Shown: piece by piece, positions 1-48,883 of the stretch | Numbering within the stretch: the first letter of the stretch is position 1 | Layout: every line of letters begins with the position of its first letter | Source of the DNA: Oscillospiraceae bacterium | GTDB taxonomy: Bacteria > Bacillota > Clostridia > Oscillospirales > Oscillospiraceae | DNA length: 48,883 bases | Reading direction: 5' to 3' | NCBI GenBank assembly: GCA_017458065.1 | Contig: JAFTGD010000014.1 | Span: 1-48,883 of the forward strand | Translations under genes and position numbers: made by a program | The notes under the pieces: generated by a model | What the model was told of the DNA's origin: nothing | Seen by the model: only the letters and a program-made list of their open reading frames with translations | Databases searched by the model: none

Positions 1-1
1 G

Positions 2-484
2 GGCCAGATTATCGACGTGGATAAAATAACCGCCGAGAACGGCGGCAGCGCCATTCAGGGCGGCAAGATTGCGTTGGAGCGCATCCGGGCATGTCTGGAC
101 AAGGGAATCAGCTTCACGCAGGAGACGACCCTCTCAGGCCGCAAAACCGAGCTGACAGCGCAGGAAGCGCGGGAGCGGGGGTATTCCGTCCGGCTCTTCT
201 ATGTGGGCCTTGACAGCGCTGAGGAGTGCTTGCAGCGCATTGAAAACCGCGTTGCGCACGGTGGGCACGATATACGCGAGGAAGACGTGCTGCGGCGCTT
301 TGCGGGCCGCTGGGAGGCCGTGATGAAGGTTCTGCTCTATTGTGACGAGGCACACTTCTTCGATAACTATAACGGCTTTGTCGAGGTCGCCGAGTATGTC
401 AACGGGGAACTGATCGTGAAGGGAAACAAGCTGCCCGCGTGGATTCAGGAATTCCGGCAGTTTCTCCAGACAGCAAGAATATAA
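2..484 (+). CDS. Zeta-toxin-like ATPase/kinase, 5'-truncated by window edge
   Basis: The frame is open from base 2, so the gene starts outside the window and the P-loop half is missing. The visible 160 residues match the C-terminal half of the zeta-toxin/COG4185 family of P-loop kinases. They carry the segment ETTLSGR, the phrase ARERGYSVRLFYVGLDS and the GGHDIREEDVLRRF basic segment that usually binds the nucleotide sugar or ATP phosphates. Zeta toxins phosphorylate UDP-N-acetylglucosamine and are often paired with an epsilon antitoxin; any antitoxin would lie left of the window. A GTG at 17 is a possible internal start but would remove the kinase core. The product could equally be a solitary house-cleaning kinase. 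Family call fairly sure; substrate unknown. Confidence 0.8.
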   Translation, partial: GQIIDVDKITAENGGSAIQGGKIALERIRACLDKGISFTQETTLSGRKTELTAQEARERGYSVRLFYVGLDSAEECLQRIENRVAHGGHDIREEDVLRRFAGRWEAVMKVLLYCDEAHFFDNYNGFVEVAEYVNGELIVKGNKLPAWIQEFRQFLQTARI

Positions 485-813
485 CAAGAAACAGACCGTA
501 AAAGGATTGGGGAGCGGCCCGAAGGCTCTCATTGCCAATCAGTACGGTCTGTTCCTTTGCCCGCTCTTTCTACATCCCCCTCGGTCGCAAGCGCCGAGTT
601 CCGTGGATATACAGGATTGGGCCCTGAGCTTAAACCGTCTGTGGAGCAATCTGGTAGTTGATTCTCAATTCACGACCATCGGCTCAGGCTTTGGCAGACT
701 ACCATCACAAGCTGCCGGTTTTGAGAAGGTACGCATGCCGGTAAACCAGCAGTGCGTCACAGAGGCATCCGGCAGGGGCGCTTCTCTCCGTCACTCTGCC
801 CAAGCTCTCTGCT
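485..813 (-). ncRNA. Possible structured RNA of about 330 nt, leftward
   Basis: No protein gene is convincing between 485 and 869. On the minus strand a good sigma-A promoter (848-820) points into this stretch. The transcript would end in a long hairpin: ACAGACCGTA pairs at 552-543 with 500-491, then GATTGG/CCAATC (540-535 with 510-505), capped by a GCC-TTCG-GGC loop and followed by TTTCTTGTT. Further perfect pairings seen on the plus strand are 613-619/682-688, 652-658/698-704 (crossing the first, so a pseudoknot), 712-718/769-775 and 723-728/781-786. I do not recognise the RNA class. It does not show RNase P, tmRNA or SRP RNA landmarks. The promoter, the dense pairing and the terminal hairpin together suggest a real RNA gene; this is inference from one sequence. 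Confidence 0.4.
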
Positions 814-819
814 GGGCAC

Positions 820-848
820 AGTATAACAGAGTGCCCGCTACAATGCAA
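820..848 (-). promoter_or_regulatory. Sigma-A promoter firing leftward into 813-485
   Basis: Read on the minus strand there is a -35 TTGCAT (848-843), a 17-base spacer and a -10 TATACT (825-820). It begins 22 bases beyond the stop of the membrane-protein gene at 870 and points into a region with no credible protein gene, which supports the RNA call there. Confidence 0.5.
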
Positions 849-869
849 GGGCGGTTATATTCACAACTG

Positions 870-1844
870 TTAATACACTGGGAACCGGACTTTCTTCGCA
901 TGGGTCTTATTATACATTTCAAAATAGAGCTCGCAGTTTTCGGCCTGCATTTTGCACATCTCAAGGTATTGCTGGGTCGTTAATCCCCCTGCATCAGCTC
1001 GCTCCAGTATCTCCAAATCGTAAATGCTTAGACCGGCAGCAAATTTGAGCTGCTTCCAGATAGCTTGCTCCTCACACAGCTTGATATAATCTGCTGTTTC
1101 TGTTGAAATCCGCTTCCTGAATTCGGTTTTGTCCAGATTCGCTCTCACGATTTCTTTTGCACCCGGCAGCGACGGTAGCAGATACAATCCCGCCGGAGCA
1201 TATAAAGAGCTGTACCCGTAAGGGCAAATGTAAATCGTTTCGTCCTCCTGTCCGTCCAGATAGAGCTTATACTTATCGACCATGACTGGAAGAGAAGGAT
1301 GTGTAAATGAGCCCTCTCGCTCCCATGTAAACGCCTGATTATCCTTTGTGCGAAGACGAGATAAGTATTCTTTGCTGCCATCAATGCCGCAGGTGGATAT
1401 GGGGTCTTCGAGGGAATAACCGAGATCCGGGTCATTTGGCTGCTGCCGATAATAGACTGCCTCCCGGTGGGCGTACATATCCATGAGAGACTTTACAAGT
1501 ATGTCTGATCCGGCGTTGGTGGCCCGCTTGCGTTTGTCGGGGCTTTCTTTTGCACTTTTCCGGCTCTTCTGTTTTTCTATGATAAGTCCCCGGTTGTTCA
1601 GGATAGAGATACCTACCCCGGAGAAAACCGTTGTCCAGAGCGCATAGGGGCCGCCTGTGGAGCTCTCCGTCACAAATAGGAATACGGCCATTATAAGAAA
1701 GTTGAACGCAAAACAAATTATGCGGAACGTACTTCTTTTTATTGGTTTCTTTCTGAGCCCTGCAAACAGCAGCGGAAACAGGCCATAAAAGAAGATCGTG
1801 ATAAGAAGTGAAAACACCAATAATCGCCAGTCGTATTCTTGCAT
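870..1844 (-). CDS. Membrane-anchored protein of unknown function
   Basis: A 324-residue protein with three hydrophobic segments near the N-terminus (about residues 7-28, 43-60 and 67-85), then a basic stretch (EKQKSRKSAKESPDKRKRA) and a soluble domain of roughly 210 residues. It is therefore an inner-membrane protein with a large, probably cytoplasmic, C-terminal domain. No catalytic motif is recognised; the soluble part is rich in tyrosine and leucine. It lies 18 bases behind the 1863-2345 gene on the same strand, so the two probably form an operon. It is a typical accessory gene of the proposed integrated element; function unknown. Confidence 0.65.
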   Translation of the reverse strand: MQEYDWRLLVFSLLITIFFYGLFPLLFAGLRKKPIKRSTFRIICFAFNFLIMAVFLFVTESSTGGPYALWTTVFSGVGISILNNRGLIIEKQKSRKSAKESPDKRKRATNAGSDILVKSLMDMYAHREAVYYRQQPNDPDLGYSLEDPISTCGIDGSKEYLSRLRTKDNQAFTWEREGSFTHPSLPVMVDKYKLYLDGQEDETIYICPYGYSSLYAPAGLYLLPSLPGAKEIVRANLDKTEFRKRISTETADYIKLCEEQAIWKQLKFAAGLSIYDLEILERADAGGLTTQQYLEMCKMQAENCELYFEMYNKTHAKKVRFPVY

Positions 1845-1862
1845 GAGTGGTCTCCTCTATAA

Positions 1863-2345
1863 TTACTGAAATCTTCTGAAAACGACGGCACGGATTGCAA
1901 AGCCGATCGCCAGAACTGCCACGATGATTACAATCTGCTTCGGGGCGGCGATCAGGGATAAAGCGCTTTTATATGTTGCCCTGAAGAATGACAGAATCGT
2001 AAAGGCAAGGCAAATAAGATTGACCGGTATCAGGAGTCCGCACTCAACATCGGTGATGTGAAACAGCTTCCGCTCGTCCATGATGGACAGGGTTGGGATT
2101 GTCAGAATCCATCCGACTGTCGCATGTAGCAGGCCAAATAGGGCAAAGGCAATCAGAACAAATCCCACAATCCAGCCGCAGTACCAGACACAGGGTACGG
2201 CCATAATGATGCGATTTATCCAGCAGAGGCCGCCTGCGGAGATATGGCGGCAGAGGCCCATTTGTTGACGCAAGGCGATCATATAGGTCAATTCGTTTGC
2301 GGTTACATAGAGAAAAATGAATAGGAGTTGCATCATATAGCTCAT
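1863..2345 (-). CDS. Small multi-pass membrane protein, unknown
   Basis: A 160-residue protein with about four hydrophobic helices (near residues 5-25, 45-70, 72-88 with a following loop, and 100-155 containing two segments). The only charged interhelical loop carries IMDERKLFHITDVECG. No family is recognised. It is the first gene of a two-gene leftward operon with the membrane protein ending at 870. Its upstream region (2346-2541) is unusual: it contains four copies of a paired 10-bp repeat, which may be its operator. The start chosen is the ATG at 2345, preceded on its strand by GAGGGGACATGAGCT-like sequence with a GAGGGG ribosome site overlapping the previous bases. Confidence 0.6.
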   Translation of the reverse strand: MSYMMQLLFIFLYVTANELTYMIALRQQMGLCRHISAGGLCWINRIIMAVPCVWYCGWIVGFVLIAFALFGLLHATVGWILTIPTLSIMDERKLFHITDVECGLLIPVNLICLAFTILSFFRATYKSALSLIAAPKQIVIIVAVLAIGFAIRAVVFRRFQ

Positions 2346-2373
2346 GTCCCCTCTGACTGTTTCTGTGCAATCA

Positions 2374-2514
2374 TGCTGAGATATGGTAAGGTACAGAAAA
2401 TGTTAACAAATGTTAAGGTCTGAAAAAATGCTAAGATTTGCTAAGGTTTAAAAAACACAGGCGGCTCCGTTCAAGAAAAGATCCCCAATAGAAATGTCAA
2501 GATTTGTCAAGGTT
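2374..2514. repeat. Four copies of a tandem 10-bp repeat pair
   Basis: Four 20-bp units, each two near-identical decamers in tandem, lie at 2374-2393, 2401-2420, 2429-2448 and 2495-2514. Examples are TGCTAAGATT+TGCTAAGGTT and TGTCAAGATT+TGTCAAGGTT; the consensus is TGnTAAGATTTGnTAAGGTT. Unit starts are 27, 28 and 66 bases apart. A 10-bp period puts both halves on the same DNA face, as expected for a direct-repeat binding regulator. On the minus strand some units create TTGACA, a possible -35 box. The array lies between the protease gene stop (2542) and the start of the membrane-protein operon (2345), so it most likely controls the latter. Confidence 0.7.
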
Positions 2515-2541
2515 GCGAAAAATGAGGACACAATCCTTCTT

Positions 2542-3891
2542 TTACGCAGCAGCTATGCTTATATACCGAGATCCTGTAAAATATGATCCCTCTTGGAATT
2601 CTTCAAAACGTGTAATTTGACAATGTACCTTCACATAGCTTCCGGGAGAAAAAACTCTCACTTCATCACGATTGATATTCAGTATGGGGAAACATTCAAG
2701 TGAGAACGTCCTCATGGTATCCTGCGCCTGCCGGTTTCCATTGCTATAATCCCATTCAGCCCCTTCTTGGAATACATAGCCGAGTACGGCATAGGGGGAT
2801 GAAACCAAATATAGATTTCCATTTAATACTTCATTGCCGTTTCGCGAACCATAGTCTATAGAGGAGATGTAGCCTTCGATATATACTTCCTGACCGATAA
2901 GCTCGGCGCCATGCGATAAAACATAAGCAACGTCATAGGTATTTACATGATCCCAGAGCCCATAAAAGGCACTTATGCTCATTGATCGAGCGGGCGAATT
3001 ACGATTCCAAAGCTCTGTGGCCTGCTCTATTGGAATAGCAAGGTTCAGGTTTTGCCCTTCAACATACGAAGCGGATGTGATTCCAACAACTTCGCCGTGA
3101 TCGTTGAACAGCGCGCCGCCACTGCTGCCGTGGGAGATTGATGCTGTGAATTGCAAATATGTCTGGCCGTCTTCGGTCACGCTGCCGCTGTACACTCCGG
3201 TCGATACGGAATTTATTAGCCCCAGAGGGCTCCCGATTGCCACGACCTTCGCTCCCTTTTCCAGCGCTGAAGAATCTCCAACAGGCAGGCGGGCAAGGTT
3301 CACATTAACGCCTGTTCCTACGCTCAGGATGGCTATATCTGCGTCTATATCAAAGGCGACAACTTTTGACAGGTTAAACTCCTGCCCGTCTTCTGTCTGT
3401 GCCTTTATGAAATAGGTATCCCCCATGATGACATGACAGTTTGTGACAAACATACCGTCATCATAGGCGGCAAAAGCACTCCCGGTCGCGCAGAGCTCCC
3501 CATATTGGTCATAGCAGCTTAGCATGACAATGGAGTTGGACGCTGCCTGAATCGCTGTTGTATCATCCGAAAAGGCGACCGATAAAGAGGCCGCAGGCGT
3601 CGGTTCTGCCGAGATAGTTGCTGCGGGGGTATGCGTGGCGGCAGTCGGTACCGGCGAAGAGGCAAAAGAGCGAAAATACACGATGTATCCGGCAGCAGCG
3701 ATAACAACGATCAGCAGAAGAATCCAACCGACAGGGCTCTTCTTCCGGCGCTTAGACAGATTGCGTGCTTCTCGTTGCCACTCTTCAGCTGCGCTATTAT
3801 CGATCTTCTTCCTTGTCAGTCTCTTTCCGCACTCCGGGCAGAACCGCGCATTCCCCGACAGCTCCGCTCCACAATATGGGCAATACTTCAC
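2542..3891 (-). CDS. Zinc-ribbon, membrane-anchored trypsin-like serine protease
   Basis: A 449-residue protein. Residues 1-25 are a zinc ribbon (CPYC...CPEC). A basic linker follows, then one membrane segment at about residues 53-72 (GWILLLIVVIAAAGYIVYF), then a threonine/alanine/proline-rich linker. A DegP/HtrA-like trypsin domain spans about residues 105-290. The catalytic triad is visible as His in VTNCHVIMGD, Asp in DIDADIAILSV and Ser in HGSSGGALFNDHGEVVG. No PDZ domain follows; instead there is a C-terminal domain of about 150 residues beginning near YGLWDHVNTYD that I do not recognise. The zinc ribbon is predicted cytoplasmic and the protease outside. It stands alone, transcribed leftward, inside the proposed integrated element. 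Confidence 0.85.
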   Translation of the reverse strand: MKYCPYCGAELSGNARFCPECGKRLTRKKIDNSAAEEWQREARNLSKRRKKSPVGWILLLIVVIAAAGYIVYFRSFASSPVPTAATHTPAATISAEPTPAASLSVAFSDDTTAIQAASNSIVMLSCYDQYGELCATGSAFAAYDDGMFVTNCHVIMGDTYFIKAQTEDGQEFNLSKVVAFDIDADIAILSVGTGVNVNLARLPVGDSSALEKGAKVVAIGSPLGLINSVSTGVYSGSVTEDGQTYLQFTASISHGSSGGALFNDHGEVVGITSASYVEGQNLNLAIPIEQATELWNRNSPARSMSISAFYGLWDHVNTYDVAYVLSHGAELIGQEVYIEGYISSIDYGSRNGNEVLNGNLYLVSSPYAVLGYVFQEGAEWDYSNGNRQAQDTMRTFSLECFPILNINRDEVRVFSPGSYVKVHCQITRFEEFQEGSYFTGSRYISIAAA

Positions 3892-3988
3892 GGTCTCTCC
3901 CCCTTACAACTGTCTGATTATTTTGGGGCGTAAAAAATGCGCGGCCCCATAAGGAACCGCGCAGAAAAATACACAGCTCCTTTTGCTG

Positions 3989-4097
3989 CCACACAATCTT
4001 TGAGCACTAACAGAGAATGCCAAAGTGGAGAGTGTATTTTTGCCGAAACAAAAATACATTCTCTATTAGCGCTCCAATACAATATTAGATTGTGTGG
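3989..4097. repeat. 109-bp nested palindrome (MITE-like or RNA hairpin)
   Basis: Three nested inverted repeats share one centre. The outer arms are perfect (CCACACAATCT at 3989-3999, AGATTGTGTGG at 4087-4097). The middle arms (about 4002-4019 and 4058-4075) and the inner arms (4028-4042 and 4049-4063, loop CCGAAA) have only G-T type mismatches. Middle and inner arms compete for the same 3' strand (CATTCTC), so two alternative folds are possible. There is no open frame worth calling. The region 3892-4334 otherwise holds a GC hairpin at 3940-3962, just upstream of the protease start, and an orphan AAAGGAGG at 4174-4181 with no start codon behind it. Confidence 0.6.
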
Positions 4098-4202
4098 CCC
4101 GTACATCTTACCATATCTGAGGATCAATGACAATCTGTATTTATCTGTAAAAAGCAAAAATATCGTCTCACAAAGGAGGCGACGCAATTAATCAACTTTG
4201 GC

Positions 4203-4231
4203 TTGTAACGTGGGCAGGTATCTGTTATAGT
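4203..4231 (+). promoter_or_regulatory. Promoter of structured leader 1 and the HTH gene
   Basis: -35 TTGTAA (4203-4208), 17-base spacer, -10 TATAGT (4226-4231). Expected start of transcription is near 4238, exactly where the conserved fold described next begins. Confidence 0.5.
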
Positions 4232-4237
4232 TCAGGA

Positions 4238-4303
4238 GAACGAGCCTCCTGATCGACCAGGCGTCCAGTTTGCTGTACGCGGTTGTTATAGGAAGCTCGT
4301 TTC
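4238..4303 (+). ncRNA. Conserved structured leader, copy 1 (upstream of HTH gene)
   Basis: The 5' end of the predicted transcript (AACGAGC, 4239-4245) pairs perfectly with GCTCGTT (4295-4301), and the next TCCT (4247-4250) pairs with AGGA (4290-4293), giving an almost unbroken closing helix. Inside are two stretches shared with copy 2 at 4667-4738: ATCGACCAG (4252-4260) and CGCGGTTGTTA (4279-4289), separated by a small hairpin (GCGT/ACGC). In copy 2 the loop sequences are kept while every helix has different bases that still pair. It lies in the 5' leader of the HTH gene (start 4335), so it may act as a cis-regulatory element. Class unknown to me. Confidence 0.45.
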
Positions 4304-4334
4304 ATAGTCTTATGATATAGGGGAAGAAGATAAA

Positions 4335-4583
4335 ATGCCTAAAGTAACATGGATTAGTCAGCCAAAGCCAAAAGTAAACGAGCTTGCCGCTCTGTTTCGC
4401 GCATATCGCAAGGCCCGGAACATGACCAGCGACGATATAGGGAAAGCTGTCGGCTGCACTCCGCAAAATGCCCGATACCAAATGAACAAGCCGGGAACTG
4501 ACTGGAATATAGGTCAGCTCCTGAAATACTGTGATGTGCTTGGGATTCCGTATGAGGATGCCTTCAAGGCTGCAATACAATAG
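4335..4583 (+). CDS. Small HTH (Cro/CI-like) DNA-binding protein
   Basis: An 82-residue protein whose residues about 14-75 form an XRE/Cro-type helix-turn-helix (ELAALFRAYRKARNMTSDDIGKAV and QLLKYCDVLGIPYEDAF); the recognition helix lies near GCTPQNARYQM. This is a phage- or element-type regulator. The start is an ATG with AGGGGAAGAAG upstream. A structured leader with its own promoter precedes it, and a second copy of the same leader follows its stop. It probably represses element genes or itself, though no target can be assigned from sequence alone. Confidence 0.8.
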   Translation: MPKVTWISQPKPKVNELAALFRAYRKARNMTSDDIGKAVGCTPQNARYQMNKPGTDWNIGQLLKYCDVLGIPYEDAFKAAIQ

Positions 4584-4632
4584 CTGATTCTGTCACAGGG
4601 GAGCCCTCTCGCTGAACTATTGCCATAATGAA

Positions 4633-4661
4633 TTGACGAGAGGATCGGCGTCTGCTAAAAT
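4633..4661 (+). promoter_or_regulatory. Promoter of structured RNA copy 2
   Basis: -35 TTGACG (4633-4638), 17-base spacer, -10 TAAAAT (4656-4661). Predicted transcription start near 4668, at the first base pairs of the conserved fold, the same geometry as for copy 1. Confidence 0.55.
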
Positions 4662-4666
4662 GGACA

Positions 4667-4822
4667 GCGGAGATTATTCCCCCGCTATCGACCAGTCGAG
4701 CCTTCTCAGGAGCGCGGTTGTTAGGGGGAAGCCTCCGCAGAACTCCGATGCGAGGCATTCGCCTCAGCGGCCGACGTCGTACTGTTGTTCGACTGATGGC
4801 CATTGCCGGAGTTCTATTTTTA
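4667..4822 (+). ncRNA. Structured RNA copy 2 with terminator-like 3' hairpin
   Basis: Closing helix GCGGAG (4667-4672) with CTCCGC (4733-4738), then TTCCCCC (4677-4683) with GGGGGAA (4724-4730). Inside are ATCGACCAG (4687-4695), a hairpin over GCCTTCTCAGGAGC, and CGCGGTTGTTA (4713-4723). This is the same layout as copy 1, with compensating changes in the helices. It is followed by a second domain closed by AGAACTCCG (4739-4747) and CGGAGTTCT (4807-4815), containing GAGGC-ATTC-GCCTC, and then ATTTTTA. CTCCG occurs in both domains, so the first helix and the terminator-like helix could exchange partners, as in a riboswitch. No protein gene lies downstream before the tRNA fragment. It could be a free small RNA or the leader of a lost gene. 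Confidence 0.45.
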
Positions 4823-4870
4823 TGGGCTGAGCGACACGTCATAGACATATTTCCCGCTCTTGGTGGAGCA

Positions 4871-4904
4871 AGGGCTGTTTCGACGTGCGGGCATAGCCCT
4901 TTTT
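4871..4904 (+). terminator. Possible terminator
   Basis: AGGGCT (4871-4876) pairs with AGCCCT (4895-4900) and TTTT follows. The stem is short and the loop long, so this is weaker than the other terminators. The whole stretch 4584-5288 has no supportable protein gene; it holds the structured RNA, this hairpin, the 11-bp repeats, the tRNA 3' fragment and its terminator. Confidence 0.35.
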
Positions 4905-4913
4905 AGGCGCTGC

Positions 4914-4950
4914 TTTTTACCGCATTTTTACCGCACAACCGTGCGGTAAA
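4914..4950. repeat. Tandem 11-bp repeats plus inverted copy beside the tRNA fragment
   Basis: TTTTTACCGCA occurs twice in immediate tandem (4914-4924, 4925-4935), and an inverted copy, GTGCGGTAAA, lies at 4941-4950. The last two make a perfect 10-bp stem with loop AACC. Short directly repeated sites about 100 bp from a tRNA-borne crossover site are typical arm-type binding sites of tyrosine integrases or excisionases, which is my inference here. Confidence 0.5.
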
Positions 4951-5053
4951 TCGTCGGAGAAGATGAAACACTGCGAGAAGCAGATGCTGTAAAAGCAGCA
5001 TGAAATAAGGCTTTTTTAGAGATCGTAAAACGCCGCGAAAATTGAAATCCATA

Positions 5054-5099
5054 GCTACGGACCAGAAGGTCAGGGGTTCGAATCCCTTATCGCGTGCCA
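5054..5099 (+). other. 3' half of a tRNA (probably tRNA-Arg-ACG): likely att site
   Basis: From the anticodon loop onward the sequence reads as a tRNA: CTACGGA (anticodon ACG), the other half of the anticodon stem, AGGTC variable loop, a T-arm AGGGG-TTCGAAT-CCCTT, then ATCGCGT + G + CCA. The matching 5' acceptor strand (ACGCGAT) and D-arm are absent upstream, so this is not a working gene. Because its own terminator follows, this appears to be the displaced 3' end left when an element inserts into a tRNA gene. The intact tRNA should lie at the element's other end, left of the window. Confidence 0.7.
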
Positions 5100-5104
5100 G
5101 CATA

Positions 5105-5140
5105 AAAGCCTTGAAACACGAGAGTTTCAAGGCTTTTTGG
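5105..5140 (+). terminator. Rho-independent terminator after the tRNA fragment
   Basis: AAAGCCTTGAAAC (5105-5117) pairs perfectly with GTTTCAAGGCTTT (5124-5136), running into TTTTT. It sits five bases after the tRNA CCA end, as expected for the native terminator of the tRNA gene. Confidence 0.85.
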
Positions 5141-5288
5141 TATGTTTACGGAACTTTTGGACCAAAAGAAGAAGTTGACATAATTCGTAAAATTGGATTA
5201 AGTGACTATTGAGTGACCAGCAGAAAAAAACCGGCCCCAAGGAGCTGTTTAGAAAATAGTACTTTTCAATGGAGAAGTCAACAGAATT

Positions 5289-5681
5289 TCATGCGATTTC
5301 AAGCTTTGCCCTGAGCGCTTCTTGAAGAGTTGCGGAAAAGTTTACACCCTTTTGCTCTGCAAGCGTATTCAGCCAAGCGGGAATGCTAAGGGTTTTCTTT
5401 ACAGCGTAATTGCCGTATTTCTTCCGGTATTCTGAAGTGTCGGCGCTGACAAGCGTCATGATTGCACCATCCGGACAAGAAACGTCTGTTACGCTGGACG
5501 CGGCAGGGATTGGTTGTTTGTCGTCTTCCATCGTCATCAGAACCAGATTAAGCACATCCTGTGCCATCTCCATAGCCTCGCATAGATCGGCGCCGTCAGT
5601 AAAACAGTTCTCCAGATCCGGGAACGTAACGATATACGCACCGTCTTCCGGCGTCATTACAGCGGGAAAAACATACTTCAT
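5289..5681 (-). CDS. hicB: HicB-family antitoxin
   Basis: A 130-residue HicB protein. The N-terminal partially degraded RNase-H-like fold is seen in YVFPAVMTPEDGAYIVTFPDLENC, with the characteristic FPDL and TDGADLCEAMEMAQDVL; a C-terminal ribbon-helix-helix DNA-binding domain is formed by LSIPAWLNTLAEQKGVNFSATLQEAL. HicB binds and masks the HicA mRNA interferase and represses the operon. It is the second gene after hicA, 23 bases downstream. Its DNA-binding domain would be expected to recognise the palindrome that fills the spacer of the hicA promoter. Confidence 0.9.
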   Translation of the reverse strand: MKYVFPAVMTPEDGAYIVTFPDLENCFTDGADLCEAMEMAQDVLNLVLMTMEDDKQPIPAASSVTDVSCPDGAIMTLVSADTSEYRKKYGNYAVKKTLSIPAWLNTLAEQKGVNFSATLQEALRAKLEIA

Positions 5682-5704
5682 CTTATTACCTCCTATAGCA
5701 GAGC

Positions 5705-5923
5705 TTATTTCAGCCCCGCTGCCTTTTTGATTGATTTCAGAGTACCCGGCTTCACGTCCTCTCTGTTATGTCTGCCTACCGGGAATTTTAGCCCTGTTAT
5801 GGGACTGTACCAGATTTCGTGATTTCCGCCCTCGCCGGTCTGGTAACATCCAGCCTTGCGCAGTTCTATCTTCAGTTCGCTGTATCTGATTTTATCATCC
5901 CCTTGACTCTTGAACTGTTCCAA
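5705..5923 (-). CDS. hicA: HicA-family mRNA interferase toxin, start codon unclear
   Basis: The HicA double-stranded-RNA-binding-like fold is clear (RYSELKIELRKAGCY, then GGNHEIWYSP with the catalytic His, and VGRHNREDVKPGTLKSIKKAAG). HicA cleaves mRNA when free of HicB. The open frame begins with TTG at 5923, but that codon touches the -10 box of the only good promoter, so it is probably not transcribed. Within the mRNA no ATG, GTG or TTG is in frame before the fold: where family members start, the sequence has ATC (5890-5888), eight bases after AAGGGG. An ATG six bases further upstream (5899-5897) opens a different frame that would join this one only by a -1 slip at AAAA. The toxin may be weakly translated, or disabled. 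Confidence 0.75.
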   Translation of the reverse strand: MEQFKSQGDDKIRYSELKIELRKAGCYQTGEGGNHEIWYSPITGLKFPVGRHNREDVKPGTLKSIKKAAGLK

Positions 5924-5951
5924 TTATACTACGTATTAATACGTATGTCAA
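5923..5951 (-). promoter_or_regulatory. hicAB promoter with palindromic operator in spacer
   Basis: On the minus strand: -35 TTGACA (5951-5946), 17-base spacer, -10 TATAAT (5928-5923), all consensus. The spacer is the perfect palindrome TACGTATTAATACGTA (5930-5945), a likely HicB operator that would block RNA polymerase when occupied. Confidence 0.85.
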
Positions 5952-6124
5952 CTAAAGAGTTTTGTCAAGAAAAAAGACCCGTCCGACTCGAATCCAGACG
6001 GAAACAATTGTTTGCGCATATGTCAAGCAATATCGCCAGCTTTTTTGATAATTCATGCTGTCTCTTCTGGATCTGCGATAAAGGCAGCCGAAAGAGACTG
6101 AAAAAAGCTTTCTAAGCGGTATGA

Positions 6125-6154
6125 AGAGGTCTGCGGATCAGCGGGCCTCTTTTT
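6125..6154 (+). terminator. Possible terminator in the 5924-6385 gap
   Basis: AGAGG (6125-6129) pairs with CCTCT (6146-6150) with further G-C contacts inside, followed by TTTT. The gap 5924-6385 has no convincing gene; it holds the hicAB promoter, this hairpin and a 36-codon open frame at 6259-6369. Confidence 0.4.
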
Positions 6155-6258
6155 GCGTCTGCAGGGGAAGGACATATTCTAAGCGCGGATATTTTATATT
6201 GCATAAAACCACATGACATGATATGCTTTAGCCATCACCCAGAACCAGATAACGGCGA

Positions 6259-6369
6259 GTGATATTCAAGGACGAAAAGAACCCTACACCGGAAGAGATG
6301 CTGCGCCTGCTCAAGGCGCAGCAGAACGTTAAGCAGCGCCGCGGAGATAACGTCCTTGCGCTGTTGTGA
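6259..6369 (+). CDS. Possible 36-codon small ORF before the aldo-keto reductase
   Basis: GTG at 6259 opens a frame to TGA at 6367, ending 16 bases before the next gene, whose ribosome site follows directly. The peptide is helix-prone and charged (NPTPEEMLRLLKAQQNVKQ, then RRGDNVLALL), which looks coding, but no good ribosome site precedes it. It may be a small translated leader or the tail of a decayed gene. Low confidence. Confidence 0.2.
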   Translation: MIFKDEKNPTPEEMLRLLKAQQNVKQRRGDNVLALL

Positions 6370-6385
6370 CACACAGGAGGAAACC

Positions 6386-7579
6386 ATGCAGTACAGAAAA
6401 GACAAAAACGGCAATGACCTGAGCATTCTTGGCTACGGATGCATGCGCTTCAGCAAAAAGGGAAACGCCATCGACGTGGACAAAACCGAACAGGAGCTGC
6501 TGGCCGCTTACCGGGCGGGCGTCAACTATTTTGACACGGCCTACATCTATCCCGGGAGCGAGGCCGCCGTGGGCGAGATCTTTGAGCGCAACGGGATCCG
6601 CGACAAGGTCCATATCGCCACAAAGCTGCCGCAGTATCTGATCGGGAACAGAGCGGCGCTGGACCGCTACTTCGGTGAGGAACTGAAGCGCCTGCGCACG
6701 GATTATGTGGATTACTACCTGATGCATCACCTGACGGACGTGGCCATGTGGGAGAAGCTCAAAAAGGTCGGGATTCTGGAATGGATCCGGGAGAAGAAGC
6801 AGTCCGGCGCGATCCGGAACATCGGCTTCTCCTACCATGGCAACACGGACAATTTCCTGAAGATCCTGAACGACTACGACTGGGACTTCTGCCAGATCCA
6901 GTACAACTATCTGGATGAGGTCGCCCAGGCGGGGAGAGCTGGCTTGCAGGCGGCCGCGGCCAAAGGGATCCCCGTCATGATCATGGAGCCGCTGCGCGGC
7001 GGAAAACTGGTCAACATGCTGCCGGAGGCCGCGAAGAAGGCCATGCAGGACAGCGGGCGGAACTGGGACCCGGCAGAGTGGGGTCTTCGCTGGCTCTACA
7101 ACCAGCCGGAGGTCACGGTCGTCCTCTCCGGGATGAACTCGCTGGAGATGGTAGAGGCCAACTGCCGCACGGCGGGCCAAGCGGGATCGGGCGCTTTCAC
7201 AGAGGCGGATTTTGCAACGCTTGAAAAGGTCAAGCAGGCGATAAGGGAGAAAGAAAAGGTCGGCTGCACCGGCTGCCGCTACTGCATGCCATGTCCCAAG
7301 GGGGTGGATATCCCCGGCACCTTCCGCTGCTACAACGCCATGTTCACCGAGTCCAAAATGGGTGGCCGCTCCCAGTTCATCCAGACGGTGGGGCTCACCC
7401 GAGAGCCGGCCTTCGCGTCACAGTGCATCCGCTGCGGCAAGTGCGAACAGCACTGTCCCCAGAGCATCCCCATCCGGGACAAGCTGCAGGAGGCGGATCG
7501 GGCGCTGCGGCCATGGCCTTACAAGGTCGCCATCGGTGTGGCGCGGTCCTTCATGTTCCGCAAGGCCAGGAATACCTGA
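6386..7579 (+). CDS. Aldo-keto reductase with C-terminal 4Fe-4S clusters
   Basis: A 397-residue protein of the COG1453 type. Residues 1-270 are an aldo-keto reductase barrel: YGCMRFS, the Asp/Tyr motif FDTAYIYPGSEAAVGE, a Lys in ATKLPQYL and His in YYLMHHL, then the NADPH-binding end (VVLSGMNSLEMVEANC). A ferredoxin-like tail carries CTGCRYCMPCPKGVDIP and CIRCGKCEQHCPQSIPI, enough for two clusters. Such proteins reduce carbonyls with electrons from NAD(P)H or an iron-sulfur partner. The ATG at 6386 is chosen because ACAGGAGG precedes it by six bases; an upstream in-frame ATG at 6356 lacks a ribosome site. It lies 158 bases before a second flavin/iron-sulfur reductase, which has its own promoter. 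Confidence 0.9.
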   Translation: MQYRKDKNGNDLSILGYGCMRFSKKGNAIDVDKTEQELLAAYRAGVNYFDTAYIYPGSEAAVGEIFERNGIRDKVHIATKLPQYLIGNRAALDRYFGEELKRLRTDYVDYYLMHHLTDVAMWEKLKKVGILEWIREKKQSGAIRNIGFSYHGNTDNFLKILNDYDWDFCQIQYNYLDEVAQAGRAGLQAAAAKGIPVMIMEPLRGGKLVNMLPEAAKKAMQDSGRNWDPAEWGLRWLYNQPEVTVVLSGMNSLEMVEANCRTAGQAGSGAFTEADFATLEKVKQAIREKEKVGCTGCRYCMPCPKGVDIPGTFRCYNAMFTESKMGGRSQFIQTVGLTREPAFASQCIRCGKCEQHCPQSIPIRDKLQEADRALRPWPYKVAIGVARSFMFRKARNT

Positions 7580-7661
7580 GCAGAGGGCACCGTATCCGGC
7601 CCCGCTTTGTCCGGCCGCGGCAGAGGATAAAACCCCTTTTCCTCTTTTCAGTTCTGTTCTC

Positions 7662-7690
7662 TTGCTCCAAAAACGGATATGTGCTACAAT
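7662..7690 (+). promoter_or_regulatory. Promoter of the Tat-exported reductase
   Basis: -35 TTGCTC (7662-7667), 17-base spacer, -10 TACAAT (7685-7690), with the start codon 47 bases further on. A C/T-rich stretch precedes it. Confidence 0.55.
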
Positions 7691-7737
7691 AAAACCGCAT
7701 AAAACTGCAAAAATAAAAATGTGAAAGGAAGAATTCT

Positions 7738-9954
7738 ATGGCAATGAACATTACCCGAAGAGACTTTCTGAAAGGCATGGCAGCAGGTGCGGTCAGCGTC
7801 GGCGCAATGAGCGCGATCCCCGGCTTTGTGGCGCCGGTCACCGCAGCGGCGGAGGGCACCCCGTCCGAGACCATCAAGTCGCTCGACATGATCCCCCAGG
7901 CCTACCTCAACCCCCAGCTCAGCGACGCGGAATTCCGTTCCGCGGACATGGAGCTCAAAACCCTGTTCTCGCCGTTCAAGATCCGCAATGTCGAACTGAA
8001 CCACCGCATGGTGAAGTCCGCGGCCGGTTCCGCCTGCTATCTGGCCGGCATGACGGATGAACTGCTGGAGTACTACTTCAACCTCGCCAAGGGCGGCGTC
8101 GAGCTCATCTTTGTCGAGACCATCGACTTCCTCGAAGTGCCCGAGAGCGGCGAATACGACGCCGAGACCAAAGCCTTCCTCGAGAAGCTTATCAACGGCG
8201 TCGCCGAGTACGGCGCAGTCCTCGGCTATCAGGTGTCCGGCTTCGGCATGGGCGAGAACGAGATGACCGTCGACGAAATCCACGCCAGGCAGGCGCGCAT
8301 GGTTCAGGTCGCCAAGGGCCTGTACGAGGTCGGCTTCAAGGTGATCGAGTTCAACTGCGCCGGCTTCAACATGCCGGCCCACTTCCTCTCCCGCTTCCAC
8401 AACACCCGCACGGACGAGTACGGCGGCAAGAGCATCGAGAACCGCGCCCGCTTCGTCACCGAGATCCTGGAGCAGCTTCGCGCCGAGTGTCCGGATCTGG
8501 CCATCCAGTGCCTGATCGACTGCGTCGAGGAGAACGACAACATCGCCAACAACCCCACCATCATGACCCTCGATACCGACGTCACCACGCCGCATACCAA
8601 GGTCTTTACCATTGAAGAGGGCATTGCCGCAGCCAAGCTCTTCGAGGCCGCCGGCTGCGACTCGATGCACCTGCGCGTCGGCCCGCTCGGCCACCACGTG
8701 GCCCAGTTCGCTACCGACCTGTACTTCATCGTCAACGGCGTGGAGGGCGCCACCGGCTTCGGCACCCAGTACGACTTCACCCGCAACTTCCAGGGCAAGA
8801 TGATCGCCAACACCAGCGGCTGCGGCGCAGCGCTGGACATCGCCGCCATGTACAAGAAGGAGCTCAACATCCCCGTCGGCGTCGTCACCTATATGGACCC
8901 GGCCCACGCCCCCGACTTCTTCGAGAAGGCGCTGGAGGACGGCAAGACGGACTTCCTGATCATGAACCGTCCGCTGACCGTCGATATGGATTATGTAAAC
9001 AAACTGCGCGAGGGCCGCATCGACGAGATCGCCCCCTGCACCCGCTGCCTGCACTGCCACTCCGGCTCGAACGAGATGAACGCCATCTTCTGCTACTGCC
9101 GTGTCAACGCCCTGACCCAGCGAGTCATGCGCGAGGGCGGACCCGCCACCTACGAGATCCCCGCGGCCGAGACAAAGAAGAAGGTCATGGTCATCGGCGG
9201 CGGCCCCGCCGGCATGGAGGCGGCCCGCGTCGCAGCCATCCGCGGCCACGACGTCACCCTGTATGAGAAGAAGGGCATGCTCGGCGGTCTGCTCGACTTT
9301 GCCAGCATCGTCAAGGGTCCGCACGAGAACCTGCAGGATCTGAAGAAGTACCTGATCCGCCAGCTTGAGATCACCGGCGTCACCGTCAAGACCGGGACCG
9401 AAGTGACCAAGGAGCTCATCGAGGAAGAGGCTCCCGACGCCGTCATCCTGGCCGTCGGCGGCCTGCGCGACACCCTTGAGGTCGACGGCGATGTGCCCGT
9501 GGTCGACATGGAGCGCTTCATGTTCGACGATCTTGGCGACAACGTCATTGTCTACGGCTCCAACGCCCAGGCCTTTGACGCGGCCCTGTGGCTCACTGTC
9601 CACAAGAAGCACGTCACCATGGTCACGCCCAGCACAGCGGACGACTTCGATATCCAGCAGTCCCAGCATGCCAAGCGCATGATGACCACCGCGCTCTATG
9701 CGCTGGGCTTTAACTCCTTCCCCGAGTCCTCCATCAAGAGCGTGAAGGACGGCATGGCGACCATCACCATGGAAACCGGCCTCGACACCGTGATCCCCTG
9801 TGACGCCATCGTCAACGCGGCCGACATGCTGCCGAACACCAGCCTGCTGGACGGCGTATCTGTGGCCGAAACCTACACCATCGGCGACTGCGCGGCGCCC
9901 TTCAACATCGCGCTGGCCATCCGCGGCGGCAACGACGCCGGCCGTGCGGTATAA
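7738..9954 (+). CDS. Tat-exported Old Yellow Enzyme-type flavin/iron-sulfur reductase
   Basis: A 738-residue enzyme of the 2,4-dienoyl-CoA reductase/BaiCD class. Residues 1-40 are a twin-arginine signal (TRRDFLKG, hydrophobic core, APVTAAAEG cut region). An FMN TIM barrel follows (LFSPFKIRNVELNHRMVKSA, then FNMPAHFLSRFHNTRTDEYGG). The cluster motif CTRCLHCHSGSNE...C lies near residue 433, and an FAD/NAD domain starts with VIGGGPAGMEAARVAA near 484. Electrons would pass NAD(P)H to FAD to 4Fe-4S to FMN to an enone-like substrate. Most relatives are cytoplasmic; export suggests an extracellular electron acceptor or dietary/host substrate, and raises the question of the electron donor. ATG 7738 has GAAAGGAAG upstream. 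Substrate unknown. Confidence 0.9.
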   Translation: MAMNITRRDFLKGMAAGAVSVGAMSAIPGFVAPVTAAAEGTPSETIKSLDMIPQAYLNPQLSDAEFRSADMELKTLFSPFKIRNVELNHRMVKSAAGSACYLAGMTDELLEYYFNLAKGGVELIFVETIDFLEVPESGEYDAETKAFLEKLINGVAEYGAVLGYQVSGFGMGENEMTVDEIHARQARMVQVAKGLYEVGFKVIEFNCAGFNMPAHFLSRFHNTRTDEYGGKSIENRARFVTEILEQLRAECPDLAIQCLIDCVEENDNIANNPTIMTLDTDVTTPHTKVFTIEEGIAAAKLFEAAGCDSMHLRVGPLGHHVAQFATDLYFIVNGVEGATGFGTQYDFTRNFQGKMIANTSGCGAALDIAAMYKKELNIPVGVVTYMDPAHAPDFFEKALEDGKTDFLIMNRPLTVDMDYVNKLREGRIDEIAPCTRCLHCHSGSNEMNAIFCYCRVNALTQRVMREGGPATYEIPAAETKKKVMVIGGGPAGMEAARVAAIRGHDVTLYEKKGMLGGLLDFASIVKGPHENLQDLKKYLIRQLEITGVTVKTGTEVTKELIEEEAPDAVILAVGGLRDTLEVDGDVPVVDMERFMFDDLGDNVIVYGSNAQAFDAALWLTVHKKHVTMVTPSTADDFDIQQSQHAKRMMTTALYALGFNSFPESSIKSVKDGMATITMETGLDTVIPCDAIVNAADMLPNTSLLDGVSVAETYTIGDCAAPFNIALAIRGGNDAGRAV

Positions 9955-9997
9955 GACAGCATCAGGGAAAACAAACAGAAATACCTGTATCAGGCAA

Positions 9998-10025
9998 ACA
10001 ACCGGGGCCCATGCCCCGGTTGTTG
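9998..10025 (+). terminator. Terminator after the exported reductase
   Basis: ACAACCGGGG (9998-10007) pairs perfectly with CCCCGGTTGT (10014-10023), loop CCCATG, followed by TGCTTGT. Confidence 0.75.
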
Positions 10026-10026
10026 C

Positions 10027-10062
10027 TTGTAGAGACGGATGATCGGTGTTATAATCATCCGT
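10027..10062 (+). promoter_or_regulatory. Promoter with inverted repeat around the -10 box
   Basis: -35 TTGTAG (10027-10032), 17-base spacer, -10 TATAAT (10050-10055). ACGGATGAT (10035-10043) and ATCATCCGT (10054-10062) are inverted repeats flanking the -10 box and could be an operator for the secreted-protein gene. Confidence 0.5.
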
Positions 10063-10124
10063 GAAAGAAGGGAAAGGTTTTTCATGCGAGAAGACAGATC
10101 ATCGGACAGCTCGGGAGGGAGAGC

Positions 10125-10955
10125 ATGAAGAATAAAAAGATATTCATTTCGGTCCTTGTTTTTGCCCTGATCACGGCGCTGTTTCTTCCTTCCACAGGGT
10201 ATGCAGCCGGGCGAAAGCTCAAAATCCTCAATGATACGGCATCGCGGGACAACGTGACCGTCACGCTGAAAAAGGCAAGCGCGCAGAGAAAGACGAAACC
10301 GGACCGCTATGAGTACGCACTGAGCGGGACGATTGAGAACAACTCGGATGAGGGCATCATGAGGGTCGTCTACACCTTTTCTTTCTTTGACAAGGACGGG
10401 GAAGAGTTCCGCTCCTTTGCCGAGGTATACGACGGCCTGACCCAGGCGATTCCGCCTCACAGCAAGATTGAATTCTCTCACGACGGCATCAAATGGGGAG
10501 CGCAGTCGGTCCCGGCTTCGGTGTCGATCGGGATCGGCTCAATCAAGACCGAATCCCAGCTTCCCCCGGTGAAGATCCCTCAGCCGGGCGAAGCGCTCTA
10601 TCTGGCGCTCGGCGATGAGAAGCTCGCCGGGATCAGGGAGAATCCTCCTGTGGAGCTATCGTTTCATATCGATCAGGGGGGCTACGGACGCACCGCCACA
10701 TTCGGCGAGGGACCGCTGCTCGACGAGGCTGTCGAATTATTTTGCGGAATCAAAATCGGCGAAGAAACCGGCGAATGGGTTACGGACAACTATAACTGGA
10801 TCAGGCTGACATGGGAGGATGGGACAGCATCCTTTATCAGCATCAATCTTTACAATCTTGAGCATTACCTGCATTCTGAGTCGCATATCTTTACGCTGGA
10901 AAACCTGAGCGACTTCTGGTCATTTGCCGCTGCATATCTGAAAGAAGACCGTTAG
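10125..10955 (+). CDS. Secreted protein of unknown function
   Basis: A 276-residue protein with a signal peptide (MKNKKIFISVLVFALITALF, cut after GYAAG). The first mature part (about 30-140) resembles an extracellular beta-sandwich of the FxLYD kind: YALSGTIENNSDEGIMRVVYTFSFFDKDG followed by IPPHSKIEF. The second part (about 160-276) has no family I recognise; it is rich in aromatic residues (WVTDNYNWIRLTWEDGT). No lipobox or wall anchor is seen. ATG 10125 has GGGAGGGAGAGC upstream. It is monocistronic with its own promoter. Its lower GC and lack of conserved neighbours suggest an accessory gene. Confidence 0.75.
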   Translation: MKNKKIFISVLVFALITALFLPSTGYAAGRKLKILNDTASRDNVTVTLKKASAQRKTKPDRYEYALSGTIENNSDEGIMRVVYTFSFFDKDGEEFRSFAEVYDGLTQAIPPHSKIEFSHDGIKWGAQSVPASVSIGIGSIKTESQLPPVKIPQPGEALYLALGDEKLAGIRENPPVELSFHIDQGGYGRTATFGEGPLLDEAVELFCGIKIGEETGEWVTDNYNWIRLTWEDGTASFISINLYNLEHYLHSESHIFTLENLSDFWSFAAAYLKEDR

Positions 10956-11032
10956 CACTGACAGAAATATACGGCAGAGCTTGCAATCGGCGTTCATTAT
11001 ATGATTATCCTCGGTTCTGTGGGGCTTACCCA

Positions 11033-11063
11033 GAAATTGTGCAATCATCAATTGCACAATTTC
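11033..11063. repeat. 13-bp perfect palindrome before the DUF4406-like gene
   Basis: GAAATTGTGCAAT (11033-11045) and ATTGCACAATTTC (11051-11063) pair perfectly around CATCA. No T run follows, so an operator is as likely as a terminator. It lies 50 bases upstream of the next gene. Confidence 0.5.
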
Positions 11064-11113
11064 ATCTGCTAAGCTGGACACATGAAAGACACTGTTAGAG
11101 GTAGAGGACTTAC

Positions 11114-11452
11114 ATGATTGGACAATATAAAATCATCACTCTTTGTGGCAGCACGCGCTTCAAGGATGAGTTTATGGAAGCGCAAAAGCGGCTTACGCTT
11201 GAGGGCAACATCGTCATCAGTGTGGGGCTCTTTGGCCACTCCGGCGATAATGAAGTCTGGGAGAACATGGATGAAGGCACTCTGACCAAGACCAAGGAGA
11301 TGCTGGATGACATGCACAAACGCAAAATCGATATGGCCGACGAGATCTTTGTAATCAACGTCGGTGGCTATATCGGGTCCAGTACCCGTTCTGAGATCGA
11401 ATATGCAGAAGCCACAGGAAAGACCGTCAAATATCTGGAGCCTGTGGAATGA
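11114..11452 (+). CDS. DUF4406 / nucleoside deoxyribosyltransferase-like protein
   Basis: A 112-residue Rossmann-like protein. The N-terminal ITLCGSTRFKDEFMEAQKRL is the substrate-loop signature of this superfamily, and ADEIFVINVGGYIGSSTRSEIEYAEATGK matches the nucleotide-binding half with the Glu expected to be catalytic. Relatives cleave or exchange nucleoside N-glycosidic bonds; many are carried on phages and mobile elements. ATG 11114 follows GAGGTAGAGG. The next gene starts inside its stop codon (ATGA overlap), so the pair is co-translated. Substrate not predictable. Confidence 0.8.
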   Translation: MIGQYKIITLCGSTRFKDEFMEAQKRLTLEGNIVISVGLFGHSGDNEVWENMDEGTLTKTKEMLDDMHKRKIDMADEIFVINVGGYIGSSTRSEIEYAEATGKTVKYLEPVE

Positions 11453-11646
11453 AGCACAAGATCAGAGTACAGGTTCCGGTAGAGAAGCGAGGTTTGCTTG
11501 GAATCAAGAAAACCGTTATGGAGACTCGCACCATCGAGGTCGATGGGAAAACCTACAAGAAGCTCAAAAGGGAATGGGAGAATCGCCCGTATAGCATCGA
11601 GGAAATGATGTTTTATGATGAGATTTTTGACGAGTGGGATAACTAA
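11449..11646 (+). CDS. Small conserved-looking protein, unknown
   Basis: A 65-residue basic-then-acidic protein (KHKIRVQVPVEKRGLLGIKK, then DGKTYKKLKREWENRPYS, ending EEMMFYDEIFDEWDN). The start overlaps the stop of the DUF4406-like gene by four bases, strongly implying translational coupling. No family recognised. Confidence 0.6.
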   Translation: MKHKIRVQVPVEKRGLLGIKKTVMETRTIEVDGKTYKKLKREWENRPYSIEEMMFYDEIFDEWDN

Positions 11647-11679
11647 TCCTATAAATGATGTAAGCCAGAAATGAAGAAT

Positions 11680-11805
11680 ATACAAGGACCGCATCACCTC
11701 TGCTCGTGATGAAGTCCTTGTATAGAGAGTATGAGTAGCTCAGTCAGTGATGACAGGCTTCGATTGTGAGTTGCTGCGATAGGGGAATGGTGCAGAGTTC
11801 CTAAC
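11680..11805 (-). pseudogene. Decayed copy of cyclophilin gene 3' end plus terminator
   Basis: This stretch aligns with 21,997-22,120, the end of the intact cyclophilin gene and its terminator. Shared words include CAAGGACCGCATCAC, GTCCTTG, GCTCAGTC, GTGATGAC and ATGGTGC. On the minus strand a piece still reads TIPLSQQLTIEA against TIPPAEQPVIES in the intact protein before the frame is lost. The terminator hairpin is kept, with a compensating pair change (CG to TA) near its foot. Together with the intact copy it forms direct repeats around the defence island, as expected of an element that inserted at the 3' end of the cyclophilin gene. The rest of 11,647-12,230 holds a terminator, a motif shared with position 5169, and an inverted repeat with a promoter. 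Confidence 0.65.
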
Positions 11806-11833
11806 TGCTAAATATCGCATAGCGTAACTATTG

Positions 11834-11864
11834 ACCGAGGTCAAAACACTGACCTCGGTTTTTT
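11834..11864 (+). terminator. Rho-independent terminator
   Basis: ACCGAGGTC (11834-11842) pairs with GACCTCGGT (11851-11859), followed by TTTTT. It insulates the defence operon from rightward reading from the left. Confidence 0.85.
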
Positions 11865-12032
11865 AACAAACAAAGAAGTTAACATAATTCCGAAACAATA
11901 ATCTTGTGTAACTCGCGGGCTGCATGACCTGTATCGGTGATGCAACCCGTTCTTTATGTGCCACGACATTTGTCCAAGATAAGAAGAATCTCTAATTGCG
12001 ACAATAAAATGCCGAACAACACATAAATCTTT

Positions 12033-12187
12033 CAGAAAGTACACCTTTTGACAGTGAAAAGTTGCCATATATTATACACGGAAAACGCCCAATATACAAC
12101 ACAATTCCACCTTTTTTGATTGAAATATCTCCATGGGTTTTCCATATGACTGGCCACTATGAATATTATCAAAAGGTGTACTTTCTG
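12033..12187. promoter_or_regulatory. 19-bp inverted repeat with promoter, upstream of defence operon
   Basis: CAGAAAGTACACCTTTTGA (12033-12051) recurs perfectly inverted at 12169-12187. The left arm covers a -35 TTGACA (12048-12053), with a -10-like ATTATA 17 bases on (12071-12076), pointing to the operon. A second inverted pair (12155-12170 with 12187-12202, CACTATGA.../...TCATAGTG) overlaps the right arm. The layout suggests two operators that could loop DNA, or the ends of a small mobile unit. No regulator gene is in the operon, so control would be by a factor encoded elsewhere. Confidence 0.55.
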
Positions 12188-12230
12188 ATAATGGTCATAG
12201 TGATGGGATGTAGAAGGGAGAGACTGATCT

Positions 12231-15200
12231 TTGGCACAATTGGAAGATTTGACTGTTGGCAGCACTGTTAGCGGCCTGGTCACAAATGAATCTGTGCAAA
12301 TCGTAGCTGTCAAATGGTATGGCAGCTCTGTGCTTGAGATAACCTATAAAACCGGAAGGGGTATGTTGGCAAGTCAGCTTCTGTATCGGGAGGACGAGGC
12401 CAGATTAACCGTTGAAGCCGATAATCTTCCGTGGAGCTTTGACGCGGATGGCGATACTGTGCGCCTTGCGTCAGAAGCATACCGTATCAACCTTGCACAT
12501 TTGTTTGATCCATACCTTGCAGTTCATACATCTTCTATCGAGCCCCTGCCCCATCAGATCTCCGCCGTGTATCAGGAGATGCTTCCCCGACTGCCGCTCC
12601 GCTATATTCTGGCGGATGATCCCGGTGCCGGTAAAACAATCATGACCGGCCTGCTGCTGAAGGAACTGATGATTCGCGGCGACCTGAAGCGTTGCCTGAT
12701 CGTATCTCCCGGCAGTCTGTCGGAGCAGTGGCAGGACGAGCTTTACAGCAAGTTTCATCTGAAATTTGAAATCCTGACGAATGATCGGTTTGAGTCTGCT
12801 GTGAGCGGGAATGTGTTTGCAGAGACAAACCTATGCATCTGCCGTTTGGACAAGCTCTCCCGAAATGAGCTTCTGCAAGAAAAACTGAAGGCCACCGAGT
12901 GGGACCTGATCGTCGTGGATGAGGCACATAAGATGTCGGCAAGCGTCTGGGGCGGCGAGATCAAGTATACAAAGCGCTTCCTTCTGGGCAGGCTGCTTTC
13001 CGATATCACGAGGCATTTCCTTTTACTGACGGCGACACCGCACAACGGCAAAGAGGAGGATTTCCATCTTTTCCTGTCCCTGATCGATCAGGAGCGCTTT
13101 GAGGGGGCTGCCCGGTCGAGTTCACAGGCGATTGATGTCTCTGACGTCATGCGCCGTCTGGTGAAGGAAGACCTGTTGAAGTTCGACGGCACACCGCTGT
13201 TCCCGGAGCGCCGTGCCTATACTGTAAATTACGACCTGTCTCCAAGGGAGGCTGCACTTTACCATGCGGTTACCGAGTATGTACAGGAGGAGTTCAACCG
13301 TGCTGATCAGCTGAGCAGCGATCACCGGAGCACAGTTGGATTCGCGTTGACCATTCTGCAGCGCAGGCTGGCGTCCTCGCCGGAGGCTATTTACCAGTCT
13401 CTGCACCGCAGGCGTGAGCGGCTTGAGAACAGACTGAACGAGGAGAAGCTTGGAAAGAAAGCCGAGGAATACCGCTCCTCCATCCACTTTGATGTCGACT
13501 ACGATGATGACGATTACTCCTCCTCCGAGATGGAGCAGGAAGAAGAGAATGTTGCGGACCAGGCTTCCGCAGCTCGTACCATCAAAGAGCTGGAGGCCGA
13601 AATTGCAACACTAAAAAATCTGGAGCGGCTGGCCAATGAAGTCCGTCTCAGCGGTGAGGATCGCAAATGGGATGAGCTTTCCAAGCTCCTGCAAGACAAC
13701 GAGTGCATGTTCACACCGGAAGGCCAGCGGGAGAAGCTTATTATCTTCACCGAGCACCGAGACACCCTGCGTTACCTGACAGACAAGATTCGCACACTCT
13801 TCGGCAGTGAGGATTCTGTGGTGACAATCCACGGCGGCATGCTTCGGGATGAGCGCCGGAAGGTCGAAGAGCGCTTCCGTCAGGATAAGGAAGTCCGTAT
13901 TCTGATCGCTACCGATGCTGCCGGTGAAGGTATCAACCTGCAGCGTGCCCACCTGATGATCAACTACGACCTGCCGTGGAATCCCAACCGTTTGGAGCAG
14001 CGTTTCGGTCGTATCCACCGTATCGGTCAGACAGAGGTCTGCCACCTGTGGAATCTGGTGTCGCAGGAGACGCGGGAAGGTATGGTGTTCCAGTGCCTGT
14101 TCAACAAGCTCGAGGAAGAACGCGCCGCGCTGGGCGGGAAAGTCTTTGATATCCTTGGCGACATGACATTCAACAACAGGCCGCTACGAGAGCTGTTGAT
14201 CGAAGCTATCCGCTACGGCAACGATCCGGAGGTACGCAAGCGCCTGTGGGAAGTCGTCGATCACTCCATGAACACAGAGAAGTTCCGGGAGCTGATTGCA
14301 GAAAATGCACTGACCGAGGATTCGATGGATGTCTCCAAGGTTATGGAGATACGCGCAGAGATGGAGCGCATTGAGGCACACAAGCTGCAGCCGCATTTCA
14401 TCGAGGCCTATTTCATTGAGGCTTTCAAGTCGTTGGGCGGAAGAATCCATAAGCGCGAGCAGGGCCGGTACGAAATCACCTCCGTGCCCTTCGCTATCCG
14501 GAACCGAGACATGCAGATCGGCTTTGGCGAGTCGGTGCTGAATCGCTATGAGCGCATATGCTTTGAAAAAGAAAACTGCAATGTTCCGGGTCTCGTGCCG
14601 GCAGCATTGATCTGCCCAGGCCATCCGCTGCTGGAAGCCACCACCGATCTGATCCGTGAGCGCAATGCCGATGCCCTGAAGCACGGCGCCATCTTCGTGG
14701 ATGAGAGCGACTATGGACGCGATCCGAGGCTTCTCTTCTACATCGAGGATGCCATTCAGGACGGGGTCGTGCTTCCCAATGGTAACAAGCGTATCATCTC
14801 TAAGCATGTCCACTTTGTGGAACTGAAGGAAGACGGAACGGCCATGAATGCCGGGTACGCACCGTATCTGGATTACCGTGCGCTGCGTGATGACGAGCGT
14901 GAGGCAGTCATGGACTATGTCCGGCAGCAGAGTTGGCTCACACATGGCGTGGAAGATCGGGCTCAGAGTTATGCGATTTCCGAGATCATCCCGGAGCACT
15001 TCTCACAGGTGAAAGTCCACAAGACAAAGATGCTGGACAAGATTGCCAAGGCAGTAAAGGAGCGCATGACGCAGGAAATCCAGTTCTGGGATTTTCGCGC
15101 CATCGACCTCCGGGAGAAAGAGGCCGCAGGAAAAGGGAAACAAAACTTAACCTCAGCCAATGCCGCTCGCCGTGCGGAAGAGCTGGAAGCGCGGATGCAG

Positions 15201-15737
15201 AAGCGCCTCGCCGAAATAGACACCGAACGAATGCTCTCAGCCATGCCTCCTGTCATCGTGGGTGGGTCTCTGGTGATTCCGAAGGGACTGCTTCAGATTC
15301 TGACGCATCAGTCCGTGCCGAACACCTACAGTCAGGGCGACCGGCAGACTATCGAGTATGCCGGGATGAAGGCTGTCATGGACATCGAAAAGAAGCTGGG
15401 CTTTATCCCCACCGATGTGAGCGCGAAGAAGTGCGGCTATGATGTGGAGTCCGAGATACCCAAGGAGATGCAAAAAGAAGACGGGTGCCTGCGGTTTATC
15501 GAAGTCAAAGGTCGGGTGAAAGGCTCAACCACAGTCACAGTTTCCAAGAATGAGATCTTGACAGGCCTCAACAAGCCGGAAGAGTTTATTCTGGCCATCG
15601 TAGAAGTGGACGGTCAGAACACGAGAACGGTTTATCTCAAAAAGCCTTTCAAAAACGCACCTGACTTCACGGCAACCAGCGTCAACTACGACATTATAGA
15701 TTTGATTCGCAATGCAGAAATCGTCTATCAGGAATAG
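12231..15737 (+). CDS. SNF2-type helicase with DUF3883-like C-terminus (defence, Hma-like)
   Basis: A 1168-residue superfamily 2 helicase of the HepA/SNF2 class. Walker A is DDPGAGKT (129-136), the DEAH box is at 230-233, motif III is LLTATPHN, and the C-terminal helicase half carries IIFTEHRDTLRYL, IATDAAGEGINLQ and RFGRIHRIGQ. An acidic, coiled-coil-like insert lies near residues 420-470. The last 100 residues contain RFIEVKGRVKGSTTVTVSKNE, the DUF3883 pattern, a relative of the restriction-endonuclease-like fold. Start is TTG 12231, seven bases after GAAGGGAGAGA. It is ten bases ahead of a DUF1156 methylase. It probably translocates on DNA and senses foreign or unmodified DNA together with its two partners. 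Confidence 0.9.
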   Translation: MAQLEDLTVGSTVSGLVTNESVQIVAVKWYGSSVLEITYKTGRGMLASQLLYREDEARLTVEADNLPWSFDADGDTVRLASEAYRINLAHLFDPYLAVHTSSIEPLPHQISAVYQEMLPRLPLRYILADDPGAGKTIMTGLLLKELMIRGDLKRCLIVSPGSLSEQWQDELYSKFHLKFEILTNDRFESAVSGNVFAETNLCICRLDKLSRNELLQEKLKATEWDLIVVDEAHKMSASVWGGEIKYTKRFLLGRLLSDITRHFLLLTATPHNGKEEDFHLFLSLIDQERFEGAARSSSQAIDVSDVMRRLVKEDLLKFDGTPLFPERRAYTVNYDLSPREAALYHAVTEYVQEEFNRADQLSSDHRSTVGFALTILQRRLASSPEAIYQSLHRRRERLENRLNEEKLGKKAEEYRSSIHFDVDYDDDDYSSSEMEQEEENVADQASAARTIKELEAEIATLKNLERLANEVRLSGEDRKWDELSKLLQDNECMFTPEGQREKLIIFTEHRDTLRYLTDKIRTLFGSEDSVVTIHGGMLRDERRKVEERFRQDKEVRILIATDAAGEGINLQRAHLMINYDLPWNPNRLEQRFGRIHRIGQTEVCHLWNLVSQETREGMVFQCLFNKLEEERAALGGKVFDILGDMTFNNRPLRELLIEAIRYGNDPEVRKRLWEVVDHSMNTEKFRELIAENALTEDSMDVSKVMEIRAEMERIEAHKLQPHFIEAYFIEAFKSLGGRIHKREQGRYEITSVPFAIRNRDMQIGFGESVLNRYERICFEKENCNVPGLVPAALICPGHPLLEATTDLIRERNADALKHGAIFVDESDYGRDPRLLFYIEDAIQDGVVLPNGNKRIISKHVHFVELKEDGTAMNAGYAPYLDYRALRDDEREAVMDYVRQQSWLTHGVEDRAQSYAISEIIPEHFSQVKVHKTKMLDKIAKAVKERMTQEIQFWDFRAIDLREKEAAGKGKQNLTSANAARRAEELEARMQKRLAEIDTERMLSAMPPVIVGGSLVIPKGLLQILTHQSVPNTYSQGDRQTIEYAGMKAVMDIEKKLGFIPTDVSAKKCGYDVESEIPKEMQKEDGCLRFIEVKGRVKGSTTVTVSKNEILTGLNKPEEFILAIVEVDGQNTRTVYLKKPFKNAPDFTATSVNYDIIDLIRNAEIVYQE

Positions 15738-15747
15738 AGAGGGAATA

Positions 15748-18528
15748 ATGGTGATAAAAAAACTGATTGAGGTGGCACTGCCTCTGGAAAAGATCAATGC
15801 AGAATCTGCGCGTGAAAAATCTATCCGTCATGGCCATCCCTCCACGCTCCATTTGTGGTGGGCGCGTCGGCCTTTGGCTGCGGCAAGAGCAGTCATTTGG
15901 GCTTCATTGGTAGATGATCCTTCTTCTCATCCTGAGCTTTTCCAAACTGAGGATGATCAGAACAAGGAACGGCAGCGCTTATTCAAAATACTCGAGGATC
16001 TGGTGGTATGGGAAAATTCCAATAACGAGGCTGTACTGAATCTCGCTAAGGCGGAGATCCTGAAATCCACGAATAACAATCCGCCCGCTTTGCTGGATCC
16101 TTTTGCCGGTGGCGGAGCGATCCCTTTGGAAGCTCAGCGTCTAGGACTAGAGGCCCATGCCCACGACTTAAACCCTGTGGCTGTGATGATCAACAAGGCA
16201 ATGATTGAGATTCCGCCCCGGTTTGCAGGCATGGCGCCTGTCAATCTAGAAGCCAGAGCACAGCCCAACAATGACAGCTGGAAGGGCGCAACTGGCCTCG
16301 CGGAAGACGTTCGCTATTATGGAGAGTGGATGAAAAAAGAAGCCTTCAAGCGTATAGGGCACCTCTATCCCAAAGTGAAAGTCCCGCAGTCACAGGGTGG
16401 TGGTGAGGCAACTGTGATCGCGTGGATCTGGGCAAGAACCGTGAAGTGCCCTAATCCTGCCTGTGGCTGCACGATGCCACTTACGACCAGCTTTGTATTA
16501 TCAAAGAAAAAAGGAAGCGAAGTGTGGGTAAAACCTATTCCCGAAAATGATTATGTCCGCTTTGAAGTGCAGAATGGGAAATGTCCGAAAGAATATGAGT
16601 CCTATAAGCAGGGACGTGGCGCCACTTTTAAGTGCCCCTGTTGCGGGGAAATTACTACGGATGAATATGTCAAATCAAAAGGAATGAAACATCAGCTTGG
16701 AGATCAACTTATGGCTATCGTCGCAGAAGGTCGGCGTGGACGTATTTACATATCTCCAAACGAAGAGCATGCATTAGCTGCCTCTGTTTCTTTACCAGAT
16801 GACTATCCCTCTGGGTCAATGCCGGAGAATCCACGATGGTTCAGTCCCCCTGCATTTGGTATGACAGACTATGCTGATTTATTTACTAATAGACAGATAA
16901 CAGCATTAACTTTGTTCTCAGATCTAATCTATGAGGCTCAGACTAAAGCCGAAAGAGATGCCGTGCGTTGTGGAATGTCGAACGACCATATTCCTCTGCA
17001 TGAAAATGGCAGAGGAGCAAAAGCATATGGAGAGGCTGTTGGGGTTTATCTGGCCTTCTGTTTAGATAAAATGGCAGATCTCTCAAATGCATTGAATCGA
17101 TGGGAACCAATTGCTCAATGCCCACGGCAGTTGTTTGCGAGACAAGCGGTACCTATGGTTTGGGATCATGCAGAGAGTAATCTGTTCAGTTCAAGTTCTG
17201 GTTCATGGGAAGTGCATTTGAATAACTTCCAAAAGAGTGTAATTTCAGATAGTTTTGCCTTCTATCGTGAATGTATGGGATCTGCCAATCAACAGGATGC
17301 ACAAGTCGATTGTGGTCTGCGTAATGTTATGATATCTACAGATCCGCCATACTACGATAATATCGGATATGCAGATTTATCAGATTTCTTCTATGTTTGG
17401 ATGAGGAGAAGTCTAAGGAGAACCTACCCTTCTTTGTTTGGAACAATGCTTGTTCCAAAAGCGGAAGAACTGATTGCAACACCGTATCGTCATGGGGGAA
17501 GCGTAGAACAGGCAAAAGTTTTTTTTGAAGATGGTATGATGATGGCGTGTAAGCAATTATATCAATATACTCGAGATGATATTCCTGTAACTATTTATTA
17601 TGCATACAAACAGAGCGATTCAGACGAAGCATCCGAGGGTCAGGTTTCTTCAGGTTGGGAAACAATGCTTTCTGCGATTATTCAAGCAGGGCTTACAATC
17701 ACCGGAACATGGCCTATGAATACAGAGTGCAGTTCGAGGTCAATTTCTCAAGGCACCAATGCACTGGCGTCCTCTATCGTTCTCGTATGCCGTAAACGTA
17801 CTGTGGATGCACCTATCTGTACCCGGCGCAACTTCATCAACGAACTGAAGCGTGAACTGCGACCGGCCCTGCAGAAGCTTCAGAGTAGCAATATCGCACC
17901 GGTTGACCTGGCACAGTCTGCAATTGGCCCCGGTATGGCTGTCTTCTCAAAATATAAGAAAGTTCTGGAAGCTGACGGCACGCCCATGAGCGTCCGCAGT
18001 GCATTGCATATTATCAACCAGGAGCTGGATATCTACTTCAACGAGCAGGACGGAGAGTTGGACCGCGACAGCCGATTCTGTGTGGAGCTTTACTCGCAGT
18101 TTGCGTTTAATGACATGAAGTTTGGCGACGCGGACACACTTGCCCGTGCAAAGAACACTTCTGTCGCTTTTTTGGCTTCAGCCGGAGTGGTCTACGCGCA
18201 AAAAGGTGTGGTGCACCTGTATGGGCGAGAAGAGATCCCTGAAAAAGTCGACACACACGAAGACTGCATCTGGCTTTTGACCCAGCAGCTTACCCGTGCT
18301 ATGGAGACCGGAGGCATGAAAGCCTGCGCTGAGATCGTTGCGCCGATCTTCGGCTCAAACGGAGAAAAGGCGAAGGATCTGGCCTATCGCCTCTACAAGA
18401 TTGCCGAGCGCAAGGGCTGGGCACAGGAGGCCTATGCCTATAACTCGCTTGTCATTGCCTGGCCGGAAATACAGTCCAAAGCCGCAGAACTCAAAAAGAT
18501 CGAACCAGAACAGCTTTCCATGTTCTAA
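15748..18528 (+). CDS. DUF1156 (COG1743) adenine-type DNA methylase (defence, Hma-like)
   Basis: A 926-residue protein. The DUF1156 head reads KLIEVALPLEKINAESAREK and STLHLWWARRPLAAARAVIWA. The S-adenosylmethionine motif is LLDPFAGGGAIPLEAQRLG; zinc-ribbon cysteines appear in CPNPACGC and FKCPCCGE; the catalytic motif IV is TDPPYYDNIGYADLSDFF, of the DPPY type seen in N6-adenine or N4-cytosine methylases. ATG 15748 follows AGAGAGGGA; an earlier in-frame ATG at 15712 overlaps the helicase gene. The central third (about 16,480-17,780) is visibly more AT-rich and uses different codons than both ends, suggesting that the segment between the motifs, which should hold target recognition, was exchanged. 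It presumably marks self DNA for the system. Confidence 0.9.
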   Translation: MVIKKLIEVALPLEKINAESAREKSIRHGHPSTLHLWWARRPLAAARAVIWASLVDDPSSHPELFQTEDDQNKERQRLFKILEDLVVWENSNNEAVLNLAKAEILKSTNNNPPALLDPFAGGGAIPLEAQRLGLEAHAHDLNPVAVMINKAMIEIPPRFAGMAPVNLEARAQPNNDSWKGATGLAEDVRYYGEWMKKEAFKRIGHLYPKVKVPQSQGGGEATVIAWIWARTVKCPNPACGCTMPLTTSFVLSKKKGSEVWVKPIPENDYVRFEVQNGKCPKEYESYKQGRGATFKCPCCGEITTDEYVKSKGMKHQLGDQLMAIVAEGRRGRIYISPNEEHALAASVSLPDDYPSGSMPENPRWFSPPAFGMTDYADLFTNRQITALTLFSDLIYEAQTKAERDAVRCGMSNDHIPLHENGRGAKAYGEAVGVYLAFCLDKMADLSNALNRWEPIAQCPRQLFARQAVPMVWDHAESNLFSSSSGSWEVHLNNFQKSVISDSFAFYRECMGSANQQDAQVDCGLRNVMISTDPPYYDNIGYADLSDFFYVWMRRSLRRTYPSLFGTMLVPKAEELIATPYRHGGSVEQAKVFFEDGMMMACKQLYQYTRDDIPVTIYYAYKQSDSDEASEGQVSSGWETMLSAIIQAGLTITGTWPMNTECSSRSISQGTNALASSIVLVCRKRTVDAPICTRRNFINELKRELRPALQKLQSSNIAPVDLAQSAIGPGMAVFSKYKKVLEADGTPMSVRSALHIINQELDIYFNEQDGELDRDSRFCVELYSQFAFNDMKFGDADTLARAKNTSVAFLASAGVVYAQKGVVHLYGREEIPEKVDTHEDCIWLLTQQLTRAMETGGMKACAEIVAPIFGSNGEKAKDLAYRLYKIAERKGWAQEAYAYNSLVIAWPEIQSKAAELKKIEPEQLSMF

Positions 18529-18564
18529 TCACACTGAAAAGAAAAATCGATGGAGGTTGTCACA

Positions 18565-21500
18565 ATGCTGGAAAATAGCACAAAAGTACAACAGGGGTTC
18601 CGCATCCTGCTCCCCATGTTCTCTGCCTATGTGGCAAGAGAAATGAAGCTGAATTACAAGGATAACTGGTGGAAGCAGACACTCTATGTCCTGAGCGATC
18701 AGGTCAGCGATTTGCCGGTGGACGGTGAGTGGAATGATCTTGTCGGCTCCCTGGATATTGCCAACTGCATCAGGCTGCTGGACCGCTCATGGGGCGATGT
18801 GTTCCGCCGAAAACTCTCTATTGATTACCGCACATGGGCCAAGGAACTGATGGGCGTCCGCAATCGGCTTGCGCATATCGGCGCAGATGATTTCAGCGAC
18901 GATGATACCTGGCGGGCTCTGGATACAATGGCTCGTCTATGCAGCGCCTTCGACGACGAGGCTGCGGAGGAGATCCGCGCTTTGCTGCGCGAAGCCCGCT
19001 ACGGTTCCAGCTCAGGATCGACAACGGTTACAGAAGTCACTGCACAGCCCCAGCCGACAAAGAAGCTGGACGGCGTCATGAGCACCTCAACGCTTGGTCT
19101 GCCAAGCTGGCGCGACGTGATCGAGCCACATCCCGATGTGGCGCAGGGCCGCTATAAAAATGCGGAGTTTGCCGCCGATCTCGCCCAGGTCGCCAGAGGC
19201 GAAGGCGCGTACGAATACCGCGATCCTGTAGAGTTCTTTGCCCGCACCTATGTGACCGAGGGCATGAAGGGCTTGCTGGTGCAGGCGCTCAAACGCATTA
19301 ATGGGAAAGACGGAGAGCCGGTCATCCAGTTGAAAACCGCATTTGGCGGCGGCAAGACACACAGCATGCTGGCTTTGTATCATATGATGCGCGGTAAGGT
19401 CTCGGTCGACAGGCTGCCGAACATCAAGCCGGTACTTGAGGAAGTCGGCGCAAGCACGCTGCCGAGGGCGAATGTGGCCGTGTTAGTGGGAACCTCCCTT
19501 GACCCCACCAAGGCCAGACGCCCAATCAATATGCCGGGCATCACCATCAACACGCTTTGGGGCGAAATGGCCGCCCAGCTTGCGGAATCTGCGGGCGACC
19601 TGTCGCTCTATGACTATGTGAAAGAAGCAGACAAGAAGGGCGTCTCTCCCGGCTCTGAGGCATTGAAAAATCTCTTCGACGCCGCCGCACCCTGCCTTGT
19701 GTTGATGGACGAGCTGGTGGCTTATGCGAAGAAGCTCTACGGTGTAACCGGTCTCCCCGCAGGGACCTACGATAACTTCATCACGTTCATCCAGGAAGTA
19801 ACCGAAGCTGCCAGGGCCAGCCGAAACAGCCTGGTTGTGGCCTCCATCCCCGAATCGGATATTGAGATCGGCGGCGAGGCCGGAGCAAACGCCTTGGAAA
19901 CCATCGAGCACACGTTTGGCCGTATGGAATCTATCTGGAAACCGGTCGCTGCCAACGAGGGCTTTGAAGTGGTACGGTGGCGTCTGTTCCTTCCCTGCAA
20001 GGACGAGGAAAAGCGAGATGCCGTTTGCGAGCGGTTCAGCCAGATGTATCGGGAGAACGCCAACGATTTCCCGATGGAGACCCGTGAGGTCGAATATCGG
20101 AAACGAATGGAATCCTGTTATCCGATCCACCCCGAGGTGTTTGACAGACTGTATGAGGATTGGGCTACGCTTGAGCGCTTCCAGCGGACCCGCGGCGTGC
20201 TGCGCCTGATGGCGGCTGTCATTCATGAGCTGTGGATGGGTAACGACGCCAGCACCATGATCATGCCCGGATCTATCGCCCTGGACGTGCCGAATGTGCG
20301 CGACGAGCTGACCCGCCATCTAAATGAAGGATGGAACAGCATCGTTGACCGTGAGGTGGACGGCAAAAAGTCGATTCCATATCAGAAGGATCAAACTGTG
20401 CCCCGCTATGGCCGCCTGATGGCTGCCCGCCGCGTTGCCAGAACGATCATGCTGGGCAGCGCCCCGACCGAACGCGCGCAGTCTGTTCGCGGAATTGAAT
20501 CTTCCCGGATTCGTCTCGGTGTTGTCCAGCCGGGTGAGAGCGTTGCGGACTTCAACGACGCTTTGAATACGCTGCAGGGCTCTTTGGCCTATCTGTACAC
20601 CAATCCCTCCGGGGACCGTTATTGGTATGATACGCGGCCTACGCTGCGGAAAACAATGGAGGATCGTGCGACGCAGGTCCCCGTATCTGAGGTCGAGTAT
20701 GAGATCGAGCGCCGCCTGAAATCCATGCGCAAGGAAGCTCCCTTTGCCGGCCTCCATGTATGCCCCAGTTCCTCACTGGACGTAACGGACGATCAAGCCG
20801 TCCGCCTGGTTATTCTCCGCACAACGGATGACTATAAGGCGGGGAGTACAAAGTGCCGAGCGCTCACTACAGCGGAGGATATTCTGAATAACCGCGGCAC
20901 CTCGCCTCGCATCTATCGTAATATGCTTGCTTTTATTGCTCCGGATCAGAGCTTGCTCGGGTCTCTGCAGCAGGAGGTCAAGCGGTATCTCGCCTGGAAT
21001 TCGATCAAGAACGACAGCGAGGATTTGAACCTTGACGCCGCGCAGAACAGAGAAACAGACAACAGCCTCCGCCGCAGCAATGAGACGGTAGAACTGCGCA
21101 TCCTTGAAACATACTGCTGGCTGCTCGTTCCGTATATTGACCGTGTTGTGGATATGAAGACAATCGTCTGGGAGTCAATCCGCATCAGCGGCGGGACGGA
21201 TACCATCGTATCCAAAGCAGCCAAGAATATGATCCAGAACGAGGCACTGATAACGAAGTGGGCCCCATCGCTGCTGCTCATGGAGCTTGACAACGTGCTC
21301 TGGACGGACAGCGACAACATTTCTGTCAAGAAGCTTTGGGATTACCTCTGCACCTATTGTTATCTGCCGAGGCTCGCCAATTATGCTGTCCTCGAGGACA
21401 CAATCATGACAGGCGTCAACTCGACAGAATATTTCGCTCTCGCTGCGGGAATATCCGGCGACCGCTACCTTGACTTGAAGTATAATGTATTCCTCGGCGC

Positions 21501-21924
21501 GATTGATCGGTCGGATTATCTTGTCAAAGCGTTCTCTGCTCTCAAGCAGATTACGAAAGAGAGTCAAACGAAGACTGAGCAACAAGGACAGGGCGGACTG
21601 CCGTATCATATAGAAGACGTGGGATCCGAAGTGGGTAATGCAGTTGGAGAACACACAGGAGCAAATGAACCTGCGGTAAAAACTGCGCCGGGCGATACAC
21701 GGTTCTTTATGAATGTCAAACTGGACAATACAAGAGTGATCCGTGATTTGCAGAAATACCTTGATGAAGTGATTAACCATTTGTCTTCAGTGGATGGCTG
21801 CGAAGTGGAACTATCTCTTGAGGTAAGCGCACAAGCTGCTGATGGATTCCCGCAGAGCACAATCCGCACAGTATCCGAAAATTGCAGGACGCTAAAAGTG
21901 AACACATTTGGCTTCGAAAAATAA
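18565..21924 (+). CDS. HEPN-DUF499 ATPase (defence, Hma-like)
   Basis: A 1119-residue protein. The N-terminal 145 residues are a Swt1-type HEPN domain with RNRLAH (Arg99 and His104), the R-x4-H pattern of HEPN ribonucleases. A low-complexity linker follows, then a DUF499-type ATPase: Walker A AFGGGKTHS (about 259-267) and Walker B CLVLMDELV (about 377-385), with VLVGTSLDP and ESDIEIGGEAG between and after. The C-terminal 150 residues are more AT-rich than the rest. ATG 18565 is chosen because GGAGG (18552-18556) precedes it by eight bases, while the ATG at 18550 lacks a ribosome site. It is the third gene of the operon and the likely large scaffold ATPase, with a possible RNA-cleaving effector domain. 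Confidence 0.9.
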   Translation: MLENSTKVQQGFRILLPMFSAYVAREMKLNYKDNWWKQTLYVLSDQVSDLPVDGEWNDLVGSLDIANCIRLLDRSWGDVFRRKLSIDYRTWAKELMGVRNRLAHIGADDFSDDDTWRALDTMARLCSAFDDEAAEEIRALLREARYGSSSGSTTVTEVTAQPQPTKKLDGVMSTSTLGLPSWRDVIEPHPDVAQGRYKNAEFAADLAQVARGEGAYEYRDPVEFFARTYVTEGMKGLLVQALKRINGKDGEPVIQLKTAFGGGKTHSMLALYHMMRGKVSVDRLPNIKPVLEEVGASTLPRANVAVLVGTSLDPTKARRPINMPGITINTLWGEMAAQLAESAGDLSLYDYVKEADKKGVSPGSEALKNLFDAAAPCLVLMDELVAYAKKLYGVTGLPAGTYDNFITFIQEVTEAARASRNSLVVASIPESDIEIGGEAGANALETIEHTFGRMESIWKPVAANEGFEVVRWRLFLPCKDEEKRDAVCERFSQMYRENANDFPMETREVEYRKRMESCYPIHPEVFDRLYEDWATLERFQRTRGVLRLMAAVIHELWMGNDASTMIMPGSIALDVPNVRDELTRHLNEGWNSIVDREVDGKKSIPYQKDQTVPRYGRLMAARRVARTIMLGSAPTERAQSVRGIESSRIRLGVVQPGESVADFNDALNTLQGSLAYLYTNPSGDRYWYDTRPTLRKTMEDRATQVPVSEVEYEIERRLKSMRKEAPFAGLHVCPSSSLDVTDDQAVRLVILRTTDDYKAGSTKCRALTTAEDILNNRGTSPRIYRNMLAFIAPDQSLLGSLQQEVKRYLAWNSIKNDSEDLNLDAAQNRETDNSLRRSNETVELRILETYCWLLVPYIDRVVDMKTIVWESIRISGGTDTIVSKAAKNMIQNEALITKWAPSLLLMELDNVLWTDSDNISVKKLWDYLCTYCYLPRLANYAVLEDTIMTGVNSTEYFALAAGISGDRYLDLKYNVFLGAIDRSDYLVKAFSALKQITKESQTKTEQQGQGGLPYHIEDVGSEVGNAVGEHTGANEPAVKTAPGDTRFFMNVKLDNTRVIRDLQKYLDEVINHLSSVDGCEVELSLEVSAQAADGFPQSTIRTVSENCRTLKVNTFGFEK

Positions 21925-21996
21925 ACCAATCGAAAGCGACAGTATCATTGGATTGCCGGGGATGGTCATGGTCGCCCTTTACATTGCAGCAAAATA

Positions 21997-22046
21997 ATAC
22001 GCAAGGACCGCATCACTGTTGTTCGTGTGATGCGGTCCTTGCGTAT
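21997..22046 (-). terminator. Terminator of the cyclophilin gene
   Basis: A perfect 20-bp stem: ATACGCAAGGACCGCATCAC (21997-22016) against 22027-22046, loop of ten. Read leftward it is followed by TATTATTTTGC. A decayed relative sits at 11680-11725. Confidence 0.85.
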
Positions 22047-22060
22047 CGTTTATGAATGGC

Positions 22061-22645
22061 TCAGTCGGTGATGACGATGCTTTCGATCACGGGCTGTTCG
22101 GCCGGGGGGATGGTGCCGTTGTTGTCGGTGGGCTTTGCGTCCTTGGCAATCTGATCGGCAATCTCCATGCCCTCGGTCACATGGCCGAAGGCGGCATAGT
22201 TGCCGTCGAGGAAGGTGGAATCCGCCACCGTGATGAAGAACTGGGAACTGGCGCTGTCAAACGGGTCGGAGCGGGCCATGGAGATGACGCCCTTTACATG
22301 GCTGATGGGGTTCTCCACGCCGTTCTGCTTGAACTCGCCCTTGATGGTTTTGCCCGAGCCTCCGAATCCGGTGCCCTCGGGATCGCCGCCCTGGATCATA
22401 AAGCCGTCAATGATGCGGTGGAAGGTCAGCCCGTTGTAGAAGCCGTCATTGGCCAGCTTGATGAAGTTTGCGACGGTGATGGGGGCGACGCCCTCGTCCA
22501 GCTCCACCTTGATGGTGCCGTAGTCCTTGATGGTGATCTCCGCGTGGCGCAGCTTCTGGCCGGGCTCGACGGCCTGCTTGCTGCCGCAGCCGCAGAGCAG
22601 CACCAGCGCCAGAAGGGCGGTCATGATCATGAGTACTTTTTTCAT
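22061..22645 (-). CDS. Cyclophilin-type peptidyl-prolyl isomerase lipoprotein
   Basis: A 194-residue protein with a lipoprotein signal (MKKVLMIMTALLALVLLCGC, lipobox LLCGC) and a cyclophilin domain from residue 35: FHRIIDGFMIQGGDPEGTG, GVISMARS, SSQFFIT, FLDGNYAAFGHV. It is short, as is common for bacterial single-domain cyclophilins, and has all the usual active-site residues (Arg in FHR, Phe and Gln in MIQGGD, Phe in QFFIT). It acts on the outer face of the membrane in protein folding. It is transcribed leftward, 42 bases beyond tex. Its 3' end and terminator have a decayed duplicate on the far side of the defence island. Confidence 0.93.
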   Translation of the reverse strand: MKKVLMIMTALLALVLLCGCGSKQAVEPGQKLRHAEITIKDYGTIKVELDEGVAPITVANFIKLANDGFYNGLTFHRIIDGFMIQGGDPEGTGFGGSGKTIKGEFKQNGVENPISHVKGVISMARSDPFDSASSQFFITVADSTFLDGNYAAFGHVTEGMEIADQIAKDAKPTDNNGTIPPAEQPVIESIVITD

Positions 22646-22687
22646 GTGTATCAGCTCCTTATATGTTCAATAAAAATAACGACAGGG

Positions 22688-24859
22688 TTACTGCGCATCC
22701 CGGGCCTGCTTGATGGAGAGGCCGATGCGCTTTTTCTTTTCATCCACGTTCAGCACCACGACCTGCACCACGTCGCCCACGGAGAGGACCTCGGAGGGGT
22801 GGCGGATGAAGCGGTTGGAGATCTCGGAGATATGGACCAGGCCGTCCTGGTGCACCCCGATATCCACGAAGGCGCCGAAGTCGATGACGTTGCGGACGGT
22901 GCCGGAGAGCTTCATGCCGGGCTTGAGGTCGGAGAGCTCCATGACGTCGGTCCGCAGGATGGGCTTGGGCAGCTCGTCGCGGACGTCGCGGCCTGGCTTC
23001 ATCAGCTCCTGCATGACGTCCATCAGTGTGGGGACGCCGATGCCGATTTCCTCGGCCGCTTTGGCAGCGCCGTAGTCTTTGACCCGGTTCGGGAGGTCGG
23101 CGAGCTTCCCGGCGCGGAGGTCCGCGTCGCTGTGGCCCGTCAGCGTGAGCAGGGCCGAGGCGGCGGCGTAGGACTCGGGGTGGACGGCGGTGTTATCCAG
23201 GATGTTCTTGCTCTCGGGGACGCGCAGGAAGCCGGCGCACTGCTGGAAGGCCTTGGGTCCGAGCTTGGGCACCTTCTGCAGCTGCTTGCGGTCGCGGAAG
23301 GGGCCGTTCTCCTCGCGGAAGGCGACGATGTTTTTGGCGGTGGTCGCAGTCAGGCCCGCGACTCGGCGCAGCAGGGAGGGGGAGGCGGTGTTGACGTCGA
23401 CGCCGACGGCGTTGACGCAGTCCTCCACCACCGCGTCCAGCGCGGATTCCAGCTGCTTCTCGGGCATGTCGTGCTGGTACTGGCCAACGCCGATGGCCTT
23501 GGGCTCAATCTTGACCAGCTCGGCCAGCGGGTCCTGCAGGCGGCGGGCGATGGAGACAGCGGAGCGCAGATTGACGTCGAACTGCGGGAACTCCTCAGCC
23601 CCGAGGGGGCTTGCCGAATAGACCGAGGCGCCCGCCTCGGAGACGATCATATAGCTCAGGTTGGCCCCGCGCTCGTTCTCCTGACGGATCAGCTCGATGG
23701 CCATCTGCTCGGTCTCGCGGCTGGCGGTGCCGTTGCCGATGGCGATGTGCTCGACACCGTGTTTGCGCACCAGAGCGGCCAGCTTCTGGATGGCCTCGTT
23801 CTTCTGGCGCTCGCCATAGGTGGGATAGACCACCGCGGTGTCCAGCACGCGGCCGGTGCCGTCCACGACGGCGACCTTGCAGCCCATACGGTAGCCGGGG
23901 TCCAGACCCATGGTGACCTTGCCCTTGACGGGCGGCTGCATCAGCAGCGGGCGCAGGTTCAGGGCAAACTGGCCGATGGCGCCCTCGCAGGCCTTCTCCG
24001 TGAGGTCCGAGCGGATCTCGCGCTCCAGCGAGGGGAAGAGCAGCCGGTCGTAAGAGTCCAGCGCCGCCGCGCGGATAAACTCCATGGCGGCGGTCCCGGG
24101 CATGACGACCGCGCGGTAGACCGTGCGCATGGCGGTCTCGTGGTCCAGCACGACCGAGACCCGGAGGAACTTCTCCTTCTCGCCGCGGTTGATGGCCAGG
24201 ATCTGGTGCCCCTGCAGGCGGGACAGGTTCTGTGTGAAATCATAATATAGGCTGTAGACCGAGTCCTCCTCGGTGGCGGCCTCGGAATGGAGCTGGCCGA
24301 TCCGGTCCAGAAGGGCCTTCAGGGCCTTGCGCAGCTCGGCACTGTCGCTGATCTGTTCTGAGATGATGTCGCTTGCGCCGGAGAGGGCGTCCTCGACGGT
24401 CTCCACGCCCTTCTCAGGGTTGACATAATCATGGGCGGCCTGCGCCGGGTCCGGGCAGTTCCGCTCCTGTCGGAAGAGGAGCGCGGCCAGCGGCTCGAGG
24501 CCCTTTTCTTTGGCGATAGTGGCGCGGGTGCGGCGTTTCTGCTTATACGGTCGGTAGAGGTCCTCCAGTTCGGCGAGGGTCCTGGCCTTGCCGATGGCAG
24601 CGGCGAGCTCCTCGGTCAGCTTGCCCTGCTCCTCGATGGAAGAGAGGACGGTCTCGCGCCGCTCCTGCAGGTTGCGCAGGTACTGCAGACGCGTCTCCAG
24701 CGTGCGGAGGACGGTGTCGTCCATGGCGCCGTGCAGCTCCTTGCGGTAGCGGGCGATGAAGGGGACGGTGTTGCCCTCGTCCAGCAGGCGGACGACGTTT
24801 TCGACATACTCGGGTTTCTGGTTCAGCTCTTCGGCGAGAACTGAGATGATTTCTTCCAT
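22688..24859 (-). CDS. tex: Tex-family RNA-binding transcription accessory protein
   Basis: A 723-residue Tex protein: N-terminal helical domain (SVLAEELNQKPEYVENVVRLLDEGNTVPFIARYRKE), the YqgF-like domain (MGLDPGYRMGCKVAVVDGTG), helix-hairpin-helix (ASPSLLRRVAGLTATTAKNIVAFREENGPF) and a C-terminal S1 domain (GMKLSGTVRNVIDFGAFVDIGVHQDGLVHISE). Tex binds nucleic acid and affects transcription and ribosome function. ATG 24859 follows AAAGGAAGC; the open frame extends to 24919 but without a ribosome site and across a terminator hairpin. Length is normal. Confidence 0.96.
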   Translation of the reverse strand: MEEIISVLAEELNQKPEYVENVVRLLDEGNTVPFIARYRKELHGAMDDTVLRTLETRLQYLRNLQERRETVLSSIEEQGKLTEELAAAIGKARTLAELEDLYRPYKQKRRTRATIAKEKGLEPLAALLFRQERNCPDPAQAAHDYVNPEKGVETVEDALSGASDIISEQISDSAELRKALKALLDRIGQLHSEAATEEDSVYSLYYDFTQNLSRLQGHQILAINRGEKEKFLRVSVVLDHETAMRTVYRAVVMPGTAAMEFIRAAALDSYDRLLFPSLEREIRSDLTEKACEGAIGQFALNLRPLLMQPPVKGKVTMGLDPGYRMGCKVAVVDGTGRVLDTAVVYPTYGERQKNEAIQKLAALVRKHGVEHIAIGNGTASRETEQMAIELIRQENERGANLSYMIVSEAGASVYSASPLGAEEFPQFDVNLRSAVSIARRLQDPLAELVKIEPKAIGVGQYQHDMPEKQLESALDAVVEDCVNAVGVDVNTASPSLLRRVAGLTATTAKNIVAFREENGPFRDRKQLQKVPKLGPKAFQQCAGFLRVPESKNILDNTAVHPESYAAASALLTLTGHSDADLRAGKLADLPNRVKDYGAAKAAEEIGIGVPTLMDVMQELMKPGRDVRDELPKPILRTDVMELSDLKPGMKLSGTVRNVIDFGAFVDIGVHQDGLVHISEISNRFIRHPSEVLSVGDVVQVVVLNVDEKKKRIGLSIKQARDAQ

Positions 24860-24875
24860 GTTGCTTCCTTTCACG

Positions 24876-24903
24876 AAAAAGGCTTCCCGGAGGAGACCGG
24901 GAA
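24876..24903 (-). terminator. Terminator of the tagO-phosphodiesterase operon
   Basis: Read leftward, TTCCCGG (24903-24897) pairs with CCGGGAA (24890-24884) and is followed by GCC and TTTTT (24880-24876). It lies between the phosphodiesterase stop and the tex start. Confidence 0.75.
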
Positions 24904-24942
24904 ACCGTAAGATATACAAAGTCCGAAAAAAAGGCTGCCGGT

Positions 24943-25428
24943 TCAGCGCAGACCGTGTTCCAGCTCCTTCATCTCGACGGCGATGCCGCCGTTGTCAAAG
25001 ACGGTAAGGAGCGCCCAGGTGAGGGTGCGGCCTTTGCCGGCGGTGCCGGGGTTCACGACCTTGACGCCGCCCACATCCTCGTGGAAGGGGCAGTGGGTGT
25101 GGCCGAAGAGGGCCAGCTGGCAGCCGGCCTCCTGCGCGGCATAGACAAGGGAATCGACCCGGCCGTAGTCCACGTGATACAGGTGGCCGTGGGTGAGGAA
25201 GGCCTTGACCGGACCGAACGAAACGGTCATGACGTTGGGCGCCAGGGCGGCAAAGTCGCAGTTGCCGGCGACGTTATAGAGCGGGATCTCCGGGAACTGC
25301 TTCAGCAGCACGCCGGTGTCACGGTCGTGGTCGCCCAGATGGACGATGGCGTCCGGCCGGCAGCGGCTGACCGCGTCGACCATGGGGGCCGTCAGGCCGT
25401 GGGTGTCGGAAAAGACGGCGATTCTCAC
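24943..25428 (-). CDS. YfcE/MJ0936-family metallophosphodiesterase
   Basis: A 161-residue calcineurin-like phosphoesterase with all metal ligands visible: VRIAVFSDTHG, HLGDHD, YNVAGNCD, FLTHGHLYHVD and LFGHTHCPF. The family hydrolyses phosphodiesters in vitro, with manganese or nickel; the cellular substrate is not settled. GTG 25428 is chosen because it overlaps the tagO stop (GTGA) and gives the family N-terminus; the open frame further upstream lies inside tagO. It is translationally coupled to tagO. Confidence 0.9.
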   Translation of the reverse strand: MRIAVFSDTHGLTAPMVDAVSRCRPDAIVHLGDHDRDTGVLLKQFPEIPLYNVAGNCDFAALAPNVMTVSFGPVKAFLTHGHLYHVDYGRVDSLVYAAQEAGCQLALFGHTHCPFHEDVGGVKVVNPGTAGKGRTLTWALLTVFDNGGIAVEMKELEHGLR

Positions 25429-26558
25429 TTGTTCGTCTCCTCCGGATGAGGCGTCTGCGGGGGATTGGGGAAGTCCGCGTGGGGGACTGCGGCGGCCTCG
25501 GGGTGCAGCTGCTTGGTCTTGCGGAAAACAAAGAGCCACACCGTGAGAGAGATCGCAAAGGCGACCACGATGCAGACGATACGGATCCCGGTGCCGGGGC
25601 CGGCGATCAGCACGGCGATCAGGCCGAGGACCGCGGACACCGCGTACAGCACGGCGACGGCCTGCTTCTGGTTCATGCCCATGGCGATCAGCTTGTGGTG
25701 GATATGGCCGCGGTCGGCATGGAAGGGGCTCTGCCCGTGGAAGATGCGCCGGAAGAAGGCAAACACCGTGTCGAACAGGGGCACCGCCAGCGAGAGCAGC
25801 GGAATCAGGAAGGTGATGATGGCGTGGAACTTGAACAGACCCATGATGCTGACGCAGGAAAGCACATAGCCCAGAAACTGCGATCCGACATCACCCATGA
25901 AGATCTTGGCAGGGTTGAGGTTGTAGGGCATGAAGCCGAAGCACGCGCCCGCGAGGCAGGCCAGGATAAGAGGGATCCCTGCGATGCCCGAAGGGAGGAT
26001 CAGCGAGACGATCATCATCGAAAGCGAGCTGATGGCCGAGATGCCGACGGCGAGGCCGTCCAGCCCGTCGATGAGGTTGACGGCGTTGGTGCAGGCGATG
26101 ATCCAGACGACGGTGAAGGGGATGGAGAGCCAGCCCAGCTGGATGGTAGTGTCGGCGTCAAGAAAGCCGGGGTTGGAGATGGCGTCGAAGACGATGCCGC
26201 AGCGGATCGCGACCAGGGCGGCGAGAAACTGCCCGCCCAGCTTGATCCAGGGATTGAGACAGAGAATGTCGTCCAGGGCCCCCATGACCGCGATGATGAT
26301 CGCGCCCAGCAGCAGACCCATGACCTGCATGGACATGTTCACAAAGATGAGGACCGACAGCACAAAGCCCACAAAGATCGCAAGGCCGCCCATACGGGGG
26401 ATCGGGTGGTTGTGCACCCGGCGGTCGTCCTTCGGCACGTCAATGGCGCCGACGTTCTCGGCAAAGCGCTTGACCGGCGGGGTCATGAAGTAACAGACCA
26501 GGAACGCCACCAGCGGGCCGGCGGCCATTTTCCAGATCGGGAAACCTAAAGATTGCAT
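25425..26558 (-). CDS. tagO: Undecaprenyl-phosphate GlcNAc-1-phosphate transferase (TagO/WecA)
   Basis: A 377-residue polytopic enzyme of the MraY/WecA family, with about ten membrane helices. Signature loops are DDRRVHNHPIPRMGGLAIF, ALDDI, the catalytic-loop aspartates in NAVNLIDGLDGLAVG, FMGDVGSQFLGY and the histidine loop HADRGHIHHKLIAMG. It attaches GlcNAc-1-phosphate to the lipid carrier, the first step of wall teichoic acid or other surface polymers. Length and motifs are typical; the C-terminal 40 residues are proline-rich and cytoplasmic. Its stop overlaps the start of the phosphodiesterase gene. Confidence 0.94.
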   Translation of the reverse strand: MQSLGFPIWKMAAGPLVAFLVCYFMTPPVKRFAENVGAIDVPKDDRRVHNHPIPRMGGLAIFVGFVLSVLIFVNMSMQVMGLLLGAIIIAVMGALDDILCLNPWIKLGGQFLAALVAIRCGIVFDAISNPGFLDADTTIQLGWLSIPFTVVWIIACTNAVNLIDGLDGLAVGISAISSLSMMIVSLILPSGIAGIPLILACLAGACFGFMPYNLNPAKIFMGDVGSQFLGYVLSCVSIMGLFKFHAIITFLIPLLSLAVPLFDTVFAFFRRIFHGQSPFHADRGHIHHKLIAMGMNQKQAVAVLYAVSAVLGLIAVLIAGPGTGIRIVCIVVAFAISLTVWLFVFRKTKQLHPEAAAVPHADFPNPPQTPHPEETNK

Positions 26559-26619
26559 AACAACGACTCCAAGTGATGAAATCGACCGATGACAGGGTCA
26601 AAAACGAGAGAGAAGCGGA

Positions 26620-27639
26620 TCAGAAGGGCTTCTCCACAAAGCCGACGCGCTTATAGACCTTGCGCAGGGTCTTGCGGGCGATGCCGGTGGCGCGCTGGGC
26701 GCCTTCGGTATATACGGTGCGCAGGTATTCCTTGTCGGCGATCATCCTTGTGCTCTCCTCGCGGATGGGACGCAGCGTCTCGATGACGGCGTCGCCCACG
26801 GCGGGCTTGAACGCGCCGTAGCCCTTGCCGGCAAAATCGTGCTCGATCTGCTCAAAGCTCAGGCCGGTGACGGCGGCGTAGATGTTCATGAGGTTTGCGA
26901 CGCCGGGCTTATTCTCCGGGTCGTAGCGGACGCAGTTCTCGGTGTCCGAGTCCGTGACGGCGCGCTTGAACTTGCGCGCGATCTCCTCCGGCGGGTCCAT
27001 GATGAAGACGCAGCCGGCCGGGTCGGACTTGGACATTTTGGAGGTGGGGACGGACAGGCTCATGATGCGGGCGCCCACCTTGGGGATGTAAGGCTCGGGG
27101 ACCGTGAAGGTCGGGCCGTAGATGTTGTTGAAGCGCATGGCGATGTCGCGGGTAAGCTCGCAGTGCTGCTTCTGGTCCTGGCCGACGGGGACAAAATCCG
27201 CCTGGTAGAGCAGAATGTCCGCCGCCATCAGGGCCGGATAGGTGAAGAGGCCGCCGTTGATGTTCTCGGCGTTCTTGGCGCTCTTGTCCTTGAACTGGGT
27301 CATGCGGCTGAGCTCGCCGAACATGGTATAGCAGTTGAGAACCCAGCCCAGCTCCGCGTGCTCATGCACATGGCTCTGGATGAAAAGAGTGTTCTTCTGG
27401 GGATCAAGCCCGCAGGCGATGTACTGCGCCAGCTGCGAGACCGAGCGCCGCCGCAGCTCCGCCGGATTCTGTCGGACGGTGATGCTGTGCAGGTCCGCCA
27501 TAAAATAATAGCAGTCAAACTCCTCTGCGATTTCAGCCCAGTTCTTCACCGCACCGAGGTAGTTGCCCAGATGCAGGTCTCCGGAAGGCTGAATGCCGGA
27601 CAGCATTACTTTTTTTCTGGTTTCTGTCTGCTGATCCAT
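26620..27639 (-). CDS. trpS: Tryptophan-tRNA ligase
   Basis: A 339-residue class I aminoacyl-tRNA synthetase. The HIGH-type motif is PSGDLHLGNYLG and the KMSKS loop is KMSKSDP; QDQKQHCELTRDIAMRFN and the tryptophan-pocket segment are as in bacterial TrpRS. It charges tRNA-Trp. ATG 27639 gives the family N-terminus (MDQQTETRKKVMLSGIQPSG), with ACGGAGAAC upstream; the frame is open further but enters the shared promoter region. No T-box leader is recognisable. It is divergent from gltX. Confidence 0.95.
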   Translation of the reverse strand: MDQQTETRKKVMLSGIQPSGDLHLGNYLGAVKNWAEIAEEFDCYYFMADLHSITVRQNPAELRRRSVSQLAQYIACGLDPQKNTLFIQSHVHEHAELGWVLNCYTMFGELSRMTQFKDKSAKNAENINGGLFTYPALMAADILLYQADFVPVGQDQKQHCELTRDIAMRFNNIYGPTFTVPEPYIPKVGARIMSLSVPTSKMSKSDPAGCVFIMDPPEEIARKFKRAVTDSDTENCVRYDPENKPGVANLMNIYAAVTGLSFEQIEHDFAGKGYGAFKPAVGDAVIETLRPIREESTRMIADKEYLRTVYTEGAQRATGIARKTLRKVYKRVGFVEKPF

Positions 27640-27697
27640 GATGATGGTTCTCCGTTTCGATTTTCCAAAATACTGTGCACAGAGGCGGTATCTACTA

Positions 27698-27736
27698 CCA
27701 CATGTGGACAACTAACTTATTGTAACAGAATAAGTT
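27698..27736. promoter_or_regulatory. Two palindromes in the trpS-gltX intergenic region
   Basis: CCACATGTGG (27698-27707) is a perfect 10-bp palindrome, and AACTTATT (27714-27721) with AATAAGTT (27729-27736) is an inverted repeat that ends five bases before the gltX -35 box. Both could be protein sites serving the divergent genes. Confidence 0.35.
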
Positions 27737-27740
27737 GTGC

Positions 27741-27769
27741 TTGACAACAGGAAAAATGTAAAATATTAT
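27741..27769 (+). promoter_or_regulatory. gltX promoter
   Basis: -35 TTGACA (27741-27746), 17-base spacer, -10 TATTAT (27764-27769), 34 bases before the gltX start codon. Confidence 0.75.
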
Positions 27770-27803
27770 AAAGAAACCGATTCTACAACAGGAGGACAAA
27801 GCT

Positions 27804-29288
27804 ATGCCTGAGAAGATTGATCTCAGCTGGTTTGAAGAGATGGAAGCGCGCATCCCGAAGGGGAAGGTGCGCACGCGTTTTGCCCCGTCGCCGACGGGAT
27901 ACATGCATGTGGGGAACCTGCGCACGGCGCTCTACACCTGGCTGATTGCGCGCCATGCCGGCGGGACCTTTATCCTGCGCATTGAGGACACCGACCAGGG
28001 CCGTCTGGTAGAGGGCGCGGTCGATGTGATCTATAAGACAATGAAGGAATGCAAGCTGGACCACGACGAAGGCCCGGATGTGGGCGGCCCCGTCGCCCCC
28101 TATATCCAGACCGAGCGCAGACCCTTTTACGGCAAGTACGCCGAGCTGCTGATCTCGCGCGGACACGCCTACCGCTGCTTCTGCGAGAAGGCGGAGAGCG
28201 AGGAGGACAGCGGCGACTTCAACCGTGCCGAGGACCCCTGCCGCAGCCTGGACCCGGCGGAAGCAGACCGCCGCGCCGACGCGGGCGAGCCCTTTGTCGT
28301 CCGGCAGCGGATCCCCCGCGAGGGTGAGACCGTGTTCCACGATGAGATCTTCGGAGATATCCGGGTGGAGAACAGCACCCTGGACGACCAGGTCCTGATG
28401 AAGCGGGACGGCCTGCCCACCTACAACTTTGCCAACGTCATCGACGACCATCTCATGGGCATCACCCACGTGGTGCGAGGGAGCGAGTATCTCTCCTCCG
28501 CGCCCAAGTACAACCTGCTGTACGAGGGCTTCGGCTGGGAGATCCCCAAGTATGTACACTGCTCGCCGGTCATGCGCGACCAGCACAACAAGATGTCCAA
28601 GCGGCACGGGGACCCGTCCTATGAGGACCTGATCGCCCAGGGTTATCTGACGGATGCGGTGATCAACTATGTGGCGCTGCTGGGCTGGAGCCCCGGCGGG
28701 GAGCAGGAGATCTTCACGCTGGACGAGCTGAAGGACATCTTCCAGATCTCCGGCATCTCCAAGTCCCCGGCCATCTTCGATATCGAGAAGCTGCGCTACT
28801 TCAACGCCGCCTATATCCGCGCCATGGCGCCGGAGGACTTTGCCCGCGTGGCCGAGCCCTTTATCCGCCAGGCGGTGAAGAACGAGGCCTATGACGCGGC
28901 CGCCATCGCGGCGCTGCTGCAGCAGCGGACCGAGGTCCTGACCGAGATCCCGGAGAAGCTGGACTTCTTCGACACGCTGCCGGAGTATGAGACCGAGCTC
29001 TTTGTCCACAAGAAGTCCAAGTCCGACCTTGAGAGCTCCCGCGCGGTGCTGGAGACGATCATCCCGACCTTTGAGGCGCTGGACGAGTGGACGGATGAGA
29101 AGATCCTCGGCGCCATGACGGCCCTTGCCGAGCAGTGGGAGGTCAAGAACGCCAAGGTCATGTGGCCGGTGCGTATTGCGGCCGCGGGTAAGGCCGTCAC
29201 GCCGGGCGGCGCGGTGGAGATCTGCCGCATCCTCGGCAGGGACGAGACCCTGCGCAGGCTGCGCATCGCCCTCACAAAGCTGAGCTGA
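27804..29288 (+). CDS. gltX: Glutamate-tRNA ligase
   Basis: A 494-residue class I synthetase. FAPSPTGYMHVGNLRTALY is the HIGH region, FILRIEDTDQGRLVEG follows, and KMSKRHGDPSYEDL is the KMSKS loop; the C-terminal helical domain is present. It charges tRNA-Glu, and in organisms that use GatCAB may also charge tRNA-Gln. ATG 27804 follows ACAGGAGGACAAAGCT. It has its own consensus promoter and a terminator hairpin behind it. Confidence 0.96.
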   Translation: MPEKIDLSWFEEMEARIPKGKVRTRFAPSPTGYMHVGNLRTALYTWLIARHAGGTFILRIEDTDQGRLVEGAVDVIYKTMKECKLDHDEGPDVGGPVAPYIQTERRPFYGKYAELLISRGHAYRCFCEKAESEEDSGDFNRAEDPCRSLDPAEADRRADAGEPFVVRQRIPREGETVFHDEIFGDIRVENSTLDDQVLMKRDGLPTYNFANVIDDHLMGITHVVRGSEYLSSAPKYNLLYEGFGWEIPKYVHCSPVMRDQHNKMSKRHGDPSYEDLIAQGYLTDAVINYVALLGWSPGGEQEIFTLDELKDIFQISGISKSPAIFDIEKLRYFNAAYIRAMAPEDFARVAEPFIRQAVKNEAYDAAAIAALLQQRTEVLTEIPEKLDFFDTLPEYETELFVHKKSKSDLESSRAVLETIIPTFEALDEWTDEKILGAMTALAEQWEVKNAKVMWPVRIAAAGKAVTPGGAVEICRILGRDETLRRLRIALTKLS

Positions 29289-29290
29289 GC

Positions 29291-29337
29291 AAAGCGAAGC
29301 TTTTTGCCCCGGCCGCGCGCAGGCGTTAGGCCGGGGC
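29291..29337 (+). terminator. Terminator region after gltX
   Basis: AAAGC-GAA-GCTTTTT (29291-29303) is followed at once by a GC-rich hairpin, GCCCCGGCC (29306-29314) with GGCCGGGGC (29329-29337). The first has the T run, the second the stronger stem. Confidence 0.55.
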
Positions 29338-29381
29338 GGAGTATACCATCCTATCGTAGCACCATTTTTAGGGAGAGACCC

Positions 29382-30944
29382 GTGGAAGAAAACGTCGTCA
29401 GGCTCGCAAAACCCAGAAAAAAAGGACTGCTGTATCTGGTTTTCAGCCGCTTTTTCATCATCGCGCTGCTGATTGCCCTGCAGATCGCGTTCTATGTGAT
29501 GCTGGCCATGTGGCTGAGGGAATATCTGCCGCATTATGCGATCGTCCAGGCGCTTTTTGGCCTGGTGATGGTCATTTTTCTTTTCAACAGCCGTATGGAC
29601 TATTCCGCCAAGCTCACCTGGCTGGCCCTGATTGCCGTGTTCCCCCTGGCCGGCGCGCTGATGCTGGCCTATACCCAGAACAACCTTGGCCAGCGCGCGG
29701 TCAAAAAGCGCTCGGCTGAGCTGATCAACCAGACAAAACACAGCATCGCGCAGGACACGGAGACCATCGAAGGCCTCAAAGGCGACCCCTATGCCAGCGA
29801 CGACCTGCATAAGTACCTCTGCCGCAGCGGATGCTTCCCCATCTACCGCGGCACGCAGGCGCGCTACTTCCCGCTGGGGGAGAATGTGCTGGAGGCCATG
29901 CTGCCGGAGCTGGAGAAGGCCGAGAAGTTTATCTTCCTGGAGTTTTTTATCATCGAAGAAGGCTATATGTGGGGCCGCGTCCTCGATGTGCTGACGCGCA
30001 AGGCGGCGGCGGGCGTGGATGTGCGGGTGATGTATGACGGAATGAGCGATCTTTTCAACCTCCCGCCCAACTACACAAAGCTCCTGGCGGCGAAGGGGAT
30101 CAAGGCCAAGGCTTTCGCGCCGATGACGCCCTTTGTCTCCACCCATTACAACTACCGCGACCACCGCAAGATCATGGTCATCGACGGGAAAGTCGCCTTC
30201 AACGGGGGCGTCAACCTGGCCGACGAGTACATCAACCGCACTGTGCGCTTCGGCCACTGGAAGGACAGCGCTGTCATGCTGAAGGGCAGCGCGGTCGCAA
30301 GCTTCACCCTGCTGTTTCTGCAGATGTGGAACCTGACCGAGAAGGAGGCGGAGTTCCCGGACGAGCTTCTTGTGAGCCCCGCGGAGGAGAAAGCCGACGG
30401 TTTCGTCATGCCCTACGGCGACAGCCCGCTGGATGAGGAGAAGGTGGGGGAGAACGTCTATATGGACTTTCTCAACCGGGCAGTGGACTATGTGCACATC
30501 ATGACGCCCTATCTGATCCTCGACGGTGAGCTGGAGGCCTCGTTGAAATACGCGGCCGAGCGGGGCGTGGATGTTCAGCTTATCCTGCCGGGCATCCCGG
30601 ACAAGAAGGTGGCCTACGCCCTGGCAAAGTCCCACTACGCCGCCCTGACGGAGGCGGGGGTGAAGATCTATGAGTACACGCCGGGCTTCGTCCACTCCAA
30701 GGTCTTTGTCAGCGACGGCGTGCGCGCTGTGGTGGGCACCATCAACCTGGACTACCGCAGCCTCTATCATCACTTTGAGTGCGCGACCTATCTGTACCGG
30801 AACGCCTGCATCCCGGAGATCGAACAGGATTTTCAGGACACGCTGGCAAAGTGCCGCGCCGTCACGCCCGAGAGCATCCGGAACGAGAAGCTGGGCTACA
30901 AGCTGCTGGGTCCGCTGCTGAAAATCATCTCGCCCCTGATGTGA
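29382..30944 (+). CDS. cls: Cardiolipin synthase (phospholipase D family)
   Basis: A 520-residue enzyme with two or three N-terminal membrane helices (about residues 15-80), then two HKD catalytic motifs: HYNYRDHRKIMVIDGKVAFNGG and HSKVFVSDGVRAVVGTINLD. It joins phosphatidylglycerol molecules to form cardiolipin at the membrane. GTG 29382 is chosen because AGGGAGAGACCC lies directly upstream; the open frame to 29304 runs through the gltX terminator. The C-terminus (LGYKLLGPLLKIISPLM) is hydrophobic, as usual in this family. Confidence 0.94.
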   Translation: MEENVVRLAKPRKKGLLYLVFSRFFIIALLIALQIAFYVMLAMWLREYLPHYAIVQALFGLVMVIFLFNSRMDYSAKLTWLALIAVFPLAGALMLAYTQNNLGQRAVKKRSAELINQTKHSIAQDTETIEGLKGDPYASDDLHKYLCRSGCFPIYRGTQARYFPLGENVLEAMLPELEKAEKFIFLEFFIIEEGYMWGRVLDVLTRKAAAGVDVRVMYDGMSDLFNLPPNYTKLLAAKGIKAKAFAPMTPFVSTHYNYRDHRKIMVIDGKVAFNGGVNLADEYINRTVRFGHWKDSAVMLKGSAVASFTLLFLQMWNLTEKEAEFPDELLVSPAEEKADGFVMPYGDSPLDEEKVGENVYMDFLNRAVDYVHIMTPYLILDGELEASLKYAAERGVDVQLILPGIPDKKVAYALAKSHYAALTEAGVKIYEYTPGFVHSKVFVSDGVRAVVGTINLDYRSLYHHFECATYLYRNACIPEIEQDFQDTLAKCRAVTPESIRNEKLGYKLLGPLLKIISPLM

Positions 30945-30949
30945 ATATC

Positions 30950-30998
30950 AGAAACGGGAGCAATCGCCGCAAAGCATGTGACGATTGCTCCCGTTTCT
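30950..30998. terminator. Long convergent terminator between cls and clc
   Basis: AGAAACGGGAGCAATCG (30950-30966) pairs perfectly over 17 bp with 30982-30998. It lies between two genes pointing at each other and probably serves both. Confidence 0.75.
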
Positions 30999-31043
30999 TC
31001 GATATGGATATTGAGCCCCGGACAGTGCGCAGGGCGAGAAAAC

Positions 31044-32354
31044 TCAGCGGTATTTCTGCTCCATGGGGGTGTGCTCGCCCTCGTGATAGGCGTTGGTGTG
31101 GACGTCGATGTATTGGGCTTTGAGCTTGTCGTAGAGGATCCGCTGGCTGGAATAGAGCCCGGTGTAGCCTGAGAGCAGGTAGCTCAGCGCGCAGGCCAGG
31201 GCAAAGTACAGCAGGCCCTCCGCGCTGAAGAGCTCGATGGCCAGGAAGGTGGAGGCGATGGGGCAGTTGACCCCGCCACAGAAAACGCAGATCAGCCCGA
31301 CCGCGGCGGCAAAGCCCGCGGGGATCCCCAGCAGGGGACCCACGGCACAGCCGAAGCAGGCCCCGATAAAGAAGCTGGGCACGACCTCGCCGCCCTTGAA
31401 GCCGGCGGAGAGCGTGACGGCGGTGAAGAGGATCTTCAGCAGAAAGGCGAAGGGATTGGCCTGTCCCTGCTCGACAGCCCGCTTAATCACCGAGGAGCCG
31501 GCGCCGTTATAGTCGCCGCCGGGGAAGAGAAGCGAGAGCGCGATCAGGATCGCGGCCCCGACAAGAACACGGAGATAAGGGTTGGGGAAGCGCTTTTGCA
31601 TCACGTGCTCCATCCAGTGCAGCACGTTGCAGAACAGGAAGGAGACAAAGCCGCTGAGCGCAGCGAGAAGGGCGACCTTCAGCAGCATGACAAGCTGCAG
31701 CTGGGGCATCGCGACGGTGAAGTGGGTCGGGCTGACCCCAAAGAGGGACGAGATGCCGTAGGCGGTCAGCGACGCCAGCAGGCAGGGCAGCAGCGCCGCG
31801 TGGTACAGCAGCCCCACGCTGATCACCGCCATGGCGAAGACCGTCGCTGCCAGCGGCGTCCCGAAGAGGGCGGAGAAGAAGGCCGCCATCCCGGCGAGGG
31901 TCGCGGTGCGGAGGTCCCGGTCGTCGAGACGGAGAAGCTTGCCGGTCTCATAGCCGATGGTCCCGCCCATTTGCAGCGCGGCGCCTTCCCGGCCGGCGGA
32001 GCCGCCGCAGAGGTGGGTCAGCACGGTGGAAAAGAAGATGGAGGGGATCAGGTTGAGCTTCAGGCCGTTGCCGGACTGGACCTCGCTGATGATGTTGTTG
32101 GTGCTCTGCCCCTCCACGGAGAAGAAGGAATAGATCGCCACGATGGCGGCGCCGGCGACCGGCAGCAGCCAGATGAGCCAGGGGTGGACCAGACGGAAAC
32201 CGTTTGCCGTGTCGACGCCGACGTGGAAGGCGGTGCCGAGGCCGCCGCAGAGAACGCCGACGATGCCGGACACCACAAGCCATTTGACAAGGGCCTTCAG
32301 ATAGATGATATAGCGTTTATATTCAATCAGCAGGTGCTCACGGAATTGATTCAT
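31044..32354 (-). CDS. ClC-family chloride channel/transporter
   Basis: A 436-residue membrane protein of the ClC superfamily. The selectivity-filter segments are GGSAGREGAALQMGG and FKGGEVVPSFFIGACFGCAVG; about ten helices are visible. The residue after GREG is Ala rather than the usual Pro. ClC proteins exchange chloride or fluoride for protons or act as channels; which applies here cannot be read from sequence. ATG 32354 follows AAGAGGAAC; an ATG at 32372 is also in frame but lacks this ribosome site. It is divergent from the GH3 gene. Confidence 0.9.
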   Translation of the reverse strand: MNQFREHLLIEYKRYIIYLKALVKWLVVSGIVGVLCGGLGTAFHVGVDTANGFRLVHPWLIWLLPVAGAAIVAIYSFFSVEGQSTNNIISEVQSGNGLKLNLIPSIFFSTVLTHLCGGSAGREGAALQMGGTIGYETGKLLRLDDRDLRTATLAGMAAFFSALFGTPLAATVFAMAVISVGLLYHAALLPCLLASLTAYGISSLFGVSPTHFTVAMPQLQLVMLLKVALLAALSGFVSFLFCNVLHWMEHVMQKRFPNPYLRVLVGAAILIALSLLFPGGDYNGAGSSVIKRAVEQGQANPFAFLLKILFTAVTLSAGFKGGEVVPSFFIGACFGCAVGPLLGIPAGFAAAVGLICVFCGGVNCPIASTFLAIELFSAEGLLYFALACALSYLLSGYTGLYSSQRILYDKLKAQYIDVHTNAYHEGEHTPMEQKYR

Positions 32355-32443
32355 GACCGTTCCTCTTACCATAGTACCAGAATAACGAGAGGATTATAGT
32401 GGTTCCGGGGAGAAAACGCAAGATGAAAAGACAATAAAAACAA

Positions 32444-32472
32444 TGGACGAACAGGGAATCTTTGCGTATAAT
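32444..32472 (+). promoter_or_regulatory. Promoter of the GH3 gene
   Basis: -35 TGGACG (32444-32449), 17-base spacer, -10 TATAAT (32467-32472), 46 bases before the start codon. Confidence 0.6.
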
Positions 32473-32518
32473 ATAAACAGAAAACCAGATTCTTTATTTA
32501 ACGGAAGGACAGGATACC

Positions 32519-34948
32519 ATGGAACTGCAGGATTACGAACGCGAACATCTCACACGGCTGCGGGCCTCGCTGGCCGAGTGCACGGTGCTGCTGAAGACGG
32601 ACGGCAGCTTCCCGCTCAAAGAGGCCGGAGAACTGGCCCTCTACGGGAGTGGCGCCAGAAGGACCGTCAAGGGCGGGACCGGCTCGGGCGAGGTGAACTC
32701 GCGCTTTTTTGTCACGGCGGAGCAGGGGCTTGAGGAGGCCGGCTTCCGCCTCACGACGAAGGACTGGCTTGACGCCTATGACCGGGTCCGGGAAGAGGCC
32801 AAAAAGGACTTTGTCAAAGAAATCAAGGCGCGGGCGAGAAAGAAGCACACCAACGCCGTCATCGAGGGCATGGGCGCCGTCATGCCGGAGCCGGAATACG
32901 AACTGCCGCTGCAGGGCGGCGGGGACACGGCGGTCTATGTCCTGGCCAGGACCTCCGGCGAGGGCAACGACCGGGAGAACATCCCAGGGGACATCGCCCT
33001 GACCGGGACCGAGATCCGGGACATCCTGCAGCTGCAGAAGCAGTATACAAAGTTCCTGCTGGTGCTGAACGTTGGCGGACCGGTGGACCTCAGCCCGGTG
33101 CTGCAGGAGGTCGGCAACGTTCTGCTTCTCTCCCAGCTGGGCGTCGAGACGGGCGCGGCTCTTGCCGACATCCTGCTCGGGAAGGCCAACCCCTCAGGGA
33201 AACTCGCCACCACCTGGGCGGCTTTTGAGGACTATCCCACCATCGGCGACTTCGGCGATCTGGACGAGACACGCTACCGGGAAGGCATCTATGTCGGCTA
33301 TCGGTACTTCGACTCGGCAGGTGTGACGCCGATGTTCCCCTTCGGCTTCGGGCTTTCGTATACGGGCTTTGAGGTCGCGGACGAGAAGGCCGAGCTCGAG
33401 GGCGAGTGGGTCACGGTCACGGCGAAGGTGAAGAACACCGGCGCCTTCCCCGGCAAGGAGACGCTGCAGGTCTATGCCTCCAAGCCGGAGGTCACCCTGG
33501 ACCAGCCCTTCCAGACCTTGGCGGCTTTCGCCAAGACCGGCCTGCTTCAGCCGGAGGAAGAGGAGACGGTCGCGATGCGCTTCCGCTTCGACGAGCTCGC
33601 CTCCTATGACAGCAGGCGAGCCTGCTGGGTGCTGGAGAAGGGGGATTACTTCCTGCGCTTCGGGACAAGCTCGGATGACACAAAGCCCATTGTCCGCCTC
33701 CGGCTGGAGGAAGAGGTCGTCACCCGGCAGACGAAGAACGTCTGCGGCGTGACCGACTTTGCCGACTGGAAGCCGACGCTGGAGCGGATCGATATGTTCG
33801 CGCCGGATGTGCCGATCCTGACGGTGGAACCCTCGGCGATCCCGACAGAGACGGTGGATTACAGCTGTGACACGGAGATCGACGACGCGGTCAAGGGAAT
33901 GACGGTCGACGAGCTGATCCGGATGGAGCTGGGCGCGTTTGACCCGAAGAACGGTCTCGCTTCCGTCATCGGGAGCGCGGGCTTCGCGGTCGCGGGCGCC
34001 GCGGGCGAGACCTGCCGGCTCTCGCGGGACCTGGGGCTGGAGCCCCTTGTGATGGCGGACGGCCCTGCCGGTCTGCGCCTGAGCAGGGACTACGCCATGG
34101 GCGAGCAGGGACCCGTGCCCGTGGGGCAGTCGACGATCGAGTCGATGGGGGACTTCCTCCCGAAGCCCGCGGTCTGGCTGATGGGCAAGCTGGGGAAGAA
34201 ACCCGCGCCGAATGCCGAGATCCGGCACCAGTATGCCACGGCCATCCCCATTGGGACGGCGATTGCCCAGAGCTGGAACACCGCGTTTGCCGAGCTCTGC
34301 GGCGACATTGTCGGCGACGAGATGGAACGCATGAACGTGGACCTGTGGCTGGCCCCGGCACTCAACATCCACCGCAGCATCCGCTGCGGACGGAACTTTG
34401 AATACTTCTCGGAAGACCCGCTGGTGAGCGGCGCTTTCGCGGCTGCCATTACAAAAGGGGTGCAGGCGCACCCGGGAAAGGGCACGACCGTCAAGCACTA
34501 TGCCGCCAACAACCAGGAATACAACCGCTATAACAACAACAGCATGGTCAGCGAACGCGCCATGCGGGAAATCTATCTGAAGGGCTTCGAGATCTGTGTC
34601 CGGGAGGCCCAGCCCCACGCGCTGATGACTTCGTATAACCTGTTGAACGGGACCCACACTTCCGAGCACAGCGGCCTGATCCGGGATATCCTGAAGTGCG
34701 AATTCGGCTACAGAGGCATCGTCATGACCGACTGGGTGGTGATGGGCATGAGCAACAAAAAGAGCCGCTATCCCGTCGCCGACGCCGGGCGCGTCGCCGA
34801 AGCGGGCGGTGACCTCTTCATGCCGGGCAGCAAAAAAGACGCCGAAGACATCCGCGCGGCGATCAACCGGGGTGCGCTCACGACCCTGCAGCTGCAGAAG
34901 AATGTCAGCCGCGTGATCCGGAAGATCCGCGAGCTGAGACAGAAATAA
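32519..34948 (+). CDS. Domain-permuted glycoside hydrolase family 3 enzyme
   Basis: An 809-residue GH3 protein with its domains in reversed order. Residues about 1-260 are the (alpha/beta) sandwich domain normally at the C-terminal side of the barrel (LLKTDGSFPLKEAGELALYGSG, then NVGGPVDLSPVLQEVGNVLL and GKANPSGKLATTW). Residues about 265-400 are the fibronectin-III-like domain. The TIM barrel comes last (MADGPAGLRLSRDY, GRNFEYFSEDPLVSG, KHYAANNQEYNR), with the nucleophile Asp in GIVMTDWVVMG. Permuted GH3 enzymes of this kind are known in rumen and gut Clostridia as beta-glucosidases. No signal peptide, so it acts in the cytoplasm. ATG 32519 follows GGAAGGACAGG. Sugar specificity is not predictable. 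Confidence 0.92.
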   Translation: MELQDYEREHLTRLRASLAECTVLLKTDGSFPLKEAGELALYGSGARRTVKGGTGSGEVNSRFFVTAEQGLEEAGFRLTTKDWLDAYDRVREEAKKDFVKEIKARARKKHTNAVIEGMGAVMPEPEYELPLQGGGDTAVYVLARTSGEGNDRENIPGDIALTGTEIRDILQLQKQYTKFLLVLNVGGPVDLSPVLQEVGNVLLLSQLGVETGAALADILLGKANPSGKLATTWAAFEDYPTIGDFGDLDETRYREGIYVGYRYFDSAGVTPMFPFGFGLSYTGFEVADEKAELEGEWVTVTAKVKNTGAFPGKETLQVYASKPEVTLDQPFQTLAAFAKTGLLQPEEEETVAMRFRFDELASYDSRRACWVLEKGDYFLRFGTSSDDTKPIVRLRLEEEVVTRQTKNVCGVTDFADWKPTLERIDMFAPDVPILTVEPSAIPTETVDYSCDTEIDDAVKGMTVDELIRMELGAFDPKNGLASVIGSAGFAVAGAAGETCRLSRDLGLEPLVMADGPAGLRLSRDYAMGEQGPVPVGQSTIESMGDFLPKPAVWLMGKLGKKPAPNAEIRHQYATAIPIGTAIAQSWNTAFAELCGDIVGDEMERMNVDLWLAPALNIHRSIRCGRNFEYFSEDPLVSGAFAAAITKGVQAHPGKGTTVKHYAANNQEYNRYNNNSMVSERAMREIYLKGFEICVREAQPHALMTSYNLLNGTHTSEHSGLIRDILKCEFGYRGIVMTDWVVMGMSNKKSRYPVADAGRVAEAGGDLFMPGSKKDAEDIRAAINRGALTTLQLQKNVSRVIRKIRELRQK

Positions 34949-34966
34949 AAAGAGTAAAAATTAAAA

Positions 34967-34990
34967 GGCCCTCTGCAAACGCAGAGGGCC
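34967..34990 (-). terminator. Terminator of the LOG-family gene (convergent)
   Basis: GGCCCTCTGC (34967-34976) pairs perfectly with GCAGAGGGCC (34981-34990). Read leftward it runs into TTTTAATTTTT, so it chiefly stops the 35030-35611 gene. Confidence 0.75.
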
Positions 34991-35029
34991 GTCAAGAATG
35001 CTCTTTGGAAATGGCGGGAAGAGGACAGT

Positions 35030-35611
35030 CTATTTCGTGTAGTCCTCCAGACGGTTGATACTGCCGACCAGTTCGTCCGGCCGTAGCAGCGCCTCCAGGG
35101 CTTCGGCAGGGGACTCGCAGAGACGGATGAGTTCCAGACAGTTCCGGCTCATGAAGCCCTGTTCGGCCATCTCCTCCAGATACGAGACCAGCGGCGTATA
35201 GAACTGCCTGGTGTTCAGCAGGACGATCGTTCCTTTCAGCAGACCGAGCTGGCGCAGGGTGATGGCCTCAAAGAACTCGTCCATGGTGCCGATGCCACCG
35301 GGGAGAGCCAGACAGGCGTCGCTGAGCTGCATCATCTTTTCCTTGCGGGCGGACATGGTATCGGTGAGAATCAGCTCGTCACACTCCGGAAGCAGGAAGC
35401 CGGGCTCGTTGAAAAGCCGCGGCGCAATGCCGACCACGCGGCCGCCGCCCGCCTTGGCTCCCCGGGCGCAGGCGCCCATCAGCCCGTCGGCCCCGCCGCC
35501 GAAGACAATTTCGTGCCCGACCTGGGCGATCAGCCTGCCCATGGCCTCCGCTTCTGCAAAATATACCGGATCCAGACGGTTTGAGGAGGCGCCAAAAACA
35601 CAGATATTCAT
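35030..35611 (-). CDS. LOG-family protein (TIGR00730), nucleotide phosphoribohydrolase-like
   Basis: A 193-residue Rossmann protein with the family signature LPGGIGTMDEFFEAITLRQLG and the N-terminal CVFGASSNRLDPVYFAEAEAMG and FGGGADGLMGACARGA. Relatives cleave the N-glycosidic bond of AMP or cytokinin monophosphates. ATG 35611 gives the family N-terminus, with AAAGGAACAAC upstream; the frame stays open to 35824 but without a ribosome site and overlapping the divergent gene. Biological role in Clostridia is unclear. Confidence 0.92.
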   Translation of the reverse strand: MNICVFGASSNRLDPVYFAEAEAMGRLIAQVGHEIVFGGGADGLMGACARGAKAGGGRVVGIAPRLFNEPGFLLPECDELILTDTMSARKEKMMQLSDACLALPGGIGTMDEFFEAITLRQLGLLKGTIVLLNTRQFYTPLVSYLEEMAEQGFMSRNCLELIRLCESPAEALEALLRPDELVGSINRLEDYTK

Positions 35612-35723
35612 CACTTGTTGTTCCTTTCTGCATATGGCTAAAGGGAGTATAACACGGAAGCGGTAAACACGCAAGACAAGGACACTGAGCTTTATATTAG
35701 GTCTATGGGAGAAATAATACATA

Positions 35724-37091
35724 ATGAAACATCTGATTAAAAACGGAAGAGTTATTGATCCGTCCCAAAGAATAGATGCGAGATTGAATGTTCTTATAGA
35801 AAATGGAAAGATACTCTGCCTCACCGGAGATACGCCGTCTGCGGAGATAACGACGGATGCAGACGGTCTCGTTGTCAGCCCGGGTTTTATCGACTTGCAT
35901 GCACATGAGGATCCGCTAATCGGCGGAATTCGTTATTCTGACCCGGAGCGAGCAAACCTTGCCTGCTTGCTGCGCATGGGGGTGACCACCTGCCTGGCTG
36001 GAAACTGTGGGGACAACTTCGGCGATCCGGTGCTGTTTCTGGACGAGATTCAACGGGACGGGTGCTTCGTCAATGTTGCGATGCTGGCAGGATATACCTG
36101 GTTCCGTGAGAAGATTTCAAAGGCAGACCGCTACACCTCTGTATCTGAAGCAGAGATCAAAGAGATCGGAAAAACGATTACAGCAGCCTTGGATGAAGGA
36201 TGTGTTGGCATATCCTTTGGACTGGAGTATGTTCCCGGAATAAACAGAGAGGAGCTTTTGTCTTCTGTCCAGTGCTGTAGTGGAAGAGGGAAAATGATTG
36301 CTGCACATATTCGTGCCTGCGCAGAAAAAGCGCCATCAGCCGCTGCTGAAGTGATGGAAGCAGCAAAAGCCGCAGAAGTCCCTGTTCAAATTTCGCATAT
36401 AGGAAGCATGGCTGCCTATGGGCAAATGGAGCAGCTTCTACGGTTAGTAGACAGATATCGGGCAGATGGAGTGAATGTATGTTGTGACTGTTATCCGTAT
36501 GCTGCGTTCTCAACCGCCATCGGAAGCGCTCCCTATGACGACCTGAATGCAATGCACTGCAGTTATAAGGATATTGAACTCTGCGAGGGCGTTTATCGCG
36601 GACAGCGCTGCACGAAAGAAATATTCGAGGCAGAACGGAAGGCTCATCCAGATTATCTGACAGTTGGACATGTGATGAACGAAGAAGAAATCCGACTTGC
36701 CTACCGCCATCCAAATGTAACAGTTGGCAGCGATTGCTTCCTCTCAAGAGGAAATGGTCATCCACGAGCGGCAGGAGCTTTCCCGAGGTTTCTTGGACGG
36801 GTTGCATCTGAGAGCGGGCTCAGTCTTTATGAAGCGTTATTTAGAATTACAACACTTCCAGCTCAACGCTTGGGGCTGACAGAAAAAGGAAATCTGCGGC
36901 GTGGCGCGGATGCGGATCTTGTGCTCTTTGACCCGGATCAGATCATCGACTGTGCAACGTTTTCGGAACCGACACGCCCTCCAAAGGGAATTAAAGAAGT
37001 AATTATAGCTGGAAAGCCGGCTGTCCTGGACGGAACTATTGTAAATGGTCGCCTGGGGAGGCCACTGCGCAAAAACAACTTGACGTCTTAA
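35724..37091 (+). CDS. N-acyl-D-amino-acid deacylase-like amidohydrolase
   Basis: A 455-residue amidohydrolase of the D-aminoacylase/dihydroorotase superfamily. The metal motif HAH is in GFIDLHAHEDPLIGG; further ligands are in EYVPG (Glu), AAHIRA and ISHIG (His), and the late Asp in VGSDCFLSRGNGHPRAAG. The C-terminal strand domain is typical (LTEKGNLRRGADADLVLFDPD). Family members release free D-amino acids from N-acyl forms. The gene is more AT-rich than its neighbours and has a poor ribosome site (GGGAGAAATAATACATA), hinting at transfer. Directly downstream are an amino acid ABC transporter and an alanine-racemase-family gene, consistent with use of D-amino acids; the exact substrate is inference. 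Confidence 0.85.
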   Translation: MKHLIKNGRVIDPSQRIDARLNVLIENGKILCLTGDTPSAEITTDADGLVVSPGFIDLHAHEDPLIGGIRYSDPERANLACLLRMGVTTCLAGNCGDNFGDPVLFLDEIQRDGCFVNVAMLAGYTWFREKISKADRYTSVSEAEIKEIGKTITAALDEGCVGISFGLEYVPGINREELLSSVQCCSGRGKMIAAHIRACAEKAPSAAAEVMEAAKAAEVPVQISHIGSMAAYGQMEQLLRLVDRYRADGVNVCCDCYPYAAFSTAIGSAPYDDLNAMHCSYKDIELCEGVYRGQRCTKEIFEAERKAHPDYLTVGHVMNEEEIRLAYRHPNVTVGSDCFLSRGNGHPRAAGAFPRFLGRVASESGLSLYEALFRITTLPAQRLGLTEKGNLRRGADADLVLFDPDQIIDCATFSEPTRPPKGIKEVIIAGKPAVLDGTIVNGRLGRPLRKNNLTS

Positions 37092-37122
37092 AAGAAACTT
37101 AAGAAAAAGTCGAAAGCTCCCC

Positions 37123-37151
37123 TTGACAAGTGAATAATTATTCATTATAAT
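37123..37151 (+). promoter_or_regulatory. Transporter promoter with ARG box in the spacer
   Basis: -35 TTGACA (37123-37128), 17-base spacer, -10 TATAAT (37146-37151). The spacer holds TGAATAATTATTCA (37131-37144), a perfect palindrome equal to the core ARG box recognised by ArgR/AhrC. Arginine-bound ArgR would therefore sit exactly between the promoter boxes and repress the ABC transporter operon. Confidence 0.85.
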
Positions 37152-37191
37152 GAGCGGCGTCAAATAAATTTATGCGAAAGGACAACTCAAA

Positions 37192-38094
37192 ATGAAAAAG
37201 CTTATTTCTATAGCACTTATTTTGGCATTGGTCTTCAGCGTAGCTGCGACAGCCGCGTTTGCTGATGGCGCAGAGAAGAAGGAAGTCCTAGTGCTTGGTA
37301 CGAGCGCGGATTATGCACCGTTCGAGTTTATGTATCCGGACGAGAGCGGCAAGATGGTCTACGGCGGCATCGACATCCTGATCGCACAGTACATCGCCGA
37401 CTATCTCGGCATGGAACTGCAAATTGAGAACATGGACTTCGGATATCTGCTGACGGCACTGAACAAGGGCGACTTTGACATCGTCATGGCAGACATCGAA
37501 CCGAATGAGAAGCGCCAGAAAGCCGTCGACTTCAGTGATATCTACTACAATGAGATTCCTGAGAAGCTCCTGGTTCGTGCTGCTGATCTGGACAAATTCC
37601 AGGATTCCGCAACCGACTTCAACGGTGTGAGCGTCGGCGCCCAGACCGGTTCCACCAAGGTCCAGAAGGCGGAAGAGAACCTCATCGGATGCAATGTGGT
37701 CTCCCTGTCCCTCGTAACCGACCTCGTCAACGAACTTGTCAATGGTAAGGTTGATGCAGTCCTGCTGGATGGATCCGTGGCAGTTTCTTACGCGTCTCAG
37801 TATGAGGAACTCGCGATTGCCGAAGAGGCCAGCGAGGTCTTCCCGGAGAGCCTGGGCATCGCGATTGCCGTTGCGAAGGGCGACCCCAAAGGCCTGCTCA
37901 CCGATCTGAACGAAGCCATCGCCAAGCTGCTTGAAGAGAACAAGGGCGAAGAGTTTGCCGCTGCTGTCGATGTAATTCAGGGCGTCGAAGAAGTCTCGGC
38001 TGATGCACCCGAAGGTTATGAGTCCGATGATGCCCTTCTCGGCGAAGAAGAGGCTGAAGTGGCCGAGGAGACGACTGCCGCCGCGGTAGGCTGA
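37192..38094 (+). CDS. Amino acid ABC transporter substrate-binding protein
   Basis: A 300-residue periplasmic-type binding protein (SBP_bac_3). A signal peptide (MKKLISIALILALVFSVAAT, cut near AFADG) lacks a lipobox, unusual for a Gram-positive binding protein, which is normally lipid-anchored. The ligand domain runs from LVLGTSADYAPFEF through GGIDILIAQYIADYLG, GDFDIVMADIEPNEKR and VSVGAQTGSTKVQ. The last 35 residues form an acidic Ala/Glu-rich tail (LGEEEAEVAEETTAAA) outside the family fold. With the ARG box, a basic amino acid such as arginine, lysine or ornithine is the best guess. ATG 37192 has GCGAAAGGACAAC upstream. Confidence 0.9.
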   Translation: MKKLISIALILALVFSVAATAAFADGAEKKEVLVLGTSADYAPFEFMYPDESGKMVYGGIDILIAQYIADYLGMELQIENMDFGYLLTALNKGDFDIVMADIEPNEKRQKAVDFSDIYYNEIPEKLLVRAADLDKFQDSATDFNGVSVGAQTGSTKVQKAEENLIGCNVVSLSLVTDLVNELVNGKVDAVLLDGSVAVSYASQYEELAIAEEASEVFPESLGIAIAVAKGDPKGLLTDLNEAIAKLLEENKGEEFAAAVDVIQGVEEVSADAPEGYESDDALLGEEEAEVAEETTAAAVG

Positions 38095-38150
38095 CCCTGC
38101 TGAGAAAGCTGACTGCCCCTGCACCTCACATACCATAATTATGCTTTGCA

Positions 38151-38189
38151 GCACGAATGTGTAAGGCGTTACGCCTTGCACATTCGTGC
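38151..38189 (+). promoter_or_regulatory. Intercistronic stem-loop after the binding-protein gene
   Basis: GCACGAATGTGTAAGGCG (38151-38168) pairs with 38172-38189 with one T-G, loop TTA, no T run. It lies between the binding-protein and permease genes and probably protects the upstream message, giving more binding protein than membrane components. Confidence 0.65.
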
Positions 38190-38234
38190 GCATTATCCGA
38201 GTACATGCACTACTCACGAAAGGACTTCTGATCT

Positions 38235-38969
38235 ATGGACTGGGAAGGTATTTTTGGCAACTTGTCGCCTGCGTCGTTCTTTAACTTCTCCTTTTTGGGA
38301 GAATATGGGACCTATATCTTGCAGGCGCTGGGCTATACGCTGCTGCTGGCAGTGGTTTCCGTGCTTCTCGCAGTGATCCCGGCTTTGCTGCTCGCTATCA
38401 TGCGTCTGAGCAAAAACAAGCTCGTCAAGGGCATCTCCGGCGCGTATATTGCGATCTTCCGTTCAACGCCTCTGCTGGTTCAGCTGAGCATCATATACTT
38501 CGGTTTGTTCGGAGCAGTTAGGATCCCGAACAGCTGGCAGCTCTTTGGCTTTATTCCGATGAGCAGATTCATTCCCGGCGTCGTTGCTCTGGCACTGAAC
38601 TCTTCCGCCTACGTGGCGGAAATCTTCCGCGGAGGCATTCTCGCAGTGGATATCGGCCAGACAGAGGCTGCCCGCTCGCTGGGGCTTTCTTCCTGGTCCG
38701 CCATGAAACTTGTGGTTCTGCCCCAGGCGATCAAGAATGTCCTGCCCGCTCTAGCAAATGAAATCGTTACGATGGTAAAGGAATCGTCCATCTGTTCGAC
38801 TCTTGGTATGGCGGAGCTGATGTTTGCCGCGAAAACCGTTGCAGGAGCAACGTATATCACGCTCGCACCGTATACGGTAGCGGCTGTGATCTACTTTGCC
38901 ATCAACTATCCGGCCTCCAAAGCGATCGAGGCAATTGAAAGGAGAATGCGCCGTGGCGACAAACACTGA
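38235..38969 (+). CDS. Amino acid ABC transporter permease
   Basis: A 244-residue HisM/GlnP-type permease with about five membrane helices. The cytoplasmic EAA loop that docks the ATPase is [21 protein letters not shown], followed by [19 protein letters not shown] is the typical family motif after the second helix. It has one permease gene only, so it would act as a homodimer. Its end overlaps the start of the ATPase gene by 17 bases. ATG 38235 follows GAAAGGACTTCTGATCT. Confidence 0.93.
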
Positions 38970-39699
38970 ACTCATCCGCGTCGTAGACGTCAAAAAGGAG
39001 TATAACAACGGCACGGTCAAGGCGTTGAACGGGTGCAACCTTACGGTGCATAAGGGCGAGGTCGTCGCCATTATCGGTGCTTCCGGTTCCGGAAAGAGCA
39101 CGCTGCTGCGTTGTCTGAATATGCTGGAGACGCCAACCTCCGGACATATCTATTTTGACGGAGTGGATCTTGCGGATAAAAACGTGGATCTGAACCTCCA
39201 TAGACGGAAAATGGGCATGGTGTTCCAGCATTTTAATCTCTTCCCGCACAAGACGGTCATGCAGAACATCACGCTGGCCCCGGTCCATCTGAAACTGAAG
39301 ACGAAAGCGGAAGCCCAGCAGAAGGGAAAAGAACTGCTGGAACGTATCGGGCTGGCCGATAAGGCGAACGAATATCCCAATATGCTCTCTGGCGGCCAGA
39401 AGCAGCGTATCGCGATTATACGCGCTCTTGCTATGGAGCCGGAGGTTATGCTCTTTGATGAGCCGACTTCTGCATTGGATCCTGAGATGGTCAATGAAGT
39501 GCTGGATTTGATGCGAGACCTGGCAAAGAACGGGATGACGATGGTAGTCGTCACCCATGAAATGGGGTTCGCACGCGAAGTAGCAAGCCGTGTGATATTT
39601 ATGGACAGTGGTCAAATTTTGGAAGAGAACACGCCAAACATGCTGTTTGACAATCCTCAGAATCCACGTCTCAAAGATTTTCTCTCAAAAGTTTTGTAA
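38953..39699 (+). CDS. Amino acid ABC transporter ATP-binding protein
   Basis: A 248-residue ABC ATPase: Walker [11 protein letters not shown]-loop FQHFNLF, signature [11 protein letters not shown], Walker [14 protein letters not shown]-loop VVTHEMGF. It matches GlnQ/HisP/ArtP proteins for polar amino acids. GTG 38953 is chosen (AAAGGAGAATGCGCC upstream); the longer frame lies inside the permease gene. The overlap with the permease indicates coupled translation. With the binding protein and permease it makes a complete importer. Confidence 0.94.
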
Positions 39700-39718
39700 G
39701 GAAAGATGTAAGATCTGA

Positions 39719-40825
39719 ATGAAAGCAAATTCCTATCTGCAGGTTGACCTCCCGGCACTGCGGGCAAACATCCTGCAAATCCAGAAGGAGATCGGCCCGG
39801 GTGCCCGGCTGATCCCGGTTTTGAAGGGAAACGCCTACGGCCTCGGTGCGGTCAGGCTGGCAAAGATGCTTGGCGCCATGGAAGGGATCGACACCTTCGC
39901 CGTGTCGCACGTGGCGGAGGGCCTCACCCTGCGCAGCGCGGGCGTCCGGGAAAAGATCCTGGTGATGAGCCTGCCGCTGGACTTTCAGCTTGAAGAAGCC
40001 GTTCGGCATGAGCTGACCGTCACGCTCGGCAGCTTCCGGCAGTTCCCGCTGCTTCGGGAGCTGGCAGCGAAGAGGGGAGCCCCGATCCCGGTTGCGCTGA
40101 AGCTGGATACGGGCCTGCACCGCATCGGTTTTACGCCCGGCGAGCTGGGGAGGCTCTGTGACGAGCTGAAAACGGCGAAAACAGCGCTGACCGTTACGGA
40201 CACCTTCTCGCACTTTGCCGAAAACGGCGAGGAAGAGGACGACGCGCAGGCCGCGTGCTTCCGGGACTGCATCCGGACCCTGCAAGAGGCGGGGATCGAA
40301 CCGGGGATCTGCCATGTCTCCTCCTCCGCGTCCCTGGAGACCGGGAGGGACTATCTCTTCGACGCGGTCCGCGTCGGACGCCGACTTTTCCTGGATAACC
40401 CCGCAGCCCCGACGGGAAAGATCCGCGAGGCGGTATCCTTCCGGGCCTATCTCGCCGATGTGCGGGAGCGCCATGCGGGTGAGACTCTTGCCTATGGCGG
40501 AAAATTGACGCTCGGGGCGGATACCCGCGTCGGCGTGCTCTCGATCGGCTACGGCGACGGGCTGGACCCCGCGCTGGCGCGGGCGCAGGCGCCGGTCCTG
40601 GTGAACGGGCAGCGGGCAAAGCTGCTGGCCTGCTGCATGGATCAGAGCTTTGTGGACCTGGGAGAGATCCCCTGCGAACCCGGCGACGAGGCGACGCTGT
40701 TCGGCCATGACCGGAACGGCGTCCTGCTGCCGGCGCAGGAGGTCCTGGGACTGATCGGATGCGAAGGCTGCGACCAGACCGTGCGGCTGACAGACCGGGT
40801 GGAGCGTGTCTATCTGGAGGAATAA
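39719..40825 (+). CDS. Alanine racemase-family PLP enzyme
   Basis: A 368-residue fold-type III PLP enzyme. The PLP lysine is in LIPVLKGNAYGLGA and the second catalytic Tyr in LSIGYGDGLDP; the Arg near LHRIGFT is conserved. It interconverts L- and D-alanine or, given its context, possibly another amino acid such as serine or a basic residue; Alr-like racemases of broad range exist. It starts 19 bases after the transporter ATPase with AAGGAAAG upstream, so it is probably co-transcribed under the ARG box. If this is not the cell's main alanine racemase, a true alr should exist elsewhere. Confidence 0.85.
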   Translation: MKANSYLQVDLPALRANILQIQKEIGPGARLIPVLKGNAYGLGAVRLAKMLGAMEGIDTFAVSHVAEGLTLRSAGVREKILVMSLPLDFQLEEAVRHELTVTLGSFRQFPLLRELAAKRGAPIPVALKLDTGLHRIGFTPGELGRLCDELKTAKTALTVTDTFSHFAENGEEEDDAQAACFRDCIRTLQEAGIEPGICHVSSSASLETGRDYLFDAVRVGRRLFLDNPAAPTGKIREAVSFRAYLADVRERHAGETLAYGGKLTLGADTRVGVLSIGYGDGLDPALARAQAPVLVNGQRAKLLACCMDQSFVDLGEIPCEPGDEATLFGHDRNGVLLPAQEVLGLIGCEGCDQTVRLTDRVERVYLEE

Positions 40826-40864
40826 CACACAGAAGCGCTCCAGGAAAACAGAACCTGACAGATA

Positions 40865-40891
40865 TTAGCACTCTTTATACAAGAGTGCTAA
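40865..40891. promoter_or_regulatory. CIRCE element (HrcA operator) before hsp20
   Basis: TTAGCACTC (40865-40873), nine bases, GAGTGCTAA (40883-40891): an exact CIRCE. A CTGACA at 40855-40860 and TATACA at 40876-40881 could be promoter boxes overlapped by it. The leader from here to the hsp20 start is about 135 bases and AT-rich. Confidence 0.93.
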
Positions 40892-41025
40892 TATTCATAT
40901 TTAGGACATATTTTATAGAGGAATTGTTCATAATTGTATGGTATTTTATATACACGATGAAACGAAAGAAATGAATCGTTCATCGAGAACAAAATTTGTA
41001 AATTAAAAATTTGGAGGTATATATC

Positions 41026-41466
41026 ATGTTTGAACTGATTCCTTTTGATCGCAGAGGCAGCAGAGTTTCGGTGTATGATCCGTTCCGGATGTTTGACGAG
41101 ATGGAGCGCAATTTCTTCGGCGGCAACAACCATGCGGCAATGACCGCTTTCCGCACGGACGTGACCGACACGGGCGACGCTTTCGTCCTGGATGCCGAGC
41201 TCCCCGGATTCAAGAAAGAGGACATCAAGATCGATGTCGAGAACGACTGCCTGACCATTTCGGCCGAGCGGAAGCTGGACGAGGAAGAGAAGCAGAAGAA
41301 CTTCATCAAGAGAGAGCGCTTCTACGGCTCCTACAGCAGAAGCTTTGATGTCTCGGGCGTGAACGTCGACGGCATTGAGGCCGAGTACACGGACGGCATC
41401 CTGAAGCTCACCATGCCCAAGAAGGTCGAGACCGTCCCCGCCAGCAGACGGCTGGAAATCAAGTAA
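41026..41466 (+). CDS. Hsp20/alpha-crystallin small heat-shock protein
   Basis: A 146-residue small chaperone. The alpha-crystallin domain covers about residues 38-135 (DVTDTGDAFVLDAELPGFKKEDIKIDVE in pieces, then LTISAERK and YGSYSRSFDVSG), ending in the conserved TDGILKLTMPKK and a short tail ASRRLEIK. It holds unfolding proteins in solution during heat stress. ATG 41026 has TTTGGAGG eight bases upstream. A perfect CIRCE site upstream shows HrcA control, seen most often for groES and dnaK operons; here it drives a single gene followed by a terminator. Confidence 0.95.
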   Translation: MFELIPFDRRGSRVSVYDPFRMFDEMERNFFGGNNHAAMTAFRTDVTDTGDAFVLDAELPGFKKEDIKIDVENDCLTISAERKLDEEEKQKNFIKRERFYGSYSRSFDVSGVNVDGIEAEYTDGILKLTMPKKVETVPASRRLEIK

Positions 41467-41498
41467 GATCCCCATAGAATCTTCCCCTTTCACAGAAG

Positions 41499-41522
41499 AG
41501 GCCGCTTTCGGGCGGCCTTTTT
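41499..41522 (+). terminator. hsp20 terminator
   Basis: AGGCCGC (41499-41505) pairs with GCGGCCT (41512-41518), followed by TTTT. Confidence 0.85.
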
Positions 41523-41524
41523 CG

Positions 41525-41553
41525 TTGCCTGTTTGCGATTGGTGTGGTATAGT
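41525..41553 (+). promoter_or_regulatory. tatD promoter
   Basis: -35 TTGCCT (41525-41530), 17-base spacer, -10 TATAGT (41548-41553), directly behind the hsp20 terminator. Confidence 0.55.
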
Positions 41554-41587
41554 GAGGGGACAAATCACCACAGGGAGAAGGACGGCA

Positions 41588-42352
41588 ATGTATTTTGACA
41601 CCCATGCGCATCTGGACGACAAGGCCTTTGACGAGGACCGGGAGGCTGTGATCGAACGGATCCTTCAGGCGGGCGTAGAGCTGGTGCTCGACCCCGGCTG
41701 CGACGTGCAGAGCAGCCGGAAGGCCGCTCAGATCGCGGAGAGCCATGAGCAGATCTGGTTTGCAACGGGGATCCACCCGGAGGAGCTGGCGGACTTCACG
41801 GAGGACGGGCTGGAGCAGGTGTTTGCGCTTGCGGAGAAGCCGAAGTGTGCCGCAATAGGGGAGATCGGGCTGGACTACTACTGGGACGACAGCCATAAGG
41901 AGGAGCAGAAGCAGCTTTTCCACGCGCAGCTTTCCTTTGCCCGCGAGCGGGATCTGCCCGTCATTGTCCACGACCGGGAAGCGCATGGGGACTGCCTTGC
42001 CATCGTGAAGCAGTATCCCGGGATCCGCGGCGTGTTCCACTGCTATTCCGGCAGCGCCGAGATGGCGGAAGAGCTGCTGAAGATGGGCTGGTACCTGGGC
42101 TTTGACGGACCTGTTACCTATAAGAACGCCCGGAAAGCGCTGGAGGTGCTGAGCGTCTGCCCGGCGGAGCGTATCCTCATTGAGACGGACAGCCCCTATC
42201 TGGCGCCGGTGCCCATGCGCGGAAAGCGCAACGACCCCGGGAACCTCCCGTATATCTGTGCCAGAGTTGCCGAGGTTAAGGGCCTGACCAAGGAGGAAGC
42301 GGCCCGCATCACGCTGGAAAACGGCCGCGCTCTTTTCCGGATCGGAGCCTGA
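41588..42352 (+). CDS. tatD: TatD-family metal-dependent hydrolase/DNase
   Basis: A 254-residue TIM-barrel hydrolase with all family metal motifs: FDTHAHLDD, GEIGLDYYWDD, IVHDREAHGDCL, FHCYSGS and IETDSPYLAPVP. TatD proteins are 3'-5' exonucleases acting on DNA and are metal dependent. ATG 41588 is chosen because GGGAGAAGGACGGCA precedes it and the family begins MYFDTHAHLD; the longer frame to 41525 overlaps the promoter. Standard length. Confidence 0.94.
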   Translation: MYFDTHAHLDDKAFDEDREAVIERILQAGVELVLDPGCDVQSSRKAAQIAESHEQIWFATGIHPEELADFTEDGLEQVFALAEKPKCAAIGEIGLDYYWDDSHKEEQKQLFHAQLSFARERDLPVIVHDREAHGDCLAIVKQYPGIRGVFHCYSGSAEMAEELLKMGWYLGFDGPVTYKNARKALEVLSVCPAERILIETDSPYLAPVPMRGKRNDPGNLPYICARVAEVKGLTKEEAARITLENGRALFRIGA

Positions 42353-42387
42353 GGGGGCGCCGGTGGGGAAGAATTCACGGATTATTA

Positions 42388-42416
42388 TTGAATCAGAAAC
42401 GCTTTGGATGTAAAAT
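42388..42416 (+). promoter_or_regulatory. Promoter of the VanY-type gene
   Basis: -35 TTGAAT (42388-42393), 17-base spacer, -10 TAAAAT (42411-42416), 37 bases before the start codon. Confidence 0.55.
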
Positions 42417-42453
42417 ACCACTGCAAACCACGGAAAAGGAGGCAGTTGCATAG

Positions 42454-43266
42454 ATGAAGAACCGAGTCGCATGGCTGCTGTGCATGGCTGCCCTGTCGCT
42501 GGTCCTCGCCGGGATCGTGCTGTCCAGGCTGGAGGCAAAGACGGATATCATTTTCGGCGGGATGGACGGCGCGATCGTCTCCACCGATACCTATGTATAC
42601 GAAGACCCGAACAAGGCCGAAGAGACGGAAGAGGAAGTGGACGACGGCTGGCCGGATATTGACATCACGCAGGGCCAGTACCGCATGGTTAACGACGATA
42701 CGGAGTTTCTTCTGCCGTCCTCCTTTGAGCCGACCTGCGGCGTGATCGACGGGACCAAATACATGATGTTCGACGCGGACTATCTGCCATATCTGAACGC
42801 CATGATCCACGCTGCGGAGGAGGCCGGACACACGGTGTACATCGCCGCGGCATACCGGACCTATTCCTACCAGACCCAGATGTTCAACGCCAAGGCCAGC
42901 CAGCTGGCAGGGGATATCGACTACATGGACCCGCGCTATCAGCAGTATGCCGAAAAGGCCAAGACCATCGTCATGTATCCCGGCAGCAGCGAGCACCAGC
43001 TGGGGCTCGCCGTGGATATCATGGACCGGCAGCGCAAGAGCCTGATTTATGAGAACATGGACCAGGAGCTTTTTGCCTGGCTGGATGCGCACTGCGCGGA
43101 GTACGGCTTCATTAAGCGCTATCCGACGCGCAAGCTGCTTCTGACCGGCTGGGACGAGCCATGGCACTACCGCTATGTCGGCGTCGAGGCCGCTACCTAT
43201 ATCATGGAGCACGGCATCTGCTATGAGGAGTTCTACAAACACTATATGCCGGACTTCAAATACTGA
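42454..43266 (+). CDS. Membrane-anchored D-Ala-D-Ala carboxypeptidase (M15B, VanY-type)
   Basis: A 270-residue protein with an N-terminal membrane helix or signal (residues 7-26), an acidic linker (EETEEEVDDGWPD), and an M15B peptidase domain from about residue 100. Zinc ligands and catalytic residues are visible in SSEHQLGLAVDIMD (His, Asp) and DEPWHYRYVG (Glu, His); YRTYSYQTQMF carries the conserved Arg. It trims the terminal D-alanine of cell-wall stem peptides. ATG 42454 follows AAAAGGAGGCAGTTGCATAG. No van resistance genes are nearby, so a housekeeping role is likely. Confidence 0.92.
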   Translation: MKNRVAWLLCMAALSLVLAGIVLSRLEAKTDIIFGGMDGAIVSTDTYVYEDPNKAEETEEEVDDGWPDIDITQGQYRMVNDDTEFLLPSSFEPTCGVIDGTKYMMFDADYLPYLNAMIHAAEEAGHTVYIAAAYRTYSYQTQMFNAKASQLAGDIDYMDPRYQQYAEKAKTIVMYPGSSEHQLGLAVDIMDRQRKSLIYENMDQELFAWLDAHCAEYGFIKRYPTRKLLLTGWDEPWHYRYVGVEAATYIMEHGICYEEFYKHYMPDFKY

Positions 43267-43285
43267 ATGAAAATGAAAAAAACAC

Positions 43286-43314
43286 TTGCCAAACGCCGAA
43301 GAAAGTGCTATGAT
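43286..43314 (+). promoter_or_regulatory. rimP-infB operon promoter
   Basis: -35 TTGCCA (43286-43291), 17-base spacer, -10 TATGAT (43309-43314). Confidence 0.65.
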
Positions 43315-43341
43315 ACCTCCAGCGTTATGAAGTGATCCTGA

Positions 43342-43369
43342 AGAGTGGGTTTGTGCCCACTCTTTTTTG
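43342..43369 (+). terminator. Attenuator-like hairpin in the rimP leader
   Basis: AGAGTGGG (43342-43349), loop TTTGTG, CCCACTCT (43356-43363), then TTTTT: a full intrinsic terminator only about 22 bases from the predicted start of transcription and before rimP. It is probably a control point, since NusA, made by this operon, modulates pausing and termination. Confidence 0.75.
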
Positions 43370-43392
43370 TGAAGATTGGAGGCTCATACGGC

Positions 43393-43848
43393 ATGAGCAA
43401 GCTGACAGACAAAATCGCGGAGATCGCGCGGCCGGTCGTGGAAGACGAGGGCTGCAGCCTCTGGGACGTGGAATATGTCCGGGAGGCTGGGACCTGGTAT
43501 CTGCGCGTGTTTATCGACAGAGAAGGCGGCGTCTCCATTGACGACTGCGAGCGCATCAGCAGGCGGCTGGATCCGATCCTGGACGAGAAGGACCCGATCC
43601 CCGACAGTTACGTCTTTGAAGTGGGGTCCGCCGGGGCGGACCGGGAACTGAAGCGCCCGGGGGATTTTGAACAGTTCATGGGCGAAGAGGTCGAGGTCAG
43701 GCTTTATCGGCCTGTCGCGGGCAGCAAGCGTTACACCGGCACGCTGTCCGGCTACGAGGACGGGGCGGTCAGCATCCGGCAGGGCGAGAACGACCTGCGC
43801 TTTGAGAAGGAGCAGATCGCACAGGTGCGCCTGTATGTGACCATCTGA
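43393..43848 (+). CDS. rimP: Ribosome maturation factor RimP
   Basis: A 151-residue RimP protein (SKLTDKIAEIARPVVEDEGC, LWDVEYVREAGTWYLRVFID, DDCERISRRLDPILDEKDPI, then YVFEVGSAGADRELKRPGDF and a C-terminal SH3-like barrel). It assists 30S subunit maturation. ATG 43393 lies after GATTGGAGGC. First gene of the rimP-nusA-rnpM-ylxQ-infB operon. Confidence 0.94.
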   Translation: MSKLTDKIAEIARPVVEDEGCSLWDVEYVREAGTWYLRVFIDREGGVSIDDCERISRRLDPILDEKDPIPDSYVFEVGSAGADRELKRPGDFEQFMGEEVEVRLYRPVAGSKRYTGTLSGYEDGAVSIRQGENDLRFEKEQIAQVRLYVTI

Positions 43849-43925
43849 GCGGCAGAACGGCAATTATCACTATATAAATATCAAAATAATAAGTACAGAA
43901 GATCAGAAACGGAGAGCATGTCATC

Positions 43926-44978
43926 ATGAATGCAGAATTCTTTGCAGCCATAGAAGATATCGAGAAAGAAAAGGGTATCCCCAGAGACTATATGTACGAT
44001 AAGATCCGCCAGGCGATGCTGGCGGCCTTCCGCCGTGACCATCCGGAGAACGAGGACAATGTCGAGATCATCCTGGATGAGGAGAAGAAGCGTATCGACA
44101 TGCAGGTTAACAAGCTTGTTGTGGAAGAAGTGACCGATCCCGCCCATGAGATCGATCCGGACGCCGCAAAGAGAATTTCCAAGCGGGCGAAGGTCGGCGA
44201 CACGGTGGCGATCCCCGTCGAGACCAAAAAGTTCGGCCGTATCGCGGCACAGGCCGCCAAGCAGGTGATCATCCAGGGCATCCGCGAGGCCGAGCGCGGC
44301 CTGGTCTATGAGGAGTTCACCTCCAAGGAGCACGAGATCCTCACCGGTATCGTCTCCCATGTGGAGCCGCGCAACGGAAGCGTCTCCATCCGCATTTCTT
44401 CCAACAGCGAGTACACCGAGGCGCTGCTCCCGGCGAACGAGCGCGTGCGCGGGGAAGAACTGGTCGAGGGCGACCGCATCAAGGTCTATGTGGTGGAGGT
44501 CAAAAACGCCACCAGAGGCCCGCAGGTTATGATCAGCCGGACCCATCCGGGCCTGGTGAAGCGTCTTTTCGAGCTGGAAGTGCCCGAGATCTACGACGGC
44601 ACGGTGGAGATCAAGTCCATCGCCCGCGAGGCGGGCAGCCGGACCAAGATGGCGGTCCTCAGCAACGACCCCAACGTGGACGCTATCGGCTCGTGCGTCG
44701 GACCCAAGGGCGCGCGTGTGGCCGAGATCGTCGATGAGCTCGGCGGTGAGAAGATCGACATCGTCAATTACAGCGAGATCCCCGAGGACTACATCGCCGC
44801 CGCACTCAGCCCCTCCGAGGTGGTCAGCGTGACCATGCTGGAGGACGGCAAGAGCTGCCAGGTCGTGGTTCCGGATTCGCAGCTCTCCCTCGCCATCGGC
44901 AAGGAAGGGCAGAACGCCCGTCTTGCGGCAAAGCTGACCGGCTATAAGATCGACATCAAGCCGGCTTCCCAGGTATAA
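43926..44978 (+). CDS. nusA: Transcription termination/antitermination factor NusA
   Basis: A 350-residue NusA: N-terminal RNA polymerase-binding domain (1-125), S1 domain ([21 protein letters not shown]), KH1 ([19 protein letters not shown]) and KH2 ([24 protein letters not shown]). It lacks the C-terminal acidic repeats of enterobacteria, as usual in Bacillota. It binds RNA polymerase and RNA, affecting pausing and termination. ATG 43926 follows CGGAGAGCATGTC. It may act on its own operon's leader hairpin. Confidence 0.96.
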
Positions 44979-44982
44979 CAAT

Positions 44983-45264
44983 ATGCCCACCGCGCCGAAA
45001 AAGATCCCCATGCGGCAGTGTGTCGGCTGCCGTGAACACAAGCCCAAGCGGGAGCTTGTTCGGGTTGTGAGATCCCCGGAGGGGACGGTCGGGCTGGACT
45101 TCAGCGGGAAGGCAAACGGACGCGGGGCCTACCTCTGTCATGATCCGGAGTGCCTCCGGAAGGCGGTGCGCAGCCGCGCGCTGGAGCGCGCGTTTTCCGC
45201 GCAGGTTCTGCCGGAGGTAATCTCCCGGCTGGAGAAGGAGCTGACTGAGAACCGTGCAGAGTGA
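44983..45264 (+). CDS. rnpM: YlxR/RnpM family RNA-binding protein
   Basis: A 93-residue YlxR protein with PMRQCVGCREHKPKRELVRVV and GRGAYLCHDPECLRKAV. In Bacillus subtilis the homologue (RnpM) binds the RNase P RNA and modulates it. It starts four bases after the nusA stop and overlaps the ylxQ start. Confidence 0.9.
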   Translation: MPTAPKKIPMRQCVGCREHKPKRELVRVVRSPEGTVGLDFSGKANGRGAYLCHDPECLRKAVRSRALERAFSAQVLPEVISRLEKELTENRAE

Positions 45265-45574
45265 CTTGCTGCGTTTCCTGGGCCTGATGCGGAAGGCCGG
45301 GAAGCTCTCCCTCGGAGAGCAGGGGACCGGACAGGCGGCCCGCGCCGGAAAGGCGAAGCTGATCCTGCTGGCGTCCGACGCATCCGCGAACGCGCTGGAC
45401 CGCGCGGAAGGCTTTGCGCGGCGCGCCGGGGCGCCCCTGATCCGCCTGAGCGCGACGAAGGAGGAGCTTGCCTCCGCCCTCGGCGTGGCGGGAGGCTCGA
45501 TGGGGGCGGTCTGTGACGACGGATTTGCAAAGGCGCTGACGGAGAAGTTCCCAGACGATACGGAAAGAATATAA
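45254..45574 (+). CDS. ylxQ: L7Ae-like RNA-binding protein YlxQ
   Basis: A 106-residue L7Ae/L30e-family protein (LLRFLGLMRKAGKLSLGEQG, AKLILLASDASANALDRAE, VCDDGFAKAL), expected to bind kink-turn RNA. GTG 45254 is inside the 3' end of ylxR (11-base overlap), giving coupled translation in the nusA operon. Confidence 0.88.
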   Translation: MQSDLLRFLGLMRKAGKLSLGEQGTGQAARAGKAKLILLASDASANALDRAEGFARRAGAPLIRLSATKEELASALGVAGGSMGAVCDDGFAKALTEKFPDDTERI

Positions 45575-45619
45575 GGCAATGTCCGGCTTCGGCCGGAAGG
45601 GATAGATAGGAGAATGCTT

Positions 45620-48025
45620 ATGGCTATGATGAAATACCGGGTTCATGAGGTGGCGAAAGACTTTAATACGACGTCGAAGGTGATCACGCAGATTCTCACC
45701 GATTATCTGAAGCCGCCGAAGAACCACATGCAGGTTCTCGAGAATCCGGAGCTGGATGTCATCTTTGAGTACATGACCCAGCACAACCAGGTCGCAAGCC
45801 TCGAGGATATCTTCAAGGTCGCACCGCCGGAGAAGAAGCCGGAACCGCAGCCCGAGACGGCGGCGGAGGAGAAGGCCGCTCCCGCGGGGAAGGCCGCGGA
45901 GACCCGCGGCAAGGCGCCGGTCCAGCCGCAGGGACAGACCCAGCAGAAGTCTGCCCAGCCGCAGGCACAGAGCCAGCAGAGCGCCCAGCCGCAGAAGAAG
46001 AAAGAGAACAAGCCGCACGTGCCCCGTCAGGTGGCGGAGAAGCGTGTGGTCGATACCCGCGGCGGCGCAGCCGTGAACATCGAGAAGTACAACGAGAAGT
46101 TCGAGGATATGGCCGGCAACAAGGCCAACTCTTCCAAGATGCGCAGCGGCGGCAACGGCAACAAGGAGAAGATCAAGTCCCAGGCCAAGCAGCGCCAGCA
46201 GGCGCAGCAGCAGTCCCCGGCCAAGCGGCGTCAGGAGGAGCGGGACAGACAGAACCGGCTCCAGAGAGAGCTTGCCAAGAAGAAGCCCCTGGTCGTGGAG
46301 ATCCCCGATCAGATCGCCGTCGGCGAGCTGGCTTCCCGCATGAAGAAGACCGCTTCCGAGGTCATCAAGCAGCTGATGAAGTCCGGCGTGTTCGCGTCGG
46401 TGTCCGAGATCATCGATTACGACACTGCGGCGCTGGTCGCGATGGAGCTCGGCTGTGAGGTGAAGAAGGAAGTCATCGTCACGGTGGAAGAGCGTCTCAT
46501 CGACGCCACCCCGGATAAGGAAGAGGATCTGCAGCCCCGCGCTCCGGTCGTGGTGGTCATGGGCCACGTCGACCACGGTAAGACCTCGCTGCTGGACTAC
46601 ATCCGCCACGCGAACGTCGTCTCCGGCGAGGCGGGCGGCATCACCCAGCATATCGGCGCCTACACCGTCGAGATCAACGGCAACCCCATCACCTTCCTGG
46701 ATACCCCGGGCCACGAGGCCTTTACCTCCATGCGTGCCCGCGGCGCCATGGTGACGGATATTGCGATCCTGGTGGTCGCGGCGGACGACGGTATCATGCC
46801 GCAGACGGTTGAGAGCATTAACCACGCCAAGGCGGCGGGCATCCCGGTCGTCGTGGCGATCAACAAAATGGATACCGTCGGCGCCAACCCTGACCGCATC
46901 AAGCAGCAGCTGACCGAGTACGATCTGGTCAGTGAAGAGTGGGGCGGCGACACCATCATCTGCCCGATCTCCGCCAAGACCGGTATGGGCATTGACAACC
47001 TTCTGGAGAACCTGGTCATTCTGGCCGAGGTCCAGGAGCTGAAGGCCAACCCGAATCGCGCCGCCAGCGGCGCGGTCATCGAAGCGCGTCTGGACAAGGG
47101 CCGCGGCCCGATCATGACCGTGCTGGTGCAGAACGGTACCCTGAAGACCGGCGATATCATCATCGCGGGCAGCTCTGTCGGCCGCGTGCGTACGATGATC
47201 GACGACAAGGGACGCCGCGTCACTGAGGCCGGCCCCTCCACGCCGGTTGAGATCTCCGGTATGTCCGAAGTGCCGAGCGCCGGCGACACCTTCAACGCGG
47301 TCAAGGACGAGCGCATGGCGCGCGAGCTGGCCGAGGAGCGCCGTCAGTCGGCAAACGCCGGCGGCCCGGTGAAGAAGGTCTCGCTGGAGGATCTGTTCAG
47401 CCAGATCCAGGCGGGCGAGATGAAGACGCTGAACCTGATCGTCAAGGCCGACGTCCAGGGCTCCGCCGAGGCGGTGAAGTCTTCTCTGGAGAAGATCTCC
47501 AACGACGAGGTCCGCGTCAGAGTGATCCACAGCGCCGTCGGCGCGATCTCCGAGTCGGACGTCATGCTGGCTGCGACTTCGGATGCGATCATTGTCGGCT
47601 TCAACGTGCGCCCGGACAACGCCGCCCGCGACAGCGCGGCGCGCAGCAACGTGGATATCCGGCTCTACCGCGTCATCTATGACTGCATCAACGAGATCCA
47701 GGATGCCATGAAGGGCATGCTGGCGCCGAAGTACAAGGAGAACATCATCGGCCATGCCGAGGTACGCGAGACCTACAAGGTTTCCAAGGTCGGCACGGTG
47801 TGCGGCTGCTACTGCACCGACGGCAAGATCCAGCGCGGCTGCGACGTGCGCGTGCTGCGTGACAACATCGTCATCCATGAGGGCAGCCTCGCCTCCCTGC
47901 GCCGCTTTAAGGACGACGTGCGCGAGGTCGCATCGGGCTATGAGTGCGGCATGCAGATCGAGAAGTTCAACGACGTCAAGGTCGGCGATGTGATCGAGTG
48001 CTTCGTGATGGAGCAGATCACCTGA
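45620..48025 (+). CDS. infB: Translation initiation factor IF-2
   Basis: An 801-residue IF-2. The N-terminal helix domain ([20 protein letters not shown]) is followed by a long Gln/Lys/Ala-rich linker (about residues 80-210), then IF2_N ([20 protein letters not shown]), the GTPase domain with G1 [10 protein letters not shown]3 DTPGHEAF and G4 NKMD, and domains III and IV to the end. It brings initiator tRNA to the 30S subunit. ATG 45620 has ATAGGAG seven bases upstream; the in-frame ATG at 45614 is too close to that site. A strong terminator follows, closing the operon. Confidence 0.96.
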
Positions 48026-48090
48026 TTGAAAAATAGCGAAAAAGTACAAAAAAGCCGAAAAGCTCGGATTAAAAGATAAATAGGCAAAAA

Positions 48091-48132
48091 AGATACACAT
48101 TCAGGAGCGTTTCCTGAATGTGTATCTTTTTT
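48091..48132 (+). terminator. Strong terminator of the infB operon
   Basis: AGATACACATTCAGGA (48091-48106) pairs perfectly with TCCTGAATGTGTATCT (48112-48127), then TTTTT. Confidence 0.9.
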
Positions 48133-48214
48133 CGTCAGTTTACGTATTTTCTCATATCTTTTCATAAGTTCTCATCAAATCAGGGAGAAATTGAATAAAT
48201 ACTGAGTAAGTTTT

Positions 48215-48769
48215 TTGAAATGTAAGAGCGGTAGGACAACGAGGGACTATGCAATGCTTGCTACTACTTTTCGGGTTTGCCCGATTTATGTCCTTATACG
48301 GGGGAAATTATCGCTGGGGATGATGTTCTGCAGTATGGTGTCTCTGACAACTTCTTACTACATGCTGATCGACCATGTTTGGCTGTCTGTGGGGATCACC
48401 GTTTTGAAGGATGGCGTGTTTTATTCTGTCCTCCCCATCCTTGGGTCGGTGCTGCTGAATGATACCGGCATGTGGGCTGCTTTTGCTGCTGCGCCATTGA
48501 TCGCGCTGGCGCTATCGTTTCTGTTTATCAGGATCCGCTTTGGTAAAGCGCGCTTCCCATATCTCTTGGATGATTCAAGCACGGACATCGTCGTCATAGA
48601 GGATACCCTGACGCCGGAAAGCTGCGCGCAGCTCTCCGAGCGTGTGGATGCGGCGATTCGGGAACGGGGATGTCCGCAAGCTATCGCCGCAAAGGCGGCG
48701 TTGTTTGCCGAAGAAATCGGATTGACGATTCTGGAGAAAAACGGAGTCATCTGCACCCATGGTGGGTGA
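48215..48769 (+). pseudogene. Fragment of a membrane (MATE-like)/HATPase-type protein
   Basis: About 184 codons read as the middle of a larger protein: three hydrophobic helices (about residues 30-55, 62-82, 85-110), then a soluble start (VVIEDTLTPESCAQLSERVDAAIRERG and AAKAALFAEEIGLTILEKNG) resembling the first helix of a histidine-kinase-like ATPase domain (N-box with Glu). Some Clostridia have proteins joining a MatE-like membrane half to an RsbW-like ATPase domain; this looks like one with both ends missing, since it stops eight residues after the N-box. The first 20 codons look non-coding and no ribosome site is present. Called a decayed gene on this basis. Confidence 0.5.
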
Positions 48770-48815
48770 GAATAATTAACAACGGAATATAGAAAAGCCA
48801 CTGCGAATCTCCTAA

Positions 48816-48874
48816 TATACTGAGTTGCGACACAACAGCGAAGGAGAAGAGCAATGGCTTCGCAACTCAGTATA
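48816..48874. repeat. 15-bp inverted repeat overlapping the start of the next gene
   Basis: TATACTGAGTTGCGA (48816-48830) and TCGCAACTCAGTATA (48860-48874) are perfect inverted copies, with TAA-like extensions. The right arm lies inside the first codons of the gene starting at 48854. It could be an operator, an RNA hairpin hiding the ribosome site between the arms, or a mobile-element end. Confidence 0.6.
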
Positions 48875-48883
48875 CTAAAAAAC
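48854..48883 (+). CDS. Start of a gene cut by the window edge
   Basis: ATG 48854 follows GAAGGAGAAGAGCA and opens MASQLSILKN before the window ends. Too short to identify. Its ribosome site lies in the loop of the 15-bp inverted repeat, so its translation may be controlled by RNA structure. Confidence 0.35.
   Translation, partial: MASQLSILKN

Follow-up and report, generated by a model that had tools for sequence, protein, structure and literature searches.

The window analysed here is a contig of 48,883 nucleotides from an Oscillospiraceae bacterium (GenBank assembly GCA_017458065.1, contig JAFTGD010000014.1). It carries a small helix-turn-helix (HTH) gene that is bracketed by two copies, c1 and c2, of a hairpin element referred to as c. 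The second copy is followed by a further structured domain, B, and the features of this locus are as follows.

4203-4231, + strand: sigma-70-type promoter-like site of c1 and the HTH gene, TTGTAA-17-TATAGT, 5-6 nt before the fold
4237-4304, + strand: c1, a rod hairpin in the HTH leader, with its core at 4252-4288 and the helix CGACC (4254-4258) / GGTTG (4281-4285)
4335-4583, + strand: gene of an 82-aa HTH protein that shares 71-78% identity with a gene on three IMG/VR viral contigs
4633-4661, + strand: sigma-70-type promoter-like site of c2-B, TTGACG-17-TAAAAT, 5 nt before the fold
4667-4738, + strand: c2, a rod hairpin with its core at 4687-4723 and the helix CGACC (4689-4693) / GGTTG (4716-4720)
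4739-4821 (fold to ~4815), + strand: domain B, a three-way junction with the closing stem AGAACTCCG/CGGAGTTCT and a T-rich tail, terminator-like by eye
4815-4862, - strand: phage-gene scrap (SGKYVYDVSLSP), convergent with B as in genome G047, and LPD3-like in the G047 prophage
5054-5099, + strand: 3' 46 nt of tRNA-Arg(ACG), an integration-site-like scar; the intact gene is on contig C74

The HTH protein matches Pfam HTH_26 with 20.4 bits, just under the cut-off of 22, and c1 lies within the leader of its gene, as the sequence-only reading of this DNA had proposed. The phage-gene scrap was supported by a local-alignment test in which 0 of 2000 shuffles were as good; its G047 counterpart scores 22.8 bits against LPD3, under the Pfam cut-off of 27. 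DNA similarity to window positions 4825-4862 in G045, G427, and G421 was set aside. The phage-type HTH gene and the phage-gene scrap mark it as prophage-derived, and with the tRNA-Arg 3' scar the locus reads as a prophage or similar element that has been reduced to scraps. The idea that c1 replaced part of a phage gene upstream of the HTH gene was withdrawn; local-alignment tests gave it no support.

Several other features surround the remnant. A large inverted repeat at 3988-4098, with outer arms GCCACACAATCT / AGATTGTGTGGC and an inner long hairpin, reaches a z-score of about -7 in a sliding fold and is possibly a MITE-like element. The stretch at 4898-5010, beside the tRNA scar, is strongly folded (z to -7.3) with a nested TTTACCGCAC / GTGCGGTAAA. 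A HicB antitoxin / HicA toxin pair (5289-5923, - strand) lies just outside the tRNA-Arg scar, and a gene for a protein with a zinc ribbon and a trypsin-like protease domain (2542-3891, - strand) adjoins the remnant.

Two hairpins with a fixed core

Each of c1 and c2 is predicted to fold into one unbranched rod with a 37-nt core at its centre. The core, ATCGACCAG...CGCGGTTGTTA, was read directly at both places with identical length, which agrees with the earlier description of two copies that keep shared elements in the same positions, and a search that allowed 8-30 nt between the halves found exact core copies in the own genome at these two places alone. The shared elements had been described as two conserved loops; the sequences are indeed kept in place, but they mostly form one helix in which CGACC pairs with GGTTG. 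This helix includes a G-U pair; AT/TTA borders it on the outside and an unpaired A on the inside. The fixed core is AU-CGACC-A ... GGUUG-UUA with a UNUN (TNTN) tetraloop, and 21 nt separate ATCGACCA from GGTTGTTA.

Outside the core, the stem arms are unrelated in sequence and their pairing is kept, AACGAGC/GCTCGTT in c1 versus GCGGAG/CTCCGC in c2, and the second stem is TCCT/AGGA versus TTCCCCC/GGGGGAA. Both stem pairs and the inner hairpin were found in c1 and c2, so the proposed helices of differing sequence that still pair are present. The folds have MFE z-scores of -5.5 (c1) and -3.6 (c2), and 0 of 200 shuffles were equally stable. A promoter had also been placed just ahead of each fold, and promoter-like sites with 17-bp spacers do stand 5-6 nt before c1 and c2; in the 851-bp region, both strands taken together, there are 5 promoter-like matches versus 1.1 ± 1.0 in shuffles. 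It is these promoter-like sites that suggest that the c hairpins are transcribed.

A third copy and covariation

The third copy, c3, lies inside a prophage of another species in the same genus (genome G207). It was recovered by a two-mismatch motif search of 300 family genomes, the own genome included, which gave 17 non-own matches versus 20 for a reversed-pattern control, and the match count itself is therefore background. The support for c3, which was chosen among these 17 pattern matches, comes from its outer stem and inner pairs, neither of which is used by the pattern. It has the same 37-nt core length, a 16-bp outer stem, and an MFE z-score of -5.85 relative to mononucleotide shuffles, of which 0 of 300 were as stable. 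As duplexes, the outer stems of c1, c2, and c3 have energies of -17.9, -26.3, and -22.1 kcal/mol, respectively. Every other match of the motif searches served as the control set (69 loci, 54 distinct flanks), and all 69 have weaker outer stems than c1-c3, the best at -16.5 kcal/mol.

In the alignment of c1, c2, and c3, 12 of 25 pairs have changes in both partners, and pairing is kept in 90.7% of the cells; neither figure was matched by any of 500 shuffles. When the structure was slid along the alignment the paired cells fell to 37-45%, a comparison that is biased in favour of the covarying structure since it was derived from the same three sequences. The + strand pair cells (n = 75) include 10 G-U versus 3 A-C, which suits an RNA that is read in the direction of the promoter-like sites. 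The earlier argument that covariation is evidence of a conserved RNA, made from two copies, is supported by the double changes seen with c3. At the level of sequence, it is confirmed that c1 and c2 are a real covarying structured-RNA element.

The surroundings of c3 are a prophage late region, with terminase, portal, major head, and virion protein genes on the opposite strand. In the gap that holds c3, 10 of 36 windows (which overlap) fall below z = -2, compared with 12 of 171 in coding DNA, and several promoter-plus-hairpin units can be seen there by eye. A promoter-like site directly before the c3 hairpin was looked for and none was found, and its U-tract is weak. A promoter-plus-hairpin array is located in a prophage late gap of the same genome (L040 8600-11600), in which a 272-aa gene is flanked on both sides by repeats of 232 nt (93% identical) and 143 nt (90% identical).

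Distribution of the hairpin and exchange of its neighbours

Element c is known from three copies only, in two genomes, with at most two per genome among 102 genus genomes. A covariance model was built from c1, c2, and c3, and their high model scores follow by construction. At E ≤ 0.1 the model found, in the 102 genus genomes, the known copies and one 22.8-bit match (G406), which was dropped since the core strings were absent on reading. In 300 genomes of the family the model gave no further copy at E ≤ 0.01, and a 27.1-bit match among 394 order genomes (G085) was dropped because the ORF around it appears to encode a P-type ATPase. The genus, family, and order samples share some of their genomes, and stricter filters applied to searches of this size. 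Exact motif matches in GTDB species genomes (9 in 9 records from unrelated organisms, with an own chance estimate of ~11) were rejected. Three c patterns gave 6, 2, and 36 matches in viral contigs that were judged to be chance from their folds and flanks; c-model scores among them are 20.2 bits (L020/L021) and 19.3 bits (L112). A distant blastn search of phage records found no c-bearing record, and the viral-contig pattern searches gave no convincing copy either. A DNA search with 641 bp in 99 relatives returned nothing beyond the own locus except, in G035, a fragment of the HTH gene.

Known RNA classes were also searched. Rfam 15 gave 0 matches in the window. Permissive scans gave one sub-threshold match in the region and five in L034, none of them at gathering score or overlapping a c copy; L082 and L165 had no match at gathering score, L126 and L130 had none at E ≤ 1, and the remaining permissive scans gave sub-threshold matches only. 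The motif is absent from the titles and abstract openings of the literature searched. The RNA therefore remains unrecognised in the sense of having no matching Rfam family, as had been claimed. The covariance-model check that had been suggested yielded one more homologue with covarying helices and no known class, but not a wide class.

Domain B occurs without c elsewhere. Two further copies are found in G047, both lacking the c hairpin and each directly preceded, as judged by eye, by a promoter-like site. Copy 1 lies in antisense orientation inside a prophage ORF of 2999 codons, immediately following the stretch of which the window retains a scrap, and copy 2 lies between ORFs that were read by eye, without a family scan, as chromosomal. 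The prophage ORF is

L164 5492-14491 (G047): prophage ORF of 2999 aa, with an LPD3-like stretch below the Pfam cut-off and the antisense B cassette in frame

The whole ORF gave no Pfam family at 0.001, and relatives of the LPD3-like stretch were found in neither viral contigs nor phages and, among the 102 genus genomes, in G047 alone. The covariation of B is weak, as 40 of 500 shuffles were as good on pairs changed on both sides, and B is absent from the terminator-scan list, the scan having permitted loops of 3-8 only. Rejected B candidates include a 35.3-bit model match in G415, which was read, without a family scan, as ribosomal-protein coding, four more model matches at 20-22 bits, and one pattern match in viral contigs that was judged to be chance from its fold and flanks.

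A second exchange is seen in G207, where the stretch around a further domain, A, occurs in two places that are 95% identical over 112 nt and 97% identical over 61 nt. One of these stretches ends in c3, whereas the other is closed by an ordinary terminator hairpin. In this respect c behaves like a hairpin module that can be swapped. The domain A tail pattern gave 21 matches, 0 of them with the GCTCGGG arm. Within domain A, a 29-nt place (L034 1451-1481) recurs with 84% identity in 18 listed genus-search rows. Near domain A, a hairpin ACATCGTAAC...GACGATGT has three diverged copies by eye, located as follows.

L082 ~2510-2590 (G207): hairpin ACATCGTAAC...GACGATGT
L082 ~2830-2905 (G207): the same hairpin
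L040 ~8975-9045 (G207): the same hairpin

Possible roles of the element

The structure and its covariation, the promoter-like sites in place, the prophage context, and the separability of the modules are all legible in the DNA itself. The reading that is probably correct is that c is an interchangeable recognition hairpin in prophage-borne RNA cassettes ("RNA morons") that also serves as an HTH leader. According to this reading, c1, c2, and c3 would be one transcribed RNA module, a rod hairpin with a fixed core on interchangeable outer stems. Prophage-derived cassettes made up of a promoter, a structured RNA, and a terminator would carry c in the orientation opposite to the phage genes. c2 and B would together make up a ~150-nt sRNA that has a promoter of its own and a terminator-like end, c1 would be the leader of a phage-type HTH gene, and the fixed core would be the putative recognition site for one protein or ligand.

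A riboswitch expression platform had been proposed for c2, in which a terminator-like hairpin competes with the closing helix. The c2 closing helix and the B stem do contain complementary 5-mers, CGGAG/CTCCG, and in a stretch that ends before the 3' arm of B the competing pairing costs just 5.5 kcal/mol (-56.0 vs -61.5), a nascent-chain cost that a ligand could in principle bridge. However, when c2-B is folded at full length, both closing helices, that of c2 and that of B, are predicted to form with probability 0.91-1.0, and the forced competing pairings reach -56.0 and -56.4 versus -74.5, a cost of ~18 kcal/mol. Additionally, B is present in G047 without c, so competition with c2 need not be the purpose of the B stem. 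The complementarity and the nascent-chain cost of this proposal stand, but the riboswitch reading of c2-B is weakened by the full-length cost and by the separability of B. As a general explanation, c1 and c2 would be riboswitches or attenuators in which a ligand sets the hairpin and hence termination (c2-B) or translation (c1). This would fit a core that is conserved while its stems vary, located close to the start of each of two predicted transcripts, and the terminator-like domain that follows c2, but it is distinctly unlikely: c3 comes after a different domain, no biosynthetic or transport gene lies directly downstream, and c is not spread across taxa. MFE folds of c1 show neither a terminator nor a masked ribosome site afterwards.

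The position of the hairpins near transcript ends and the stability of their folds would also suit a role in merely protecting RNA ends, with no specific partner; this is unlikely, as it leaves unexplained why the core, including unpaired bases, a mismatch, and the TNTN loop, stayed fixed while the other helices changed. Mobile DNA hairpins that act as single-stranded DNA (REP, IS200/IS605 ends, attC-like, or MITE) are likewise imperfect palindromes in mobile DNA, and the module swap in G207 is in keeping with them. However, REP, IS605, and attC elements have near-identical copies or fixed ends, whereas c has a fixed centre and unlike outer arms that were not copied. Its pairing uses G-U, promoter-like sites lie just upstream, there are ≤2 copies per genome in the 102 genus genomes, and the only flanking repeat noticed by eye is ATAGT (5 nt) at c1, with none at c2 or c3, all of which make a DNA hairpin very unlikely. 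The HTH gene is flanked by c1 and c2, and the inner CGTcCAGtttgCTGtACG is operator-like by eye, as would be expected if they were DNA operators of the HTH protein that bracket its gene; this is most improbable, since covarying outer stems would not be required of an operator and no Cro-type HTH was seen among the listed ORFs near c3, where small ORFs lay outside the family scan. It is scarcely credible that the core derives from a fragment of a protein-coding gene, although by eye one reading frame (IDQASSLLYAVV / IDQSSLLRSAVV / IDHPSGIPYEVV) runs without a stop through the cores of c1, c2, and c3 and, in c3, falls within an ORF. In this frame the codons for the fixed residues I, D, and V show no third-position variation while the middle residues vary, the c1 frame has no ATG, GTG, or TTG start between the upstream stop and the core (by eye), and c1-c3 covary.

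For the favoured reading, an interchangeable recognition hairpin in prophage-borne cassettes, the arrangement invites the guess, which is rather improbable, that HTH expression is controlled by a partner that binds c1 and is titrated by c2-B. It is doubtful that the prophages of the genus hold swappable RNA parts (c, B, and A) behind their own promoters together with a leader-plus-decoy circuit of c, in which an sRNA titrates an RNA-binding regulator of the HTH gene. The decoy circuit, if true, would provide compact RNA-based control of a prophage regulator. Decoy RNAs of the CsrB and EutX type resemble this guess in that an mRNA leader and an sRNA share one binding hairpin; unlike them, c has one site per RNA and a binding protein that is postulated.

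The analysis adds an unclassified, covariation-supported RNA element. Like the orphan structured-RNA candidates in Rfam and in comparative screens (such as PMC6429828 and PMC8040213), c is defined by covariation without an assigned function; unlike them, it is known from three copies only and has no Rfam 15 family. It also points to prophage late regions as sites where structured RNAs may be collected and recombined as parts. A precedent comes from a study of EHEC, which describes the anti-sRNAs AgvB and AsxR at prophage moron sites, convergent with phage genes; they are 51-60 nt long, Hfq-bound, and have conserved 3' regions, and AgvB mimics an sRNA target (Tree et al. 2014, PMC4104026). Compared by that description, c resembles AgvB and AsxR as a part of putative prophage small RNAs that are convergent with phage genes and have a conserved and a variable part, but it differs in having a fixed structured core and no recognised antisense seed. 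A position opposite phage genes is found for c3 and B, and the window holds scraps only. Promoter-like sites of their own precede c1, c2, and the G047 copies of B (by eye), and the end of B is terminator-like by eye.
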